Shown here piece by piece: positions 1 through 47,116 of a DNA stretch of 47,116 nucleotides (within the stretch, counting starts at the first letter, position 1; each line of letters opens with the position of its first letter). The notes beneath the pieces are model-generated. The model did not search any database, was not told the DNA's origin, and was given only the letters and a program-made list of their open reading frames with translations. The stretch is from an uncultured Bacilli bacterium (GTDB lineage: Bacteria; Bacillota_I; Bacilli_A; RF39; UBA660). Location of the stretch: positions 1 through 47,116 of the forward strand of contig CALVJN010000009.1 in assembly GCA_944332205.1 (NCBI GenBank), written 5' to 3'. The translations under genes were made by a program, and so were the position numbers.

Positions 1-2
1 CA

Positions 3-1073
3 GAAGAAGAAATAGAGAGTTATTTTGTATGGATACCAAAGTATAGTTATAAGTTATGGGATTTAGGAAATTATACAAGTAATACAGAAATAGATGAAAG
101 TAAAGTACATTCAATAGATATAAGATTTGGCAACATCAACACAAGTGATACTGTAGAAGGAGAATGTACAACACCGAAAGTATCAGGAGAAAGTGGAAAC
201 TGTGAAGTAGGAGATTATATGACCCATCCAGCATTCTTAGCCTTTAATACGACAGGAATGTGGGTAGGAAAGTTTGAGACAGGATATGATGGTGCAACAA
301 GTGAAAGGGAAGCGAAAAAAGATACAACAGAAGTAGATAAAATAATAGTAAAACCAAATGTCTACAGCTGGAGATATATTCAATTAGTCAATTCATTTAC
401 AATAAGTTATAATTACCAAAGAGAATTAGATTCTCATATGATGAAGAATACAGAATGGGGAGCAGTAGCCTATTTATCACATTCTATTTATGGAATAAAT
501 AGTGAAATGAGGATTAATAACTATTCTGAACTAAAAACAGGATATGCAGCAACAACAGAAGAGGGAAGTAGTAGTACAACAGAAGTCGCAATGTGGAATA
601 CTCCTACAGGATATTTAGCAAGTACAACAGGAAATATAACAGGAATATATGATATGTCAGGAGGAGCAGAAGAATATGTAATGGGAGTAATGAAAGATGC
701 AAATGGCAATTTAATGTCAGGTTGGGATTCTACTTGGAATTCAGGATTTAATGGAACATTAATGGATGGGAGTAGTTTTACAAATGGAATAGATTTTCCA
801 GAGTCAAAATATTATGATGTTTATAATTATAGTACAAGTGATACTGATTATTCACGAAGAATATTAGGAGATGCAACAGGAGAGATGGGACCATTTCAAA
901 GTGATATATCGTCATGGTATAGTAATGGTGCACGTTTTCTTAAACCTGACATCCCTTGGTTCTTACGTGGTGGCCACTATTTCAGTAATCTTAGATCTGG
1001 AGAGTTCTATTTCTACAGCAACCATGGGCATGTTTTCGATATCATTTCCTTTCGTTTGGTTTTGAGTGTATAG
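3..1073 (+). CDS. FGE-sulfatase/C-lectin-like surface protein, 5' truncated by window edge
   Basis: The frame is open from base 3, so the gene begins upstream; about 356 codons are visible. The fold assignment rests on the family pattern DSHMMKNTEWGAVAYLSHS, then GIYDMSGGAEEYVMGV, then a C-terminal RGG...G.F.F...G...SFRLVL block, as in formylglycine-generating-enzyme-like (C-type lectin fold) proteins of gut Firmicutes. No catalytic role is implied; such proteins are usually display or ligand-binding scaffolds. The last ~145 bp differ sharply from the rest: Arg becomes CGT instead of AGA/AGG and codons ending in C or T dominate. This matches a DGR target whose 3' end is rewritten (separate entry). 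A strong terminator follows. Family assignment is good; the actual ligand and localisation are unknown because the N-terminus is missing. Confidence 0.8.
   Translation, partial: EEEIESYFVWIPKYSYKLWDLGNYTSNTEIDESKVHSIDIRFGNINTSDTVEGECTTPKVSGESGNCEVGDYMTHPAFLAFNTTGMWVGKFETGYDGATSEREAKKDTTEVDKIIVKPNVYSWRYIQLVNSFTISYNYQRELDSHMMKNTEWGAVAYLSHSIYGINSEMRINNYSELKTGYAATTEEGSSSTTEVAMWNTPTGYLASTTGNITGIYDMSGGAEEYVMGVMKDANGNLMSGWDSTWNSGFNGTLMDGSSFTNGIDFPESKYYDVYNYSTSDTDYSRRILGDATGEMGPFQSDISSWYSNGARFLKPDIPWFLRGGHYFSNLRSGEFYFYSNHGHVFDIISFRLVLSV
928..1073 (+). other. Candidate DGR variable region (VR) at gene 3' end
   Basis: After the motif WFLRGG, nearly every codon at non-structural positions is of the form NNC or NNT (CAC, TAT, TTC, AGT, AAT, CTT, TCT, TAC, AGC, AAC, CAT, GTT, GAT, ATC, ATT), while scaffold residues (RGG, G, F, F, G, SFRLVL) are kept. 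AAC/AAT template codons mutated at both adenines give exactly this set (H, Y, F, S, N, L, D, I, V). Base composition and codon choice change abruptly here compared with the upstream coding region. Known: adenine-directed mutagenic retrohoming diversifies the C-terminal lectin fold in DGR targets. Inferred: this is a VR; the template repeat and reverse transcriptase are not visible in the window. Confidence 0.6.
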
Positions 1074-1160
1074 TCGTAATAGTTAACCATGATATTTGTT
1101 GTTTGATACATGAATAAAGTATTAATAAATACAAATTTTATATTAAAAAATATTTTAATT

Positions 1161-1194
1161 ATGTCAATTGCAAAAAGCAAATGACATTTTTTTT
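1161..1194 (+). terminator. Rho-independent terminator after FGE-like gene
   Basis: An 11-bp stem with one A/A mismatch (atgtcaattgc / gcaaatgacat), a five-A loop and a run of eight T. Confidence 0.8.
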
Positions 1195-1227
1195 GCAGTA
1201 AATTTTATGTAATATTTTAATAAATAG

Positions 1228-1257
1228 TTGAATTAAACAATTTATATTTGCTATAAT
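1228..1257 (+). promoter_or_regulatory. Putative sigma-70 promoter of the tsa operon
   Basis: A TTGAAT -35-like hexamer at 1228-1233 and a perfect TATAAT at 1252-1257, 18 bp apart. The start codon of tsaE follows only 16 bp after the -10, so the leader is very short. Confidence 0.55.
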
Positions 1258-1273
1258 ATTTTTGGTGATAAGG

Positions 1274-1726
1274 ATGGAATATAAAATAACTACTAGAGAT
1301 GAAAGAGAAACTATTCAAATTGCTCAAAATATTGAATCTGAAAAGTTTGAAAATATGATTATATGTTTAGATGGAGATTTGGGAAGTGGAAAAACAGTTT
1401 TTACTAAAGGTTTTGCTCAAGCACTTGGTATTGATGAAAATATAACTTCTCCAACATTTAGTATAATAAAAGAATATAATTCCGGAGAAATGCCACTATA
1501 CCATATGGATGTATACCGTTTAGATGGAAAGATAGATGGCGTTGGGATTGAGGATTATTTTAATAAAAATGGAATTGTTATTATTGAATGGGCAGATACA
1601 ATAAAAAATTATTTACCAGCAGAACGATTAGACATAAAAATAAAAGTAATTGATGAAGATACAAGATTATTTGTTTTCACACCACATGGTAAAGCTTATG
1701 AAGATGTTTGTGATGCGGTATTATGA
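1274..1726 (+). CDS. tsaE: tRNA t6A biosynthesis ATPase TsaE
   Basis: TsaE is the small ATPase that cycles the TsaB-TsaD complex making N6-threonylcarbamoyladenosine at A37 of ANN-decoding tRNAs. The P-loop GDLGSGKT sits near residues 35-42, followed by the family segments SPTF and YHMDVYRL and the late II(I)EWAD motif. Length (150 aa) is normal. I chose ATG 1274 because GGTGAT (extended Shine-Dalgarno) lies 4 nt upstream; an in-frame TTG at 1262 would sit on that ribosome site. The stop overlaps the tsaB start (ATGA), so the two are translationally coupled. It is the first gene of tsaE-tsaB-rimI-tsaD. Confidence 0.95.
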   Translation: MEYKITTRDERETIQIAQNIESEKFENMIICLDGDLGSGKTVFTKGFAQALGIDENITSPTFSIIKEYNSGEMPLYHMDVYRLDGKIDGVGIEDYFNKNGIVIIEWADTIKNYLPAERLDIKIKVIDEDTRLFVFTPHGKAYEDVCDAVL

Positions 1727-2361
1727 AAACATTTTATTTAGATACTTCATCTAATTTTTTATATACTGCTATTTTGGAAGACGAAGTAATAATTGATGAA
1801 ATAAAAGAAAAACTAGAAAAAGATTTATCTAAGCGTACATTACCAAAAATTAAAGAAATGTTATTAAAAAATAATATTTCTTTTGATGATATAAAAAAAA
1901 TAATTGCTGTAAATGGACCGGGTTCATTTACAGGAATTAGAATTGGTCTAACTATAGCTAAAACACTAGCCTGGGCAAAGAACATTCCAATTATTCAAAT
2001 ATCTAGCTTAGAAGCAATGGCATTATCAAATAATATAGAAAATATAGATTATATTGTTCCAATAATCGATGCTAGACGTAATTTTGTATTTTCAACAATT
2101 TATGATAATAATAACAAGCAGTTTATACTTAAAGAACAATATATAAACTTAAATACATTATATGCAGTATTAGATAGCATTACTGGAAATATTTTGTTTG
2201 TAACAAATGATAACATTGAAACAAAATATAATAAGATAAATTATGAACCAAACATTTCTAGAATTGTTAAAGTAACAAAAAATAGATTAGAGATTAATCC
2301 ACATAAAATTGATGCTAATTATTTAAAATTAACGGAAGCTGAAGAAAAATATGATAATTGA
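1723..2361 (+). CDS. tsaB: tRNA t6A biosynthesis protein TsaB
   Basis: TsaB is the inactive ASKHA-fold partner that dimerises with TsaD in t6A synthesis. The protein opens with the fold's phosphate-1-like segment (FYLDTSSNFL) and has the diagnostic NGPGSFTGIRIGL block at about residues 63-75. At 212 aa it is slightly short, because the C-terminal region is compact. It overlaps tsaE by 4 nt and rimI by 11 nt, which indicates tight translational coupling in one operon. Confidence 0.93.
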   Translation: MKTFYLDTSSNFLYTAILEDEVIIDEIKEKLEKDLSKRTLPKIKEMLLKNNISFDDIKKIIAVNGPGSFTGIRIGLTIAKTLAWAKNIPIIQISSLEAMALSNNIENIDYIVPIIDARRNFVFSTIYDNNNKQFILKEQYINLNTLYAVLDSITGNILFVTNDNIETKYNKINYEPNISRIVKVTKNRLEINPHKIDANYLKLTEAEEKYDN

Positions 2362-2782
2362 TTTGACAATAAGTAATGTTGATTTAATAAATAGATTAGA
2401 AAAACAATTTCCTTATTTTTTTTTATCTAATAATGAAATAATTAAAGATTTAAACAATAATGTATTTAGTAAATACTTTATTTATGTTAAAGAAAGTAAT
2501 ATAATAGGATTTGTAAATTATTTTGACATATATGACAGATATGAAATTGTTAATATATTTGTAACTGCAACATATCGAAATAAGAAAATTGGTTCTAAAA
2601 TGCTTGAACATTTAATAAAATTAGGGGAAAAACAAAATATAAAAAATATCACACTTGAAGTAAAAAAAGATAATATAGTAGCTATTAATTTATATAAAAA
2701 GTATAATTTTGAAATAGTAGCAATAAGAAAACTTTATTATCAAGGAATAGACGGATTATTAATGGAAAGAAAGATGATGTAA
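2351..2782 (+). CDS. rimI: RimI-type GNAT N-acetyltransferase
   Basis: A GNAT-fold acetyltransferase of RimI type, which acetylates the N-terminus of ribosomal protein S18 in model bacteria. The acetyl-CoA pyrophosphate-binding loop RNKKIGSKML is at about residues 76-85. The C-terminal NLYKKYNF segment is typical of RimI (NLYKKLGF-like). The gene lies between tsaB and tsaD, the usual place for rimI in Bacillota. It overlaps tsaB by 11 nt and ends directly against the tsaD start. Substrate is inferred from family and position only. Confidence 0.85.
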   Translation: MIIDLTISNVDLINRLEKQFPYFFLSNNEIIKDLNNNVFSKYFIYVKESNIIGFVNYFDIYDRYEIVNIFVTATYRNKKIGSKMLEHLIKLGEKQNIKNITLEVKKDNIVAINLYKKYNFEIVAIRKLYYQGIDGLLMERKMM

Positions 2783-3784
2783 ATGAAAGATACTTACATA
2801 TTAGCTATTGAAAGCAGTTGCGATGAAACCAGTTGCGCTATAGTAAAAAATGGTCAAGAAGATATTGCAACTGTTATACTGTCTCAAATTGATATACATA
2901 CAAACTTTGGAGGTGTAGTGCCAGAAATTGCAAGTCGGCAACATATAAAAAATATAACGATAGTAATTGAAGATTGTTTGAAAAAAGCTAATATGAAAAT
3001 TGAAGATATTGATGCGATTGCCGTTACATATGGACCTGGTTTAGTTGGATCATTACTAGTAGGACTAGAAGCGGCTAAAACTTTATCATTAATTTATAAT
3101 AAACCTTTAATTCCAGTAAATCATATAATTGGTCATATATATGCTAATAATATAGAGAAAAAAATGGAATATCCATTAATTGCATTAGTAATTAGTGGTG
3201 GACATACTGAATTGATTCTTATGAAAGATGAATATGAATTTGAAAAAATTGGTGGAACTCTAGATGATGCAGTTGGTGAAACCTATGATAAAGTAGCAAG
3301 GGTAATTGATGTTGGATATCCAGGTGGACCAGTAATAGATAAGCTTTCAGCAAAAGGAAGCCATGAATATGATTTACCAATACCTTTAAATGATAACAGT
3401 TATAACTTTAGCTTTAGCGGCTTAAAAAGTGCTGTAATTAATTTAGCACATAAAATGGAACAAAGAAATGAAAAACTAAACAAAGAAAACTTAGCTAAAT
3501 CATTTCAAGATGTCATAGTAGAATCTATTACAAAAAAGACAATTAAAGCATTAAAGGATAAAAATGTAAAAAGATTAATTTTAGCTGGTGGAGTAGCTGC
3601 TAATCAAGGTATTAGAAATAAACTAGAAGAAATTTGTAAAAAAGAAAATATTGAGTATAATTTCCCTAATATTAAATATTGTACAGATAATGCTACAATG
3701 ATTGGAGCAGCAGCATACTATGCATATAAGAAAGGAATAACAGCGACAATAGATTTAAATGCAGTTTCAAACGAAGAATTATAG
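2783..3784 (+). CDS. tsaD: tRNA N6-adenosine threonylcarbamoyltransferase TsaD
   Basis: TsaD transfers the threonylcarbamoyl group from threonylcarbamoyl-AMP to A37 of tRNA. Seen: the N-terminal AIESSCDETS, PGLVGSLLVGL, the metal-binding pair in NHIIGH (His114 and His118), ISGGHTEL, NFSFSGLKSA, and the late DNATMIGAAA block that completes nucleotide/metal binding. Length, 333 aa, is standard. The start abuts the rimI stop with no gap; the ribosome site must lie in the end of rimI (aaagaaagatg). This is the last t6A gene; a Lys-rich membrane protein follows 11 nt later with its own strong GGAGG. Confidence 0.96.
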   Translation: MKDTYILAIESSCDETSCAIVKNGQEDIATVILSQIDIHTNFGGVVPEIASRQHIKNITIVIEDCLKKANMKIEDIDAIAVTYGPGLVGSLLVGLEAAKTLSLIYNKPLIPVNHIIGHIYANNIEKKMEYPLIALVISGGHTELILMKDEYEFEKIGGTLDDAVGETYDKVARVIDVGYPGGPVIDKLSAKGSHEYDLPIPLNDNSYNFSFSGLKSAVINLAHKMEQRNEKLNKENLAKSFQDVIVESITKKTIKALKDKNVKRLILAGGVAANQGIRNKLEEICKKENIEYNFPNIKYCTDNATMIGAAAYYAYKKGITATIDLNAVSNEEL

Positions 3785-3795
3785 GAGGAATTTTT

Positions 3796-4857
3796 ATGAG
3801 TGAAAAGGAAAATTTAAAAAAAAGAATTAACATAAAAAATAAAAAAGATGCGATAAAAAAATTATCTCAGACTACTAAAAAAACAAAACAAAGTAAAAAA
3901 ACACTTTCCAATAAAAAAGTAATCGCTCATGAAAATAAAAAAACAAGTTCTAAAAGTATAAAAGACAAAAAAGAAAATATCATTTTACATAATACGGAAA
4001 TTGATAAAAAAAATACTAATAAAGAAAAAACAAATTCTAAAAAAACAACTAAAAATAAAAAAGTAGAAAATTCAAAAAATAATATAAAGACAATTGTTAA
4101 AAAAGAAAACAATGAAAATATAAAACAAAATAAAATAAAAAGAATTTCCAATAATTTAGGAAATAAATTAAAAGATAAAATTTTTGAAGAACTAAAAGAT
4201 GAAGATTTAAAAAAATCAACAAAAGATAATAAGAAAACAACAAAAAAGTCAAAGCTAATAATATTTTTATTTATCTGCATAGTAATTATTGGCATTGTTA
4301 TATTTGTTAAAAAAAATAATATAATTGATGAAGAATTAAAAAAATACAAAGAATTTTCAATTGGTGAAAAAGTAATACTTTCTGATAATTCTATTTGGTA
4401 CGTAATAGAAAACAGTAGCAGTAATACAAAGACTGTAAAACTTTTAAAAGAAAATCAAATAGATATAAATAACGATGGCAAATTTGATAATAATGACAAG
4501 ATGAAATTCTATAATAAAAATGAGTATTTATTTGATTCAAGTGATAAAGCAAGTATAGCTTATTATCTTAATAATGAATATAAAAAGTCTATTAGTGAAA
4601 AGATTGATGGTATTGAAGCAATTCATCTATTAACATCAAAAGAATATGTAAATATACGAGAAAAGATGGGATATGATTATGAATGGACAACAGGAAATTG
4701 GTTGGCTAACGAGTCACTAGGCACTTGGTGGTTAGATTCATCTCAAAATGGAAAAATATATGTTGTAAATATAATAGGAAGCTATAAACTTTCTAATGCA
4801 ACAGAAGTAAATTATGTAAGACCAGTTATTACTGTTAATAAAGATAGTTTAGAATAA
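3796..4857 (+). CDS. Lys-rich single-pass membrane protein with DUF6273-like external domain
   Basis: Not a protein of known function. Residues 1-150 are extremely rich in Lys, Asn, Thr and Ser and probably disordered and cytoplasmic. One membrane segment spans about residues 154-171. The remaining ~180 residues form a domain ending GYDYEWTTGNWL, WWLDS and NYVRPVITV, which resembles the DUF6273-type domain of gut Firmicutes surface proteins. Residues 223-234 form a perfect EF-hand/dockerin-type calcium loop (D-x-N-x-DG-x-x-D-x-x-D). The ribosome site GGAGG precedes ATG 3796. It lies 11 nt after tsaD and probably shares its transcript; a bidirectional terminator follows. Role unknown. Confidence 0.75.
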   Translation: MSEKENLKKRINIKNKKDAIKKLSQTTKKTKQSKKTLSNKKVIAHENKKTSSKSIKDKKENIILHNTEIDKKNTNKEKTNSKKTTKNKKVENSKNNIKTIVKKENNENIKQNKIKRISNNLGNKLKDKIFEELKDEDLKKSTKDNKKTTKKSKLIIFLFICIVIIGIVIFVKKNNIIDEELKKYKEFSIGEKVILSDNSIWYVIENSSSNTKTVKLLKENQIDINNDGKFDNNDKMKFYNKNEYLFDSSDKASIAYYLNNEYKKSISEKIDGIEAIHLLTSKEYVNIREKMGYDYEWTTGNWLANESLGTWWLDSSQNGKIYVVNIIGSYKLSNATEVNYVRPVITVNKDSLE

Positions 4858-4886
4858 AAGAGCTTTAATAATTTAAAGCTCTTTTA
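4855..4886. terminator. Bidirectional terminator between convergent genes
   Basis: A perfect 14-bp inverted repeat (taaaagagctttaa / ttaaagctctttta) around a 4-nt loop. It contains the stop codons of both flanking convergent genes and ends in T-rich sequence on both strands. Confidence 0.85.
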
Positions 4887-5855
4887 AAATCTAAATTTTG
4901 GTTTTTTATTTTTTATTTTCCAGTTTAAACCTGTGGAATAAGATAAATTAAATTTAGATATGTCTATTTGTTTATTCTTTTCAAAATATAAAAAAACATC
5001 ATAAATTAAATTGCAACATTTTTCTATTGCAACATTATATAATTCATCAAAAGAAAAATTATATTTTTTATTAGTATCGTATGGATATAGCCAACTTTTC
5101 TTAGAATTATTTAAATAATAATCAGGATTTTTATAACTGTAAGAATATGATAAAAATTTAGAATTTAATATTGTTTTAGGACTTAAAACATCAAAAAATT
5201 TGTAACATAATATTTTATAACCATATGGATCATGTCTTAAATATTTAAATGAAAGTTTCATATCATAAATACTTTTTAAATAGTCTTTTGTAAAATTTTT
5301 ATAATTAAAAACCTCTAAAAAAGTTTTATCCATAACTACTTGTAATTGATTTGAAAAATTTCTAATTTTAAAAACTTCGCTGTAAACCTTATATTTTTTG
5401 TTATTAAATCCCTTTTTATTTAACATATAAATATCTAAAAAAGTTTCCATTTCATGATGCTTTGCATTATACTTAAAAGTTTCTTTTCTTTTTTTGTTAA
5501 ATATCCCACAATTATATTCAACATATGGATGAATAGTAGAATCTAAGATATAATGTGTAATTAATCCATATACAAAAGTCATAACAATAATATTTTTTTC
5601 TAGACCATAATCTTTAATATTTTTTAATAAAACATCGAAAAACATATCACATTTATTATGATGAAAAAATCCGGCAAAATCACGTTTATTTTTGCTTTTT
5701 TTTGTTATTGGAAAATAAATATTAAAAAAGTTAAAAGGATCCATACTCTGTGCAAATATAGCCAAATAATTACTATCAAAACTAATATTTTTTTCTTTTT
5801 TCAATTTATTCATAACATCGTTAGCAAAGAAAAAATGCGTAACAGTTCCTGCCAT
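4884..5855 (-). CDS. Zinc-dependent phospholipase C-like protein (PF00882 type)
   Basis: The N-terminus MAGTVTHFFFANDV, a DPFNFF segment, FFHHNKC, and GLITHYILDSTIHPYVEYNC match the zinc-dependent phospholipase C/S1-P1 nuclease-like family of Bacillota, where His and Asp residues of these blocks bind zinc. A further H-x-E (AKHHEMET) near residue 143 supports this. There is no signal peptide, so the protein is probably cytoplasmic and may not be a secreted toxin-type lipase. Length is 323 aa. It is transcribed alone, convergent to the t6A operon and divergent from the Abi gene. Substrate not known. Confidence 0.8.
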   Translation of the reverse strand: MAGTVTHFFFANDVMNKLKKEKNISFDSNYLAIFAQSMDPFNFFNIYFPITKKSKNKRDFAGFFHHNKCDMFFDVLLKNIKDYGLEKNIIVMTFVYGLITHYILDSTIHPYVEYNCGIFNKKRKETFKYNAKHHEMETFLDIYMLNKKGFNNKKYKVYSEVFKIRNFSNQLQVVMDKTFLEVFNYKNFTKDYLKSIYDMKLSFKYLRHDPYGYKILCYKFFDVLSPKTILNSKFLSYSYSYKNPDYYLNNSKKSWLYPYDTNKKYNFSFDELYNVAIEKCCNLIYDVFLYFEKNKQIDISKFNLSYSTGLNWKIKNKKPKFRF

Positions 5856-5949
5856 ATTTACACCTCTTTCACAAAATTATATCATACTTTTCACTAGATT
5901 TTCATGTAATTATATTAATATATATGATATACTTATTTATGGTGATACT

Positions 5950-6888
5950 ATGAAAGATAAACAGTTCAAGAATTTAGATGAACAAGTAGAAATATTTAAG
6001 TATAAGGGGTTAATAATAAATGATGAAAAATATGCTAAAGAAGTATTATTAAGAGAAAATTATTTTTTCTTGAGTGGTTATAGACATTTATTTATGAATC
6101 CTGAAAATCCTAAATTTTATTTAGAAGGTACAACTTTTGAAGAACTTTATAGTCTGTTCCTTTTTGATAGGCAGTTTAGGAATATTATATTTAAAAATTT
6201 ATTAATTGTCGAAAATAATGCAAAATCTATTTTTTCTTATCAACTTTCTAAAAAATATGGTTATAAAGAGCATGATTATTTAAAACCAAGCAATTTTGAT
6301 ATGTCACCAGATAAAAGTAGGCAAGTTAATGATTTAATAAAAAAGATGAAAAGGCAAGTTAGAGTAAATGGTTCACAACATACAGCTACAGCGCATTATA
6401 TAAGTAATTATGGATATATTCCACTATGGGTATTAGTAAAAGTTTTATCTTTTGGTATTATTAGTGAGTTTTATTCCATATTAAAAATGGATGATAGAGT
6501 TTCTATTGCCAAAATATATAATATAAATGTTGAAGACTTAACAAATTATTTATCGTTACTTGCAAATTATAGAAATGTATGTGCACATGAAGATATTCTT
6601 TTCGAAAATAAAACTCAAAGAGAAATTAATAATACTGTTTATCACGCGCTATTGGGGATAAAAAAAGTAGATAATGAATATGTTCAAGGTAAAAATGATT
6701 TATTTGCTTTATTAATAATATTAAGACAACTACTTAGAAATGAGGATGTAAAAAATTTAATATTAGAAATTGATAGAGCACTAGAAAATTTAAAGCTTAA
6801 TTTACACACTATTACTATAGAAAAGGTATTAGACAGAATGGGATTTCCTCATAATTGGGAGGAAATTGCCAATATAGAAAAGAGGTAA
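5950..6888 (+). CDS. Abi family (AbiD/AbiF, Abi_2) HEPN-like abortive infection protein
   Basis: The N-terminal order ...YKGLIINDEKYA..., NYFFLSGYRHLF, GTTFEELYSLFLFDRQFRNII, then YIPLWVLVKVLSFGIISEFYSIL and LANYRNVCAHEDILF is the Abi_2 (PF07751) pattern. The last block holds an R-x4-H motif (Arg208, His213) of HEPN ribonuclease type. Known: AbiD/AbiF proteins give phage abortive infection, with RNA cleavage suspected. Length 312 aa is typical and the key motif is intact. GGTGAT sits 3 nt before the ATG, with a TATACT -10-like box upstream. The htrA-like gene starts 6 nt after its stop, so the two are probably cotranscribed. Function in this host is inferred. Confidence 0.88.
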   Translation: MKDKQFKNLDEQVEIFKYKGLIINDEKYAKEVLLRENYFFLSGYRHLFMNPENPKFYLEGTTFEELYSLFLFDRQFRNIIFKNLLIVENNAKSIFSYQLSKKYGYKEHDYLKPSNFDMSPDKSRQVNDLIKKMKRQVRVNGSQHTATAHYISNYGYIPLWVLVKVLSFGIISEFYSILKMDDRVSIAKIYNINVEDLTNYLSLLANYRNVCAHEDILFENKTQREINNTVYHALLGIKKVDNEYVQGKNDLFALLIILRQLLRNEDVKNLILEIDRALENLKLNLHTITIEKVLDRMGFPHNWEEIANIEKR

Positions 6889-6894
6889 TATTAT

Positions 6895-8010
6895 TTGAAA
6901 AATAAAATATTAATTTTTATAATTGTTTTTGTAGCATTTATATCTGGTGGTGGAATGATGTATCTTTTTGTAGGAGATCCTTTTACTACTAGTGATACTA
7001 ATTCATTAAATTCTACAAATTACAATAGCTGTAGTAACTGTATGAGTGGAACAATGGTTGTTAACAATGGTGGAATCACACAATCTGTTAATAAAATTTA
7101 TGATGCAGTTGTAATGGTAAAGAATTATCAAAAGAATACTTTAGCAGGTTCTGGTAGTGGATTTATCTATAAAAAAGATGATAAATATGGATACATAATG
7201 ACTAACCAACACGTTGTAGAAGATGCTACGACAGTAAAAGTAACTTTAGCTAGCGGTGAAACAATTGATGCAGATTTACTAGGTGGAGATGAGTACTTAG
7301 ATATAGCGATTGTAAGAATTCCAGTTTCTAAAGTTATATCTGTAGCAACTATCGGAACAACAGAAAATTTAAGTTTAGGAGATACTGTATTTACAATTGG
7401 TACCCCTGTTGGAGAGAACTATTTTAATTCTGTAACTGGCGGATATATATCAGGATTAGACAGAAAAGTAACTGTTAGTGTTCAAGCAAATTCTGATTGG
7501 GTACAAGAAGTAATTCAAATTGATGCAGCAATAAATCCTGGAAATAGTGGAGGACCACTTGTTAATTTTAACGGAGAAGTAATTGGAGTAACATCGCTTA
7601 AATTAGTGGATTCGACAATTGAAGGTATGGGATTTGCTATTAAAATTGAAGATGCAATGAAGCATGTAGAAGATTTAGAAAATGGTAAAAAGATTGAAAG
7701 ACCATTATTAGGCATAACTCACATAAATGCTACTGAAACATATACATTAAGACAATATGGAATATCACTTGCTTCTGATATAACATCTGGAGTAGTTGTA
7801 TTATCTGTCGAAGAAGGCTCAGCTGCTGATAAAGCTGGATTGAAGAAAGGTGATGTAGTAATTGGTTTAAATAATGATGAAGTAACTAATACAGCATATC
7901 TAAAGTATTTATTATATAAATATAGTGTTGGTGATGAAATTAAAATTACTTATATAAGAGATAATGAAACAAAAACAGCAACCGTGACATTGACAGACGC
8001 AGCAGATTAG
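6895..8010 (+). CDS. htrA: HtrA/DegP-like membrane-anchored serine protease with PDZ domain
   Basis: An envelope quality-control serine protease. An N-terminal membrane anchor (residues 4-26) leads through a linker to a trypsin-like domain with His106 (TNQHVV), Asp136 (YLDIAIV) and Ser218 (NPGNSGGPLV), so the triad is complete. One PDZ domain covers about residues 270-365. The start is TTG 6895, 6 nt after the Abi stop, with an AGAGGTAA ribosome site inside the end of that gene. Length 371 aa is normal for Gram-positive HtrA. Two cysteines lie in the linker (SCSNC), which is unusual for an exported Gram-positive protein. Confidence 0.93.
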   Translation: MKNKILIFIIVFVAFISGGGMMYLFVGDPFTTSDTNSLNSTNYNSCSNCMSGTMVVNNGGITQSVNKIYDAVVMVKNYQKNTLAGSGSGFIYKKDDKYGYIMTNQHVVEDATTVKVTLASGETIDADLLGGDEYLDIAIVRIPVSKVISVATIGTTENLSLGDTVFTIGTPVGENYFNSVTGGYISGLDRKVTVSVQANSDWVQEVIQIDAAINPGNSGGPLVNFNGEVIGVTSLKLVDSTIEGMGFAIKIEDAMKHVEDLENGKKIERPLLGITHINATETYTLRQYGISLASDITSGVVVLSVEEGSAADKAGLKKGDVVIGLNNDEVTNTAYLKYLLYKYSVGDEIKITYIRDNETKTATVTLTDAAD

Positions 8011-8052
8011 TTATATTATATAGTTAAACTTCAATAGAAAAGATGTGAACAT

Positions 8053-9696
8053 ATGAAACTTAAAAAGAATTCATTTATCCAAGGAGCATTTATTGCAACA
8101 CTTGGAATAGTTATCAGTAAAATATTAGGAATTATTTACGTAATTCCTTTTTATGCTATTATAGGTGATCAAGGTGGAGCATTATATGGTTATGCTTATA
8201 ATATTTATTCAATATTTTTAGGAATATCACAAGCAGGATTACCACTTGCTATGAGTAAGTTAATAAGTGAATATAATACTTTAGGTTATTATGAGACTAA
8301 AGAAAAAATATATAAAGTTGGGAAAACTTTTTTAAACATTTTAGGTGTAATATGTTTTCTAATATTATTTATATTTGCACCACAAATTGCAGATTTGATA
8401 ATTGGCGGCGTTACTGATGGAAACTCACCAGAAGATATTATTTTTGTTATAAGGATAATTTCAACAGCAATATTAGTTGTACCAATTTTAAGCGTTTCAA
8501 GGGGATATTTACAAGGGCATAAATTTATAACGCCTACTCCAGTAAGTCAAATAATTGAACAAATAGTAAGAGTATTAATAATAGTAATAGGTAGCTATTT
8601 AATGTTAAGAGTTTTTAATTTTCCACTTAGAACAGCAGTTGGATGTGCTGTATTTGCAGCTACTGTTGGAGCAATATGTTCATATCTATATATATATGTA
8701 AAAATTAAGAAAAATAAAGAACAATTTAATGTAAAAAGTATAAAAAAAGAACCAAATTTAAGTACAAAAAAAATATTAAAAATGTTAATAATCTATGCTA
8801 TTCCTTTTGTAATGATTGACTTATTTCGTTCTATTTATAATTCAGTTGACGTTATAACTCTTGTAAAATCATTAGTAAATAATTTTGGGTATCTTACAAA
8901 AGATGCAGAAACAGTAATGAGTGTTATTTCAACATGGGGATTAAAATTAAATATGATAATAATATCAGTTGTATCAGGTATAATGACAAGTTTGATTCCA
9001 AATCTTACGAGTAGTTTTGTAAGTGGAGACATGAAAGATGTTAATAAAAAAATAAACCAAACTTTACAGATAATTCTTTGTATATCACTACCTATGACAA
9101 TTGGACTAAGTTTTATCACAACTTCAGTATGGAATGTATTTTATGGAATGTCAACCTATGGTGAAATAACGTATAGATATCTTGTTTTTGTTGCATTTGC
9201 TACTACTTTATTTACAGCAACCACTACAACAATGCAATTATTAAAAGAATATAAAATGGTATTTTTTACTCTTATAGTAGGTCTTCTTATAAAAAGTACT
9301 TTAAATATTCCGTTGATGTATTTATTTAATAATCTAGGAATTTACCCATTTTATGGTGCAATAACAGCAACAATATTGGGATTTGTGACTTCAGCAATAA
9401 TATCTACAATACATATAAAAAGAAAATTTAATATAAATTATAAAACAACTATATCAGAAGCTAAAAATATAATAATTGCTGTAACTTTAATGTTAGCAGT
9501 AATGTTTGCAACAACATACATAATTCCATTAAAAGTAGAAGGAAGACTATTATCATTTGTCATTGCCGTAATATATGCCTTAATAGGTGGTACAGTATAT
9601 CTTATATATACATATAAAACTAAAACTTTAGAAAATGTTTTTGGAAAGAAGTTTTTAAATAAAATTACTAATAAATTGAAAATAGTAAAACAATAA
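8053..9696 (+). CDS. murJ: Lipid II flippase MurJ / SpoVB-type MOP exporter
   Basis: A polytopic MOP-superfamily protein of 547 aa with about 14 hydrophobic segments. The opening (GAFIATLGIVISKILGIIYVIPFYAIIG) is like YtgP/MurJ and SpoVB of Bacillota, which flip undecaprenyl-linked peptidoglycan precursor across the membrane. The following FemAB-type gene starts 12 nt downstream; FemAB enzymes act on the same lipid II, so the pairing supports a cell-wall role. MurJ and SpoVB cannot be separated without a tree. Start ATG 8053 follows the weak ribosome site agatgtga. Confidence 0.85.
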   Translation: MKLKKNSFIQGAFIATLGIVISKILGIIYVIPFYAIIGDQGGALYGYAYNIYSIFLGISQAGLPLAMSKLISEYNTLGYYETKEKIYKVGKTFLNILGVICFLILFIFAPQIADLIIGGVTDGNSPEDIIFVIRIISTAILVVPILSVSRGYLQGHKFITPTPVSQIIEQIVRVLIIVIGSYLMLRVFNFPLRTAVGCAVFAATVGAICSYLYIYVKIKKNKEQFNVKSIKKEPNLSTKKILKMLIIYAIPFVMIDLFRSIYNSVDVITLVKSLVNNFGYLTKDAETVMSVISTWGLKLNMIIISVVSGIMTSLIPNLTSSFVSGDMKDVNKKINQTLQIILCISLPMTIGLSFITTSVWNVFYGMSTYGEITYRYLVFVAFATTLFTATTTTMQLLKEYKMVFFTLIVGLLIKSTLNIPLMYLFNNLGIYPFYGAITATILGFVTSAIISTIHIKRKFNINYKTTISEAKNIIIAVTLMLAVMFATTYIIPLKVEGRLLSFVIAVIYALIGGTVYLIYTYKTKTLENVFGKKFLNKITNKLKIVKQ

Positions 9697-9708
9697 GGAG
9701 AGCAAAAT

Positions 9709-10974
9709 ATGAATTTTAAGGTAATTACTGAAAACGAATTTAGAGAATTTTCAAATAAACATAAATATGAAAGTTTTATGCAAACAGTAGAGTTAGGAAA
9801 CTTAAAAAAAGAGTTAGGTAATGTAGTTTATTATGTAGGTGTGTCAAAAAGTAATAAAATTGTAGCAGCAACACTATTATTGGAAGAAAAAACTATATTT
9901 GACAAAAAAACGTTTTATGCACCACGAGGCTTTTTAATTGATTATAATGATATAGAAGTTTTAAGTTTTTTTACTTCAGAATTAAAAAAATTTATTAAAG
10001 AAAAAAAAGGATTTATGCTAACAATTGATCCTAATGTAATATACAGAGTAAGAACAAGTGATGGTGAACTTATCGATAATGATAAAGTTAAAAATGATTT
10101 AGCAATAAGTAATTTAAAATCTCTTGGTTATAAACATTTTGGTTTTAATAAGTATTTGGAAACAATTCAAGTTCGTTGGGGTTATAGATTACAATTAGAT
10201 AAACCATACGAAGAAATTAAAGAGCATTTTTCTAAAAGTACTAGAAAAAATATAGATTCTTGTTATAAGAAAGGTTTACTTGTTAGAAAAGGAAAAATAG
10301 AAGATTTGCCAACAATGGAAGAAATTTTTGAAAGTACTTCTAGAAGAAAAGATTTCTTTTTTAGAAGCTTAGAGTATTATCAAAAAATGTATAAACACAT
10401 GAAAGATTTAATGACTATCTATATTGCTTATTTAGATCCTAATGTATATTTAGAAAATACTAAGAAATTATTAGATGAAGAAAAGCAAAAGAATATAGAG
10501 ATTGATAAAAAGATTAAATCTAATTGCGTTGGAACAAAATTATTAACACAAAAAGAAACTTCTGACAAACTGTTATTAAAGTATGAAGAAGAATTAGTTA
10601 AAGCTAAAGAATTTAAAAAAGAATATCCAAATGGTAAAGATATTGCTGTTTTATTGTCGATGAAATCAGGAAATGAATATTTAACTTTATCTAGTGGAAC
10701 ACTAGAAGAATATAAAAATTTTACTCCAAAGTATGCTTTATATGACTATCATATAAAAGACGCTTATAAAATGGGATATAAGTATGTTAATTTTTATGGA
10801 ATAACAGGAGACTTTGAAAAAGGAAATAAATTTTATGGAATTTATGAATTTAAAAAAGGCTTTAATGGTAATGTTATTGAATTAATAGGTCAGTTTTCAT
10901 TAAAAATAACTAATTTCTATGATATTTACATGACAATGAAAAAAATAAAAAACAAGATAAAAAAAAGAAAGTAA
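9709..10974 (+). CDS. FemAB/MurM-type peptidoglycan branch aminoacyltransferase (copy 1)
   Basis: FemAB-family enzymes use aminoacyl-tRNA to add side-chain amino acids to lipid II. Seen: two GNAT-like halves (SFMQTVELG...YYVGV; later YALYDYHIKDAYKMGYKYVNFYGITGDF with EFKKGFNG) separated by a Lys/Glu-rich helical hairpin at about residues 240-300, the tRNA-binding-like coiled coil of FemA/FemX. Length 421 aa is standard. RBS aaggag lies before ATG 9709. It is cotranscribed with murJ. A homologous gene lies convergently next door; the two share the central STRKNIDSCYK/TTKQRINKAEK and TxxRKDF motifs, so they probably arose by duplication. The amino acid added is unknown. Confidence 0.88.
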   Translation: MNFKVITENEFREFSNKHKYESFMQTVELGNLKKELGNVVYYVGVSKSNKIVAATLLLEEKTIFDKKTFYAPRGFLIDYNDIEVLSFFTSELKKFIKEKKGFMLTIDPNVIYRVRTSDGELIDNDKVKNDLAISNLKSLGYKHFGFNKYLETIQVRWGYRLQLDKPYEEIKEHFSKSTRKNIDSCYKKGLLVRKGKIEDLPTMEEIFESTSRRKDFFFRSLEYYQKMYKHMKDLMTIYIAYLDPNVYLENTKKLLDEEKQKNIEIDKKIKSNCVGTKLLTQKETSDKLLLKYEEELVKAKEFKKEYPNGKDIAVLLSMKSGNEYLTLSSGTLEEYKNFTPKYALYDYHIKDAYKMGYKYVNFYGITGDFEKGNKFYGIYEFKKGFNGNVIELIGQFSLKITNFYDIYMTMKKIKNKIKKRK

Positions 10975-10998
10975 TGATTAATCATTATTTTCTTTTTT
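10961..10998. terminator. Bidirectional terminator between the two FemAB genes
   Basis: A near-perfect inverted repeat of about 19 bp per arm, centred at 10979/10980 with one G/T wobble. It includes both stop codons and carries T-runs on both strands. The genes are only 3 nt apart, so the terminator is built inside their coding ends. Confidence 0.8.
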
Positions 10999-12282
10999 TC
11001 TTCTTTTAGCACGATGTTTAATAACATTTCTATATATTGGAACTAATTTAGTAAAAGCAAAATACATAAATTTATGAGTTATTAAATCAAATTCACCCAT
11101 AAATTCAATATAATCACCACCAAATTTCTTCTTAAATTCATGAAGACCTAATCTAGGATTATCTTTAGATAAATCTCCAATAGTACCAAATTGATCATAT
11201 ATTTTAATACCCTTATCATAACAATATTTTATATGTTCGTAATAAGTTTTATAATTAGAATAACTATCCATCAATATATTATGATTACCAGCATATAATA
11301 CCCAAGCTTTGTCACCATATTCCATTACGACATGACCATTTAAAATAATTTCATCTTGATATTTATTTAAGGCTTCTTGATATTCTTCAATATAAGAATT
11401 TAGTTTATCTAAACGTTTATCTAGCTCATTTTTTTTTGTTTTAATACTAGTGCTTAAAGATTCTCTTTTATTAATTTCCTTTAATTCTTTTTCAACTTCT
11501 TTTTTTTCATTTTCATAAATATTAATAATTTTTTTAGGATTTACAGAACCAATAAAAAGATTCATCTTATTATCTTTATTATATATTTCATATAGAGTTT
11601 TGTAATACTCTAAATTATGAGAAACAAAATCTTTTCTATTTTCAGTTAAATCCATAAGATGACTAAAAGTTGGAATATCTTCAATAGTACCAATTCTAAC
11701 ATTTGTTTCTAATTTTTCAGCTTTATTAATTCTTTGCTTAGTCGTTTTTGAAAACTTATTCTTAAGAACATCAAAAGATTCATTCATATCAATTCTAAAA
11801 GTATATCTTGGCTGCATTGTTTCAAAATTTTTAGTAAATCCTAAATGCTTAAATCCTAATTTTAATAGTTCATTATATACTAATTTTGGATTTTTTTCTA
11901 ATTTAATCTCTTCACCTAGATAGTTTTCCTTATGCCAAATAATATCAGGATCAATTTTTATAAATATAGCTCTGCGTTTTTTAGCAAATTTTTTAATATA
12001 GTTAGTAAAAACTTTTAATAATTTAAAATCATAAAAATTAATAACAAATCCACGTGGAGAATATAAATAACAATATCCAAAAGGAAGTTTTTTTTCTAGT
12101 AATAAAGCAGAAGCTTGAATGTTATTATTATCATCAACTAAACCAACATAATGTGGTATAAGTTTTTTTTCTTTTTTGGAAAATTCTCCCCATGCATAAC
12201 TTTGCAGAAAGTGTGATTTTTCTTTATGATTTTTAACAAAATTCTCATAGCGTTCTTTATCAATATTTTCAATAAATTTCAT
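10978..12282 (-). CDS. FemAB/MurM-type peptidoglycan branch aminoacyltransferase (copy 2)
   Basis: Same family as the convergent neighbour but with the more canonical N-terminus FLQSYAWGEFSKKE and SPRGFVINF. The coiled-coil insert is long (about residues 255-310). The C-terminal half has YEHIKYCYDKGIKIYDQFGTIGDL and HEFKKKFGG, as in FemX/MurM. Length 434 aa. Two FemAB enzymes suggest a branch of at least two residues added in sequence, as for MurM/MurN or FemX/FemA/FemB; this is inference. Its promoter would lie in 12283-12396, shared with the divergent coiled-coil gene. Confidence 0.88.
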   Translation of the reverse strand: MKFIENIDKERYENFVKNHKEKSHFLQSYAWGEFSKKEKKLIPHYVGLVDDNNNIQASALLLEKKLPFGYCYLYSPRGFVINFYDFKLLKVFTNYIKKFAKKRRAIFIKIDPDIIWHKENYLGEEIKLEKNPKLVYNELLKLGFKHLGFTKNFETMQPRYTFRIDMNESFDVLKNKFSKTTKQRINKAEKLETNVRIGTIEDIPTFSHLMDLTENRKDFVSHNLEYYKTLYEIYNKDNKMNLFIGSVNPKKIINIYENEKKEVEKELKEINKRESLSTSIKTKKNELDKRLDKLNSYIEEYQEALNKYQDEIILNGHVVMEYGDKAWVLYAGNHNILMDSYSNYKTYYEHIKYCYDKGIKIYDQFGTIGDLSKDNPRLGLHEFKKKFGGDYIEFMGEFDLITHKFMYFAFTKLVPIYRNVIKHRAKRRKKENND

Positions 12283-12408
12283 ATTATCATTATCCTTAAT
12301 AATAAAAGTATAATATTTAATAATATAAAAGTCAAATACAGTAATTAATAAAGTTGATGAAGGTTGACTATTTGAATTTAATATAATAAAATTAGTTTGG
12401 TGATATTT

Positions 12409-12681
12409 ATGAAGAAAATATTAAATTATTTTATTGCACTATTGGTTGTTTTATTAGTCGGATTAATAGTATTAAATATAGAAAATAATTTTCAATATAA
12501 CAAGAAAATAAATAATATGGAAGAAAAGATAAAAAATATAAAAAAGGAAAATGATAGTCTTCAAAATAAGAAAAATAAAATACAAAATGAATATGATGAG
12601 CTTGAAGAAAATAAAGAAAAGGAAATAGAGGAGTATAAAAAATGGCAGTTAAAAGTAGAGAAATTAAAAGAATTACTATAA
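12409..12681 (+). CDS. Small membrane-anchored coiled-coil protein
   Basis: A 90-aa protein: a short cytoplasmic start (MKKILN), one membrane segment at about residues 6-26, then ~60 residues of Lys/Glu/Asn-rich heptad-like coiled coil. I placed the start at ATG 12409 because GGTGAT is 4 nt upstream; the in-frame TTG at 12397 overlaps that site. It overlaps the following deacetylase gene by 40 nt, so translation is coupled. The deacetylase begins with the same architecture (TM then coiled coil), which suggests the pair may assemble through these helices. The topology recalls FtsL/DivIC-type proteins but no family is claimed. Confidence 0.75.
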   Translation: MKKILNYFIALLVVLLVGLIVLNIENNFQYNKKINNMEEKIKNIKKENDSLQNKKNKIQNEYDELEENKEKEIEEYKKWQLKVEKLKELL

Positions 12682-13562
12682 TACTTATTTTAATTATATT
12701 GGTTATAGTTAATATAATGATTTACTTAGAAAGCAAAAGCTTAAATGATAAATATAAAAACTATAGCGAAGAATATCTTAATTTAAAAAAAGAAAATAAA
12801 GAAATTAATAAACAATTATTTAATTTAAATAATGAATTAGACACTATTAAAAATATAGAACAAAAGACAAAAAATATAAAAAAAGAATATTTTGGCAATA
12901 TAAAAATATTAGAAGACAAAATATTAAATAATCAGTCTAAGCAAAAAATAGCCTATTTAACATTTGATGACGGTCCTTACTATAATACATATAAAATATT
13001 AGATATTTTAGATCAATATGATGTTAAAGCAACTTTTTTTACTACTAACATTAATGGTGAAACCTGTTATGATAATAAACAAGCAAATTGTCATTTAATG
13101 TATCAAGAATATTTAAAAAGAGGTCATACCATTGCAAATCATACTTATTCTCATGGAATAAAAAGAGGACTATACAATAGTGAAAAAACTTTTATTGATT
13201 CAGTAAAGAAACAAGAAGACCTTATAAATAGTCAAACTGGATATATAACAAATATTGTAAGATTTCCTGGTGGGAGTGCAACTGCTGGGAAATTAAAAAA
13301 TTCAATAATTGAAGAATTAAGAAAAAATAATTATGGTTGGGTTGATTGGACCGCTCAGGATGGAGATGGAGGAAGTTTATCTTCTAAAGAGCAAGCTTGG
13401 CAGACATTTACAAATTCAATAGATAGTAATATTGAAGTTATTTTATTACATGATTACAATGGCATAACTACTTCTATTCTGCCAGATATTATTCAATATT
13501 TAAAAGATAATAATTATCTTCTATTACCTCTTTTTTATGAAAGTAATATGGTAAATAAATAA
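12642..13562 (+). CDS. Membrane-anchored polysaccharide deacetylase (NodB domain, PgdA-like)
   Basis: Carbohydrate esterase family 4, most likely a peptidoglycan N-acetylglucosamine deacetylase acting outside the membrane. Residues 10-28 form a membrane anchor and about 32-98 a coiled coil. The NodB domain follows with motif 1 TFDDGP (107-112, catalytic and metal-binding Asp), motif 2 HTYSH (His167, His171), motif 3 RFPGG (207-211), a WTAQDGD motif 4 and LLHDYNG motif 5. All active-site motifs are intact. GAGGAG lies about 9 nt before ATG 12642, inside the upstream gene. Length 306 aa. Known: such deacetylation confers lysozyme resistance. Confidence 0.9.
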   Translation: MAVKSREIKRITIILILIILVIVNIMIYLESKSLNDKYKNYSEEYLNLKKENKEINKQLFNLNNELDTIKNIEQKTKNIKKEYFGNIKILEDKILNNQSKQKIAYLTFDDGPYYNTYKILDILDQYDVKATFFTTNINGETCYDNKQANCHLMYQEYLKRGHTIANHTYSHGIKRGLYNSEKTFIDSVKKQEDLINSQTGYITNIVRFPGGSATAGKLKNSIIEELRKNNYGWVDWTAQDGDGGSLSSKEQAWQTFTNSIDSNIEVILLHDYNGITTSILPDIIQYLKDNNYLLLPLFYESNMVNK

Positions 13563-13582
13563 AAAAATCCTTTTAAAGGATT
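13561..13582 (-). terminator. Terminator of the ZIP transporter gene
   Basis: Stem aatccttt/aaaggatt followed, on the minus strand, by seven T. It lies at the end of the convergent deacetylase gene and may serve both, though the plus-strand T-run is weak. Confidence 0.7.
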
Positions 13583-13589
13583 AACCATT

Positions 13590-14399
13590 TTATCCAAGTG
13601 CTACGTCCAAAATCATCATTACTGAAAAACCTATTAAAGTGAAGAGTGCCATTTTCTCTTTTTTTTCATTTGCCTGACTAGCTGGAATTAATTCTTGGAC
13701 AACTACATATATCATAGCACCAGCAGCAAAAGCTAATAAAAATGGTAAAATAAATCTAATTTTTAAAACTAGTAATGCTCCAATAACTCCAGAAATAGGC
13801 TCGACAATTCCACTTAACTGTCCCCAAAAAAATGCTTGTTTTCTAGAAAAACCTTCACGCCTAAGTGGAACACTTACTGCCGTACCTTCTGGGAAGTTTT
13901 GTAGACCAATACCTAATGCTAAAATTGAAGCCGAAGCAACAGTAGCACCTTCTAAACCATAAAAAATAGAACCAAATGCAACTCCAACTGCAAGACCTTC
14001 TGGAATATTATGCAATGTAATTGAAAAAATTAGCATTAGAACACGTTTAAAACTGCTATTGTCTTTTTTATTATTTTTAGATAATTTATTATCAAAATGA
14101 TTGAAAATTCTATCGCCTAAAAATAACAATAATCCACCAGCAAAGAAACCAACAAAAACAACTAACCATGAAATCATTTTTAAATTTTCAGCCATTTCTA
14201 TTGCAGGAGATAATAAAGACCAAAAAGATGCAGCAATCATAACACCTGCAGCAAACCCTAACATACCATCCATAATATTTTTGTTTACTTTTTTGAAGAA
14301 AAATACTAGAGAAGCACCTAATAACGTTATTCCCCACGTAAAGCACGTTGCAATTAATGCTTGAACAATGGGATTTAAATTATTAAAAAAATCTATCAT
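13590..14399 (-). CDS. ZIP family metal transporter (ZupT-like)
   Basis: A divalent metal (zinc/iron/manganese) uptake permease with about eight membrane segments in 269 aa. The signature TM4 motif HNIPEGLAVGVAFG and TM5 motif QNFPEGTAVSVPL carry the metal-binding His, Asn, Glu and Pro residues, and GIVEP in TM6 is typical of ZupT-type proteins. The cytoplasmic loop (about residues 98-118) is Lys/Asn/Asp-rich and lacks the usual His cluster. GGAG sits just upstream of the ATG. It is transcribed alone, divergent from the amidase gene. Metal specificity cannot be read from the sequence. Confidence 0.9.
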   Translation of the reverse strand: MIDFFNNLNPIVQALIATCFTWGITLLGASLVFFFKKVNKNIMDGMLGFAAGVMIAASFWSLLSPAIEMAENLKMISWLVVFVGFFAGGLLLFLGDRIFNHFDNKLSKNNKKDNSSFKRVLMLIFSITLHNIPEGLAVGVAFGSIFYGLEGATVASASILALGIGLQNFPEGTAVSVPLRREGFSRKQAFFWGQLSGIVEPISGVIGALLVLKIRFILPFLLAFAAGAMIYVVVQELIPASQANEKKEKMALFTLIGFSVMMILDVALG

Positions 14400-14538
14400 A
14401 TATACTCCTTACCTGTATTTATCGTATGTTTTTAAATTATCTGTGTATAGGCTAATAACTAAAAAGTTTATAATTAAATTTAAGGTTTATATGACAATAT
14501 TATTAAGCTAACATATTATAATATAGAGGAGTGATATT

Positions 14539-15954
14539 TTGAACAATAATAATTTTAGAGCAACTAAAAAGGTAGTAGTGGATGCTGGACATGGTGGTAG
14601 CGATCCTGGGGCTATTAACGGAAATGTGTATGAAAAAGATTTCAATTTAGAAGTTGCTAATTATATTTATAATCGTTTGAAAGAACTAGGTGTTCCTGTT
14701 TATATTACAAGAGACACAGATGAAACTCTGGATAGAAACGAAAGAGTAAGTAGAATTTTAAATGCTTTTGGAAATAATAGTGATGTTATCGTGTTATCTA
14801 ATCACATAAATGCAGGAGGTGGCGAAGGTGCAGAAGTAGTTTACGCACTACGAAATGAAGAAACTTTAGCAAGATCAATTTTAGATGAGATTGGTAATGC
14901 TGGACAAAAGAAAAGATCTTATTATCAAAAAAGATTACCAGAAGATCCATCTAAAGATTATTACTTTATACAGCGATTAACAGGAAATACAGAACCAGTA
15001 TTAATAGAATATGGCTTTATAGACAATAAAAATGATTTGTATAAATTGCAAAATAATTTGTTAGACTATGGTGAAGCAGTAGTGAAAGCAGTTACTAATT
15101 ATATTGGAGTTCCATATATACCAGCAACACCAGGAATAGATAATAACATCTATATAGTAAAAAAAGGTGATAGTTTATATAGCATTGCTAACAAATATGG
15201 AATAACAGTAAATGAACTTAAAGCGGCAAATAATTTAACATCTAATTTACTTAATGTTGGGCAAACTTTAATTATTCCAACAATAAATCCAGACATAACA
15301 TTACCAGAAAATTATATAGTATACACTGTGAAAAAAGGCGATACGCTGTTTAAGATAGCATCAGAATACAATATATCAGTTAATGATTTAATAGATTTTA
15401 ATCAATTAACAACAACTTCTATAGTTATAGGACAGCAATTATTAATACCTACTAATGAAGAAGAAACAAATACTATTACATATATTGTTTTACCAGGTGA
15501 TAGTCTTTGGAAAATTGCTAACAATTGTAACATTACAGTTGATGATATTGTAAAATTAAATAGTTTGCAAACGACCATAATTCAACCAGGAGATGAATTA
15601 AAATTATCAAAAAACTGCAATATAAACACTGACAATAATCCTGATAATAATATAAATGAAAACGATATAAAACATGTTGTAACAAAAAATGAAACACTAT
15701 ATAGCATTGCCCAAAAATATGGAACAACTGTTGACGATATAATAGAATATAACAATTTATCTACAAATGTATTACAACTTGGACAGATTTTATATATACC
15801 TAATACATCTGAATATATTAATTATTATGTTCAACCTAATGATAGTTTATATAGTATTTCAAGAAGATTTAATACAACCATTGATGCAATAAAAAAATTA
15901 AATAATCTAACTAGTGATACATTGTACATTAATCAATTACTACTAATTCCGTAA
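14539..15954 (+). CDS. N-acetylmuramoyl-L-alanine amidase with five LysM repeats
   Basis: A cell-wall hydrolase that cleaves the bond between muramic acid and the stem peptide. The Amidase_3 domain (residues 10-190) has zinc ligands and catalytic Glu in DAGHGG (His18), YEKDFN (Glu32), SNHINAGG (His89) and LIEYGF (Glu157). Five LysM repeats follow (about 204-248, 256-302, 312-354, 371-416, 427-471) and bind glycan. No signal peptide is present, as in CwlC-type or phage-type amidases, so release may need lysis or an unconventional route. The start is TTG 14539 with AGGAGTGAT upstream. The last 477 bp of this locus recur at 18168-18644. Confidence 0.92.
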   Translation: MNNNNFRATKKVVVDAGHGGSDPGAINGNVYEKDFNLEVANYIYNRLKELGVPVYITRDTDETLDRNERVSRILNAFGNNSDVIVLSNHINAGGGEGAEVVYALRNEETLARSILDEIGNAGQKKRSYYQKRLPEDPSKDYYFIQRLTGNTEPVLIEYGFIDNKNDLYKLQNNLLDYGEAVVKAVTNYIGVPYIPATPGIDNNIYIVKKGDSLYSIANKYGITVNELKAANNLTSNLLNVGQTLIIPTINPDITLPENYIVYTVKKGDTLFKIASEYNISVNDLIDFNQLTTTSIVIGQQLLIPTNEEETNTITYIVLPGDSLWKIANNCNITVDDIVKLNSLQTTIIQPGDELKLSKNCNINTDNNPDNNINENDIKHVVTKNETLYSIAQKYGTTVDDIIEYNNLSTNVLQLGQILYIPNTSEYINYYVQPNDSLYSISRRFNTTIDAIKKLNNLTSDTLYINQLLLIP

Positions 15955-15971
15955 TAATACAATAAAATTAA
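15495..15971 (+). repeat. 477-bp direct repeat, left copy (amidase 3' end)
   Basis: Bases 15495-15971 match 18168-18644 at a constant offset of 2673 with only two differences that I can see, both in the last codons of the gene (ctaattccg versus cttattcca). The repeat starts inside LysM3 (about codon 319) and ends 17 bp after the stop codon. Confidence 0.95.
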
Positions 15972-15986
15972 ATATAAATTAAGTTT

Positions 15987-16021
15987 GATATTTATAATAA
16001 TCATTATAAATATCTTTTTTT
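15987..16021 (+). terminator. Amidase terminator
   Basis: A perfect 12-bp stem (gatatttataat / attataaatatc), a 4-nt loop and seven T. It lies just outside the direct repeat, so the right-hand repeat copy lacks it. Confidence 0.85.
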
Positions 16022-16145
16022 AAAAAAACAAACTATGTAGTGTCACATCAATTGTAATACTACAATATTAAATTAGTAAAGTTATTTTAATTATTGAATT
16101 ATTTTGAAATAAGTCTATAATATTAGACAAAAAGGAAGTGCTGCT

Positions 16146-16481
16146 GTGAAAATAGATAGAGATGTTAATTCATATTTTGAAGATATTATTGAGTGTATGA
16201 ATTGTATTCATAAAAGTGATGTATACGGCAATAATGAAAAAGAAAATTTAAATAATGTTAAAAAGAAAATTGAATACTGGCATAATAGTTACTTAAAAAG
16301 TAATACACTTAAAGAAATAAATCCCAATGATATAAAATATATGGATTTAGAAATTACTGATTTTTTTGACAAATATATTAAAATTGAATCAGTTAAAGAG
16401 AATTATTCTGAAAGATTATTATATGATTTTAGTCATTTGGCAAAAGAATGGAAAAATGAAATGCTAGGAGGAATGAAATAA
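16146..16481 (+). CDS. Unknown 111-aa island protein, partner of the CFI-box gene
   Basis: No family recognised. The protein is short, acidic-basic mixed and mostly helical, with aromatic-rich segments (KKKIEYWHNSYLKS; DFSHLAKEWKNEM) and no membrane span. The likely start is GTG 16146 behind aaggaag. Its TAA stop shares one base with the ATG of the next gene, so the two are translationally coupled and probably act together. It is the first gene of the island between the two amidase repeats. Confidence 0.65.
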   Translation: MKIDRDVNSYFEDIIECMNCIHKSDVYGNNEKENLNNVKKKIEYWHNSYLKSNTLKEINPNDIKYMDLEITDFFDKYIKIESVKENYSERLLYDFSHLAKEWKNEMLGGMK

Positions 16482-17062
16482 TGTCTGATAAATATAAGAA
16501 CAATGAAGGGGTATATATAGATGCTCATACTGATAAAAGTGGAAAGGATCATGTAAGTTTTTATGATAAAGACCCGTCAGATTCTAGCCATAGCTCAATT
16601 CATGTAAATTGGGATAGTGAAACTGGAAAAGGTAGTATAGTAGATACTATAAGTGGAGATAAAGAAAGTACGGATATTAGTTGTTTTTTAACAACAGCTT
16701 GCATGAGACATTTTCAAGATAAATTTGATGATAATTGTTATGAATTAAGGGTTTTAAGATGGTTTAGAGATAATTTTATTTCACAAAAAGATATAGAATA
16801 TTATTATAAAATTGCACCAATAATTGTTGAAACTATAAATAAAGAAGAAAAAGCAGAGATTATTTATGATTATATTTACGACAATGTAGTAGATTATTGT
16901 GTCGAACAAATTGAACAAGGAAATTATGAAGCTGCATATAGTAGATATAAAAATAGCTTTTTAACTTTAGAAGAACAATTTGCTAAACCAGCACTAATAA
17001 ACAAATTTGTAAAAACTTTAAAATTAAGAATAAATAATAAAAATAGATTAATTAATGCCTAA
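16481..17062 (+). CDS. CFI-box-CTERM-like domain protein
   Basis: The first ~60 residues are polar and resemble a short beta-rich segment (GVYIDAHTDKSGKDHVSFYDKD). From residue 67 the pattern CFLTTACMRHFQDKFDDNCYELRVLRWFRDNFI, then YYKIAPIIVETINK and CVEQIEQGNYEAAYSRYKNS, matches what I know as the CFI-box-CTERM domain, a Cys-containing helical domain of unknown function found at the C-terminus of varied bacterial proteins. The gene overlaps its upstream partner by one base. There is no signal or membrane segment. No biochemical role is established for the family; a stress, defence or conflict role is only a guess from its accessory location. Confidence 0.7.
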   Translation: MSDKYKNNEGVYIDAHTDKSGKDHVSFYDKDPSDSSHSSIHVNWDSETGKGSIVDTISGDKESTDISCFLTTACMRHFQDKFDDNCYELRVLRWFRDNFISQKDIEYYYKIAPIIVETINKEEKAEIIYDYIYDNVVDYCVEQIEQGNYEAAYSRYKNSFLTLEEQFAKPALINKFVKTLKLRINNKNRLINA

Positions 17063-17100
17063 GAATATAAATTAAAAGTAATATTAAATGTTATAAAAAG

Positions 17101-17334
17101 ATGGATGATATTAAAAACTTTGATGTAGAAATAGCATACAAAGAATATATTTATCATGATGTATTAATTATGATAATCATGTAAAAAAATTCGTAATACC
17201 AGATGTAGTAGCATATTTATATAGCTAATAGTTATAGTAGAAAATGTTTATGTGATTCACCATTTTATAATCAAATTAATTCTCCAAAAGATAGTTTTTG
17301 GGATAGGGGTAAAGATAGAAATATTAATAATTAA
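17101..17334 (+). pseudogene. Frameshifted small island gene
   Basis: A coding-like stretch can be followed only by changing frame twice: MDDIKNFDVEIAYKEY..., then YDNHVKKFVIPDVVAYLY, then SYSRKCLCDSPFYNQ...FWDRGKDRN before TAA. Each piece has codon use like neighbouring genes, and the frames join near 17165 and 17225. No family recognised. It lies in a 729-bp stretch (17063-17791) that holds no intact gene. Confidence 0.5.
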
Positions 17335-17402
17335 TTGGGCAAATTATAGATGTAAAAATAATTTGCAATATAATTAATTAATTTTTAGTTAGTAAATATA
17401 AT

Positions 17403-17697
17403 ATGTTAAAAATAAATGATAATAAATATAATGTTTTGTCTTCTCAAATTAAATTTGTCAATGCAAAATACAATAAGCAAAAAGGGTATTCCATTTTAGC
17501 AACAATTGATATTGAATTAAATGGAGTTAAAGGATATATTAGCTTTCATGTGGATTTTTTTTAATGATATTGATTTTATTGATAGTAATGTTATAGTAAA
17601 ATTTGGAAATATATTTGATAATCAAATTGGAATGAATTTAAAGATAAATGATGAGCTAATTAAATTAGATTATCAAGGGATTTTAGATATAATTTGA
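17403..17697 (+). pseudogene. Small gene broken by a poly-T frameshift
   Basis: ATG 17403 opens a protein (MLKINDNKYNVLSS...) that runs into TAA inside a run of eight T at about 17555-17562. With seven T the frame continues through NDIDFIDSNVIVKFGN to a TGA at 17695-17697, giving about 98 aa. The repeated F-D/D-I-D context on both sides shows the two halves belong together. It may be a sequencing or assembly slip, phase variation, or decay. No family recognised. Confidence 0.55.
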
Positions 17698-17791
17698 ATA
17701 TAATTTGCCTGTCAAAAGAACAAATTATTATTAATATTGATTAAATTATTTTAAAGATATTAAATTATTAAAAATAAAAGGCTGGTGTAAT

Positions 17792-18148
17792 GTGGAATAT
17801 AATTTTGATATAAATAATAGAGCGTTTAGAGCGATAAAAGAAAGAAAAAAAAGAGTAGAAATAAGAGCAACTAAAGTAGGAAATAATCATTTTGACTATG
17901 GGATCTTAAAAATGAATGATATTATCCATTTTAATTCTTTTGATAATGAAAAGATTGATTGTATTATAACTGATGTAAATTGGTATAAGACTATTGAAGA
18001 ATTATTAACTTTGGAAGGAACTAGATATACATTATCTTCAACTAATGATTTTAACGAAGGAGTTAAATCCATAAATAGTTTAAATGGATATGAAGAAGCA
18101 ATAAAAACAAATGGGGTATATGCGATACATATAAGACCGATAAATTAG
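17792..18148 (+). CDS. ASCH-domain protein
   Basis: A 118-aa stand-alone ASCH/PUA-like domain: an N-terminal FRAIKERKKRVEIRATK segment (the family's G-x-K-x-x-E-x-R-like binding motif is here kKRVEIR), GILKMNDIIHFNS, a beta strand, then WYKTIEELLTLEG and GVYAIHIRPI. ASCH domains bind RNA or modified nucleosides; some are nucleoside amidohydrolases or RNases. The start is GTG 17792 after ggctggtgta. It is the last intact gene of the island and ends 19 bp before the right amidase repeat. Substrate unknown. Confidence 0.75.
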   Translation: MEYNFDINNRAFRAIKERKKRVEIRATKVGNNHFDYGILKMNDIIHFNSFDNEKIDCIITDVNWYKTIEELLTLEGTRYTLSSTNDFNEGVKSINSLNGYEEAIKTNGVYAIHIRPIN

Positions 18149-18167
18149 CTAAACTTTGACCATCGCG

Positions 18168-18644
18168 AGGTGATAGTCTTTGGAAAATTGCTAACAATTG
18201 TAACATTACAGTTGATGATATTGTAAAATTAAATAGTTTGCAAACGACCATAATTCAACCAGGAGATGAATTAAAATTATCAAAAAACTGCAATATAAAC
18301 ACTGACAATAATCCTGATAATAATATAAATGAAAACGATATAAAACATGTTGTAACAAAAAATGAAACACTATATAGCATTGCCCAAAAATATGGAACAA
18401 CTGTTGACGATATAATAGAATATAACAATTTATCTACAAATGTATTACAACTTGGACAGATTTTATATATACCTAATACATCTGAATATATTAATTATTA
18501 TGTTCAACCTAATGATAGTTTATATAGTATTTCAAGAAGATTTAATACAACCATTGATGCAATAAAAAAATTAAATAATCTAACTAGTGATACATTGTAC
18601 ATTAATCAATTACTACTTATTCCATAATAATACAATAAAATTAA
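18168..18644 (+). repeat. 477-bp direct repeat, right copy
   Basis: The second copy of the amidase 3' end (see 15495-15971). Its left junction follows the bases gaccatcgcg, and its right end is fused directly to a transposase C-terminal remnant at 18645. Near-identity implies recent duplication or ongoing gene conversion. Confidence 0.95.
18169..18627 (+). pseudogene. Amidase LysM tail fragment (no N-terminus)
   Basis: The frame of LysM repeats 3 to 5 (from GDSLWKIANN to the final LLLIP) is intact over 153 codons but has no amidase domain and no ribosome site. A TTG at 18238 could nominally start a 129-aa peptide, but nothing upstream supports translation. It is a by-product of the duplication that bounds the island. 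Confidence 0.85.
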
Positions 18645-18877
18645 GAAAAGGATATAATAATATAGCTGAAAAAGTTTTAGGCTTTAAAATCCTAAATCAA
18701 ATAGTATAGGAATATAAACTTAATTATACTGTCGCATGAAAAATAGTATAAAAAAGATATTGCATTTATCAAGAAAAAAATAAATGGATTCATAAGTCTT
18801 ACAAACATAATACTTTTTTATAATTAGCTAGTAATCAACAAAAGTATATATTTTATAAAAGTGTAACATATGATTGA
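18645..18877 (+). mobile_element. 3' end of an IS element (solo remnant)
   Basis: This segment is closely similar to the right end of the IS at 21921-23049: the same transposase C-terminus (YNNIAEKVLGFK...YKLNYTVA, stop TGA 18736-18738) with one internal TAG, followed by the same non-coding end and the terminal tgtaacatat at 18862-18871. The rest of the element is missing. It is joined directly to the right amidase repeat, so an IS-related rearrangement probably created the junction. The interval 18645-19002 contains no other gene. Confidence 0.8.
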
Positions 18878-18946
18878 TTTCTCTAGAGTATAAATGTATA
18901 ATAGCTTTCTAGTTCGCTAGTAAATATTAAAAAATATGATATAATT

Positions 18947-18974
18947 AAGATACTGGTAAAAAGTATCTTTTTAT
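18947..18974 (+). terminator. Hairpin with T-run in the leader of the acyltransferase gene
   Basis: Stem aagatact/agtatctt with a 7-nt loop and five T. It lies just downstream of a TATAAT-like box at 18939-18944 and upstream of ATG 19003. It could be an attenuator of the following gene or simply the end of an upstream transcript. Confidence 0.5.
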
Positions 18975-19002
18975 TTATATAATTGAATGTGGAGGCTATG
19001 TT

Positions 19003-19986
19003 ATGAATATTTTAGCAGAAGAACAAAAAAAACTTTATGAAAAAGGAATAACAGAAGAGGAGTTAAAAAAAAGAGAGGAGGCATTTTTAAAACTTTATTA
19101 TAAACTAAGAAAAAAGGATGAAGAAAAAATATGGAATAGATTATCATTGAAGCAAAGACAAAAAATTCACTGGATAATTTTAAATATATATAGAATAAAA
19201 AACCGTTTAGGTGGATTTAATTATGAATTAATAAATAATGAGCGTGAAAAAACTGATAGACCAATTATATTTGCAGTTACACATGTTGGAAAATTTGATA
19301 TTGAAGTTGTTAGCGAAGCTATAAAAGATCATTATTATTTGCTTTCTGGAGATTATGAACACATTCAGGGAATAATTGATTCACCCTTTTTATCATTAAA
19401 TGGTGTTTTCTATTTTAATGAAAAAGTAAAAGATGATAGAAAATTGGTAACTGAAAAAATGATTAATCATTTAAATGATGGTGGAAATTTGATGTATTTC
19501 ATAGAAGGAACGTGGAACTTATCACCAAATTTGCCAATGCTACCATGTTATTGGGGAATTGTAAATATTGCAAAAGAAGGAAATGCTATTATTGTTCCAA
19601 TAGCAGCGGAACAATATGGCAAGAACTTTAAAATAAATATTGGAAAAAATTTTGATATGACTAAATATGAAGATACTATCGAAGGGAAATCATGTGCTAT
19701 AAATGATTTAAGAGATGTTTTGGCAACTCTTAAATGGGAAATTTGGGAAACTGAACCACAATTGATTCGAGAAGATATAATAGGTGATGAATGGACTAAT
19801 TATGTTTCTGAAAGATTTAAAGAATGGCCTTATTTTAATGAAGAGTATATTGAAGGATTAATTTATAAACCAAAAGATGTTGTTACTAGACAAGAAGCTT
19901 ATGGTCCAATAAAAAAACTTGTCCCTAACAGAAATAATGCATTTTTATTTAATAAAAGATTAAAGGATAATATATTTAGAGATTAG
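19003..19986 (+). CDS. PlsC-like glycerolipid acyltransferase family protein
   Basis: The catalytic H-x4-D motif of 1-acylglycerol-3-phosphate acyltransferases appears as THVGKFD near residue 100, and the substrate-binding block as FIEGTWN near residue 167 (PlsC usually has FPEGTRS). The N-terminal ~75 residues are helical and charged. No clear membrane span is present, unlike classical PlsC, and the C-terminus is longer (327 aa in all). Known family role: transfer of an acyl chain to lysophospholipid or a related glycolipid at the membrane. GGAGG precedes ATG 19003. The next gene follows by 24 nt and may be cotranscribed. Confidence 0.75.
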   Translation: MNILAEEQKKLYEKGITEEELKKREEAFLKLYYKLRKKDEEKIWNRLSLKQRQKIHWIILNIYRIKNRLGGFNYELINNEREKTDRPIIFAVTHVGKFDIEVVSEAIKDHYYLLSGDYEHIQGIIDSPFLSLNGVFYFNEKVKDDRKLVTEKMINHLNDGGNLMYFIEGTWNLSPNLPMLPCYWGIVNIAKEGNAIIVPIAAEQYGKNFKINIGKNFDMTKYEDTIEGKSCAINDLRDVLATLKWEIWETEPQLIREDIIGDEWTNYVSERFKEWPYFNEEYIEGLIYKPKDVVTRQEAYGPIKKLVPNRNNAFLFNKRLKDNIFRD

Positions 19987-20010
19987 ATTTTTTAAGATAG
20001 GAGAAAATGT

Positions 20011-21873
20011 ATGTCTAATGGGTATTTAACTGGTTGTGCTTTAGTAATTGCCATATTAATTACTATAATGTTTTTTATAAAAAAGAGCATAAATAATATT
20101 GAAACAAAAATATTTAAAAAAATGTTAGTATGTAATATTTTTGAAGCTTTAACAACAACATTAATTGTTATCGTTGCACTAACTATTAATTCCAATATGG
20201 TTTTTAAATTACTAAATAGGATAGATATAATATGGATTATTAGCTGGTGTAGTTTAATGTTTTACTACGTATATAGCATTTCATCTTTTTCAAAAAAGCA
20301 CCAAATTAAAAGATTTATATATGCTGTAAATGCAATAATATTTGCTCTGACACTTGTGTTAAATGTTGAAATTATAAATAAGAATGGTATATTAAATTCT
20401 ACAGGTCCATTAACTTATTTAGGCTTAATTGGTGCAGTTTTCTATATTGTTTTAATGATTTTAATATTGATAAAATCTAAAAATAATGACAAATTAGATA
20501 CTAAAAAGTATATACCTCTTTATTTCTTAATGCTATTATTAGTTATTGTAGCAATTTTAAGATTAACTATACCAGAAATAAACTTTATTTCTATTTCATT
20601 AAGTTTAGTTGATATGATTATGATTTTTACTATAGAAAATCCTGATATAAAAATGATTACTCAATTAAATTTAGCAAAAAATCAAGCAGAACGTTCTAAT
20701 AGAGTAAAGAGTGATTTTTTATCAAGTATGTCTCATGAAATAAGAACACCATTAAATGCCATTGTAGGGCTTTCAGATGATGTTGCAAGTTATAAAAATC
20801 AAGTCCCTAAGGAGGTAATAGAGGATATCGAAGATATACAAAATGCCTCTCAAACACTTTTAGAAATAGTTGGTAATATATTAGATATTAATAAAATTGA
20901 AAGTGAAAAAATGGATATAGTAGAATCGCCATATAATTTTAAAGAAGAAATTACTAAAATGGCGAGAGTAACCGCAACAAGAATTGGTGATAAATCAATA
21001 AATTTTAAAATTAACATGTCAGAAGATATTCCTTACGAATTGATTGGTGATAGAATACACATTAAAGAGATTATTAATAATTTACTTACTAACGCGATTA
21101 AATATACAGAAAAAGGAGAAATTAATTTAAATGTTAAATGCATTAATAAGGAAAATAATTGTTTATTGATAATAAGTGTTAAAGATACAGGAAGAGGCAT
21201 AAAATCAGAGAATATTAGTAAGTTGTTTACAAAGTTTCAACGTTTAGATGAGGATCGAAATACAACTATAGAAGGAACTGGATTAGGTTTAGCTATCACT
21301 AAAGCATTGATTGATATGATGGGTGGAAAAATAAATGTTCAAAGTCAATTTGGTCAGGGTTCATTATTTATAGTACAAATACCACAAAAAATTAGTAAAT
21401 TAGTTAATCCTATGACAGAAGAAAAAGCTGTTCTTAAAATAGAACAACCTAATAGTTTAAATGATAGAAAAGCTGATTTAATAAATAATAATCTCAATAC
21501 TAAAAAAGTTTTAATAGTTGACGACAGCAAGTTAAATATAAAAGTAGCCAAAAAAGTCTTATCTAATTTTAATTTGCAAGTAGATGAATGTGATAACGGA
21601 TTTGATTGTTTAGAGCGAGTAAATAATGGAATAAACTATGATCTTATTTTAATGGATATCATGATGCCAGAAATGTCCGGAGAAACCACACTTGCTAAAT
21701 TGAAAAGTAATCCTCAATTTAATATCCCAGTAATTGCACTTACTGCTGATGCAGTTGCAGGTGCAAGGGAAAAGTATATATCAGAAGGATTTACAGATTA
21801 TTTAGTAAAACCATTTACCAAAGAACAAATGAAAGAAAAAATAGATTTAATTTTAAATCAAGATAGTAAATAA
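20011..21873 (+). CDS. Hybrid sensor histidine kinase with C-terminal receiver domain
   Basis: A membrane sensor with about six to seven N-terminal membrane segments (residues 5-207). A HisKA domain follows with phosphoacceptor His242 (SHEIRTPLNA), a HATPase_c domain with N box (NNLLTNAIKY, ~356), G1 box DTGRGI (~392), F box and GTGLGL (~422), and a receiver domain from about 498 with acidic pair DD, phosphoacceptor Asp549 (LILMDIMMPEMSG) and Lys in LVKPF. No HPt or separate response regulator is adjacent, so the output path is unknown. The sensor region has no known ligand domain. GGAG precedes ATG 20011. Confidence 0.92.
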   Translation: MSNGYLTGCALVIAILITIMFFIKKSINNIETKIFKKMLVCNIFEALTTTLIVIVALTINSNMVFKLLNRIDIIWIISWCSLMFYYVYSISSFSKKHQIKRFIYAVNAIIFALTLVLNVEIINKNGILNSTGPLTYLGLIGAVFYIVLMILILIKSKNNDKLDTKKYIPLYFLMLLLVIVAILRLTIPEINFISISLSLVDMIMIFTIENPDIKMITQLNLAKNQAERSNRVKSDFLSSMSHEIRTPLNAIVGLSDDVASYKNQVPKEVIEDIEDIQNASQTLLEIVGNILDINKIESEKMDIVESPYNFKEEITKMARVTATRIGDKSINFKINMSEDIPYELIGDRIHIKEIINNLLTNAIKYTEKGEINLNVKCINKENNCLLIISVKDTGRGIKSENISKLFTKFQRLDEDRNTTIEGTGLGLAITKALIDMMGGKINVQSQFGQGSLFIVQIPQKISKLVNPMTEEKAVLKIEQPNSLNDRKADLINNNLNTKKVLIVDDSKLNIKVAKKVLSNFNLQVDECDNGFDCLERVNNGINYDLILMDIMMPEMSGETTLAKLKSNPQFNIPVIALTADAVAGAREKYISEGFTDYLVKPFTKEQMKEKIDLILNQDSK

Positions 21874-21920
21874 AAAATAGTACATTTAAAAGACTTATAG
21901 TTTGTGATATGTTGAGTTAT

Positions 21921-23049
21921 AATATATATGTTACAAATATAAAATAAAAAAAAGATACCATTCTGATATAATTAAGTTAAAAGACAAAAATTATACGAAA
22001 GAGTGGTATCTATGAAAACTATAACAGAAGAAATGAAATTTAGAAATAGATGATGCGAATTTGCATTAAAAAATAGTGTAACAAAAACAGTAAAAAGATA
22101 TCATACAAATAGATAGTTTATATATGAACAATTAAAAAAGTATGATGGAACGATAAGAAGTTTAGCTTTAGGGGCAATATAACCATATTCACATTCAAAT
22201 GTGTATATAAATTTAGAATTAGAATTAATAAATAATATGAAGTTTCAATATGGAATAGATGGGTTAGAGATGTATATGTTCAATTAAAGAAAAGCGAATA
22301 TACAAGAAGTTATGATTAAATAATAAAGTAAATAAAAAACTGCCTAAAAAGAAAATAAAATTAAGAATAAGATATAGAAAACAGGAAAAATACATGGAGG
22401 ATATCCAAGAGATAAAGTTCAAGTAGATATAAAATATTTTCCAAGTGAATGTTTGTTATTTGATACAATAGATAAAAAGTATTATCAAATAATAGCAATA
22501 GATGAATATTATAGAAAAATAATATTAGAAATAGTTGACGAAAAAAGTGTAACTAATACAAGTATATTTATAAAAACTTTAGAAGAAAAAATTGAGTTAA
22601 AGATAAATATAATACAAACTGATAATGGACCTGAATTTGTAAATAATCAACGGAAAACAAATCTACCAATACTATTTGAATTAACATTAAAAGAACTTGG
22701 AATTAATCATAGAAGAACTAGGTCATATTTGCAATGGCAAAATGGAAAGGTAGAACGAAGTCATAAAATAAATGGAAAAAGTTTTTATAGTAAAAATGAA
22801 TTTACATAAGTAGTATATCTAAAAAATAAAAAGATATAATAATATAGCTGAAAAAGTTTTAGGATTTAAATCAAATATTAGAAGAATATAAACTTAATTA
22901 TACTGTCGCATGAAAAATATTATAAAAAAGATATTGCATTTATCAAGAAAAAATTAATGGATTCGTAAGTCTTACAAACATAATATTTTTTTATAATTAG
23001 CTAGTAATCAACAAAAGCATATATTTTACAAAAGTGTAACATATGATTA
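21921..23049 (+). mobile_element. Decayed rve/DDE-type insertion sequence (IS3/IS481-like)
   Basis: About 1.1 kb. It has short inverted ends atatgttaca (21926-21935) and tgtaacatat (23035-23044) flanking a dead transposase. The left end carries a separate 12-bp imperfect inverted repeat (21953-21964 with 22000-22011) that ends exactly at the transposase ATG and covers its ribosome site. The right ~200 bp are shared with the solo remnant at 18645-18877. Exact ends and target duplications could not be fixed. It fills the gene-free interval between the kinase and tRNA-Trp. Confidence 0.75.
22012..22913 (+). pseudogene. Transposase pseudogene (rve integrase core)
   Basis: The N-terminal helix-turn-helix part (MKTITEEMKFRNR...) is cut by TGA, TAG and TAA, several at places where a CGA, CAG or CAA codon is expected, so C-to-T decay is likely. 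A central frameshift follows. From about 22420 the integrase core is readable: VDIKYF and TDNGPEF are two of the DDE-type acidic motifs, then GKVERSHKI near the third acidic residue. A last frameshift near 22809 leads to RYNNIAEKVLGF and the end at TGA 22911-22913. It is not functional. Confidence 0.85.
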
Positions 23050-23131
23050 GTTTCTCTCTTGTTTTTTTAAAAAAAGAAAATTAATTATTGAATTTTATCT
23101 TCATAAATGCTAAAATATAATTACATTTCAT

Positions 23132-23207
23132 AGGGAATTAGTTCAGTTGGTAGAACGCAGGTCTCCAAAACCTGATGCCGTGAGTTCAAGTCTTACATTC
23201 CCTGCCA
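23132..23207 (+). tRNA. trnW: tRNA-Trp (CCA anticodon)
   Basis: A 76-nt cloverleaf with acceptor agggaat/attccct, D-arm, anticodon stem caggt/acctg with loop ctccaaa (anticodon CCA at 23165-23167), T-arm gtgag/cttac with ttcaagt, and an encoded CCA end. A TATAAT box at 23116-23121 lies just upstream. A CCA rather than TCA anticodon agrees with UGA being a stop codon. Confidence 0.96.
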
Positions 23208-23216
23208 TAGATTATC

Positions 23217-23257
23217 AGACTTTTCTTTAAATATATAAAAGAAAAGTCTTTTTTTTT
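23217..23257 (+). terminator. Terminator of tRNA-Trp
   Basis: A perfect 12-bp stem agacttttcttt/aaagaaaagtct followed by eight T. Confidence 0.9.
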
Positions 23258-23281
23258 AAAATAATTAATTACAAAATTTAA

Positions 23282-23701
23282 TTATCTTTTTTTTAATTTA
23301 ACTTTATTTTTAAATTTTTTTAAATCTTCTACATCACATTTTTCATCTTCATTATAAAATATTGGAATAATAAAACTATCAAAATCATATGAAAATTTAT
23401 ACCCTAAATTAGTTAATAATATATTAAGAAAAGTTTTTGCTGTTCTCGAATTGCCATCGCAAAAAGGCTGACTAAAAATTATAATCGAAACAGTAGTTAA
23501 TATAGATGTTAATAATTCATCTTGACTTTCTATGGTATCAATTTTAAAAAACAAATCAGTCAATATATCTTCATAAAGTTGTAGTCTATCTTCACTAAAT
23601 TCACGTATATTAAAATTTTTAGAACTTGGTATAAATTTATGATTTATTTCTATTAAATTTGAAAAATATGGGTATTTATTATGTAATGTATTCAAATCCA
23701 T
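23282..23701 (-). CDS. Fic-like protein with degenerate active site
   Basis: The segment FSQPFCDGNSRTAKTFLNILL is plainly the Fic motif (HPFxxGNGRxxR), but the catalytic His is Gln, the second Gly of GNG is Ser and the last Arg is Lys. The protein is short (about 139 aa from Met at 23701), with a helical N-terminal region. Fic proteins AMPylate or otherwise modify target hydroxyls; this one should be inactive or use another chemistry, for example as an antitoxin-like or binding partner. The start is uncertain: the frame is open to 23758, but residues before 23701 look non-coding, and AGGTG directly abuts the ATG. It is transcribed alone, toward tRNA-Trp. Confidence 0.65.
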   Translation of the reverse strand: MDLNTLHNKYPYFSNLIEINHKFIPSSKNFNIREFSEDRLQLYEDILTDLFFKIDTIESQDELLTSILTTVSIIIFSQPFCDGNSRTAKTFLNILLTNLGYKFSYDFDSFIIPIFYNEDEKCDVEDLKKFKNKVKLKKR

Positions 23702-23844
23702 CACCTGCAAACTAAGATAGTAAATTATATTATAATAACATTTTACAATATGCAACAAATTTTAATTATATTAATCAAAATTTTATTACTAACTAATAAT
23801 AAATAAACTTATTTTAAATATATTTAATTGAGGAGTGTGATTTT

Positions 23845-24771
23845 ATAAATATTATTGATAAAAAATTTAACAATTTAACAAAAGAAATAAAAAGGTTAAG
23901 TGAGCAAGAAATTTATTACAGAATTAGAACTAATTTTAATAAAGTTTCTAAAGAAACACAACTTAGTTGTATGAATTTCTTTAATAAATTTGGCTATTGG
24001 GGAAATCTTGATTTAGACAATGATATTTATGAAGAAATAGAACTAAAAGCTAAAGAATTATATAATCATATTGATGATTTTATTTGGTTATATGACAAAC
24101 TTAAAGATTATCGCTCAAAAAAAACACTATATGCAATTTTGAATAATTGGTATAACTACGATTTTAAAACAACAGCAGAAACTAGGGAAATATTATATGA
24201 TTGTTATTTTGATTTAGATTTAATAAAAATAGAAAAAGAAGAAGTTTTTGTTGATTTAGGAGCTTATACAGGTGATACCATATTATCATTTATAGAAAAT
24301 TATGGAGAGGATTCTTATAAAAAAATTTATTGTTATGAAATAACTCCTGATACCTTTGGGATATTAAAAGAAAAACTAAAAGATTATAAAAATATTGATT
24401 GCCGATTAAAGGGAGTATCGAATAAAGAAGAAATATTATATTTTGATAATAAGGAGGGAATAACTTCTGCAAATTCTTTAGATAAAGAAGGAAACATAAA
24501 AGTAGAAACAGTAACTTTAGATAATGATATAAAAGAAAAGATAACCATGATAAAGGCTGACATTGAAGGGTTTGAACAACAAGCGATAGAAGGAGCCCAA
24601 AAACATATTTTAAATGATCATCCAAAATTAATGCTTTCTGTTTATCATAAAAATGAAGATTTATGGAAAATTGCTAGAATGATATATAACATATCAGATA
24701 AATATCAATTTTATTTAAGGTATAATTCTTCTCCTGTTTATCCAACAGAAATAACATTAATAGCCATATAA
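23845..24771 (+). CDS. FkbM-family SAM-dependent methyltransferase
   Basis: A soluble methyltransferase: the SAM site VFVDLGAYTGDTILSF, the following YCYEITPDTF, and a late IKADIEGFEQQAIEGA plus LMLSVYHK are FkbM hallmarks. FkbM enzymes O-methylate sugars or small molecules, often in surface polysaccharide pathways. The first ATG in frame is 23971, but the frame continues upstream through 42 well-formed codons (NNLTKEIKRLSEQEIYYRIRT) to a strong AGGAGTGTGAT at 23831-23841. That points to a non-ATG start, best fit ATA 23845 (or the ATT codons just after). With it the protein has 308 aa. No sugar-pathway genes are adjacent. Confidence 0.8.
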   Translation: MNIIDKKFNNLTKEIKRLSEQEIYYRIRTNFNKVSKETQLSCMNFFNKFGYWGNLDLDNDIYEEIELKAKELYNHIDDFIWLYDKLKDYRSKKTLYAILNNWYNYDFKTTAETREILYDCYFDLDLIKIEKEEVFVDLGAYTGDTILSFIENYGEDSYKKIYCYEITPDTFGILKEKLKDYKNIDCRLKGVSNKEEILYFDNKEGITSANSLDKEGNIKVETVTLDNDIKEKITMIKADIEGFEQQAIEGAQKHILNDHPKLMLSVYHKNEDLWKIARMIYNISDKYQFYLRYNSSPVYPTEITLIAI

Positions 24772-24829
24772 ACTGTATAAAAACTATATAAAAATAACAT
24801 TATATAATGTAAGAAAAAAATAACAAAAA

Positions 24830-24870
24830 ATAGCACTCTCTATTGACAAGTGCTAAAAAAGTGCTATAAT
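24830..24870 (+). promoter_or_regulatory. CIRCE (HrcA operator) overlapping the hsp20 promoter
   Basis: ATAGCACTC (24830-24838), nine bases, AAGTGCTAA (24848-24856). This matches the CIRCE consensus TTAGCACTC-N9-GAGTGCTAA with two outer mismatches and exact spacing. A perfect -35 TTGACA (24843-24848) lies in its centre and a perfect -10 TATAAT at 24865-24870, 16 bp apart. HrcA bound here would block RNA polymerase. hrcA itself is not in the window. Confidence 0.88.
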
Positions 24871-24894
24871 TATAATTGTGAAAGGATGATGAAT

Positions 24895-25281
24895 ATGAAA
24901 TTAATACCAAGAAAATATTTCTTAGATGATGTATTTGATGACTTTATGACACAAAATAATAACACAATGAAGTGTGATGTTTATGAAAAGGATGGTAATT
25001 ATAATATAGAAGTTGATATTCCAGGTTTCAAAAAAGAAGACATTAAAGTAGAAGCAAAAGATGGATATTTAACAATAACAGCCGAAAAGAAAGAACAAGA
25101 AGATGAAGAAAACAAAAATTATATTTGCCATGAAAGAAGATATGGAAAATATGAAAGATCTTTCTATTTAGGTGATTTGAAAACTGATGATATAAGTGCA
25201 AAATTTGAAAATGGAATTTTAAAAGTTAGAGTGCCAAAAGTCGAAGAATCTGAAAATAAGAAACTAATCGAAATAGAATAA
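24895..25281 (+). CDS. Small heat-shock protein Hsp20
   Basis: An ATP-independent holdase chaperone of the alpha-crystallin type. The alpha-crystallin domain covers about residues 25-118 (CDVYEKDGNYNIEVDIPGFKKEDIKVEAKDGYLTI, then RYGKYERSFYLGD and AKFENGILKVRVPK with the GIL motif), with a short charged tail. I take ATG 24895 as the start because aaagga lies 8 nt upstream; ATGs at 24886 and 24889 sit on that site. The gene is monocistronic, with a CIRCE-regulated promoter and its own terminator. Confidence 0.93.
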   Translation: MKLIPRKYFLDDVFDDFMTQNNNTMKCDVYEKDGNYNIEVDIPGFKKEDIKVEAKDGYLTITAEKKEQEDEENKNYICHERRYGKYERSFYLGDLKTDDISAKFENGILKVRVPKVEESENKKLIEIE

Positions 25282-25286
25282 AGTTT

Positions 25287-25317
25287 AAAGAAGCAAAACA
25301 TAATGCTTCTTTTTTTT
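25287..25317 (+). terminator. Terminator of hsp20
   Basis: A 9-bp stem aaagaagca/tgcttcttt with an 8-nt loop, then T-run to 25317. Confidence 0.85.
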
Positions 25318-25367
25318 ATTGCCAATATTAATATTAGTTGTTATAATTCAATCAAAAGAGGTATAGA

Positions 25368-26318
25368 ATGGAAAAAATTAAAAAAATAGATTTACATCTT
25401 CATTTAGATGGATCAATTAATAAAGAATATGCAGAAAAACTTTTAAATAAAAAATTAACTGATGAACTAACGATAAAAGAAAAATGTAACAACTTAAAAG
25501 AGTATTTAGATAAATTTAATTTACCTATTTCTTTATTACAAACAAAAGAAAATTTAGAAGATTTCAGTTATCTTTTAACAAAAGATTTAGTTAATGATAA
25601 TGTTATATATGCTGAAATTAGATTTTGCCCATTATTTCATACACAAAAAGGATTAAGCGAAGAAGAAGTAATTCAATCAGTTTTAAATGGTCTTAAGAAA
25701 AACAGACAAATAAAAACTAATTTAATATTATGTATGATGCGAAATTTAGATTATAACCAGAACGTTAAAATAATTGAACTTGCATATAGATTCTTAAAAA
25801 ACGGAGTTGTAGCATTAGATTTGGCAGGAGATGAAGAAAAGTATAACAATGATAAGTTTGTAGAACTATTTAAACTTGCTAACAAATTAAATATACCTTT
25901 GACTATACACTCAGGAGAAGTTGGAGACTATAACAATATTTTATCAGCAATTAAATATGGTGCTAAAAGAATAGGTCATGGCATAAACGCAATAAAAGAC
26001 TTAAAAATAATTGAAGAAATAAAAAAGAATAATATTACTTTAGAAATTTGCCCTACTAGTAATGTTCAAACTAATGCTATTAGTAAATACGAAAATCATC
26101 CAATAAAGAAATTATATGAATGTGGAGTAAAGATAACAATAAATACCGATAATAGAACAGTATCTAATATAACATTAAGTGAAGAATACAACAAATTAAT
26201 AAATGATTTTAATTTTACTATTCAAGATTTTAAATTAATAAATATAAATGCAATTAATTCATCTTTCTTAGATGATAATGAGAAAAAACAATTATTAGAA
26301 ATAATGAATGAAAAGTAA
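25368..26318 (+). CDS. add: Adenosine deaminase family protein
   Basis: A metal-dependent purine deaminase (amidohydrolase superfamily) converting adenosine or adenine to inosine or hypoxanthine for salvage. Metal ligands are in KIDLHLHLDGS (two His), LTIHSGEVGD (His and the catalytic Glu) and TINTDNRTVS (Asp); IGHGI holds the catalytic His. Length 316 aa is typical. The replacement of the usual DDP by DNR after the metal Asp is a variant seen in bacterial members. RBS agaggt precedes ATG 25368. The next gene starts 16 nt after the stop. Confidence 0.9.
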   Translation: MEKIKKIDLHLHLDGSINKEYAEKLLNKKLTDELTIKEKCNNLKEYLDKFNLPISLLQTKENLEDFSYLLTKDLVNDNVIYAEIRFCPLFHTQKGLSEEEVIQSVLNGLKKNRQIKTNLILCMMRNLDYNQNVKIIELAYRFLKNGVVALDLAGDEEKYNNDKFVELFKLANKLNIPLTIHSGEVGDYNNILSAIKYGAKRIGHGINAIKDLKIIEEIKKNNITLEICPTSNVQTNAISKYENHPIKKLYECGVKITINTDNRTVSNITLSEEYNKLINDFNFTIQDFKLININAINSSFLDDNEKKQLLEIMNEK

Positions 26319-26334
26319 GAGTAATGAGGAAACT

Positions 26335-27165
26335 ATGGAAGAAGAATACAAAAAAATTGAAAAAAGCATTATAAAGAAATACCGAAAAGAAATATGGGGA
26401 AGATTTGTAAGAGCAGTTAAAGATTATGAATTAATAAAAGAAAATGATCGAATAATGGTTTGCATATCTGGTGGAAAAGATTCATTTTTACTAGCAAAAT
26501 GTATTCAAGAATTAAAAAGACACAGTAAAATAAACTTTGATGCTGTTTATGTAGTAATGAATCCTGGTTATAAAAAAGAAAATATTGATAAAATAATTGA
26601 AAATTCAAAAATATTAAATATTGATATTGAAATATTTAACAGTGATATCTTTGCTGTCGCTGAAAAATTAAACAAAGAAAAACCATGTTATATGTGTGCT
26701 AGAATGCGTCGTGGATATCTTTATAGTAAAGCGAAGGAATTAGGATGCAATAAAATAGCACTTGGGCATCATTTTGATGATGTGATAGAAACTACACTGT
26801 TAAGTATATTTTATGGGGCAGAATTTAAAACAATGTTACCTAAATTACATAGCACAAACTTTAAAGGACTAGAATTAATAAGGCCATTATATTTAGTAAA
26901 AGAAAATGACATAATCGCTTGGAAAAATTTTAATAACTTGAATTTCTTAAATTGCGCATGTAACTTTACAGAAAAAATTAATGAAGATTCAGAACTAAGT
27001 AAAAGAATAGAAGTAAAAAATATAATTAAATATTTAAAGACTAAAAATAAAAATATTGATTTTAATATTTTTAATAGTACAAATAACGTTAATTTAAATA
27101 CAATTTTAGGATATAAAAAAGATGGTAATCAATATACTTTTTTAGATGATTATGATAAAGATTAA
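26335..27165 (+). CDS. TtcA-family PP-loop ATPase (tRNA thiolation type)
   Basis: An N-type ATP pyrophosphatase. The PP-loop is CISGGKDSFLLAK; a C-x-x-C (CYMCARMRRGYLY) and the family LGHHFDDVIETTLLSIFYG follow, and a second Cys pair NCACNFTE lies near the end. TtcA proteins bind an iron-sulfur cluster through such Cys pairs and make 2-thiocytidine in tRNA; Gram-positive relatives have less certain substrates. I chose ATG 26335, which has GAGGA 5 nt upstream, over ATG 26308, which overlaps add. It is in one operon with the deaminase. Confidence 0.85.
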   Translation: MEEEYKKIEKSIIKKYRKEIWGRFVRAVKDYELIKENDRIMVCISGGKDSFLLAKCIQELKRHSKINFDAVYVVMNPGYKKENIDKIIENSKILNIDIEIFNSDIFAVAEKLNKEKPCYMCARMRRGYLYSKAKELGCNKIALGHHFDDVIETTLLSIFYGAEFKTMLPKLHSTNFKGLELIRPLYLVKENDIIAWKNFNNLNFLNCACNFTEKINEDSELSKRIEVKNIIKYLKTKNKNIDFNIFNSTNNVNLNTILGYKKDGNQYTFLDDYDKD

Positions 27166-27197
27166 TAAATTAATATTGAATTAACAAATATTTATGA

Positions 27198-27224
27198 TAT
27201 AATAATTATTGATAATAATTATCA
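27198..27224 (+). promoter_or_regulatory. Fur/PerR box next to the -10 of the fur-family gene
   Basis: A -10 TATAAT at 27198-27203 is followed by the perfect 7-1-7 inverted repeat TGATAATaATTATCA at 27210-27224, the classic Fur-family operator form. It covers the expected transcription start, so it would repress the gene immediately downstream (autoregulation). Confidence 0.85.
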
Positions 27225-27237
27225 TTAAGGAGTAGTT

Positions 27238-27627
27238 ATGAATTCTAGAAACACAAATCAGAAAAAAATAATTCTAGAAACTCTAGTAGAAACAAAAACA
27301 CATCCAACAATATCAGAACTATATAAATTAATATTAGAAAAAAATTCATCTATTGGTAAAGCAACGTTATATCGTAATATAAAAAAATTTATAAAAGAAA
27401 ATAAGATTAAAGTAATAAAAACTAAAAAAGGTATAGTACGTTATGATTATTCTTCAAAACATATTCACTATGAATGTTTAAACTGTGGTAATATTTTTGA
27501 TATATATGATGACGAATTTCTAACTATTTTAAATAGTAGAAAATGGATTGAAAATAAAAACATTATTGACTTTAATTTTATAATATATGGGTATTGTGAT
27601 GATTGTAATAAAAAACTTAATGAATAG
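27238..27627 (+). CDS. Fur-family metal/peroxide regulator (PerR-like)
   Basis: A winged-helix repressor followed by a metal-binding dimerisation domain. Seen: HPTISELYKLI, the recognition helix region SIGKATLYRNIKKF, the metal-site HIHYECLNCG and the C-terminal CDDC, which together give the structural Zn(Cys)4 site and His ligands. Length 129 aa is slightly short. A Fur box overlaps its own promoter. The gene downstream is rubrerythrin, a typical PerR-regulon member in Clostridia, so I favour PerR over Fur or Zur, but the sequence does not prove it. Aligned Asp at the PerR-specific ligand position would settle this. Confidence 0.88.
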   Translation: MNSRNTNQKKIILETLVETKTHPTISELYKLILEKNSSIGKATLYRNIKKFIKENKIKVIKTKKGIVRYDYSSKHIHYECLNCGNIFDIYDDEFLTILNSRKWIENKNIIDFNFIIYGYCDDCNKKLNE

Positions 27628-27688
27628 TTATTAAAATAAATTTATTAAAAGTAAATTTATTTTAAAATAAATAAAATGGAGGAAAAAA

Positions 27689-28240
27689 ATGAAATACGAA
27701 GACTTAAAAGGGACAAAAACAGAACAAAATTTAATGACAGCATTTGCTGGAGAAAGTCAAGCTAGAAATAAGTATAGCTATTATGCATCAAAAGCAAAAA
27801 AAGATGGATATGAACAAATAGCAGCAATTTTTGAAGAAACTGCTAACAACGAAAAAGAACATGCTAAATTGTGGTTTAAATACCTACATGGTGGAGACAT
27901 ACCTTCTACAGAAGAAAACTTAAAAGATGCAGCAGCTGGTGAAAATTATGAATGGACAGATATGTATGCTAGCTTTGCAAAAACAGCTAAAGAAGAAGGG
28001 TTTAATGAATTAGCTTATTTATTTGAAGCAGTTGCAAAAATTGAAAAAGAGCATGAAGAAAGATATTTAACATTATTAAAAAATGTTGAAGATCAAAGGG
28101 TTTTTGAAAAAGATGGAGATAAAATTTGGATTTGTAGAAATTGTGGGCATGTTTATGTTGGTAAAAAGGCACTAGAAGTATGTCCAGTATGCAAACATCC
28201 AAAAAGTTACATGGAAGTAAAAGCTGACAATTATAAATAA
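27689..28240 (+). CDS. rbr: Rubrerythrin
   Basis: A non-heme diiron peroxidase that detoxifies hydrogen peroxide in anaerobes. The ferritin-like domain (residues 1-140) has the ligand motifs [25 protein letters not shown], and [14 protein letters not shown]. The C-terminal rubredoxin-like domain has two C-x-x-C pairs (CRNCG, CPVC). Length 183 aa is standard. GGAGG lies upstream of ATG 27689. A purely AT 12-bp inverted repeat at 27633-27663 separates it from the fur-family gene and may be a weak terminator or operator. It suggests an anaerobic lifestyle. Confidence 0.96.
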
Positions 28241-28252
28241 TTAAATATGATA

Positions 28253-28282
28253 AATCAAGAGACATATCTCTTGATTTTTATT
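28253..28282 (+). terminator. Terminator of rubrerythrin
   Basis: A perfect 10-bp stem aatcaagaga/tctcttgatt, 4-nt loop, then T-rich tail. It also lies just beyond the end of the convergent gene. Confidence 0.85.
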
Positions 28283-28294
28283 GTCAGCAATAGA

Positions 28295-29575
28295 TTAAAA
28301 GAACTCTTTTTTAAGTACTTTAGTAGTATCCTTCTGCTCAATACTTCTTTTTAAATCTACTAAAGTATTTTTTAAAATTAAAATATTATCAATTAAATTT
28401 TTAAAGTCATAAGATTGTTTGTTTATTAAAAATATATTATTATCTAAATAATTTAGCATGTCCTCTAAAGCACCGATAGCATCACTAATTAAATTATTAG
28501 CCAATGATATATCATTAACAGCTCCATTAAATAAAGATTGAGTGTCTACTCTTTTTTCATTAAAAAAGTTATTTTTGATACTTAAAATTTGAATAGAAAC
28601 AAGAACTGAAGTGTAAATATCATTAATCTCATTTAAATATTTCTTTATTATATATTTAAATTGAATATCTAAATTAAATATTTTTTTATATTGTGAATTA
28701 GTAAAATATGCAAAAGTATTTATTTTACTTTTTTTTCTATTTAAAATGAAAGGAACAATAGCTTTCTTTTTTTTATTCCAATTAAAATTTACATTATTTT
28801 TTTTAGCTTCTATTTTTCTTTTTTTCTCTTGTTTTTCTTCTTTTATTAAATAATTATTATTTGAATTAGATGTATTGATCTTTTCTTCTTTATTAACTAT
28901 ATATTTTTTTAAGTTGCTGTTATTTTTACTATGTTTAACTTTTATATCAACAAGTTTAAATTTATTATAATTATTTTTATGATTAATTTTTAGTCTTTTT
29001 TGTACTTTATAAACATTTGAATCAACTTTAGAAATTTTTCTATCTTTTTTCTCCCATTTTTCTAAATCAAAATTCTTCTTTATTAATTTTTCATCTTTTG
29101 GTGTTTGTTTAGATATATTATTGCTATTTACTGTACTAATTTTGATAGTATCTTCTTCATTTATATTTTCTATTTGTTTTTTATCTTTTTCTTTAACTTT
29201 TTTAATATTATCTTTAGAATTATTGTTAGATAATTCTTTAACATATATTTTATTTTTTACATAAAAAAAATTTAATTCTAATCTTTCTTTCGCTTTTTTT
29301 ACTAAATAATCAATATCTCTTTTATTAACAGATTCTAAATATTTTATTTGCTCCTCTAATTCTTTGACATCTGTTGGGTCAACATAATTGTCGTTTATAT
29401 AAGTTTTTATTTCTTTTATTAATAATCTACTTTCAAAATTTAAATTCTTTTTTTCTTTTTTTATCTTTGTTGCATTATTATTTTTTTGAATGACAGCATT
29501 AAATGGCAAAAAAATAATTTCAATGATAAAAAGCAAAAAGTTAATTATAATTCTTTTCTTTTTTCTTTTCTTCAT
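28295..29575 (-). CDS. Lys/Asn-rich membrane-anchored orphan protein
   Basis: No family recognised. A basic start (MKKRKKKR) and a hydrophobic segment at about residues 9-27 could be a signal anchor. Residues ~35-110 are helical, ~115-280 are a long Lys/Asn/Ser-rich low-complexity stretch, and ~290-426 are a helical, heptad-like domain (many Ile/Leu/Asn, LISDAIGALEDMLNYLDNN). The protein is 426 aa. It stands alone, convergent to rubrerythrin and divergent from prsW. It may be an extracellular or wall-associated structural protein; this is only inference from composition. Confidence 0.65.
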   Translation of the reverse strand: MKKRKKKRIIINFLLFIIEIIFLPFNAVIQKNNNATKIKKEKKNLNFESRLLIKEIKTYINDNYVDPTDVKELEEQIKYLESVNKRDIDYLVKKAKERLELNFFYVKNKIYVKELSNNNSKDNIKKVKEKDKKQIENINEEDTIKISTVNSNNISKQTPKDEKLIKKNFDLEKWEKKDRKISKVDSNVYKVQKRLKINHKNNYNKFKLVDIKVKHSKNNSNLKKYIVNKEEKINTSNSNNNYLIKEEKQEKKRKIEAKKNNVNFNWNKKKKAIVPFILNRKKSKINTFAYFTNSQYKKIFNLDIQFKYIIKKYLNEINDIYTSVLVSIQILSIKNNFFNEKRVDTQSLFNGAVNDISLANNLISDAIGALEDMLNYLDNNIFLINKQSYDFKNLIDNILILKNTLVDLKRSIEQKDTTKVLKKEFF

Positions 29576-29702
29576 AAAGCACCTTCAAATAAAAATATAA
29601 TCAATATTATATTATAATAATTTAATTACTGCAATTTATATTCGATAATTTACTTATTAATATATAAGTGTTATAATTCATATATAAAAAGGGTGTGATA
29701 GT

Positions 29703-30392
29703 TTGATAGTTACCATGTTACTTGCCATATTACCGACTATAGTTTTAGGTTACTTTATATATAAAAAAGATATTATAGAAAAAGAACCAATTAATCTACT
29801 TGCCAAGTTGTTTTTTATTGGAGTCCTTTTAACTATTCCAGCAGCTTTTTTAGAGAATTTTTTAATTGGTATTATAGACCTTAATATAAAGAATATAGTT
29901 TTAAAAGCTTTTGTTTTATCATTTTTTTGTATTGCATTAATAGAAGAAGGATATAAATATTTATTTTCTTACTTAATTGGTTACAAAAACAGAAATTTTA
30001 ATCACATATATGATAGTATTGTTTACTGTGTTTTTTTGTCACTCGGATTTGCGACATTAGAAAATATTTTATATGTATTAGAATATGGTAAATCTACAGC
30101 TATATTAAGAGCAGTAACATCAGTTCCAGCACATGTCTTTTATGGGATTTCTATGGGATATTATATGGGTATTGCAAAATATTATGAAAAAAAATTTAAT
30201 AAGTTTAAGGAGTTAAAAAACAAGATGTTAAGTTTTATTTCCCCAATAATAATTCATGGAATTTTTGACTTTCTTTTATTGACAGAAAATGAAATAATGA
30301 TTACCATATTTTTTATATTTGTATTTTTTATGTATATAATAGCATATTTTCAAATAAAAAAACACTCAAAAGTTATGACAATGCTAGAGTAA
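29703..30392 (+). CDS. PrsW-family intramembrane metalloprotease
   Basis: A polytopic membrane protein of 229 aa with about seven to eight segments. The PrsW motifs are present: EEGYKY (E-E-x-x-K) near residue 79, FATLENILY near 117, PAHVFYGISMGYYMG near 141 with the active-site His, and HGIFDF near 181. PrsW of Bacillus cuts anti-sigma factors such as RsiW; no sigma/anti-sigma pair lies here, so its substrate is unknown. The start is TTG 29703 after gggtgtgat. The next gene starts 13 nt downstream with AAGAGG. Confidence 0.88.
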   Translation: MIVTMLLAILPTIVLGYFIYKKDIIEKEPINLLAKLFFIGVLLTIPAAFLENFLIGIIDLNIKNIVLKAFVLSFFCIALIEEGYKYLFSYLIGYKNRNFNHIYDSIVYCVFLSLGFATLENILYVLEYGKSTAILRAVTSVPAHVFYGISMGYYMGIAKYYEKKFNKFKELKNKMLSFISPIIIHGIFDFLLLTENEIMITIFFIFVFFMYIIAYFQIKKHSKVMTMLE

Positions 30393-30405
30393 AGAAGAGG
30401 TTTTT

Positions 30406-32571
30406 ATGAAAGAAGTATTTGATAGTAAAAAAAAGATAATATTATTTTCACTAGAATTGTTTTTATTAACAGCTATAATTATAAATATATTTCCAAATAA
30501 TTTACAAACATTGTTAGTAAAATTATTGTATCCAATATATTTTTTTATATTAACTTTTGGATATTCTTATAGACATAATTTAAATTGGGATATCACAATA
30601 ATTCTAATGATGTTATATATGATAGTTGGATATTTTTGCCTTTTCGATAACATTAGTGGAATTATGATTTTAGAATCTTTAATTACTGGTTTTCTAGCAA
30701 ATATATTTTTAATAATATTCAAGAAAAAAAATAAACATGATATAAAATATGAAAAATATTCGCAAAAAATTAAATATATAATAAATTTTTCTATACCATT
30801 AATTTTAATTCTAATTTTAGAGATTTATTTTAAAATTTGTACATTCGAAATGCCTGATATAAGAATAGAAATTAACGCTTTTATAATCATGGTTGTCATA
30901 ATCTATGCTATATTTTTATTTTTATTATCAATACTAAGAGATGGTTTTAGAACAAATTTAATATTTTCCATAATTTTTTTAATTTTATTTGTAGCAAATC
31001 AAATGAGAATTTTTTATACAAGTGATACATTGTTATTAACAGATTTTTTATTTCTACAAACAACTGGAGAAATTGTAAATTTTGTTGATGTTACCTTAAT
31101 CAATTCTATAAAGTATATATTGACACCAACTATTATAGTAATAATACTATTTACTTATTTGCTAATAATTAATTATAGGTATAATATAAAAATAAAGAAA
31201 ATTAAAATAGTTATTCCAACTTTTTTTTGTTCATTATTTATTATTCTTGTTTTATTTATACCTTTAAAAAATATAGATAAATTTATTTTAAACAAAATAT
31301 ACGATAATAAGAAAGTAACTGATTATACTATATCTGTAAGCAATACAAGATATTATTATAAATATGGAGTAATTAGCGGAATGTATGGTAAATTTCTAGA
31401 AAGTAGAAGGTATGAACCAGAAAATTATGATGAAGAAGGATTGAAGTATATTATTAATAACGCCAAAAGAATTACTCCTACGTGGAAAAAACCAAATGTA
31501 ATAGTTATTTTTTCTGAATCCTTTTGGGATATATCAGCATTAGAAAATATAAAATTTGATAAAGACATTATTGAAAACTTTCATAAGTTACAAAACGAAG
31601 GTAAAGTAATTGATATGATTTCTCCAGCTTATGGAGGAGTAAGTGCTAATGTTGAATTTGAAATTTTAACCGGAGGAAGCCTTAATTATTTTAGCAAAGG
31701 ATATATTCCTTATATGCAACTATATGATAATAATTTAAAAGAAGGAATTCCCTCTATAATCACGGAGTTTAAAAATAATGGGTATAAGACCGTAATTTTA
31801 AATTCATCTAGTAAAAATATGTTTAACTGTGATAGAGTATATAATTATTATCAAGTTGATGAAAAAAGACATCTTTATGATGAATTAGACCTAAATGGAA
31901 AATATGTTAGTGATAAATATTTAACTGATGAAATAATTAAATACTTTAATAATAAAAATAAAAACGAAAAAACTTTTTACTTTACAATTACAATGGGCGG
32001 ACACATGCCATATTATGAAGAAAGATATAACAAATATGATTTTTCGATAATTGAAAGTCCTTATAATAATGATATAAATGGAACAATTAAAGCTTATGCC
32101 GAAGGAATTTACAAAGCAGATCAAGAACTTGGAAGATTGTACGATTATATAAAAAATTATGATGAAGATACAATCATTGTCTTTTTTGGAGATCATTTAC
32201 CTCATTTACAGACAGAAAATGGTTATGATGCATTATTTGAAATTGGTTATTTAAATAATGAATATGACTTAAATAGTGTTTATCGTCAATTTAATACAAA
32301 AGCATTAATTTTAAGTAATTATGATTTAAATTTTGGAGATATAAAATATTTGAGCCCAGATTTATTGTTTACATATATTATGAATAATATGGATTTAGAA
32401 TTATCAGCATATTACAAATGGTTATATACCACGATTGAAGACTTACCATCTTCTAATTATGTTGTTAGTATTGATAACAATGGAAATTTATATTATACTT
32501 TAGGTCTAGAAGAAAAAATGAATGATACATATAAATTAAGGGAAAAAGTTCAATATATGTTGTTTAAATAA
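30406..32571 (+). CDS. LTA synthase-like sulfatase-fold phosphoglycerol transferase
   Basis: Residues 1-290 hold about seven to eight membrane segments. The rest is an extracellular sulfatase-fold domain: FSESFWDISAL (metal Glu371), PAYGGVSANVEFEILTGGS at the nucleophile loop, TMGGHMPYY and FFGDHLPHL with Asp and His metal ligands. LtaS uses Thr at the nucleophile; the aligned residue here is Ser413. The family polymerises glycerol phosphate onto lipoteichoic acid or transfers it to glycans. At 721 aa it is longer than LtaS. It is cotranscribed with prsW (13 nt). Confidence 0.85.
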   Translation: MKEVFDSKKKIILFSLELFLLTAIIINIFPNNLQTLLVKLLYPIYFFILTFGYSYRHNLNWDITIILMMLYMIVGYFCLFDNISGIMILESLITGFLANIFLIIFKKKNKHDIKYEKYSQKIKYIINFSIPLILILILEIYFKICTFEMPDIRIEINAFIIMVVIIYAIFLFLLSILRDGFRTNLIFSIIFLILFVANQMRIFYTSDTLLLTDFLFLQTTGEIVNFVDVTLINSIKYILTPTIIVIILFTYLLIINYRYNIKIKKIKIVIPTFFCSLFIILVLFIPLKNIDKFILNKIYDNKKVTDYTISVSNTRYYYKYGVISGMYGKFLESRRYEPENYDEEGLKYIINNAKRITPTWKKPNVIVIFSESFWDISALENIKFDKDIIENFHKLQNEGKVIDMISPAYGGVSANVEFEILTGGSLNYFSKGYIPYMQLYDNNLKEGIPSIITEFKNNGYKTVILNSSSKNMFNCDRVYNYYQVDEKRHLYDELDLNGKYVSDKYLTDEIIKYFNNKNKNEKTFYFTITMGGHMPYYEERYNKYDFSIIESPYNNDINGTIKAYAEGIYKADQELGRLYDYIKNYDEDTIIVFFGDHLPHLQTENGYDALFEIGYLNNEYDLNSVYRQFNTKALILSNYDLNFGDIKYLSPDLLFTYIMNNMDLELSAYYKWLYTTIEDLPSSNYVVSIDNNGNLYYTLGLEEKMNDTYKLREKVQYMLFK

Positions 32572-32639
32572 TAATATAAAATAAATTTAATAGATAAGTA
32601 TAATTGCAAATTAAAATTTTAGAAAGTGTGTAACGATAA

Positions 32640-34490
32640 ATGATATTAGATAAAATAAATAACCACGTGGATTTAAAAAAGTTAACAATAAAAGAAAAAA
32701 AAGTCTTGGCAAAAGAAATTAGAGAATTTCTTATTGAAAAAATATCTAAAAGTGGTGGACATTTAGCCTCCAATCTAGGAATAGTAGAGATTACAATAGC
32801 ACTTTTAACTAGTTTTGATATAGATAATGACAAAATAATATTCGATGTTGGACATCAAAGTTATGTTTATAAAATTTTGACAGGAAGAAAACAATATTTT
32901 GATAATTTAAGAAAGTATAAAGGACTAAGAGGTTTTCCATATCGAAGAGAAAGCAAATATGATTTTTTTGAAACTGGACATAGTAGTACTTCTATATCAG
33001 CCGCGCTAGGCATGGCAAGAGCACGTGACATAAATAAAGAATCATATAATATTGTTTCGGTAATTGGTGATGGTTCAATTAGTAATGGTATGAGTCTAGA
33101 AGCAATTAACGATTTAGGTTACCGAAAAACTAAAATGATTATAATTTTAAATGATAATGGTATGAGTATTTCTTCAAATGTTGGAGGAATATCTAGCTAT
33201 TTAAGTAGAATAAGCATAAATGAAAAATACTTAAAAATAAAAAACAAAATGAAGCATTCTCTAGATGATACTGTTATAGGAAATATTTCTATAAAGTTTT
33301 TGTCAAGAATAAAAGATGGTATGAGAACTTTTTTAGTACCATCAAAATATTTTGAAGCGATGGGATTAACTTATATTGGACCCATAGATGGGCATGATAT
33401 AGCATTAATGACTAAAGTTTTTAATAGAGCAAAAAAGTCTGAAAGTCCTATTATTGTTCATGTTGTTACAAAAAAAGGATTTGGGTACATGAAGGCAATG
33501 GAAAATCCAGAATTATACCACGCTGTTTCTCCGTTTAATTGGAAAGAGGGAATAAAAAAATCTCAAATAGAAACTTATTCAAGTCGTTTCGGTAAAGTAA
33601 TGATTGACATTGCAAAAAATAATAGTAAAATAGTTGCAATAACTGCTGCAATGAAAGATGGAGTAGGATTGCAAGAGTTTTTTGAAAAATATCCAGAGCG
33701 AAGTTTTGATGTAGGAATTGCAGAAGAACATGCTGTAACATTTGCAGCAGGACTAGCAACCTGTGGTATGATACCAGTCGTTGCTATATATTCGACATTT
33801 CTGCAACGCAGCTTTGATCAAATAATACATGATGTTTGCATGCAAAATTTACATGTTATATTTGCAATAGATCATGCAGGAATTGTTGGAAATGATGGAG
33901 AAACTCACCAAGGGATTTTTGATTTATCATATCTTTCACTAATACCAAATTTAATAATAATATCTCCAAAAACAATAAATGAAATAGATAAAATACTAAA
34001 GTGGTCAGTAAAACAAAAATATCCTATAGCAATTAGATATCCTAAAGGAATAGATGAAATTTCTTTAAATCCAATTTCTAGTATTTCATTAGCAAAATGG
34101 GAGGTAATGTCATATGGTAAGAACATTGCAATAATTGCTACAGGGAAAATGGTACAAAAAGCAGTACTGGCAAAAGAAAAATTTAAATTAGACATTACTA
34201 TAATAAATGCAATATTTATAAAGCCTGTTGACAAAAAAACTTTGAAATATCTGGCTAAGAATAATTATAATATAATCACAATAGAAGATAATACTTTAAA
34301 CGGTGGTTTATCTTCACAAATTCAATTACAATTGAATAAATTTGTCTATAAGAAAACAATAACTGCAATAGGCTTTGAAGATAAATTTATAGAACAAGGT
34401 AGTCAAGAAGAGTTATATAGCCAAGAAAAAATTACTATTAAAAGAATAAAATGTGAAGTTGAAAAAATAAGGAGAAAATATGGAATATAA
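32640..34490 (+). CDS. dxs: 1-deoxy-D-xylulose-5-phosphate synthase
   Basis: Thiamine-diphosphate enzyme joining pyruvate and glyceraldehyde 3-phosphate, first step of the MEP isoprenoid pathway. Seen: GGHLASNLGIVE, FDVGHQSYVYKILTGR, the ThDP site GDGSISNGMSLEAIN, PIDGHDI, then the transketolase pyrimidine domain with GIAEEHAVTFAAGLA and the C-terminal transketolase domain. Length 616 aa is normal. RBS is weak (agaaagtgtg); a TATAAT lies near 32600. Its last 11 nt overlap the PP2C start. Isoprenoids from this pathway feed undecaprenyl phosphate for the wall genes nearby. Confidence 0.95.
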   Translation: MILDKINNHVDLKKLTIKEKKVLAKEIREFLIEKISKSGGHLASNLGIVEITIALLTSFDIDNDKIIFDVGHQSYVYKILTGRKQYFDNLRKYKGLRGFPYRRESKYDFFETGHSSTSISAALGMARARDINKESYNIVSVIGDGSISNGMSLEAINDLGYRKTKMIIILNDNGMSISSNVGGISSYLSRISINEKYLKIKNKMKHSLDDTVIGNISIKFLSRIKDGMRTFLVPSKYFEAMGLTYIGPIDGHDIALMTKVFNRAKKSESPIIVHVVTKKGFGYMKAMENPELYHAVSPFNWKEGIKKSQIETYSSRFGKVMIDIAKNNSKIVAITAAMKDGVGLQEFFEKYPERSFDVGIAEEHAVTFAAGLATCGMIPVVAIYSTFLQRSFDQIIHDVCMQNLHVIFAIDHAGIVGNDGETHQGIFDLSYLSLIPNLIIISPKTINEIDKILKWSVKQKYPIAIRYPKGIDEISLNPISSISLAKWEVMSYGKNIAIIATGKMVQKAVLAKEKFKLDITIINAIFIKPVDKKTLKYLAKNNYNIITIEDNTLNGGLSSQIQLQLNKFVYKKTITAIGFEDKFIEQGSQEELYSQEKITIKRIKCEVEKIRRKYGI

Positions 34491-35868
34491 AAGTAGTTCG
34501 ATGAAAAAGTTAAAAAAAATAGATTACGCACTTTTAGAGACATTAATGAAACATCCTAATTTTAATCCAATAGATTTAATGCTATCAATTACATTTATGG
34601 AAAATTTTCCTAGATATATAACCTCTCAAAATAATGCAAGAGACATAATTGCGTCTTTAACACGTGATGATATTATAAGAGAAGTTGCAAAGCAAGCTTT
34701 GAAAGTAGCAGTAGTCGATAAGAGTATAGGAAATCTTCCTGGAAAGCAAAGCTGTTCTCAATTTCTAGATTATATTAGTTCTTTTGAAAATAAAAAATTA
34801 AACATAATAGAAATACTAAAAAACAATCCTAGACAATTAGAAGAATTAGTTAAATCGTTTGCAAGTATAAGATATTGTAATAGGAATCCTAAACTTATCG
34901 AATTTCTAGATAATTATTCCGAACACTATATCAATGACTATTTAATATCATTAGAAGAAGATAGTGCTTTAAAAAAAATGGGAATATTTAATATAAGATT
35001 GTTTTCAGAATCTATTAACAAATGCCGTGAAGATATTTTAAGAGGAGTACAATTACAAAAAGGTGAAGTAGAATATTCAGTTGGGAGAGCCTTGTTCGCT
35101 AAATCAATTATTGGAAAGAGAAGAAAAACTCAAGAGGATTCAGTTTTATTGCTTGAACATCCACAAAACAAAAAATTTAAGATGTTATTAGTAGCTGATG
35201 GTGTTGGCGGTGCTTTAAATGGTGGAAAAGCAAGCAGCTATGCTACCAGAGAATTAGCTCTTTGGTTTGAAGAACTAAGCCAAAATTATTATAGAAATCC
35301 AAATGAATTATTGAAAAGACTAAAAGAAAAAATTAAAAACATTAATATAGAAATAAATAAAGAAAATGATGGAAGGGGATCTACCTTAGTGTGTGCTATA
35401 GTGGGAAATGAGAAAACTTTAGTAGCATCTGCTGGAGATTCACGCGCATATATAACTAAAGATAATCATATATATCAAGTAACTGCTGATGATTCATATG
35501 TGCAAAAATTATACGAAAACGGATATATTGAATCTAAAGATGATATGCGATTTCATAAAAAGTCAAATTATATAACAAATTCTTTAGGTGCAGATCCAGA
35601 AAAATTTTATATAAATAGTTATTTTATTGATAATAGTAGTTATGATCATTTGCTATTATTAAGCGATGGTGTTACCGATTGTCTATCGGATAATCAGATA
35701 ATGGCAATTACTAAAAAAACACCTAGAGATAAAATTGCAGCTGCATTAGTTGATAAAGCAAATATAACTAATTCTCATCGCCAAAAAACCGAAGATGATG
35801 CTTATTATGAAAATATTTGGGGTGGAAAAGATAATACTACAGCAGCAGTTTTTACAAGAAGAAAATAA
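34480..35868 (+). CDS. PP2C-type Ser/Thr phosphatase with helical N-terminal extension
   Basis: Residues ~205-462 are a PP2C/PPM catalytic domain: KTQEDS, VADGVGGALNGGKAS (metal Asp and Gly), GSTLVCAIVG, ASAGDSRAYI, LLSDGVTD and GKDNTTAAV, so both metal-binding Asp motifs are intact. The first ~200 residues are a helical domain that I do not recognise. The gene overlaps dxs by 11 nt, with GGAG just upstream inside dxs. No kinase partner lies in the window. Substrate unknown; PPM phosphatases of Bacillota act in envelope or sporulation signalling. Confidence 0.88.
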   Translation: MEYKSSSMKKLKKIDYALLETLMKHPNFNPIDLMLSITFMENFPRYITSQNNARDIIASLTRDDIIREVAKQALKVAVVDKSIGNLPGKQSCSQFLDYISSFENKKLNIIEILKNNPRQLEELVKSFASIRYCNRNPKLIEFLDNYSEHYINDYLISLEEDSALKKMGIFNIRLFSESINKCREDILRGVQLQKGEVEYSVGRALFAKSIIGKRRKTQEDSVLLLEHPQNKKFKMLLVADGVGGALNGGKASSYATRELALWFEELSQNYYRNPNELLKRLKEKIKNINIEINKENDGRGSTLVCAIVGNEKTLVASAGDSRAYITKDNHIYQVTADDSYVQKLYENGYIESKDDMRFHKKSNYITNSLGADPEKFYINSYFIDNSSYDHLLLLSDGVTDCLSDNQIMAITKKTPRDKIAAALVDKANITNSHRQKTEDDAYYENIWGGKDNTTAAVFTRRK

Positions 35869-35880
35869 TTTATGATAAAT

Positions 35881-35907
35881 AAAGTGTTTTTATAACACTT
35901 TTTATTT
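35881..35907 (+). terminator. Terminator after dxs-PP2C
   Basis: An 8-bp stem aaagtgtt/aacacttt with a 5-nt loop and a T-rich tail. Confidence 0.8.
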
Positions 35908-36173
35908 TACAAAAAAATAGTTGCAATAACTAATTGTTTATAAACACTAATTTTACATTTAGAAGTAAATTGTTGTGGTGATACATCGTATTTCGTCAAT
36001 TTTGAAAGATATTAGTTTGAACATAGTTTTTTTAATAGTAGTTATAACAATAAAATTTTTTATATAATTAATAGTGGCAATGTCATATTAGTAATTATTT
36101 TAGAGTTGTACTTACTATATAATTTTTTAGATGCATAGCATTAATTTTCATGTTTTACAAAACTAATAATTTT
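35908..36173. other. AT-rich gap between convergent genes
   Basis: Together with the terminator before it, about 305 bp without a gene. I see no conserved ORF or RNA fold. A 30-codon frame from GTG 35975 encodes a hydrophobic peptide, but it overlaps its own GGTGAT-like site and is not supported. It may be relic sequence. Confidence 0.4.
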
Positions 36174-37073
36174 TTATTTATCAGAAAATGTACCAAAATC
36201 TGGAATAAAACTTTCACTACAAGTATCACCTTCTTGAATAAAAGCGTTTGTAATACCAATATCACATGCATAATTGATAAGTAAATCATACTCATAATCG
36301 TCAACTTTACTATTTAGTTCCTTGTATTTTTCAATTTTTCTTATCGGTGTGTATTGATTCATAATACTTATATAAATATTATCTTTATATGTGTCATGTA
36401 AATAAGCAAGTATTTTTTTTGAGTCTTCACTATGAGTTGGTAATAATAAATGTCTAACTATAACGCCTTTTTTCATAATACTTCCATTAAATTTTGGAAC
36501 TCCTATTTGTCTATACATTTCTCCAATAGCTTTTTTTGCTACTAAGAAATAATTCTTCGCACCTGAAAAAATTTCGCCTAGTTTGTTATCATAATATTTT
36601 AAATCTGCTAAATAAATATCTATTAGTCCGTCTAGCATTTTTAAACTATCTACAGTTTCATAGGAACTAGTATTATAAACAATTGGAATATGTAGTCCTT
36701 TCTTTTTTGCAAGTAATAGACCATCTCTTATAAGTGGGATAAAATGTGTTGGCGTAACTAAATTTATATTTAAAGCACCATTTTGTTGTAAACTTATGCA
36801 AATATTAGCAAAATCCTCAATAGAAATCTCTTTTCCACAATTTTTAGTAGAAATTTCAAAATTTTGGCAATAAATACATTTCAAATTGCAGTTAGAAAAG
36901 AAAATAGTTCCTGAGCCACAGTCTCCAGAAATACAAGGCTCTTCCCAAAAATGAAGACAATATTTTGCAATTTTAATTTTATTTGTTGCTTTACAAAAAC
37001 CAGTTTCACCATTATTTCTATTAACTTTACAATTTCTTGGGCATAATATACAACAATCTAAAGAGTTCATCAT
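36174..37073 (-). CDS. Radical SAM protein, PflX/PflA-like
   Basis: A [4Fe-4S] radical SAM enzyme. The core CNLKCIYCQNFE holds the C-x3-C-x2-C cluster motif. An N-terminal Cys block (CCILCPRNCKVNR...GFCKA) resembles the extra Cys region of COG1313 (PflX), a homologue of pyruvate formate-lyase activating enzyme. Later blocks VYNTSSYE, DIYLADLKY and VRHLLLPTHSEDS are typical of this group. Length 299 aa. GGAGG is 6 nt before ATG 37073. It diverges from fhs, and formate metabolism links the two thematically. No glycyl-radical enzyme is adjacent, so its target is unknown. Confidence 0.85.
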   Translation of the reverse strand: MMNSLDCCILCPRNCKVNRNNGETGFCKATNKIKIAKYCLHFWEEPCISGDCGSGTIFFSNCNLKCIYCQNFEISTKNCGKEISIEDFANICISLQQNGALNINLVTPTHFIPLIRDGLLLAKKKGLHIPIVYNTSSYETVDSLKMLDGLIDIYLADLKYYDNKLGEIFSGAKNYFLVAKKAIGEMYRQIGVPKFNGSIMKKGVIVRHLLLPTHSEDSKKILAYLHDTYKDNIYISIMNQYTPIRKIEKYKELNSKVDDYEYDLLINYACDIGITNAFIQEGDTCSESFIPDFGTFSDK

Positions 37074-37157
37074 TTAAAACCTCCGTACGTATTATATAAC
37101 ATATGTCATATACTTTAAATAGGAAATATGTTATAGTATAATAAAAGTGGTGATAAA

Positions 37158-38804
37158 ATGAAAGATATTGAAATATCAAATTTATGCGTTAAAAAAAATA
37201 TTAAAGATGTGGCAGAAACTTTAGGACTTGAGAAGGAATTAATAACAGTTTATGGAAAATATAAAGCTAAAATAAAAGCTAATGAAATAATGCAAGGAAA
37301 AAAAGGAAAATTAATACTTGTTACAGCAATAAATCCAACACCATACGGAGAAGGAAAAACTACTGTTGCTATTGGTTTAGTAGATGCATTGAATCACATT
37401 GAAGAGAAAACTATCGGTGTATTAAGAGAACCGTCATTGGGGCCAGTCTTTGGATTAAAAGGTGGTGCAACAGGTGGTGGATATAGTCAAGTAGTACCAA
37501 TGGAAGATATAAATTTACATTTTACCGGTGATTTACATGCTATAGCTAGTTGTAACAATTTAATTGCCGCAGCAATAGATAATCATATTTTTCAGGGAAA
37601 CATTCTTAGAATTAATTCAGATACAGTTACTTTTAGAAGATGCTTAGATGTAAATGATAGAGCATTACGTGATATTAGCATTAACTTAAACGATCAAGAA
37701 TATAAGAGGACATCGTTTGATATTACAGCAGCTAGCGAAGTTATGAGTGTTTTTTGCTTGTCAAAGGACTTAGCAGATTTAAAAAACAACTTAGGAAATA
37801 TAATTATAGGAATGAATTATGATGAAAAGCCTGTATATGTAAAAGATTTAAAATTAGAAGGAGCACTTGTTGTATTGCTAAAAGAAGCTTTTGATCCAAA
37901 TCTAGTTCAAACTTTAGAAAATAATCCTATAATTATTCATGGTGGGCCATTTGCTAATATTGCCCATGGTTGTAATTCAATAGTAGCAACTAACTTGGCA
38001 TTAAAACTTGCTGATTATGTAGTTACAGAAGCAGGATTTGGTGCCGATTTAGGAGCAGAAAAATTCATGGATATAAAATGCCGCAAGGCAAATATAGCAC
38101 CTGACTGTATTGTCCTTACTGTAACATTAAGAGCACTTAAGCATAACGGAGGAGCAACTAGTAATGAAATAAATATACCAAATGTTGAAAAAATAAGACT
38201 GGGATTACCTAATTTAGAAGTTCACATTTCTAATTTAAAAAAATTTACTTCGCATATCATTGTTTGTCTAAATAAATTTTATACTGATACAACAGAAGAA
38301 ATTGATATTGTAAAGCAATTTTGCAACGAACAGTTAGTTCAGTTTTCAATCAGTGAAACATATATTAAAGGTGGTATTGGTGCTTTAGCACTTGCTGATA
38401 AAGTAAGAGAAATGTGTGCAAGAGAAAACGATTTCAATTTATTATATGATGAAACATTACCTATAACAGAAAAAATAGAAATTATTTGTAAAGAAATATA
38501 TCATGCAAAAACAATTAATTATATGGACAAAGCTTTAAGAAGTATAGAAAGAATAAATAAAATTGATGAAAAAGATTTACCAATCTGTATTGCAAAAACT
38601 CAATATTCTATAAGTGATGACCCTAAAAAATTAGGATATCCAAAAGATTATGAAGTAACAGTAAAAAATATTGAATTGCATAAAGGAGCTGGTTTTATAA
38701 CAGTATTTTTAGGAAATATTTTAACAATGCCAGGACTTCCTAAAAAACCAAATTATGAAAGTATTGATTTAGACGATAAAGGAAACATAATAGGTTTATT
38801 TTAA
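37158..38804 (+). CDS. fhs: Formate-tetrahydrofolate ligase
   Basis: Makes 10-formyl-THF from formate, THF and ATP, supplying one-carbon units for purines and fMet-tRNA. The nucleotide-binding NPTPYGEGKTTV is at residues 59-70, followed by EPSLGPVFGLKGGATGGG, FTGDLHAI, and HGGPFANIAHGCNS, all invariant family blocks. Length 548 aa is standard. GGTGAT lies 3 nt before the ATG, and a TATAAT follows the run tatag just upstream (near 37136). The YetF-like gene follows by 32 nt. Confidence 0.97.
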   Translation: MKDIEISNLCVKKNIKDVAETLGLEKELITVYGKYKAKIKANEIMQGKKGKLILVTAINPTPYGEGKTTVAIGLVDALNHIEEKTIGVLREPSLGPVFGLKGGATGGGYSQVVPMEDINLHFTGDLHAIASCNNLIAAAIDNHIFQGNILRINSDTVTFRRCLDVNDRALRDISINLNDQEYKRTSFDITAASEVMSVFCLSKDLADLKNNLGNIIIGMNYDEKPVYVKDLKLEGALVVLLKEAFDPNLVQTLENNPIIIHGGPFANIAHGCNSIVATNLALKLADYVVTEAGFGADLGAEKFMDIKCRKANIAPDCIVLTVTLRALKHNGGATSNEINIPNVEKIRLGLPNLEVHISNLKKFTSHIIVCLNKFYTDTTEEIDIVKQFCNEQLVQFSISETYIKGGIGALALADKVREMCARENDFNLLYDETLPITEKIEIICKEIYHAKTINYMDKALRSIERINKIDEKDLPICIAKTQYSISDDPKKLGYPKDYEVTVKNIELHKGAGFITVFLGNILTMPGLPKKPNYESIDLDDKGNIIGLF

Positions 38805-38836
38805 TAGAAATAGTCCATAATATTACTGGTGATATT

Positions 38837-39544
38837 ATGGACTTTTTTAATTTAGTAATGAAATCTGCAGGATCAATAGTAGTACTTTTCGTTTTAACAA
38901 AAATGCTTGGGAAAAAACAAATTGGGCAACTAAATTTATTTGATTATGTAATAGGAATATCTATTGGGAATGTTGTCGCTGAAATGTCAATAAATAAAGA
39001 AGTTTATTTTTGGGATGGAGTAATTACAATGGCAATTTACACAATAATTGCTATAATAATAACATACGTAACAACTAAAAGTATAATGCTAAGAAGATGG
39101 ATAGGTGGTACTCCTGTAACAGTAATTGAAAATGGGAAAATACTGCAAGAAGGGCTAAGAAAAGTAAAATTTGACATAAATGATTTACTAGAAGAAGCAA
39201 GAATAAATGGTTATTTTGAATTATCTGAAATAGAATATGCGATTATGGAAGCAAACGGTAGATTAAGCTTTCTTCCTAAAAGTAAATTTAAACCATTGAC
39301 ACCAAATGATATGAAACTTAAACCAGCATATAAAGGATTAACAGCAAATGTTGTTTTAGATGGCGTAATAATGAAAAAAAATTTAAAATATATAAAAAAA
39401 GATAAAACTTGGTTAGTTGAAAGATTAAAAAAGATGGGATATGAAAATATAGAGAATTTATTACTTGTTACTTGTAATACTAATGAACAATTAACTGTTT
39501 ATGAAAAAAATATTAAAGAAGAAAAACCTGGATGTTTAGAATAA
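38837..39544 (+). CDS. YetF/DUF421-family membrane protein
   Basis: Three N-terminal membrane helices (about residues 5-75) with the family signature MLGKKQIGQLNLFDYVIGISIGNVVAEMS, then two cytosolic DUF421-type domains (GTPVTVIENGKILQEGLRKVKFDINDLLEEAR; GRLSFLPKSKFKPL). YetF/YdfS-type proteins are membrane proteins of unclear role, reported near sporulation genes in Bacillus. Length 235 aa is normal. GGTGAT is 3 nt before ATG 38837. A bidirectional terminator follows the stop. Confidence 0.88.
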   Translation: MDFFNLVMKSAGSIVVLFVLTKMLGKKQIGQLNLFDYVIGISIGNVVAEMSINKEVYFWDGVITMAIYTIIAIIITYVTTKSIMLRRWIGGTPVTVIENGKILQEGLRKVKFDINDLLEEARINGYFELSEIEYAIMEANGRLSFLPKSKFKPLTPNDMKLKPAYKGLTANVVLDGVIMKKNLKYIKKDKTWLVERLKKMGYENIENLLLVTCNTNEQLTVYEKNIKEEKPGCLE

Positions 39545-39548
39545 GAAT

Positions 39549-39582
39549 AAAAAAATGATAATTTTACATTATCATCTTTTTT
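39549..39582. terminator. Bidirectional terminator between yetF-like and dehydrogenase genes
   Basis: Stem atgataat/attatcat with a 5-nt loop, A-tract before and T-tract after, so it can act on both strands. Confidence 0.8.
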
Positions 39583-39583
39583 A

Positions 39584-40666
39584 TTAATTTTTATTTACAT
39601 ATTCATTTAAAGCTTTAACTTTATATGTAGGTTCTCCCATTAAATCAGTAGTCACAAAACCAGCCTTAGCATTAATTACATCTGGAATTCTATTAATAAC
39701 AGTGGCACAAGTAAGTTCTACTGTCTTTGGCCTATTAACAACAATAGTTGTATCTGGTTCACCTAATACTGTCCATTCGTTTTTATCAAAATCATTTTTT
39801 GAGTAAACTTTACCGATGCATTCTGATTCGATAGTTATACCTTCTTTTGTAGTAGTAGTAACAACAGCACTCATTCCAGTAGCATTTCCTTTTGGAATAG
39901 TCATATTAAGTGTAGTTGAATTTAAATTTTCATCGCAAGTTTGTGGAACACATTTTTGAGTTTGACTAACAACTGTAAGACCTAATTTTTCAGCAAGCCA
40001 ACCATTTACATTCCACATATATGATGGAGTATACTCACAATTATCAATTAATTGCTTTCTTTCTTCATCGCTCATTCGATCAACTGATGCAATTTGTTTA
40101 TCAAATTCATCTAAAGATAGACCAGCACCATGAGCTTGGGCAAGCGCAATACCATATTCTTCAACATTGTAACTTGAACTACCTTTTATTTTAGTAATTC
40201 TTTGTGTTGATGAAGCAATAGCACTAATAAGTTCTCCCCAATATACATCTTGATACCCACTACCAGTAATTGTACAATTTGTTTCTTTAGCAATAGTATC
40301 AATTGCTTTTACAGAAACTGGATTAGAATTCATAGGGAAAAAGGCTTCTTCACAAGTAGTAATTGCATTTATTCCTAATTTAGCACATAATTCTAATGCA
40401 TTATATACATCATTAAACAAACTCATTGTTGTGACAACACAAATATCTGGTTTAGTTTCTTTTAACATTTTTTCAGCATCAGAGGCTCCAGTAATTAATA
40501 TACCTGTTGGATTTCCTCCTAAAATCTCTGAAATATCTTTTCCAATAAGTTCTGGATTAATATCAATAGCTCCTACTATTTCACATCCTTTTTCTAAAGC
40601 ATATCTCATAGTATAAACTGACATCTTACCTACACCATATTGAACTACTTTAATCTTTCTATTCAT
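39584..40666 (-). CDS. DapB-fold dehydrogenase, 2,4-diaminopentanoate dehydrogenase-like
   Basis: An NAD(P)-binding Rossmann domain opens the protein (KVVQYGVGKMSVYTMRYALEKGCEIVGAID), followed by TTCEEAFFP and GSGYQDVYWGELI, and a DAPDH-like C-terminal domain. Such proteins are annotated as dihydrodipicolinate reductase-like or 2,4-diaminopentanoate dehydrogenase (ord of ornithine fermentation). No other ornithine-degradation genes lie in the window, so the substrate is uncertain. I place the start at ATG 40666, which follows GGAGGAATT; the frame extends to 40699 but would overlap the ribosome site. Length 360 aa. Monocistronic. Confidence 0.8.
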   Translation of the reverse strand: MNRKIKVVQYGVGKMSVYTMRYALEKGCEIVGAIDINPELIGKDISEILGGNPTGILITGASDAEKMLKETKPDICVVTTMSLFNDVYNALELCAKLGINAITTCEEAFFPMNSNPVSVKAIDTIAKETNCTITGSGYQDVYWGELISAIASSTQRITKIKGSSSYNVEEYGIALAQAHGAGLSLDEFDKQIASVDRMSDEERKQLIDNCEYTPSYMWNVNGWLAEKLGLTVVSQTQKCVPQTCDENLNSTTLNMTIPKGNATGMSAVVTTTTKEGITIESECIGKVYSKNDFDKNEWTVLGEPDTTIVVNRPKTVELTCATVINRIPDVINAKAGFVTTDLMGEPTYKVKALNEYVNKN

Positions 40667-40749
40667 AATTCCTCCTATTCTAAAAATAATATACCCCATT
40701 TATTAAAATATAACAATAGAACAAAAATAAAAATAAAAAAAACAACGTA

Positions 40750-40852
40750 AAAAAATGTGAATAAATATTTATATAATAATACATAATATAAATATCATGC
40801 TGGGTGCATGTTAAGTAGAAAAAAGCTATCTATGTAGTAATAGCTTTTTTTT
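40750..40852 (+). ncRNA. Candidate orphan small transcript
   Basis: Within a 300-bp gene-free interval, a TATAAT-like box (atataata, about 40771-40778) is followed by a small hairpin catgc/gcatg (40796-40810), then a strong terminator (40819-40852), with no ORF. The layout suggests a short untranslated RNA of perhaps 60 nt. No known RNA family recognised. Confidence 0.3.
40819..40852 (+). terminator. Rho-independent terminator without an upstream gene on its strand
   Basis: An 11-bp stem aaaaaagctat/atagctttttt with a 10-nt loop and eight T. The upstream neighbour is transcribed in the other direction, so this ends an unannotated transcript or is relic sequence. Confidence 0.75.
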
Positions 40853-40966
40853 GTTGTAAAAAAATTAACTTTGTGCTTTAAATATATTATAATTAATATT
40901 AAATTAACAAAAAATTTTATTTATGATATACTAATTGTAAATTAGAACAATATAAAAGAGGTATTT

Positions 40967-41455
40967 ATGTTAGAAATAAGAAATTTTATCGATAAAATTT
41001 TTAATAACATAGAAAGTCAAACAATAACGTTGTATAAAGAAGAAGCAATAAAAAAATTGGAAAGTATTTATAAAAAATATGTAAAAAACGGTTATACAGA
41101 ATATAAAGCTTTAGGATTGATTTTTACAAAATATAATTCAATAGAAGATATTGAAGACTTAATGGGATATACCCATTTTGAAAAAAATAATACAAAAGAG
41201 CAAAAAATAAAATTAAAAGATGCTAAAAAGAAAGTCAAACATTTACATAGTTATGTATTTTTATTTATATTTTCAATAATTGAAATTCTGCTTATGATTT
41301 ATTGGAGTCTTTATCAAGGAAATATTAATTTCTTGATTTACACAATTCCTTTTGTTTTAATTTCTATTTTATCAATAATAAAAGCTAGAAAATATGAAGT
41401 ACTTGTAAGTAACTTCATTGTAGAACCAAACGCAAAAATAAGAAAATATTTTTGA
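40967..41455 (+). CDS. N-terminal part of a split membrane metallophosphoesterase
   Basis: The protein starts with a helical domain (residues 1-75; KKLESIYKKYVKNGYTEYKALGLIF resembles the DUF1700/HAAS-type N-terminus) and has two membrane segments at about 98-114 and 121-138. It stops at TGA 41453-41455. The same frame then continues without a stop for 525 more codons into the metallophosphoesterase. I therefore read it as the 5' part of one gene, 40967-43030, rather than a separate protein. RBS agaggt precedes the ATG. The last visible residues are KIRKYF, followed after TGA by EYYDKITKK. Confidence 0.65.
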   Translation: MLEIRNFIDKIFNNIESQTITLYKEEAIKKLESIYKKYVKNGYTEYKALGLIFTKYNSIEDIEDLMGYTHFEKNNTKEQKIKLKDAKKKVKHLHSYVFLFIFSIIEILLMIYWSLYQGNINFLIYTIPFVLISILSIIKARKYEVLVSNFIVEPNAKIRKYF

Positions 41456-41617
41456 GAGTACTATGATAAAATCACTAAAAAGACTATTAATTCACTAGCA
41501 TTTAGCTTTGCCTTAATTTTTTTATTCTTATGTAGCGCATATGTTAGTTTAGGAATAAATGGAGCCAATAAATATTATTTTACACTTCAAACACTTTTTT
41601 ATCTATCAAATTTATTT

Positions 41618-43030
41618 TTGTTATTTACTTTTTTTATAAAAAATATTGTTATAAAGAAAAAGTTTGTAGACAAATTTATAAGACAAGAAAAAATAGATAA
41701 TTTTAATAAACATTTTAAAAAAATATTAATATGTTCATTATTATATTGGATTATTATAAGTATAGTAACAATTATATTTTTTAGTAGAGAAGCATTTTTA
41801 ATTTATTTTGTAGCTGTTTCATTTTATTTTATCTTAATTGTTTTTTATGATTATACTTTAAGGCAATATATTACTTTTAAAAATATAAATTATAATAAAA
41901 AAAGAATTATGTTTGGAATTATTTGTTTTGCAAGTGTTGTGTTATTTAATTACATGCAACGAGATAACTATTTATTGCAACCATATATATCTTCAGTTTC
42001 GAGTGTAGAATATGAAAAAGATGAAATAAGTTACAATGATTATAATGGAGTTTATACAATAAAGACCAATAAAGAAGATTTTAAAGTATTACAACTAACA
42101 GATATACACTTAGGTGGAAGTCTATATACATATACAAAAGATTTAAAAGCCTTAGATGCAATTAGACGATTAATAAAGTATACTAAACCAGATTTTATTA
42201 TTGTAACTGGTGATGTTGCATTTCCTGTTGGTTTAGGATCATTATCATTTAATAATCATACACCAATTATTCAGTTTGCAAATTTTATGAGAAACATTGG
42301 AATTCCTTGGGCTTTTACTTATGGTAATCATGACACTGAGATTTATGCCACTAGTACCAGTTATGAAATAAATGAAATATTTAAAAGTTTATCTTATAAA
42401 AGTTCTAAAACATTATTATTTCCTTATATTCAACCTAATATTTCGGGAAGAAATAATCAAATGATCGAATTACGAGATCAAGATAACAACTTAAGAGAAG
42501 TTTTCTTCTTATTAGATTCTAATTCTTATCGCTTTAATATGCCGAACGATTATGATTATATTCATAATGATCAAGTTGAATGGTATAGTGAGCAAATAAA
42601 AAAAGTAAACGAAGAAGCCAATAGAATAGTACCATCAATGATTTTCATTCACATTCCTATCGAAGAATATAAAAAAGCTTATGAATTGTATAAAATTGGA
42701 AGTAGTGAAGTAAAATATTATTTTGGAGAAATTGGCGAAAAAAATGAAGCAATTTGCATATCAAATGAAGAAAGTAATTTATTTGAGAAGGCTTTAGAAT
42801 TACAAAGTACAAAAGCAATATTTGCAGGACATGACCACTATAATAATATTTCTTTAGAATATAAAGGTATAAGATTAACTTATGGAATGAGCATTGATTA
42901 TTTAGCAATGCCAGGAATAGAAAATGATTATAAACAAAGAGGTGCAACCTTAATAACAATTAAGCCGAATGATGATTTTACTATAGAACAAATCCCTTTA
43001 GACCTTTTAGATTTTAATTTTCAATATTAA
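41618..43030 (+). CDS. Calcineurin-like metallophosphoesterase, C-terminal part of a split gene
   Basis: About four membrane segments (the first lies in the open frame upstream of 41618) lead to an external metallophosphoesterase domain: QLTDIHLGG (Asp, His), VTGDVAFPVG, FTYGNHDTE, IFIHIP and FAGHDHYNN are the five metal-binding blocks and are intact. The start is uncertain: no ribosome site precedes TTG 41618, and the frame is open back to the TGA at 41453. Without readthrough the two halves would lack a normal start here. Such membrane phosphoesterases are related to YkuE/YaeI-type enzymes acting on UDP-sugars or lipids; substrate unknown. Confidence 0.75.
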   Translation: MLFTFFIKNIVIKKKFVDKFIRQEKIDNFNKHFKKILICSLLYWIIISIVTIIFFSREAFLIYFVAVSFYFILIVFYDYTLRQYITFKNINYNKKRIMFGIICFASVVLFNYMQRDNYLLQPYISSVSSVEYEKDEISYNDYNGVYTIKTNKEDFKVLQLTDIHLGGSLYTYTKDLKALDAIRRLIKYTKPDFIIVTGDVAFPVGLGSLSFNNHTPIIQFANFMRNIGIPWAFTYGNHDTEIYATSTSYEINEIFKSLSYKSSKTLLFPYIQPNISGRNNQMIELRDQDNNLREVFFLLDSNSYRFNMPNDYDYIHNDQVEWYSEQIKKVNEEANRIVPSMIFIHIPIEEYKKAYELYKIGSSEVKYYFGEIGEKNEAICISNEESNLFEKALELQSTKAIFAGHDHYNNISLEYKGIRLTYGMSIDYLAMPGIENDYKQRGATLITIKPNDDFTIEQIPLDLLDFNFQY

Positions 43031-43074
43031 GTATTAAAAAGAATATAAATATAGTCTATTAAATAATTTATAAT

Positions 43075-43103
43075 AAAAAGGCAAATAAGTTTGCTTTTTT
43101 TTT
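43075..43103 (+). terminator. Terminator of the metallophosphoesterase gene
   Basis: Stem aaaaagGCAAA/TTTGCtttttt with a 4-nt loop and nine T. The gatC promoter (TATAAT 43116-43121) follows directly. Confidence 0.75.
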
Positions 43104-43145
43104 GGATTGATATGTTATAATATGAAATAGTTATAAGGAGGACTT

Positions 43146-43439
43146 ATGGATAAGTTAACAAAAGAACAAGTAATGCATGTAGCATATTTAGCAAGAATAC
43201 ATTTGGAAGAAGAAGATATTGAAAAATATAGAGTTCAGTTAAAAAAATTGATAGATGATATTGATAAAATAAAAGATATAAAAAATTATGACGAGGAGTT
43301 TCTTATATCTCCAATTGAACATAATAGTACTTTAAGAGAAGATGCAATTGGACAAATGTTAGATTATAAAGAAGTAATAAAAAATGCCCCAAATTTTAAT
43401 GGCAATTTTGTAGAAGTACCGGTGATGATTAATGAGTAA
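43146..43439 (+). CDS. gatC: Asp/Glu-tRNA amidotransferase subunit C
   Basis: GatC wraps around and stabilises GatA in the GatCAB amidotransferase, which converts Glu-tRNA(Gln) and/or Asp-tRNA(Asn) to the amidated forms. The N-terminus (LTKEQVMHVAYLARIHLEEED) and the end (REDAIGQML...NAPNFNGNFVEVPVMI) are typical. 97 aa. A perfect AAGGAGG precedes ATG 43146, and TATAAT lies at 43116-43121. It overlaps gatA by 8 nt. Confidence 0.95.
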   Translation: MDKLTKEQVMHVAYLARIHLEEEDIEKYRVQLKKLIDDIDKIKDIKNYDEEFLISPIEHNSTLREDAIGQMLDYKEVIKNAPNFNGNFVEVPVMINE

Positions 43440-44889
43440 ATATTTAGATTTAAGTTTAAAAGAAATAAACAAATTATTAAAAGATAAAAAAATTAAACCA
43501 ATAGATTTAGTAGAAGAAGCATTTGAAAATATAGAGAAAAATAAAGATTTAAATTCATTTATAACTCTTGATAAAGAAAATGCCTTTAAAATGGCAAAAG
43601 AACTTGAAAATAAAGAAGTTGACAATTTATTATTTGGAATACCAATAGCTATTAAAGATAATATTTGTACGAAAGAATTAAGAACAACCTGTGCATCTAA
43701 AATGTTAGAAAACTTTATTCCAACTTATGATGCAACTGTTGTTGAAAAACTTAAAAGTAAAAATATGATAATTATTGGAAAGACAAATATGGATGAATTT
43801 GCTATGGGATCAACAAGCAGGACAAGTTACTTTGGTGCTCCTAAAAATCCATGGAATAAAAAAAGAATTGCAGGTGGTTCATCAGGTGGATCAGCATCGT
43901 GTGTATCATCGAGAATTGTTCCTTTTGCTTTAGGCAGTGATACCGGTGGGTCAATAAGACAACCTGCTAGTTATTGTGGAATTGTAGGGATGAAACCAAC
44001 GTATGGAAGAATATCACGATATGGATTAGTTGCTTTTGGGTCAAGTTTAGATCAAATTGGTCCAATGACTAGAAATGTCTATGAAAATGCTGAACTTTTA
44101 AACATCTTATGTGGAAAAGATGAAAAAGATTTAACGAGTGTAGATAAATTACAAGAAGATTTTACAAGTTTAATTAATACTGATATAAAAGGCATGAATA
44201 TAGCAATTCCCAAATATTTTGTAACAGATATTGTGGAAAAAGAAGTTTTAAATAAATTTGATGAAATAGTACAGATTCTTAAAGAGAAAGGTTGTAATAT
44301 TGAATATGTAGATATTGATTATATTGAAAACGCTGTAACTTTGTATCAAATAATTGCTATGGGAGAAGCAAGTAGCAATTTAGCTAGATTTGATGGAATA
44401 AGATATGGTTATTCTTATGAAAATCCACAAAATTTAGAAGAGCTTTATACTAAAACAAGACAAATTGGATTTGGTGATGAAGTAAAAAGAAGAATTATGA
44501 TTGGATCATTTATATTAAGTGGTGAAAATGCTAAAATTTATTACGATAAAGCATTAAAAATAAGAGATGATATGAGAAAGAGCTTTTTAAAAACATTTGA
44601 AAAATTTGATTTGATAATAGGGCCAACAACAACAACAGTAGCTTATGATTTAGAAGCAAATTTAGATGACCCATTGAAAACCTTTTTGGATGATGTATTA
44701 GTAATACCAGTAAACATGGCAGGATTGCCGGGACTTAACATACCAATAGGATTTAGTAAAGATAAAATGCCAATAGGATTACATATTATAGGAAATGCTT
44801 TTGATGAAAGAACGATTTACAAGTTAGCATCTTTCATAGAGAAAAGTTTAAATTTAAATTTAGATCCAAGAGGTGGAAAAAATGAATGA
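43432..44889 (+). CDS. gatA: Asp/Glu-tRNA amidotransferase subunit A
   Basis: The amidase subunit releases ammonia from glutamine. Its Ser-cisSer-Lys triad is visible: Lys75 (AIKDNI), Ser150 (AGGSSGGSA) and Ser174 nucleophile (DTGGSIRQPA). 485 aa is the normal length. It overlaps gatC by 8 nt and gatB by 8 nt; the stop is TGA. Together these genes form the minimal gatCAB operon, which implies that this organism lacks at least one of GlnRS or AsnRS. Confidence 0.97.
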   Translation: MSKYLDLSLKEINKLLKDKKIKPIDLVEEAFENIEKNKDLNSFITLDKENAFKMAKELENKEVDNLLFGIPIAIKDNICTKELRTTCASKMLENFIPTYDATVVEKLKSKNMIIIGKTNMDEFAMGSTSRTSYFGAPKNPWNKKRIAGGSSGGSASCVSSRIVPFALGSDTGGSIRQPASYCGIVGMKPTYGRISRYGLVAFGSSLDQIGPMTRNVYENAELLNILCGKDEKDLTSVDKLQEDFTSLINTDIKGMNIAIPKYFVTDIVEKEVLNKFDEIVQILKEKGCNIEYVDIDYIENAVTLYQIIAMGEASSNLARFDGIRYGYSYENPQNLEELYTKTRQIGFGDEVKRRIMIGSFILSGENAKIYYDKALKIRDDMRKSFLKTFEKFDLIIGPTTTTVAYDLEANLDDPLKTFLDDVLVIPVNMAGLPGLNIPIGFSKDKMPIGLHIIGNAFDERTIYKLASFIEKSLNLNLDPRGGKNE

Positions 44890-46297
44890 ATATAAAACTA
44901 CAGTAGGTATTGAAGTACATGCTGAATTAAAAACAAAATCTAAAATCTTTTCTAATTCTGCCAATAATTATGGTAAAATGGCAAATACCTGTACAAATGT
45001 AATTGATTTAGGATATCCTGGAGTTTTACCTACGGTAAATGAAAAAGCTATTGAATTAGCTTTAAGAGCAGCTTTAGTTTTAAATTGCAAAATAAATAAA
45101 AAAATGCATTTTGATAGAAAAAATTATTTTTATCCAGATAATCCTAAAAACTATCAAATAACCCAAAATAGAACACCAATAGGAATAAATGGTTATGTAG
45201 AAATAGATGTAAAAGGCGGTAAGAAAAAAATAAGAATTCATGATATACATATAGAAGAAGATACTTGTAAAAGTATACATAATAAGAATAAATCTATGTT
45301 AGACTTCAATAGAGCAGGTATACCTTTAGTAGAAATTGTAACAGAAGCAGATATTAATAGTTCTGAAGAAGCAATGAAATATTTAGAAAAATTAAGGGAA
45401 CTTTTATTATATGCAGATGTTTCAGATTGCAAAATAGAAGAAGGAAGTATGCGCTGCGATTGTAATGTATCAGTTAGCAAAACAGAAAAATTAGGAACTA
45501 AAATTGAAATAAAAAATATCGGATCAATAACGAATGTTGGAATTGCAATAGATTATGAAACCGAAAGACAAATAGAATTGTTAGAAAATAAAAAGGATTT
45601 AAAAGAAGAAACTAGACGTTTTGATGATAAAACAAATTCTACAATTTTAATGCGAATAAAAGAAACAGGTAATGATTATAGATATTTTCCAGAGCCAGAT
45701 ATTCCATTTATAGAACTTAGCGATCAATATATTGAAGATGTCAACAATAATTTACCAATGTTGGCAGAAGAAAGAAGAAAAATATATTTAAAAAATGGAA
45801 TAAATGAAATTAATGTTCAAAAAATAATTCAGAATAGAACCATTTCAGATTATTTAAATAAATTCATAAATAAGAATATAAATTTAGTAATAGCAAGTAA
45901 TTTATTATTGGGAGATATTGCAGCATATTTAAATAAATATGAAATTAAAATAGAAAATACAAAACTAACTGATAATAAATTTATTGATGTTGTAAATTAT
46001 TTGGATAGCCAAAAAATAAATAGTAAAATTTTTAAAACCATATTAGATAATATTATGGAAGAAGATTTAAGTATAGATGAAATTTTAGAAAAAAGTGGTT
46101 TTAAAGAAATAAATAATGAAGAATTAATAGATATTATAAAAAATGTATTGAAAAATAATGAACAAAGTGTAAATGATTATCATGCTGGGAATACTAGAGC
46201 TATAAAATATATAATGGGACAAATAATGAAAGAAACCAAAGGTAATGCTAATCCTAAAGATGTAAATTTATTAGTGGAAAGACTATTAAAGAAATAG
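44882..46297 (+). CDS. gatB: Asp/Glu-tRNA amidotransferase subunit B
   Basis: GatB binds the mischarged tRNA and activates the aminoacyl carboxylate. Seen: VGIEVHAELKTKSKIFS, LGYPGVLP, HFDRKNYFYPDNPKNYQITQ, FNRAGIPLVEIVTE, and SMRCDCNVS, plus a C-terminal YqeY-like helical tail. 471 aa. I use ATG 44882, which has AGAGGTGG upstream inside gatA; an in-frame GTG at 44873 overlaps that site. A strong terminator ends the operon. Confidence 0.97.
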   Translation: MNEYKTTVGIEVHAELKTKSKIFSNSANNYGKMANTCTNVIDLGYPGVLPTVNEKAIELALRAALVLNCKINKKMHFDRKNYFYPDNPKNYQITQNRTPIGINGYVEIDVKGGKKKIRIHDIHIEEDTCKSIHNKNKSMLDFNRAGIPLVEIVTEADINSSEEAMKYLEKLRELLLYADVSDCKIEEGSMRCDCNVSVSKTEKLGTKIEIKNIGSITNVGIAIDYETERQIELLENKKDLKEETRRFDDKTNSTILMRIKETGNDYRYFPEPDIPFIELSDQYIEDVNNNLPMLAEERRKIYLKNGINEINVQKIIQNRTISDYLNKFINKNINLVIASNLLLGDIAAYLNKYEIKIENTKLTDNKFIDVVNYLDSQKINSKIFKTILDNIMEEDLSIDEILEKSGFKEINNEELIDIIKNVLKNNEQSVNDYHAGNTRAIKYIMGQIMKETKGNANPKDVNLLVERLLKK

Positions 46298-46298
46298 T

Positions 46299-46339
46299 AA
46301 AAAACATTATTCTATAAAAGAGTAGAATAATGTTTTTTT
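46299..46339 (+). terminator. Terminator of gatCAB
   Basis: A 13- to 14-bp stem (aaaacattattcta / tagaataatgtttt) with an 8-nt loop and seven T. Confidence 0.92.
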
Positions 46340-46418
46340 AAAAAAAAACAAAAAATAGTTATTTAATGTGAAATTAATTTAATTAATTTCATAAATTAAT
46401 ATAGAAAGGAAGGATAAA

Positions 46419-47116
46419 ATGGATAATTGTTGTGACAAAGATCACTTTAGGCCAGAACCTCCATTTAAATGCCCACCTCGTGTTGTATATGCTATTGGGC
46501 CAACAGGACCAACAGGACCAACAGGACCAACAGGTCCAATAGGGGCAACAGGCGCAACGGGACCAAGCATAACAGGGCCAACAGGACCGACTGGACCAGC
46601 AGGGCCAACAACTATAGCAGTCGGAAGAACAACAACTGGAATTCCTGGAACTTCAGCAACAGTAACTAATAGTGGAACAAATCAAGATGCTATATTTGAT
46701 TTTCAAATTCCGGCAGGTGCAATGGGACCAACGGGACCAACAGGGCCAATAGGAGTAACCGGTGCAACGGGGCCAACAGGACCAACAGGACCACAAGGAC
46801 CAGCAGGAGCAAGTGGCTCAACTCCAACTATACAAATTGGTACAGTTACAACAGGTGCACCAGGTACAGCAGCAGCAGCGACTATTACTGGAACGGCACC
46901 TAATTTAATATTAAATTTAACAATACCACAAGGACCAACAGGACCAACAGGAGCAACAGGTGCAACGGGACCAACCGGCGCAACTGGAGCAATGGGACTA
47001 AGTGTAACAGGGCCAACAGGGCCAGAAGGAGCAACAGGACCAACAGGGCCAGAAGGAGCAACAGGACCAACAGGGCCAGAAGGAGCAACAGGACCAACAG
47101 GGCCAGAAGGAGCAAC
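46419..47116 (+). CDS. Collagen-like (Gly-X-Thr triplet) surface protein, 3' truncated by window edge
   Basis: The first 26 residues are Cys- and Pro-rich ([20 protein letters not shown]). Gly-X-Y triplets of GPT/GAT/GPE type follow, in three blocks separated by two related non-collagen modules of about 40 residues ([14 protein letters not shown]...FDFQIPAG and [14 protein letters not shown]...LNLTIPQG). This is the BclA/exosporium and phage-tail collagen-like type found in Firmicutes. No signal peptide is evident. GAAAGGAAGG precedes ATG 46419. The base composition is richer in G and C than the neighbours because of the repeats. The gene runs off the right edge. Role, such as spore coat or surface filament, is inferred. 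Confidence 0.85.
47010..47116 (+). repeat. 27-bp tandem repeat in the collagen-like gene
   Basis: Unit GG(A/G)-CCA-ACA-GGG-CCA-GAA-GGA-GCA-ACA, nine residues GPTGPEGAT, repeated four times and cut by the window edge. The last three copies are identical as far as visible; the first differs by one base (GGG for GGA). Confidence 0.93.

Follow-up and report, generated by a model that had tools for sequence, protein, structure and literature searches.

The first gene of the window (the whole 47,116 bp stretch of DNA analysed here, which is contig C9 of its genome) is very probably a target of a single DGR, visible at its 3' end and one of about eight such genes spread through the genome. The DGR lies on a different contig, C3, and the target copy in the window seems to have gone a long time without being overwritten. 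The source genome is a metagenome-derived draft of 1.25 Mb in 34 contigs (~95% complete, 1% contamination).

A codon shift at the 3' end of the window gene

The gene of interest is an open reading frame on the plus strand (3..1073; 356 visible amino acids), the 5' end of which is cut by the contig start. It is a paralogue of the target genes described below, with a product predicted to have a C-type-lectin/FGE fold, and is 77–79% identical along its length to paralogues C20a, C6 and C23. The encoded protein ends in PWFLRGGHYFSNLRSGEFYFYSNHGHVFDIISFRLVLSV* (final residues SFRLVLSV).

An earlier, sequence-only reading had reported an abrupt shift to NNC/NNT codons in the last ~145 bp of the gene, and the codon-ending counts bear this out. 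From ~base 930 onwards, C or T is the final base in 36 of 47 codons, compared with 125 of 309 upstream (Fisher p = 2.9e-6); the corresponding counts for C alone are 14/47 and 17/309 (p = 3.8e-6). The shift is the strongest in the window: neither value was matched by 936 comparison windows of 48 codons, drawn from the long open frames of the 47-kb window. The shifted stretch has a GC content of 40%; the gene body has 33%, and the window as a whole 25%.

The shifted stretch had been correctly placed at 928–1073. Within it, positions 936..1064 (+) are homologous to a 129 bp template repeat (TR) on contig C3 (C3:11256-11384, minus strand), and constitute the variable repeat (VR) of the window. The VR core, containing the codons that vary among paralogues, occupies 936..1046 (+), and is followed by a 3' constant segment (SFRLVL) that runs to the stop codon (1047..1073, +). 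Downstream of the target gene lie the housekeeping genes tsaE-tsaB-rimI-tsaD (1274..3784, +).

A single DGR cassette on contig C3

The sequence-only reading had expected the retroelement to lie outside the window or to act in trans, and had raised the question of a DGR-type reverse transcriptase (RT) in the complete genome. One is present: a search of the genome with RVT_1 gave a single match (C3:9513-10121), and the RT, Avd and TR are all located on C3. The minus-strand order is target gene with cis VR, hairpin, TR, MSL, avd and RT (cassette TG-TR-MSL-avd-RT). The cis target (652 aa) bears a prepilin signal (PF07963), and its VR is C-terminal; directly 3' of its stop codon is the hairpin GTTTTTCCGC-TTGT-GGAAAAAC. 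The TR is rich in AAC codons. MSL is a 127-aa ORF with MutS domain I (PF01624, 1.4e-8; C3:10662-11045, the same as L020:4666-5046, minus strand), and Avd matches PF22296 (bAvd, 1.4e-17) and NF033474 (4.5e-19). The RT (342 aa; PF00078; phrog_1423, 3e-102) carries the motifs IGNYTSQ and YMDD, the former containing the SQ motif of a putative DGR-clade RT. An RT, a TR/VR pair with mismatches at adenines only and an accessory protein together classify the C3 system, on sequence grounds, as a DGR.

Two side observations concern the cassette and its surroundings. Firstly, MSL resembles a mini-MutS, consisting of domain I and a C-terminal piece similar to the MutS tail (LTPIQAMNFLFELK). When the MutS GDFYE motif is aligned with MSL, the Phe is retained and the Glu is replaced by Ile or Leu in 9/9 cassettes. 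Secondly, closely similar hybrid histidine kinase/response regulators are encoded in the window (20011-21873) and on L020 near C3:6002-7060, a few kb from the DGR RT.

One TR and several trans VRs

The 129 bp TR comprises 31 adenines and 98 other positions; the core comprises the same 31 adenines and 80 other positions. Compared with the TR, the cis VR is changed at 13/31 adenines and 0/98 other positions (p=8.8e-10). Homologous VRs occur in seven dispersed paralogues located on other contigs, including the window gene, giving about eight target genes for one TR. Adenine changes number 9–17/31 in all VRs, and core non-adenine changes form a graded series: 0/80 in C3 and C12, 1 in C20b, 3 in C6, 6 in both C20a and C23, 14 in C31, and 19 in the window (C9). 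The suggested near-copy with all mismatches at adenines thus exists for the cis VR and the C12 core (12/31 A, 0/80 non-A), and does not for the window VR, which carries 19–23 non-adenine changes.

Upstream of the VRs, the gene bodies are 11–20% diverged from the cis target, without adenine bias; those of C9, C20a, C6, C23 and C12 are each 19–20% diverged from C3. The two clean trans VRs, C12 and C20b (0 or 1 non-A changes per 80), sit on bodies that are 11–19% diverged. Copying from the TR is the best explanation for VRs that are clean although their gene bodies have diverged, and it implies that the DGR acts in trans. Differences 3' of the core (CGC>CGT, TTG>TTA, GTG>GTT/GTC) are common to the trans targets and absent from the cis VR, which is identical to the TR here. 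This is expected if overwriting ends at an IMH-like boundary. By analogy with BPP-1, the 3' constant segment may thus play the role of an IMH, on the side where cDNA integration is expected; most trans targets show no overwriting of this segment.

A window VR that is probably the oldest in the genome

Over the full 129 bp, the window VR differs from the TR at 15/31 adenines and 23/98 other positions (Fisher p=0.0088); in the core, at 15/31 and 19/80 (p=0.012). The gene body shows no such bias (51/294, or 17%, changed at A; 80/406, or 20%, at other bases), so the adenine bias is confined to the VR. The proposal that this stretch is a DGR variable region is therefore supported: it is a homologue of the TR with extra change at TR adenines (p = 0.009–0.012). 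Descent from the TR would also leave third-position C in place, and 8/13 TR AAC/AGC codons retain it in the alignment.

The accompanying claim that the scaffold was kept and only variable codons changed does not hold: several of the 23 non-adenine differences fall in scaffold codons (GSGAGA -> NLRSGE, GHA -> GHV). These changes are scattered over the whole core, and 15/23 are non-synonymous. At 24%, non-adenine divergence equals or exceeds the 20% of the body; the near-absence of non-adenine change that marks recent homing is not seen. The window VR has the highest core non-A count, making it probably the oldest VR of the genome, and non-adenine changes as many as in the gene body indicate that it has long not been overwritten. 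In a DNA search with the TR at E<=0.001, the window VR was not recovered. Taken together, the sequence of the window VR is best read as that of a former DGR target, long un-overwritten.

A hairpin follows the clean VRs

The clean VRs are followed by a hairpin, GTTTTTCCRC-TTGT-GGAAAAAC. In BPP-1, a hairpin is required for efficient homing (PMC3240598). A hairpin or cruciform was looked for just 3' of the window VR, and is absent: the 3' flank (1071..1100, +, placed by alignment) has a predicted dG of 0, versus about -8 after C3, C12, C20b and C23. Across 16 VRs of two species, the correlation between hairpin strength and VR ageing is not significant (Spearman rho 0.43, p=0.10). There are also exceptions: C20a has no hairpin yet shows only 6/80 non-A changes, while 9_C57 has one yet shows 22/80. 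Given the correlation and these two counterexamples, we rejected hairpin loss as a simple cause of ageing. The weak correlation and the counterexamples leave it as a possible, rather than an established, cause.

Targets and cassettes in related genomes

Target homologues occur in 40/146 related genomes. The named relatives are all uncultured: mostly Bacilli, Tenericutes and Erysipelotrichaceae MAGs and Candidatus Ventrenecus, with one labelled Lachnospiraceae. MSL is present in 9/11 cassettes examined from genomes with a close RT (window genome counted). In one relative (G031; L206-L222), a single TR is accompanied by about 16 VRs, which lie dispersed across the 1.3-Mb genome. The cis VR of this genome has changes at 9/34 A and 0/104 non-A positions; about 15 further VRs show 2–27/104 non-A changes, most with significant adenine bias. 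One TR with many dispersed VRs is thus an apparently family-wide arrangement.

Several target loci are syntenic between the window genome and a close congener, G009 (window genome/G009: C20b/C12, C12/C57, C23/C9, C20a/C34, and C31/C43, the last by its downstream flank). Two G009 VRs, 9_C12 and 9_C42, differ from the window genome's TR by 2–4 non-A changes. The target gene of a distant relative (L179) precedes tsaE-tsaB-rimI-tsaD, in the same order as in the window; in the G009 loci examined, an ortholog of the window gene was not found via tsaE synteny. Relatives of the window protein were also looked for on viral contigs, and none was found. As a separate observation, two class-level relatives (G109:C1 and G135:C1) carry near-identical RT copies in 14 and about 10 places, respectively; these are probably group II introns.

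Predicted fold and export of the target proteins

A predicted model of the window protein (pLDDT 68.5, pTM 0.74) supports a C-type-lectin/FGE fold with a C-terminal VR. The best solved structure match is TaqVP, itself the variable protein of a DGR, with Z 11.7 over 210 residues and 20% identity; Mtd and TvpA come next at about Z 8, then FGE at about Z 7. The earlier assignment to an FGE-like fold of the classic DGR-target type is hence in agreement with the model. The fold is visible by structure only: the FGE-sulfatase Pfam has no sequence match in the genome.

The N-terminus is visible in five targets: in C3, C6, C23 and C31 it is of the prepilin type, and in C20a it is not; that of the window gene lies beyond the contig start. 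On C3, the genes for a prepilin peptidase and a T2SSF-type platform protein are neighbours. From these features, we infer that the target proteins may be exported and displayed on a pilus-like structure, as variable adhesins or tip pilins. In C20a (L200:4603-6003, minus strand), a hydrophobic N-terminus, IMLLITITILGLSIGYGAFNAELSISGDASVNG, replaces the prepilin signal, giving two export types on one diversified domain. Elsewhere in the window (46419-47116) is a collagen-like GPTGPT-repeat protein that resembles SclB/Lcl adhesin models, below their cut-offs.

Origin of the window VR

We propose the following course of events, modelled on BPP-1 in its first two steps. TR RNA would be reverse-transcribed with random bases placed opposite adenines, and the resulting cDNA would replace the VR of any matching target. 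The lectin-fold products would presumably be exported and shown on the cell surface as adhesins or tip pilins that vary. The window copy would still carry the footprint of the TR, namely C-ending codons and excess change at TR adenines, its overwriting having stopped long ago, perhaps after loss of a 3' recognition hairpin. Caveats to this reading are the modest adenine bias of the window VR, its absence from the hits of the TR search at E<=0.001, and the draft state of the genome.

Taken alone, that bias (p=0.01) could arise without any DGR, through drift or the usual diversifying selection acting on lectin-family C-termini. For the target family this is refuted by the complete DGR in the genome and by paralogue VRs with adenine-only changes, and since homology to the TR extends over the entire window VR, we consider such an origin almost certainly wrong here too. 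The high level of change at VR adenines (15/31) would also be expected of a trans target that is still active, with scaffold drift arising from partial overwriting at each event; non-A changes across the whole core, matching body divergence, and the missing 3' hairpin speak against this, and make it very improbable.

The main rival reading is a lost second TR: the window VR would belong to another TR, still active or recently lost (scaffold like NNNNRSGEFYFNNNNGHVNNN), rather than to that on C3. In its favour, the third base of nearly every variable VR codon is C or T, the change from GSGAGA to NLRSGE is a block change, and in T. denticola SP32 a remote target matches the TR type of another strain (PMC4891356). 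Indeed, a lost, different TR fits the mostly non-synonymous non-A changes about as well as ageing does. However, the genome contains a single RT and a single TR, with no second TR for the window VR, and no TR-like near-copy of 936–1073 was found in 386 genomes of the family (at a threshold that would miss a very different one); the third-position C shared with the C3 TR also argues against it. On balance, we judge a second TR improbable, and prefer the reading of the window VR as an aged target of the C3 TR.

A broader scenario strikes us as unlikely in its entirety: in this family of reduced-genome gut Bacilli, one DGR would maintain 8–16 dispersed type IV pilin-lectins, hairpin loss would switch off single targets and so fix useful variants, and the truncated MutS-like protein, lacking the mismatch-binding Glu, would shield homing intermediates from mismatch repair.

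Significance and comparison with known systems

The targets of one TR span clean (0 non-adenine changes) to old (24%), and several are syntenic between species. They provide a natural series with which to gauge how frequently trans targets are rewritten, how targets are retired, and which flanking features are relevant. In uncultured gut Bacilli, they also connect prepilin-type surface proteins with diversification by a DGR. A literature search on DGRs together with Tenericutes/RF39 gave nothing relevant among the top-ranked matches. DGRs serving several distant targets (T. denticola, PMC4891356) and multi-VR DGRs (PMC3521204) are already known; the present case adds a new lineage, target genes of a prepilin-lectin family and a graded series of target ages.

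The DGR of Treponema denticola has seven TvpA-type targets (PMC4891356; Le Coq and Ghosh 2011) and, like the C3 system, uses one RT and TR for several distant paralogous lectin-fold targets. In some T. denticola isolates, remote targets belong with a different TR, or targets are left over where the RT is missing (PMC4891356). What sets the C3 system apart is its host, an uncultured gut member of the Bacilli with low GC, together with the prepilin-type N-termini of its targets, the MSL accessory and the gene order (TG-TR-MSL-avd-RT). Bordetella phage BPP-1 (Mtd/Brt/Avd; PMC3240598) shares with it an RT, Avd, TR and a 3'-terminal VR in a C-type-lectin domain, as well as a hairpin right after the stop codon of the cis VR (PMC3240598). 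Unlike BPP-1, the C3 system is chromosomal and has many trans targets; its hairpin has an AT-richer stem and a TTGT-type rather than a GRNA loop, and is missing from the window copy.

MSL (MutS-like, PF01624) is named as a DGR accessory in PMC10053308, citing the survey of Wu et al. 2018. Like the C3 MSL, it is encoded by a small ORF that lies between TR and avd and contains MutS domain I; the MSLs of the nine cassettes studied here have Ile or Leu where MutS GDFYE has Glu. Finally, TaqVP of Thermus aquaticus (PDB 5vf4, PMC6328139) is, like the window protein, an FGE-subtype C-type lectin with a C-terminal VR; the two share 20% identity, and the sections of the TaqVP report drawn on here mention no prepilin N-terminus.
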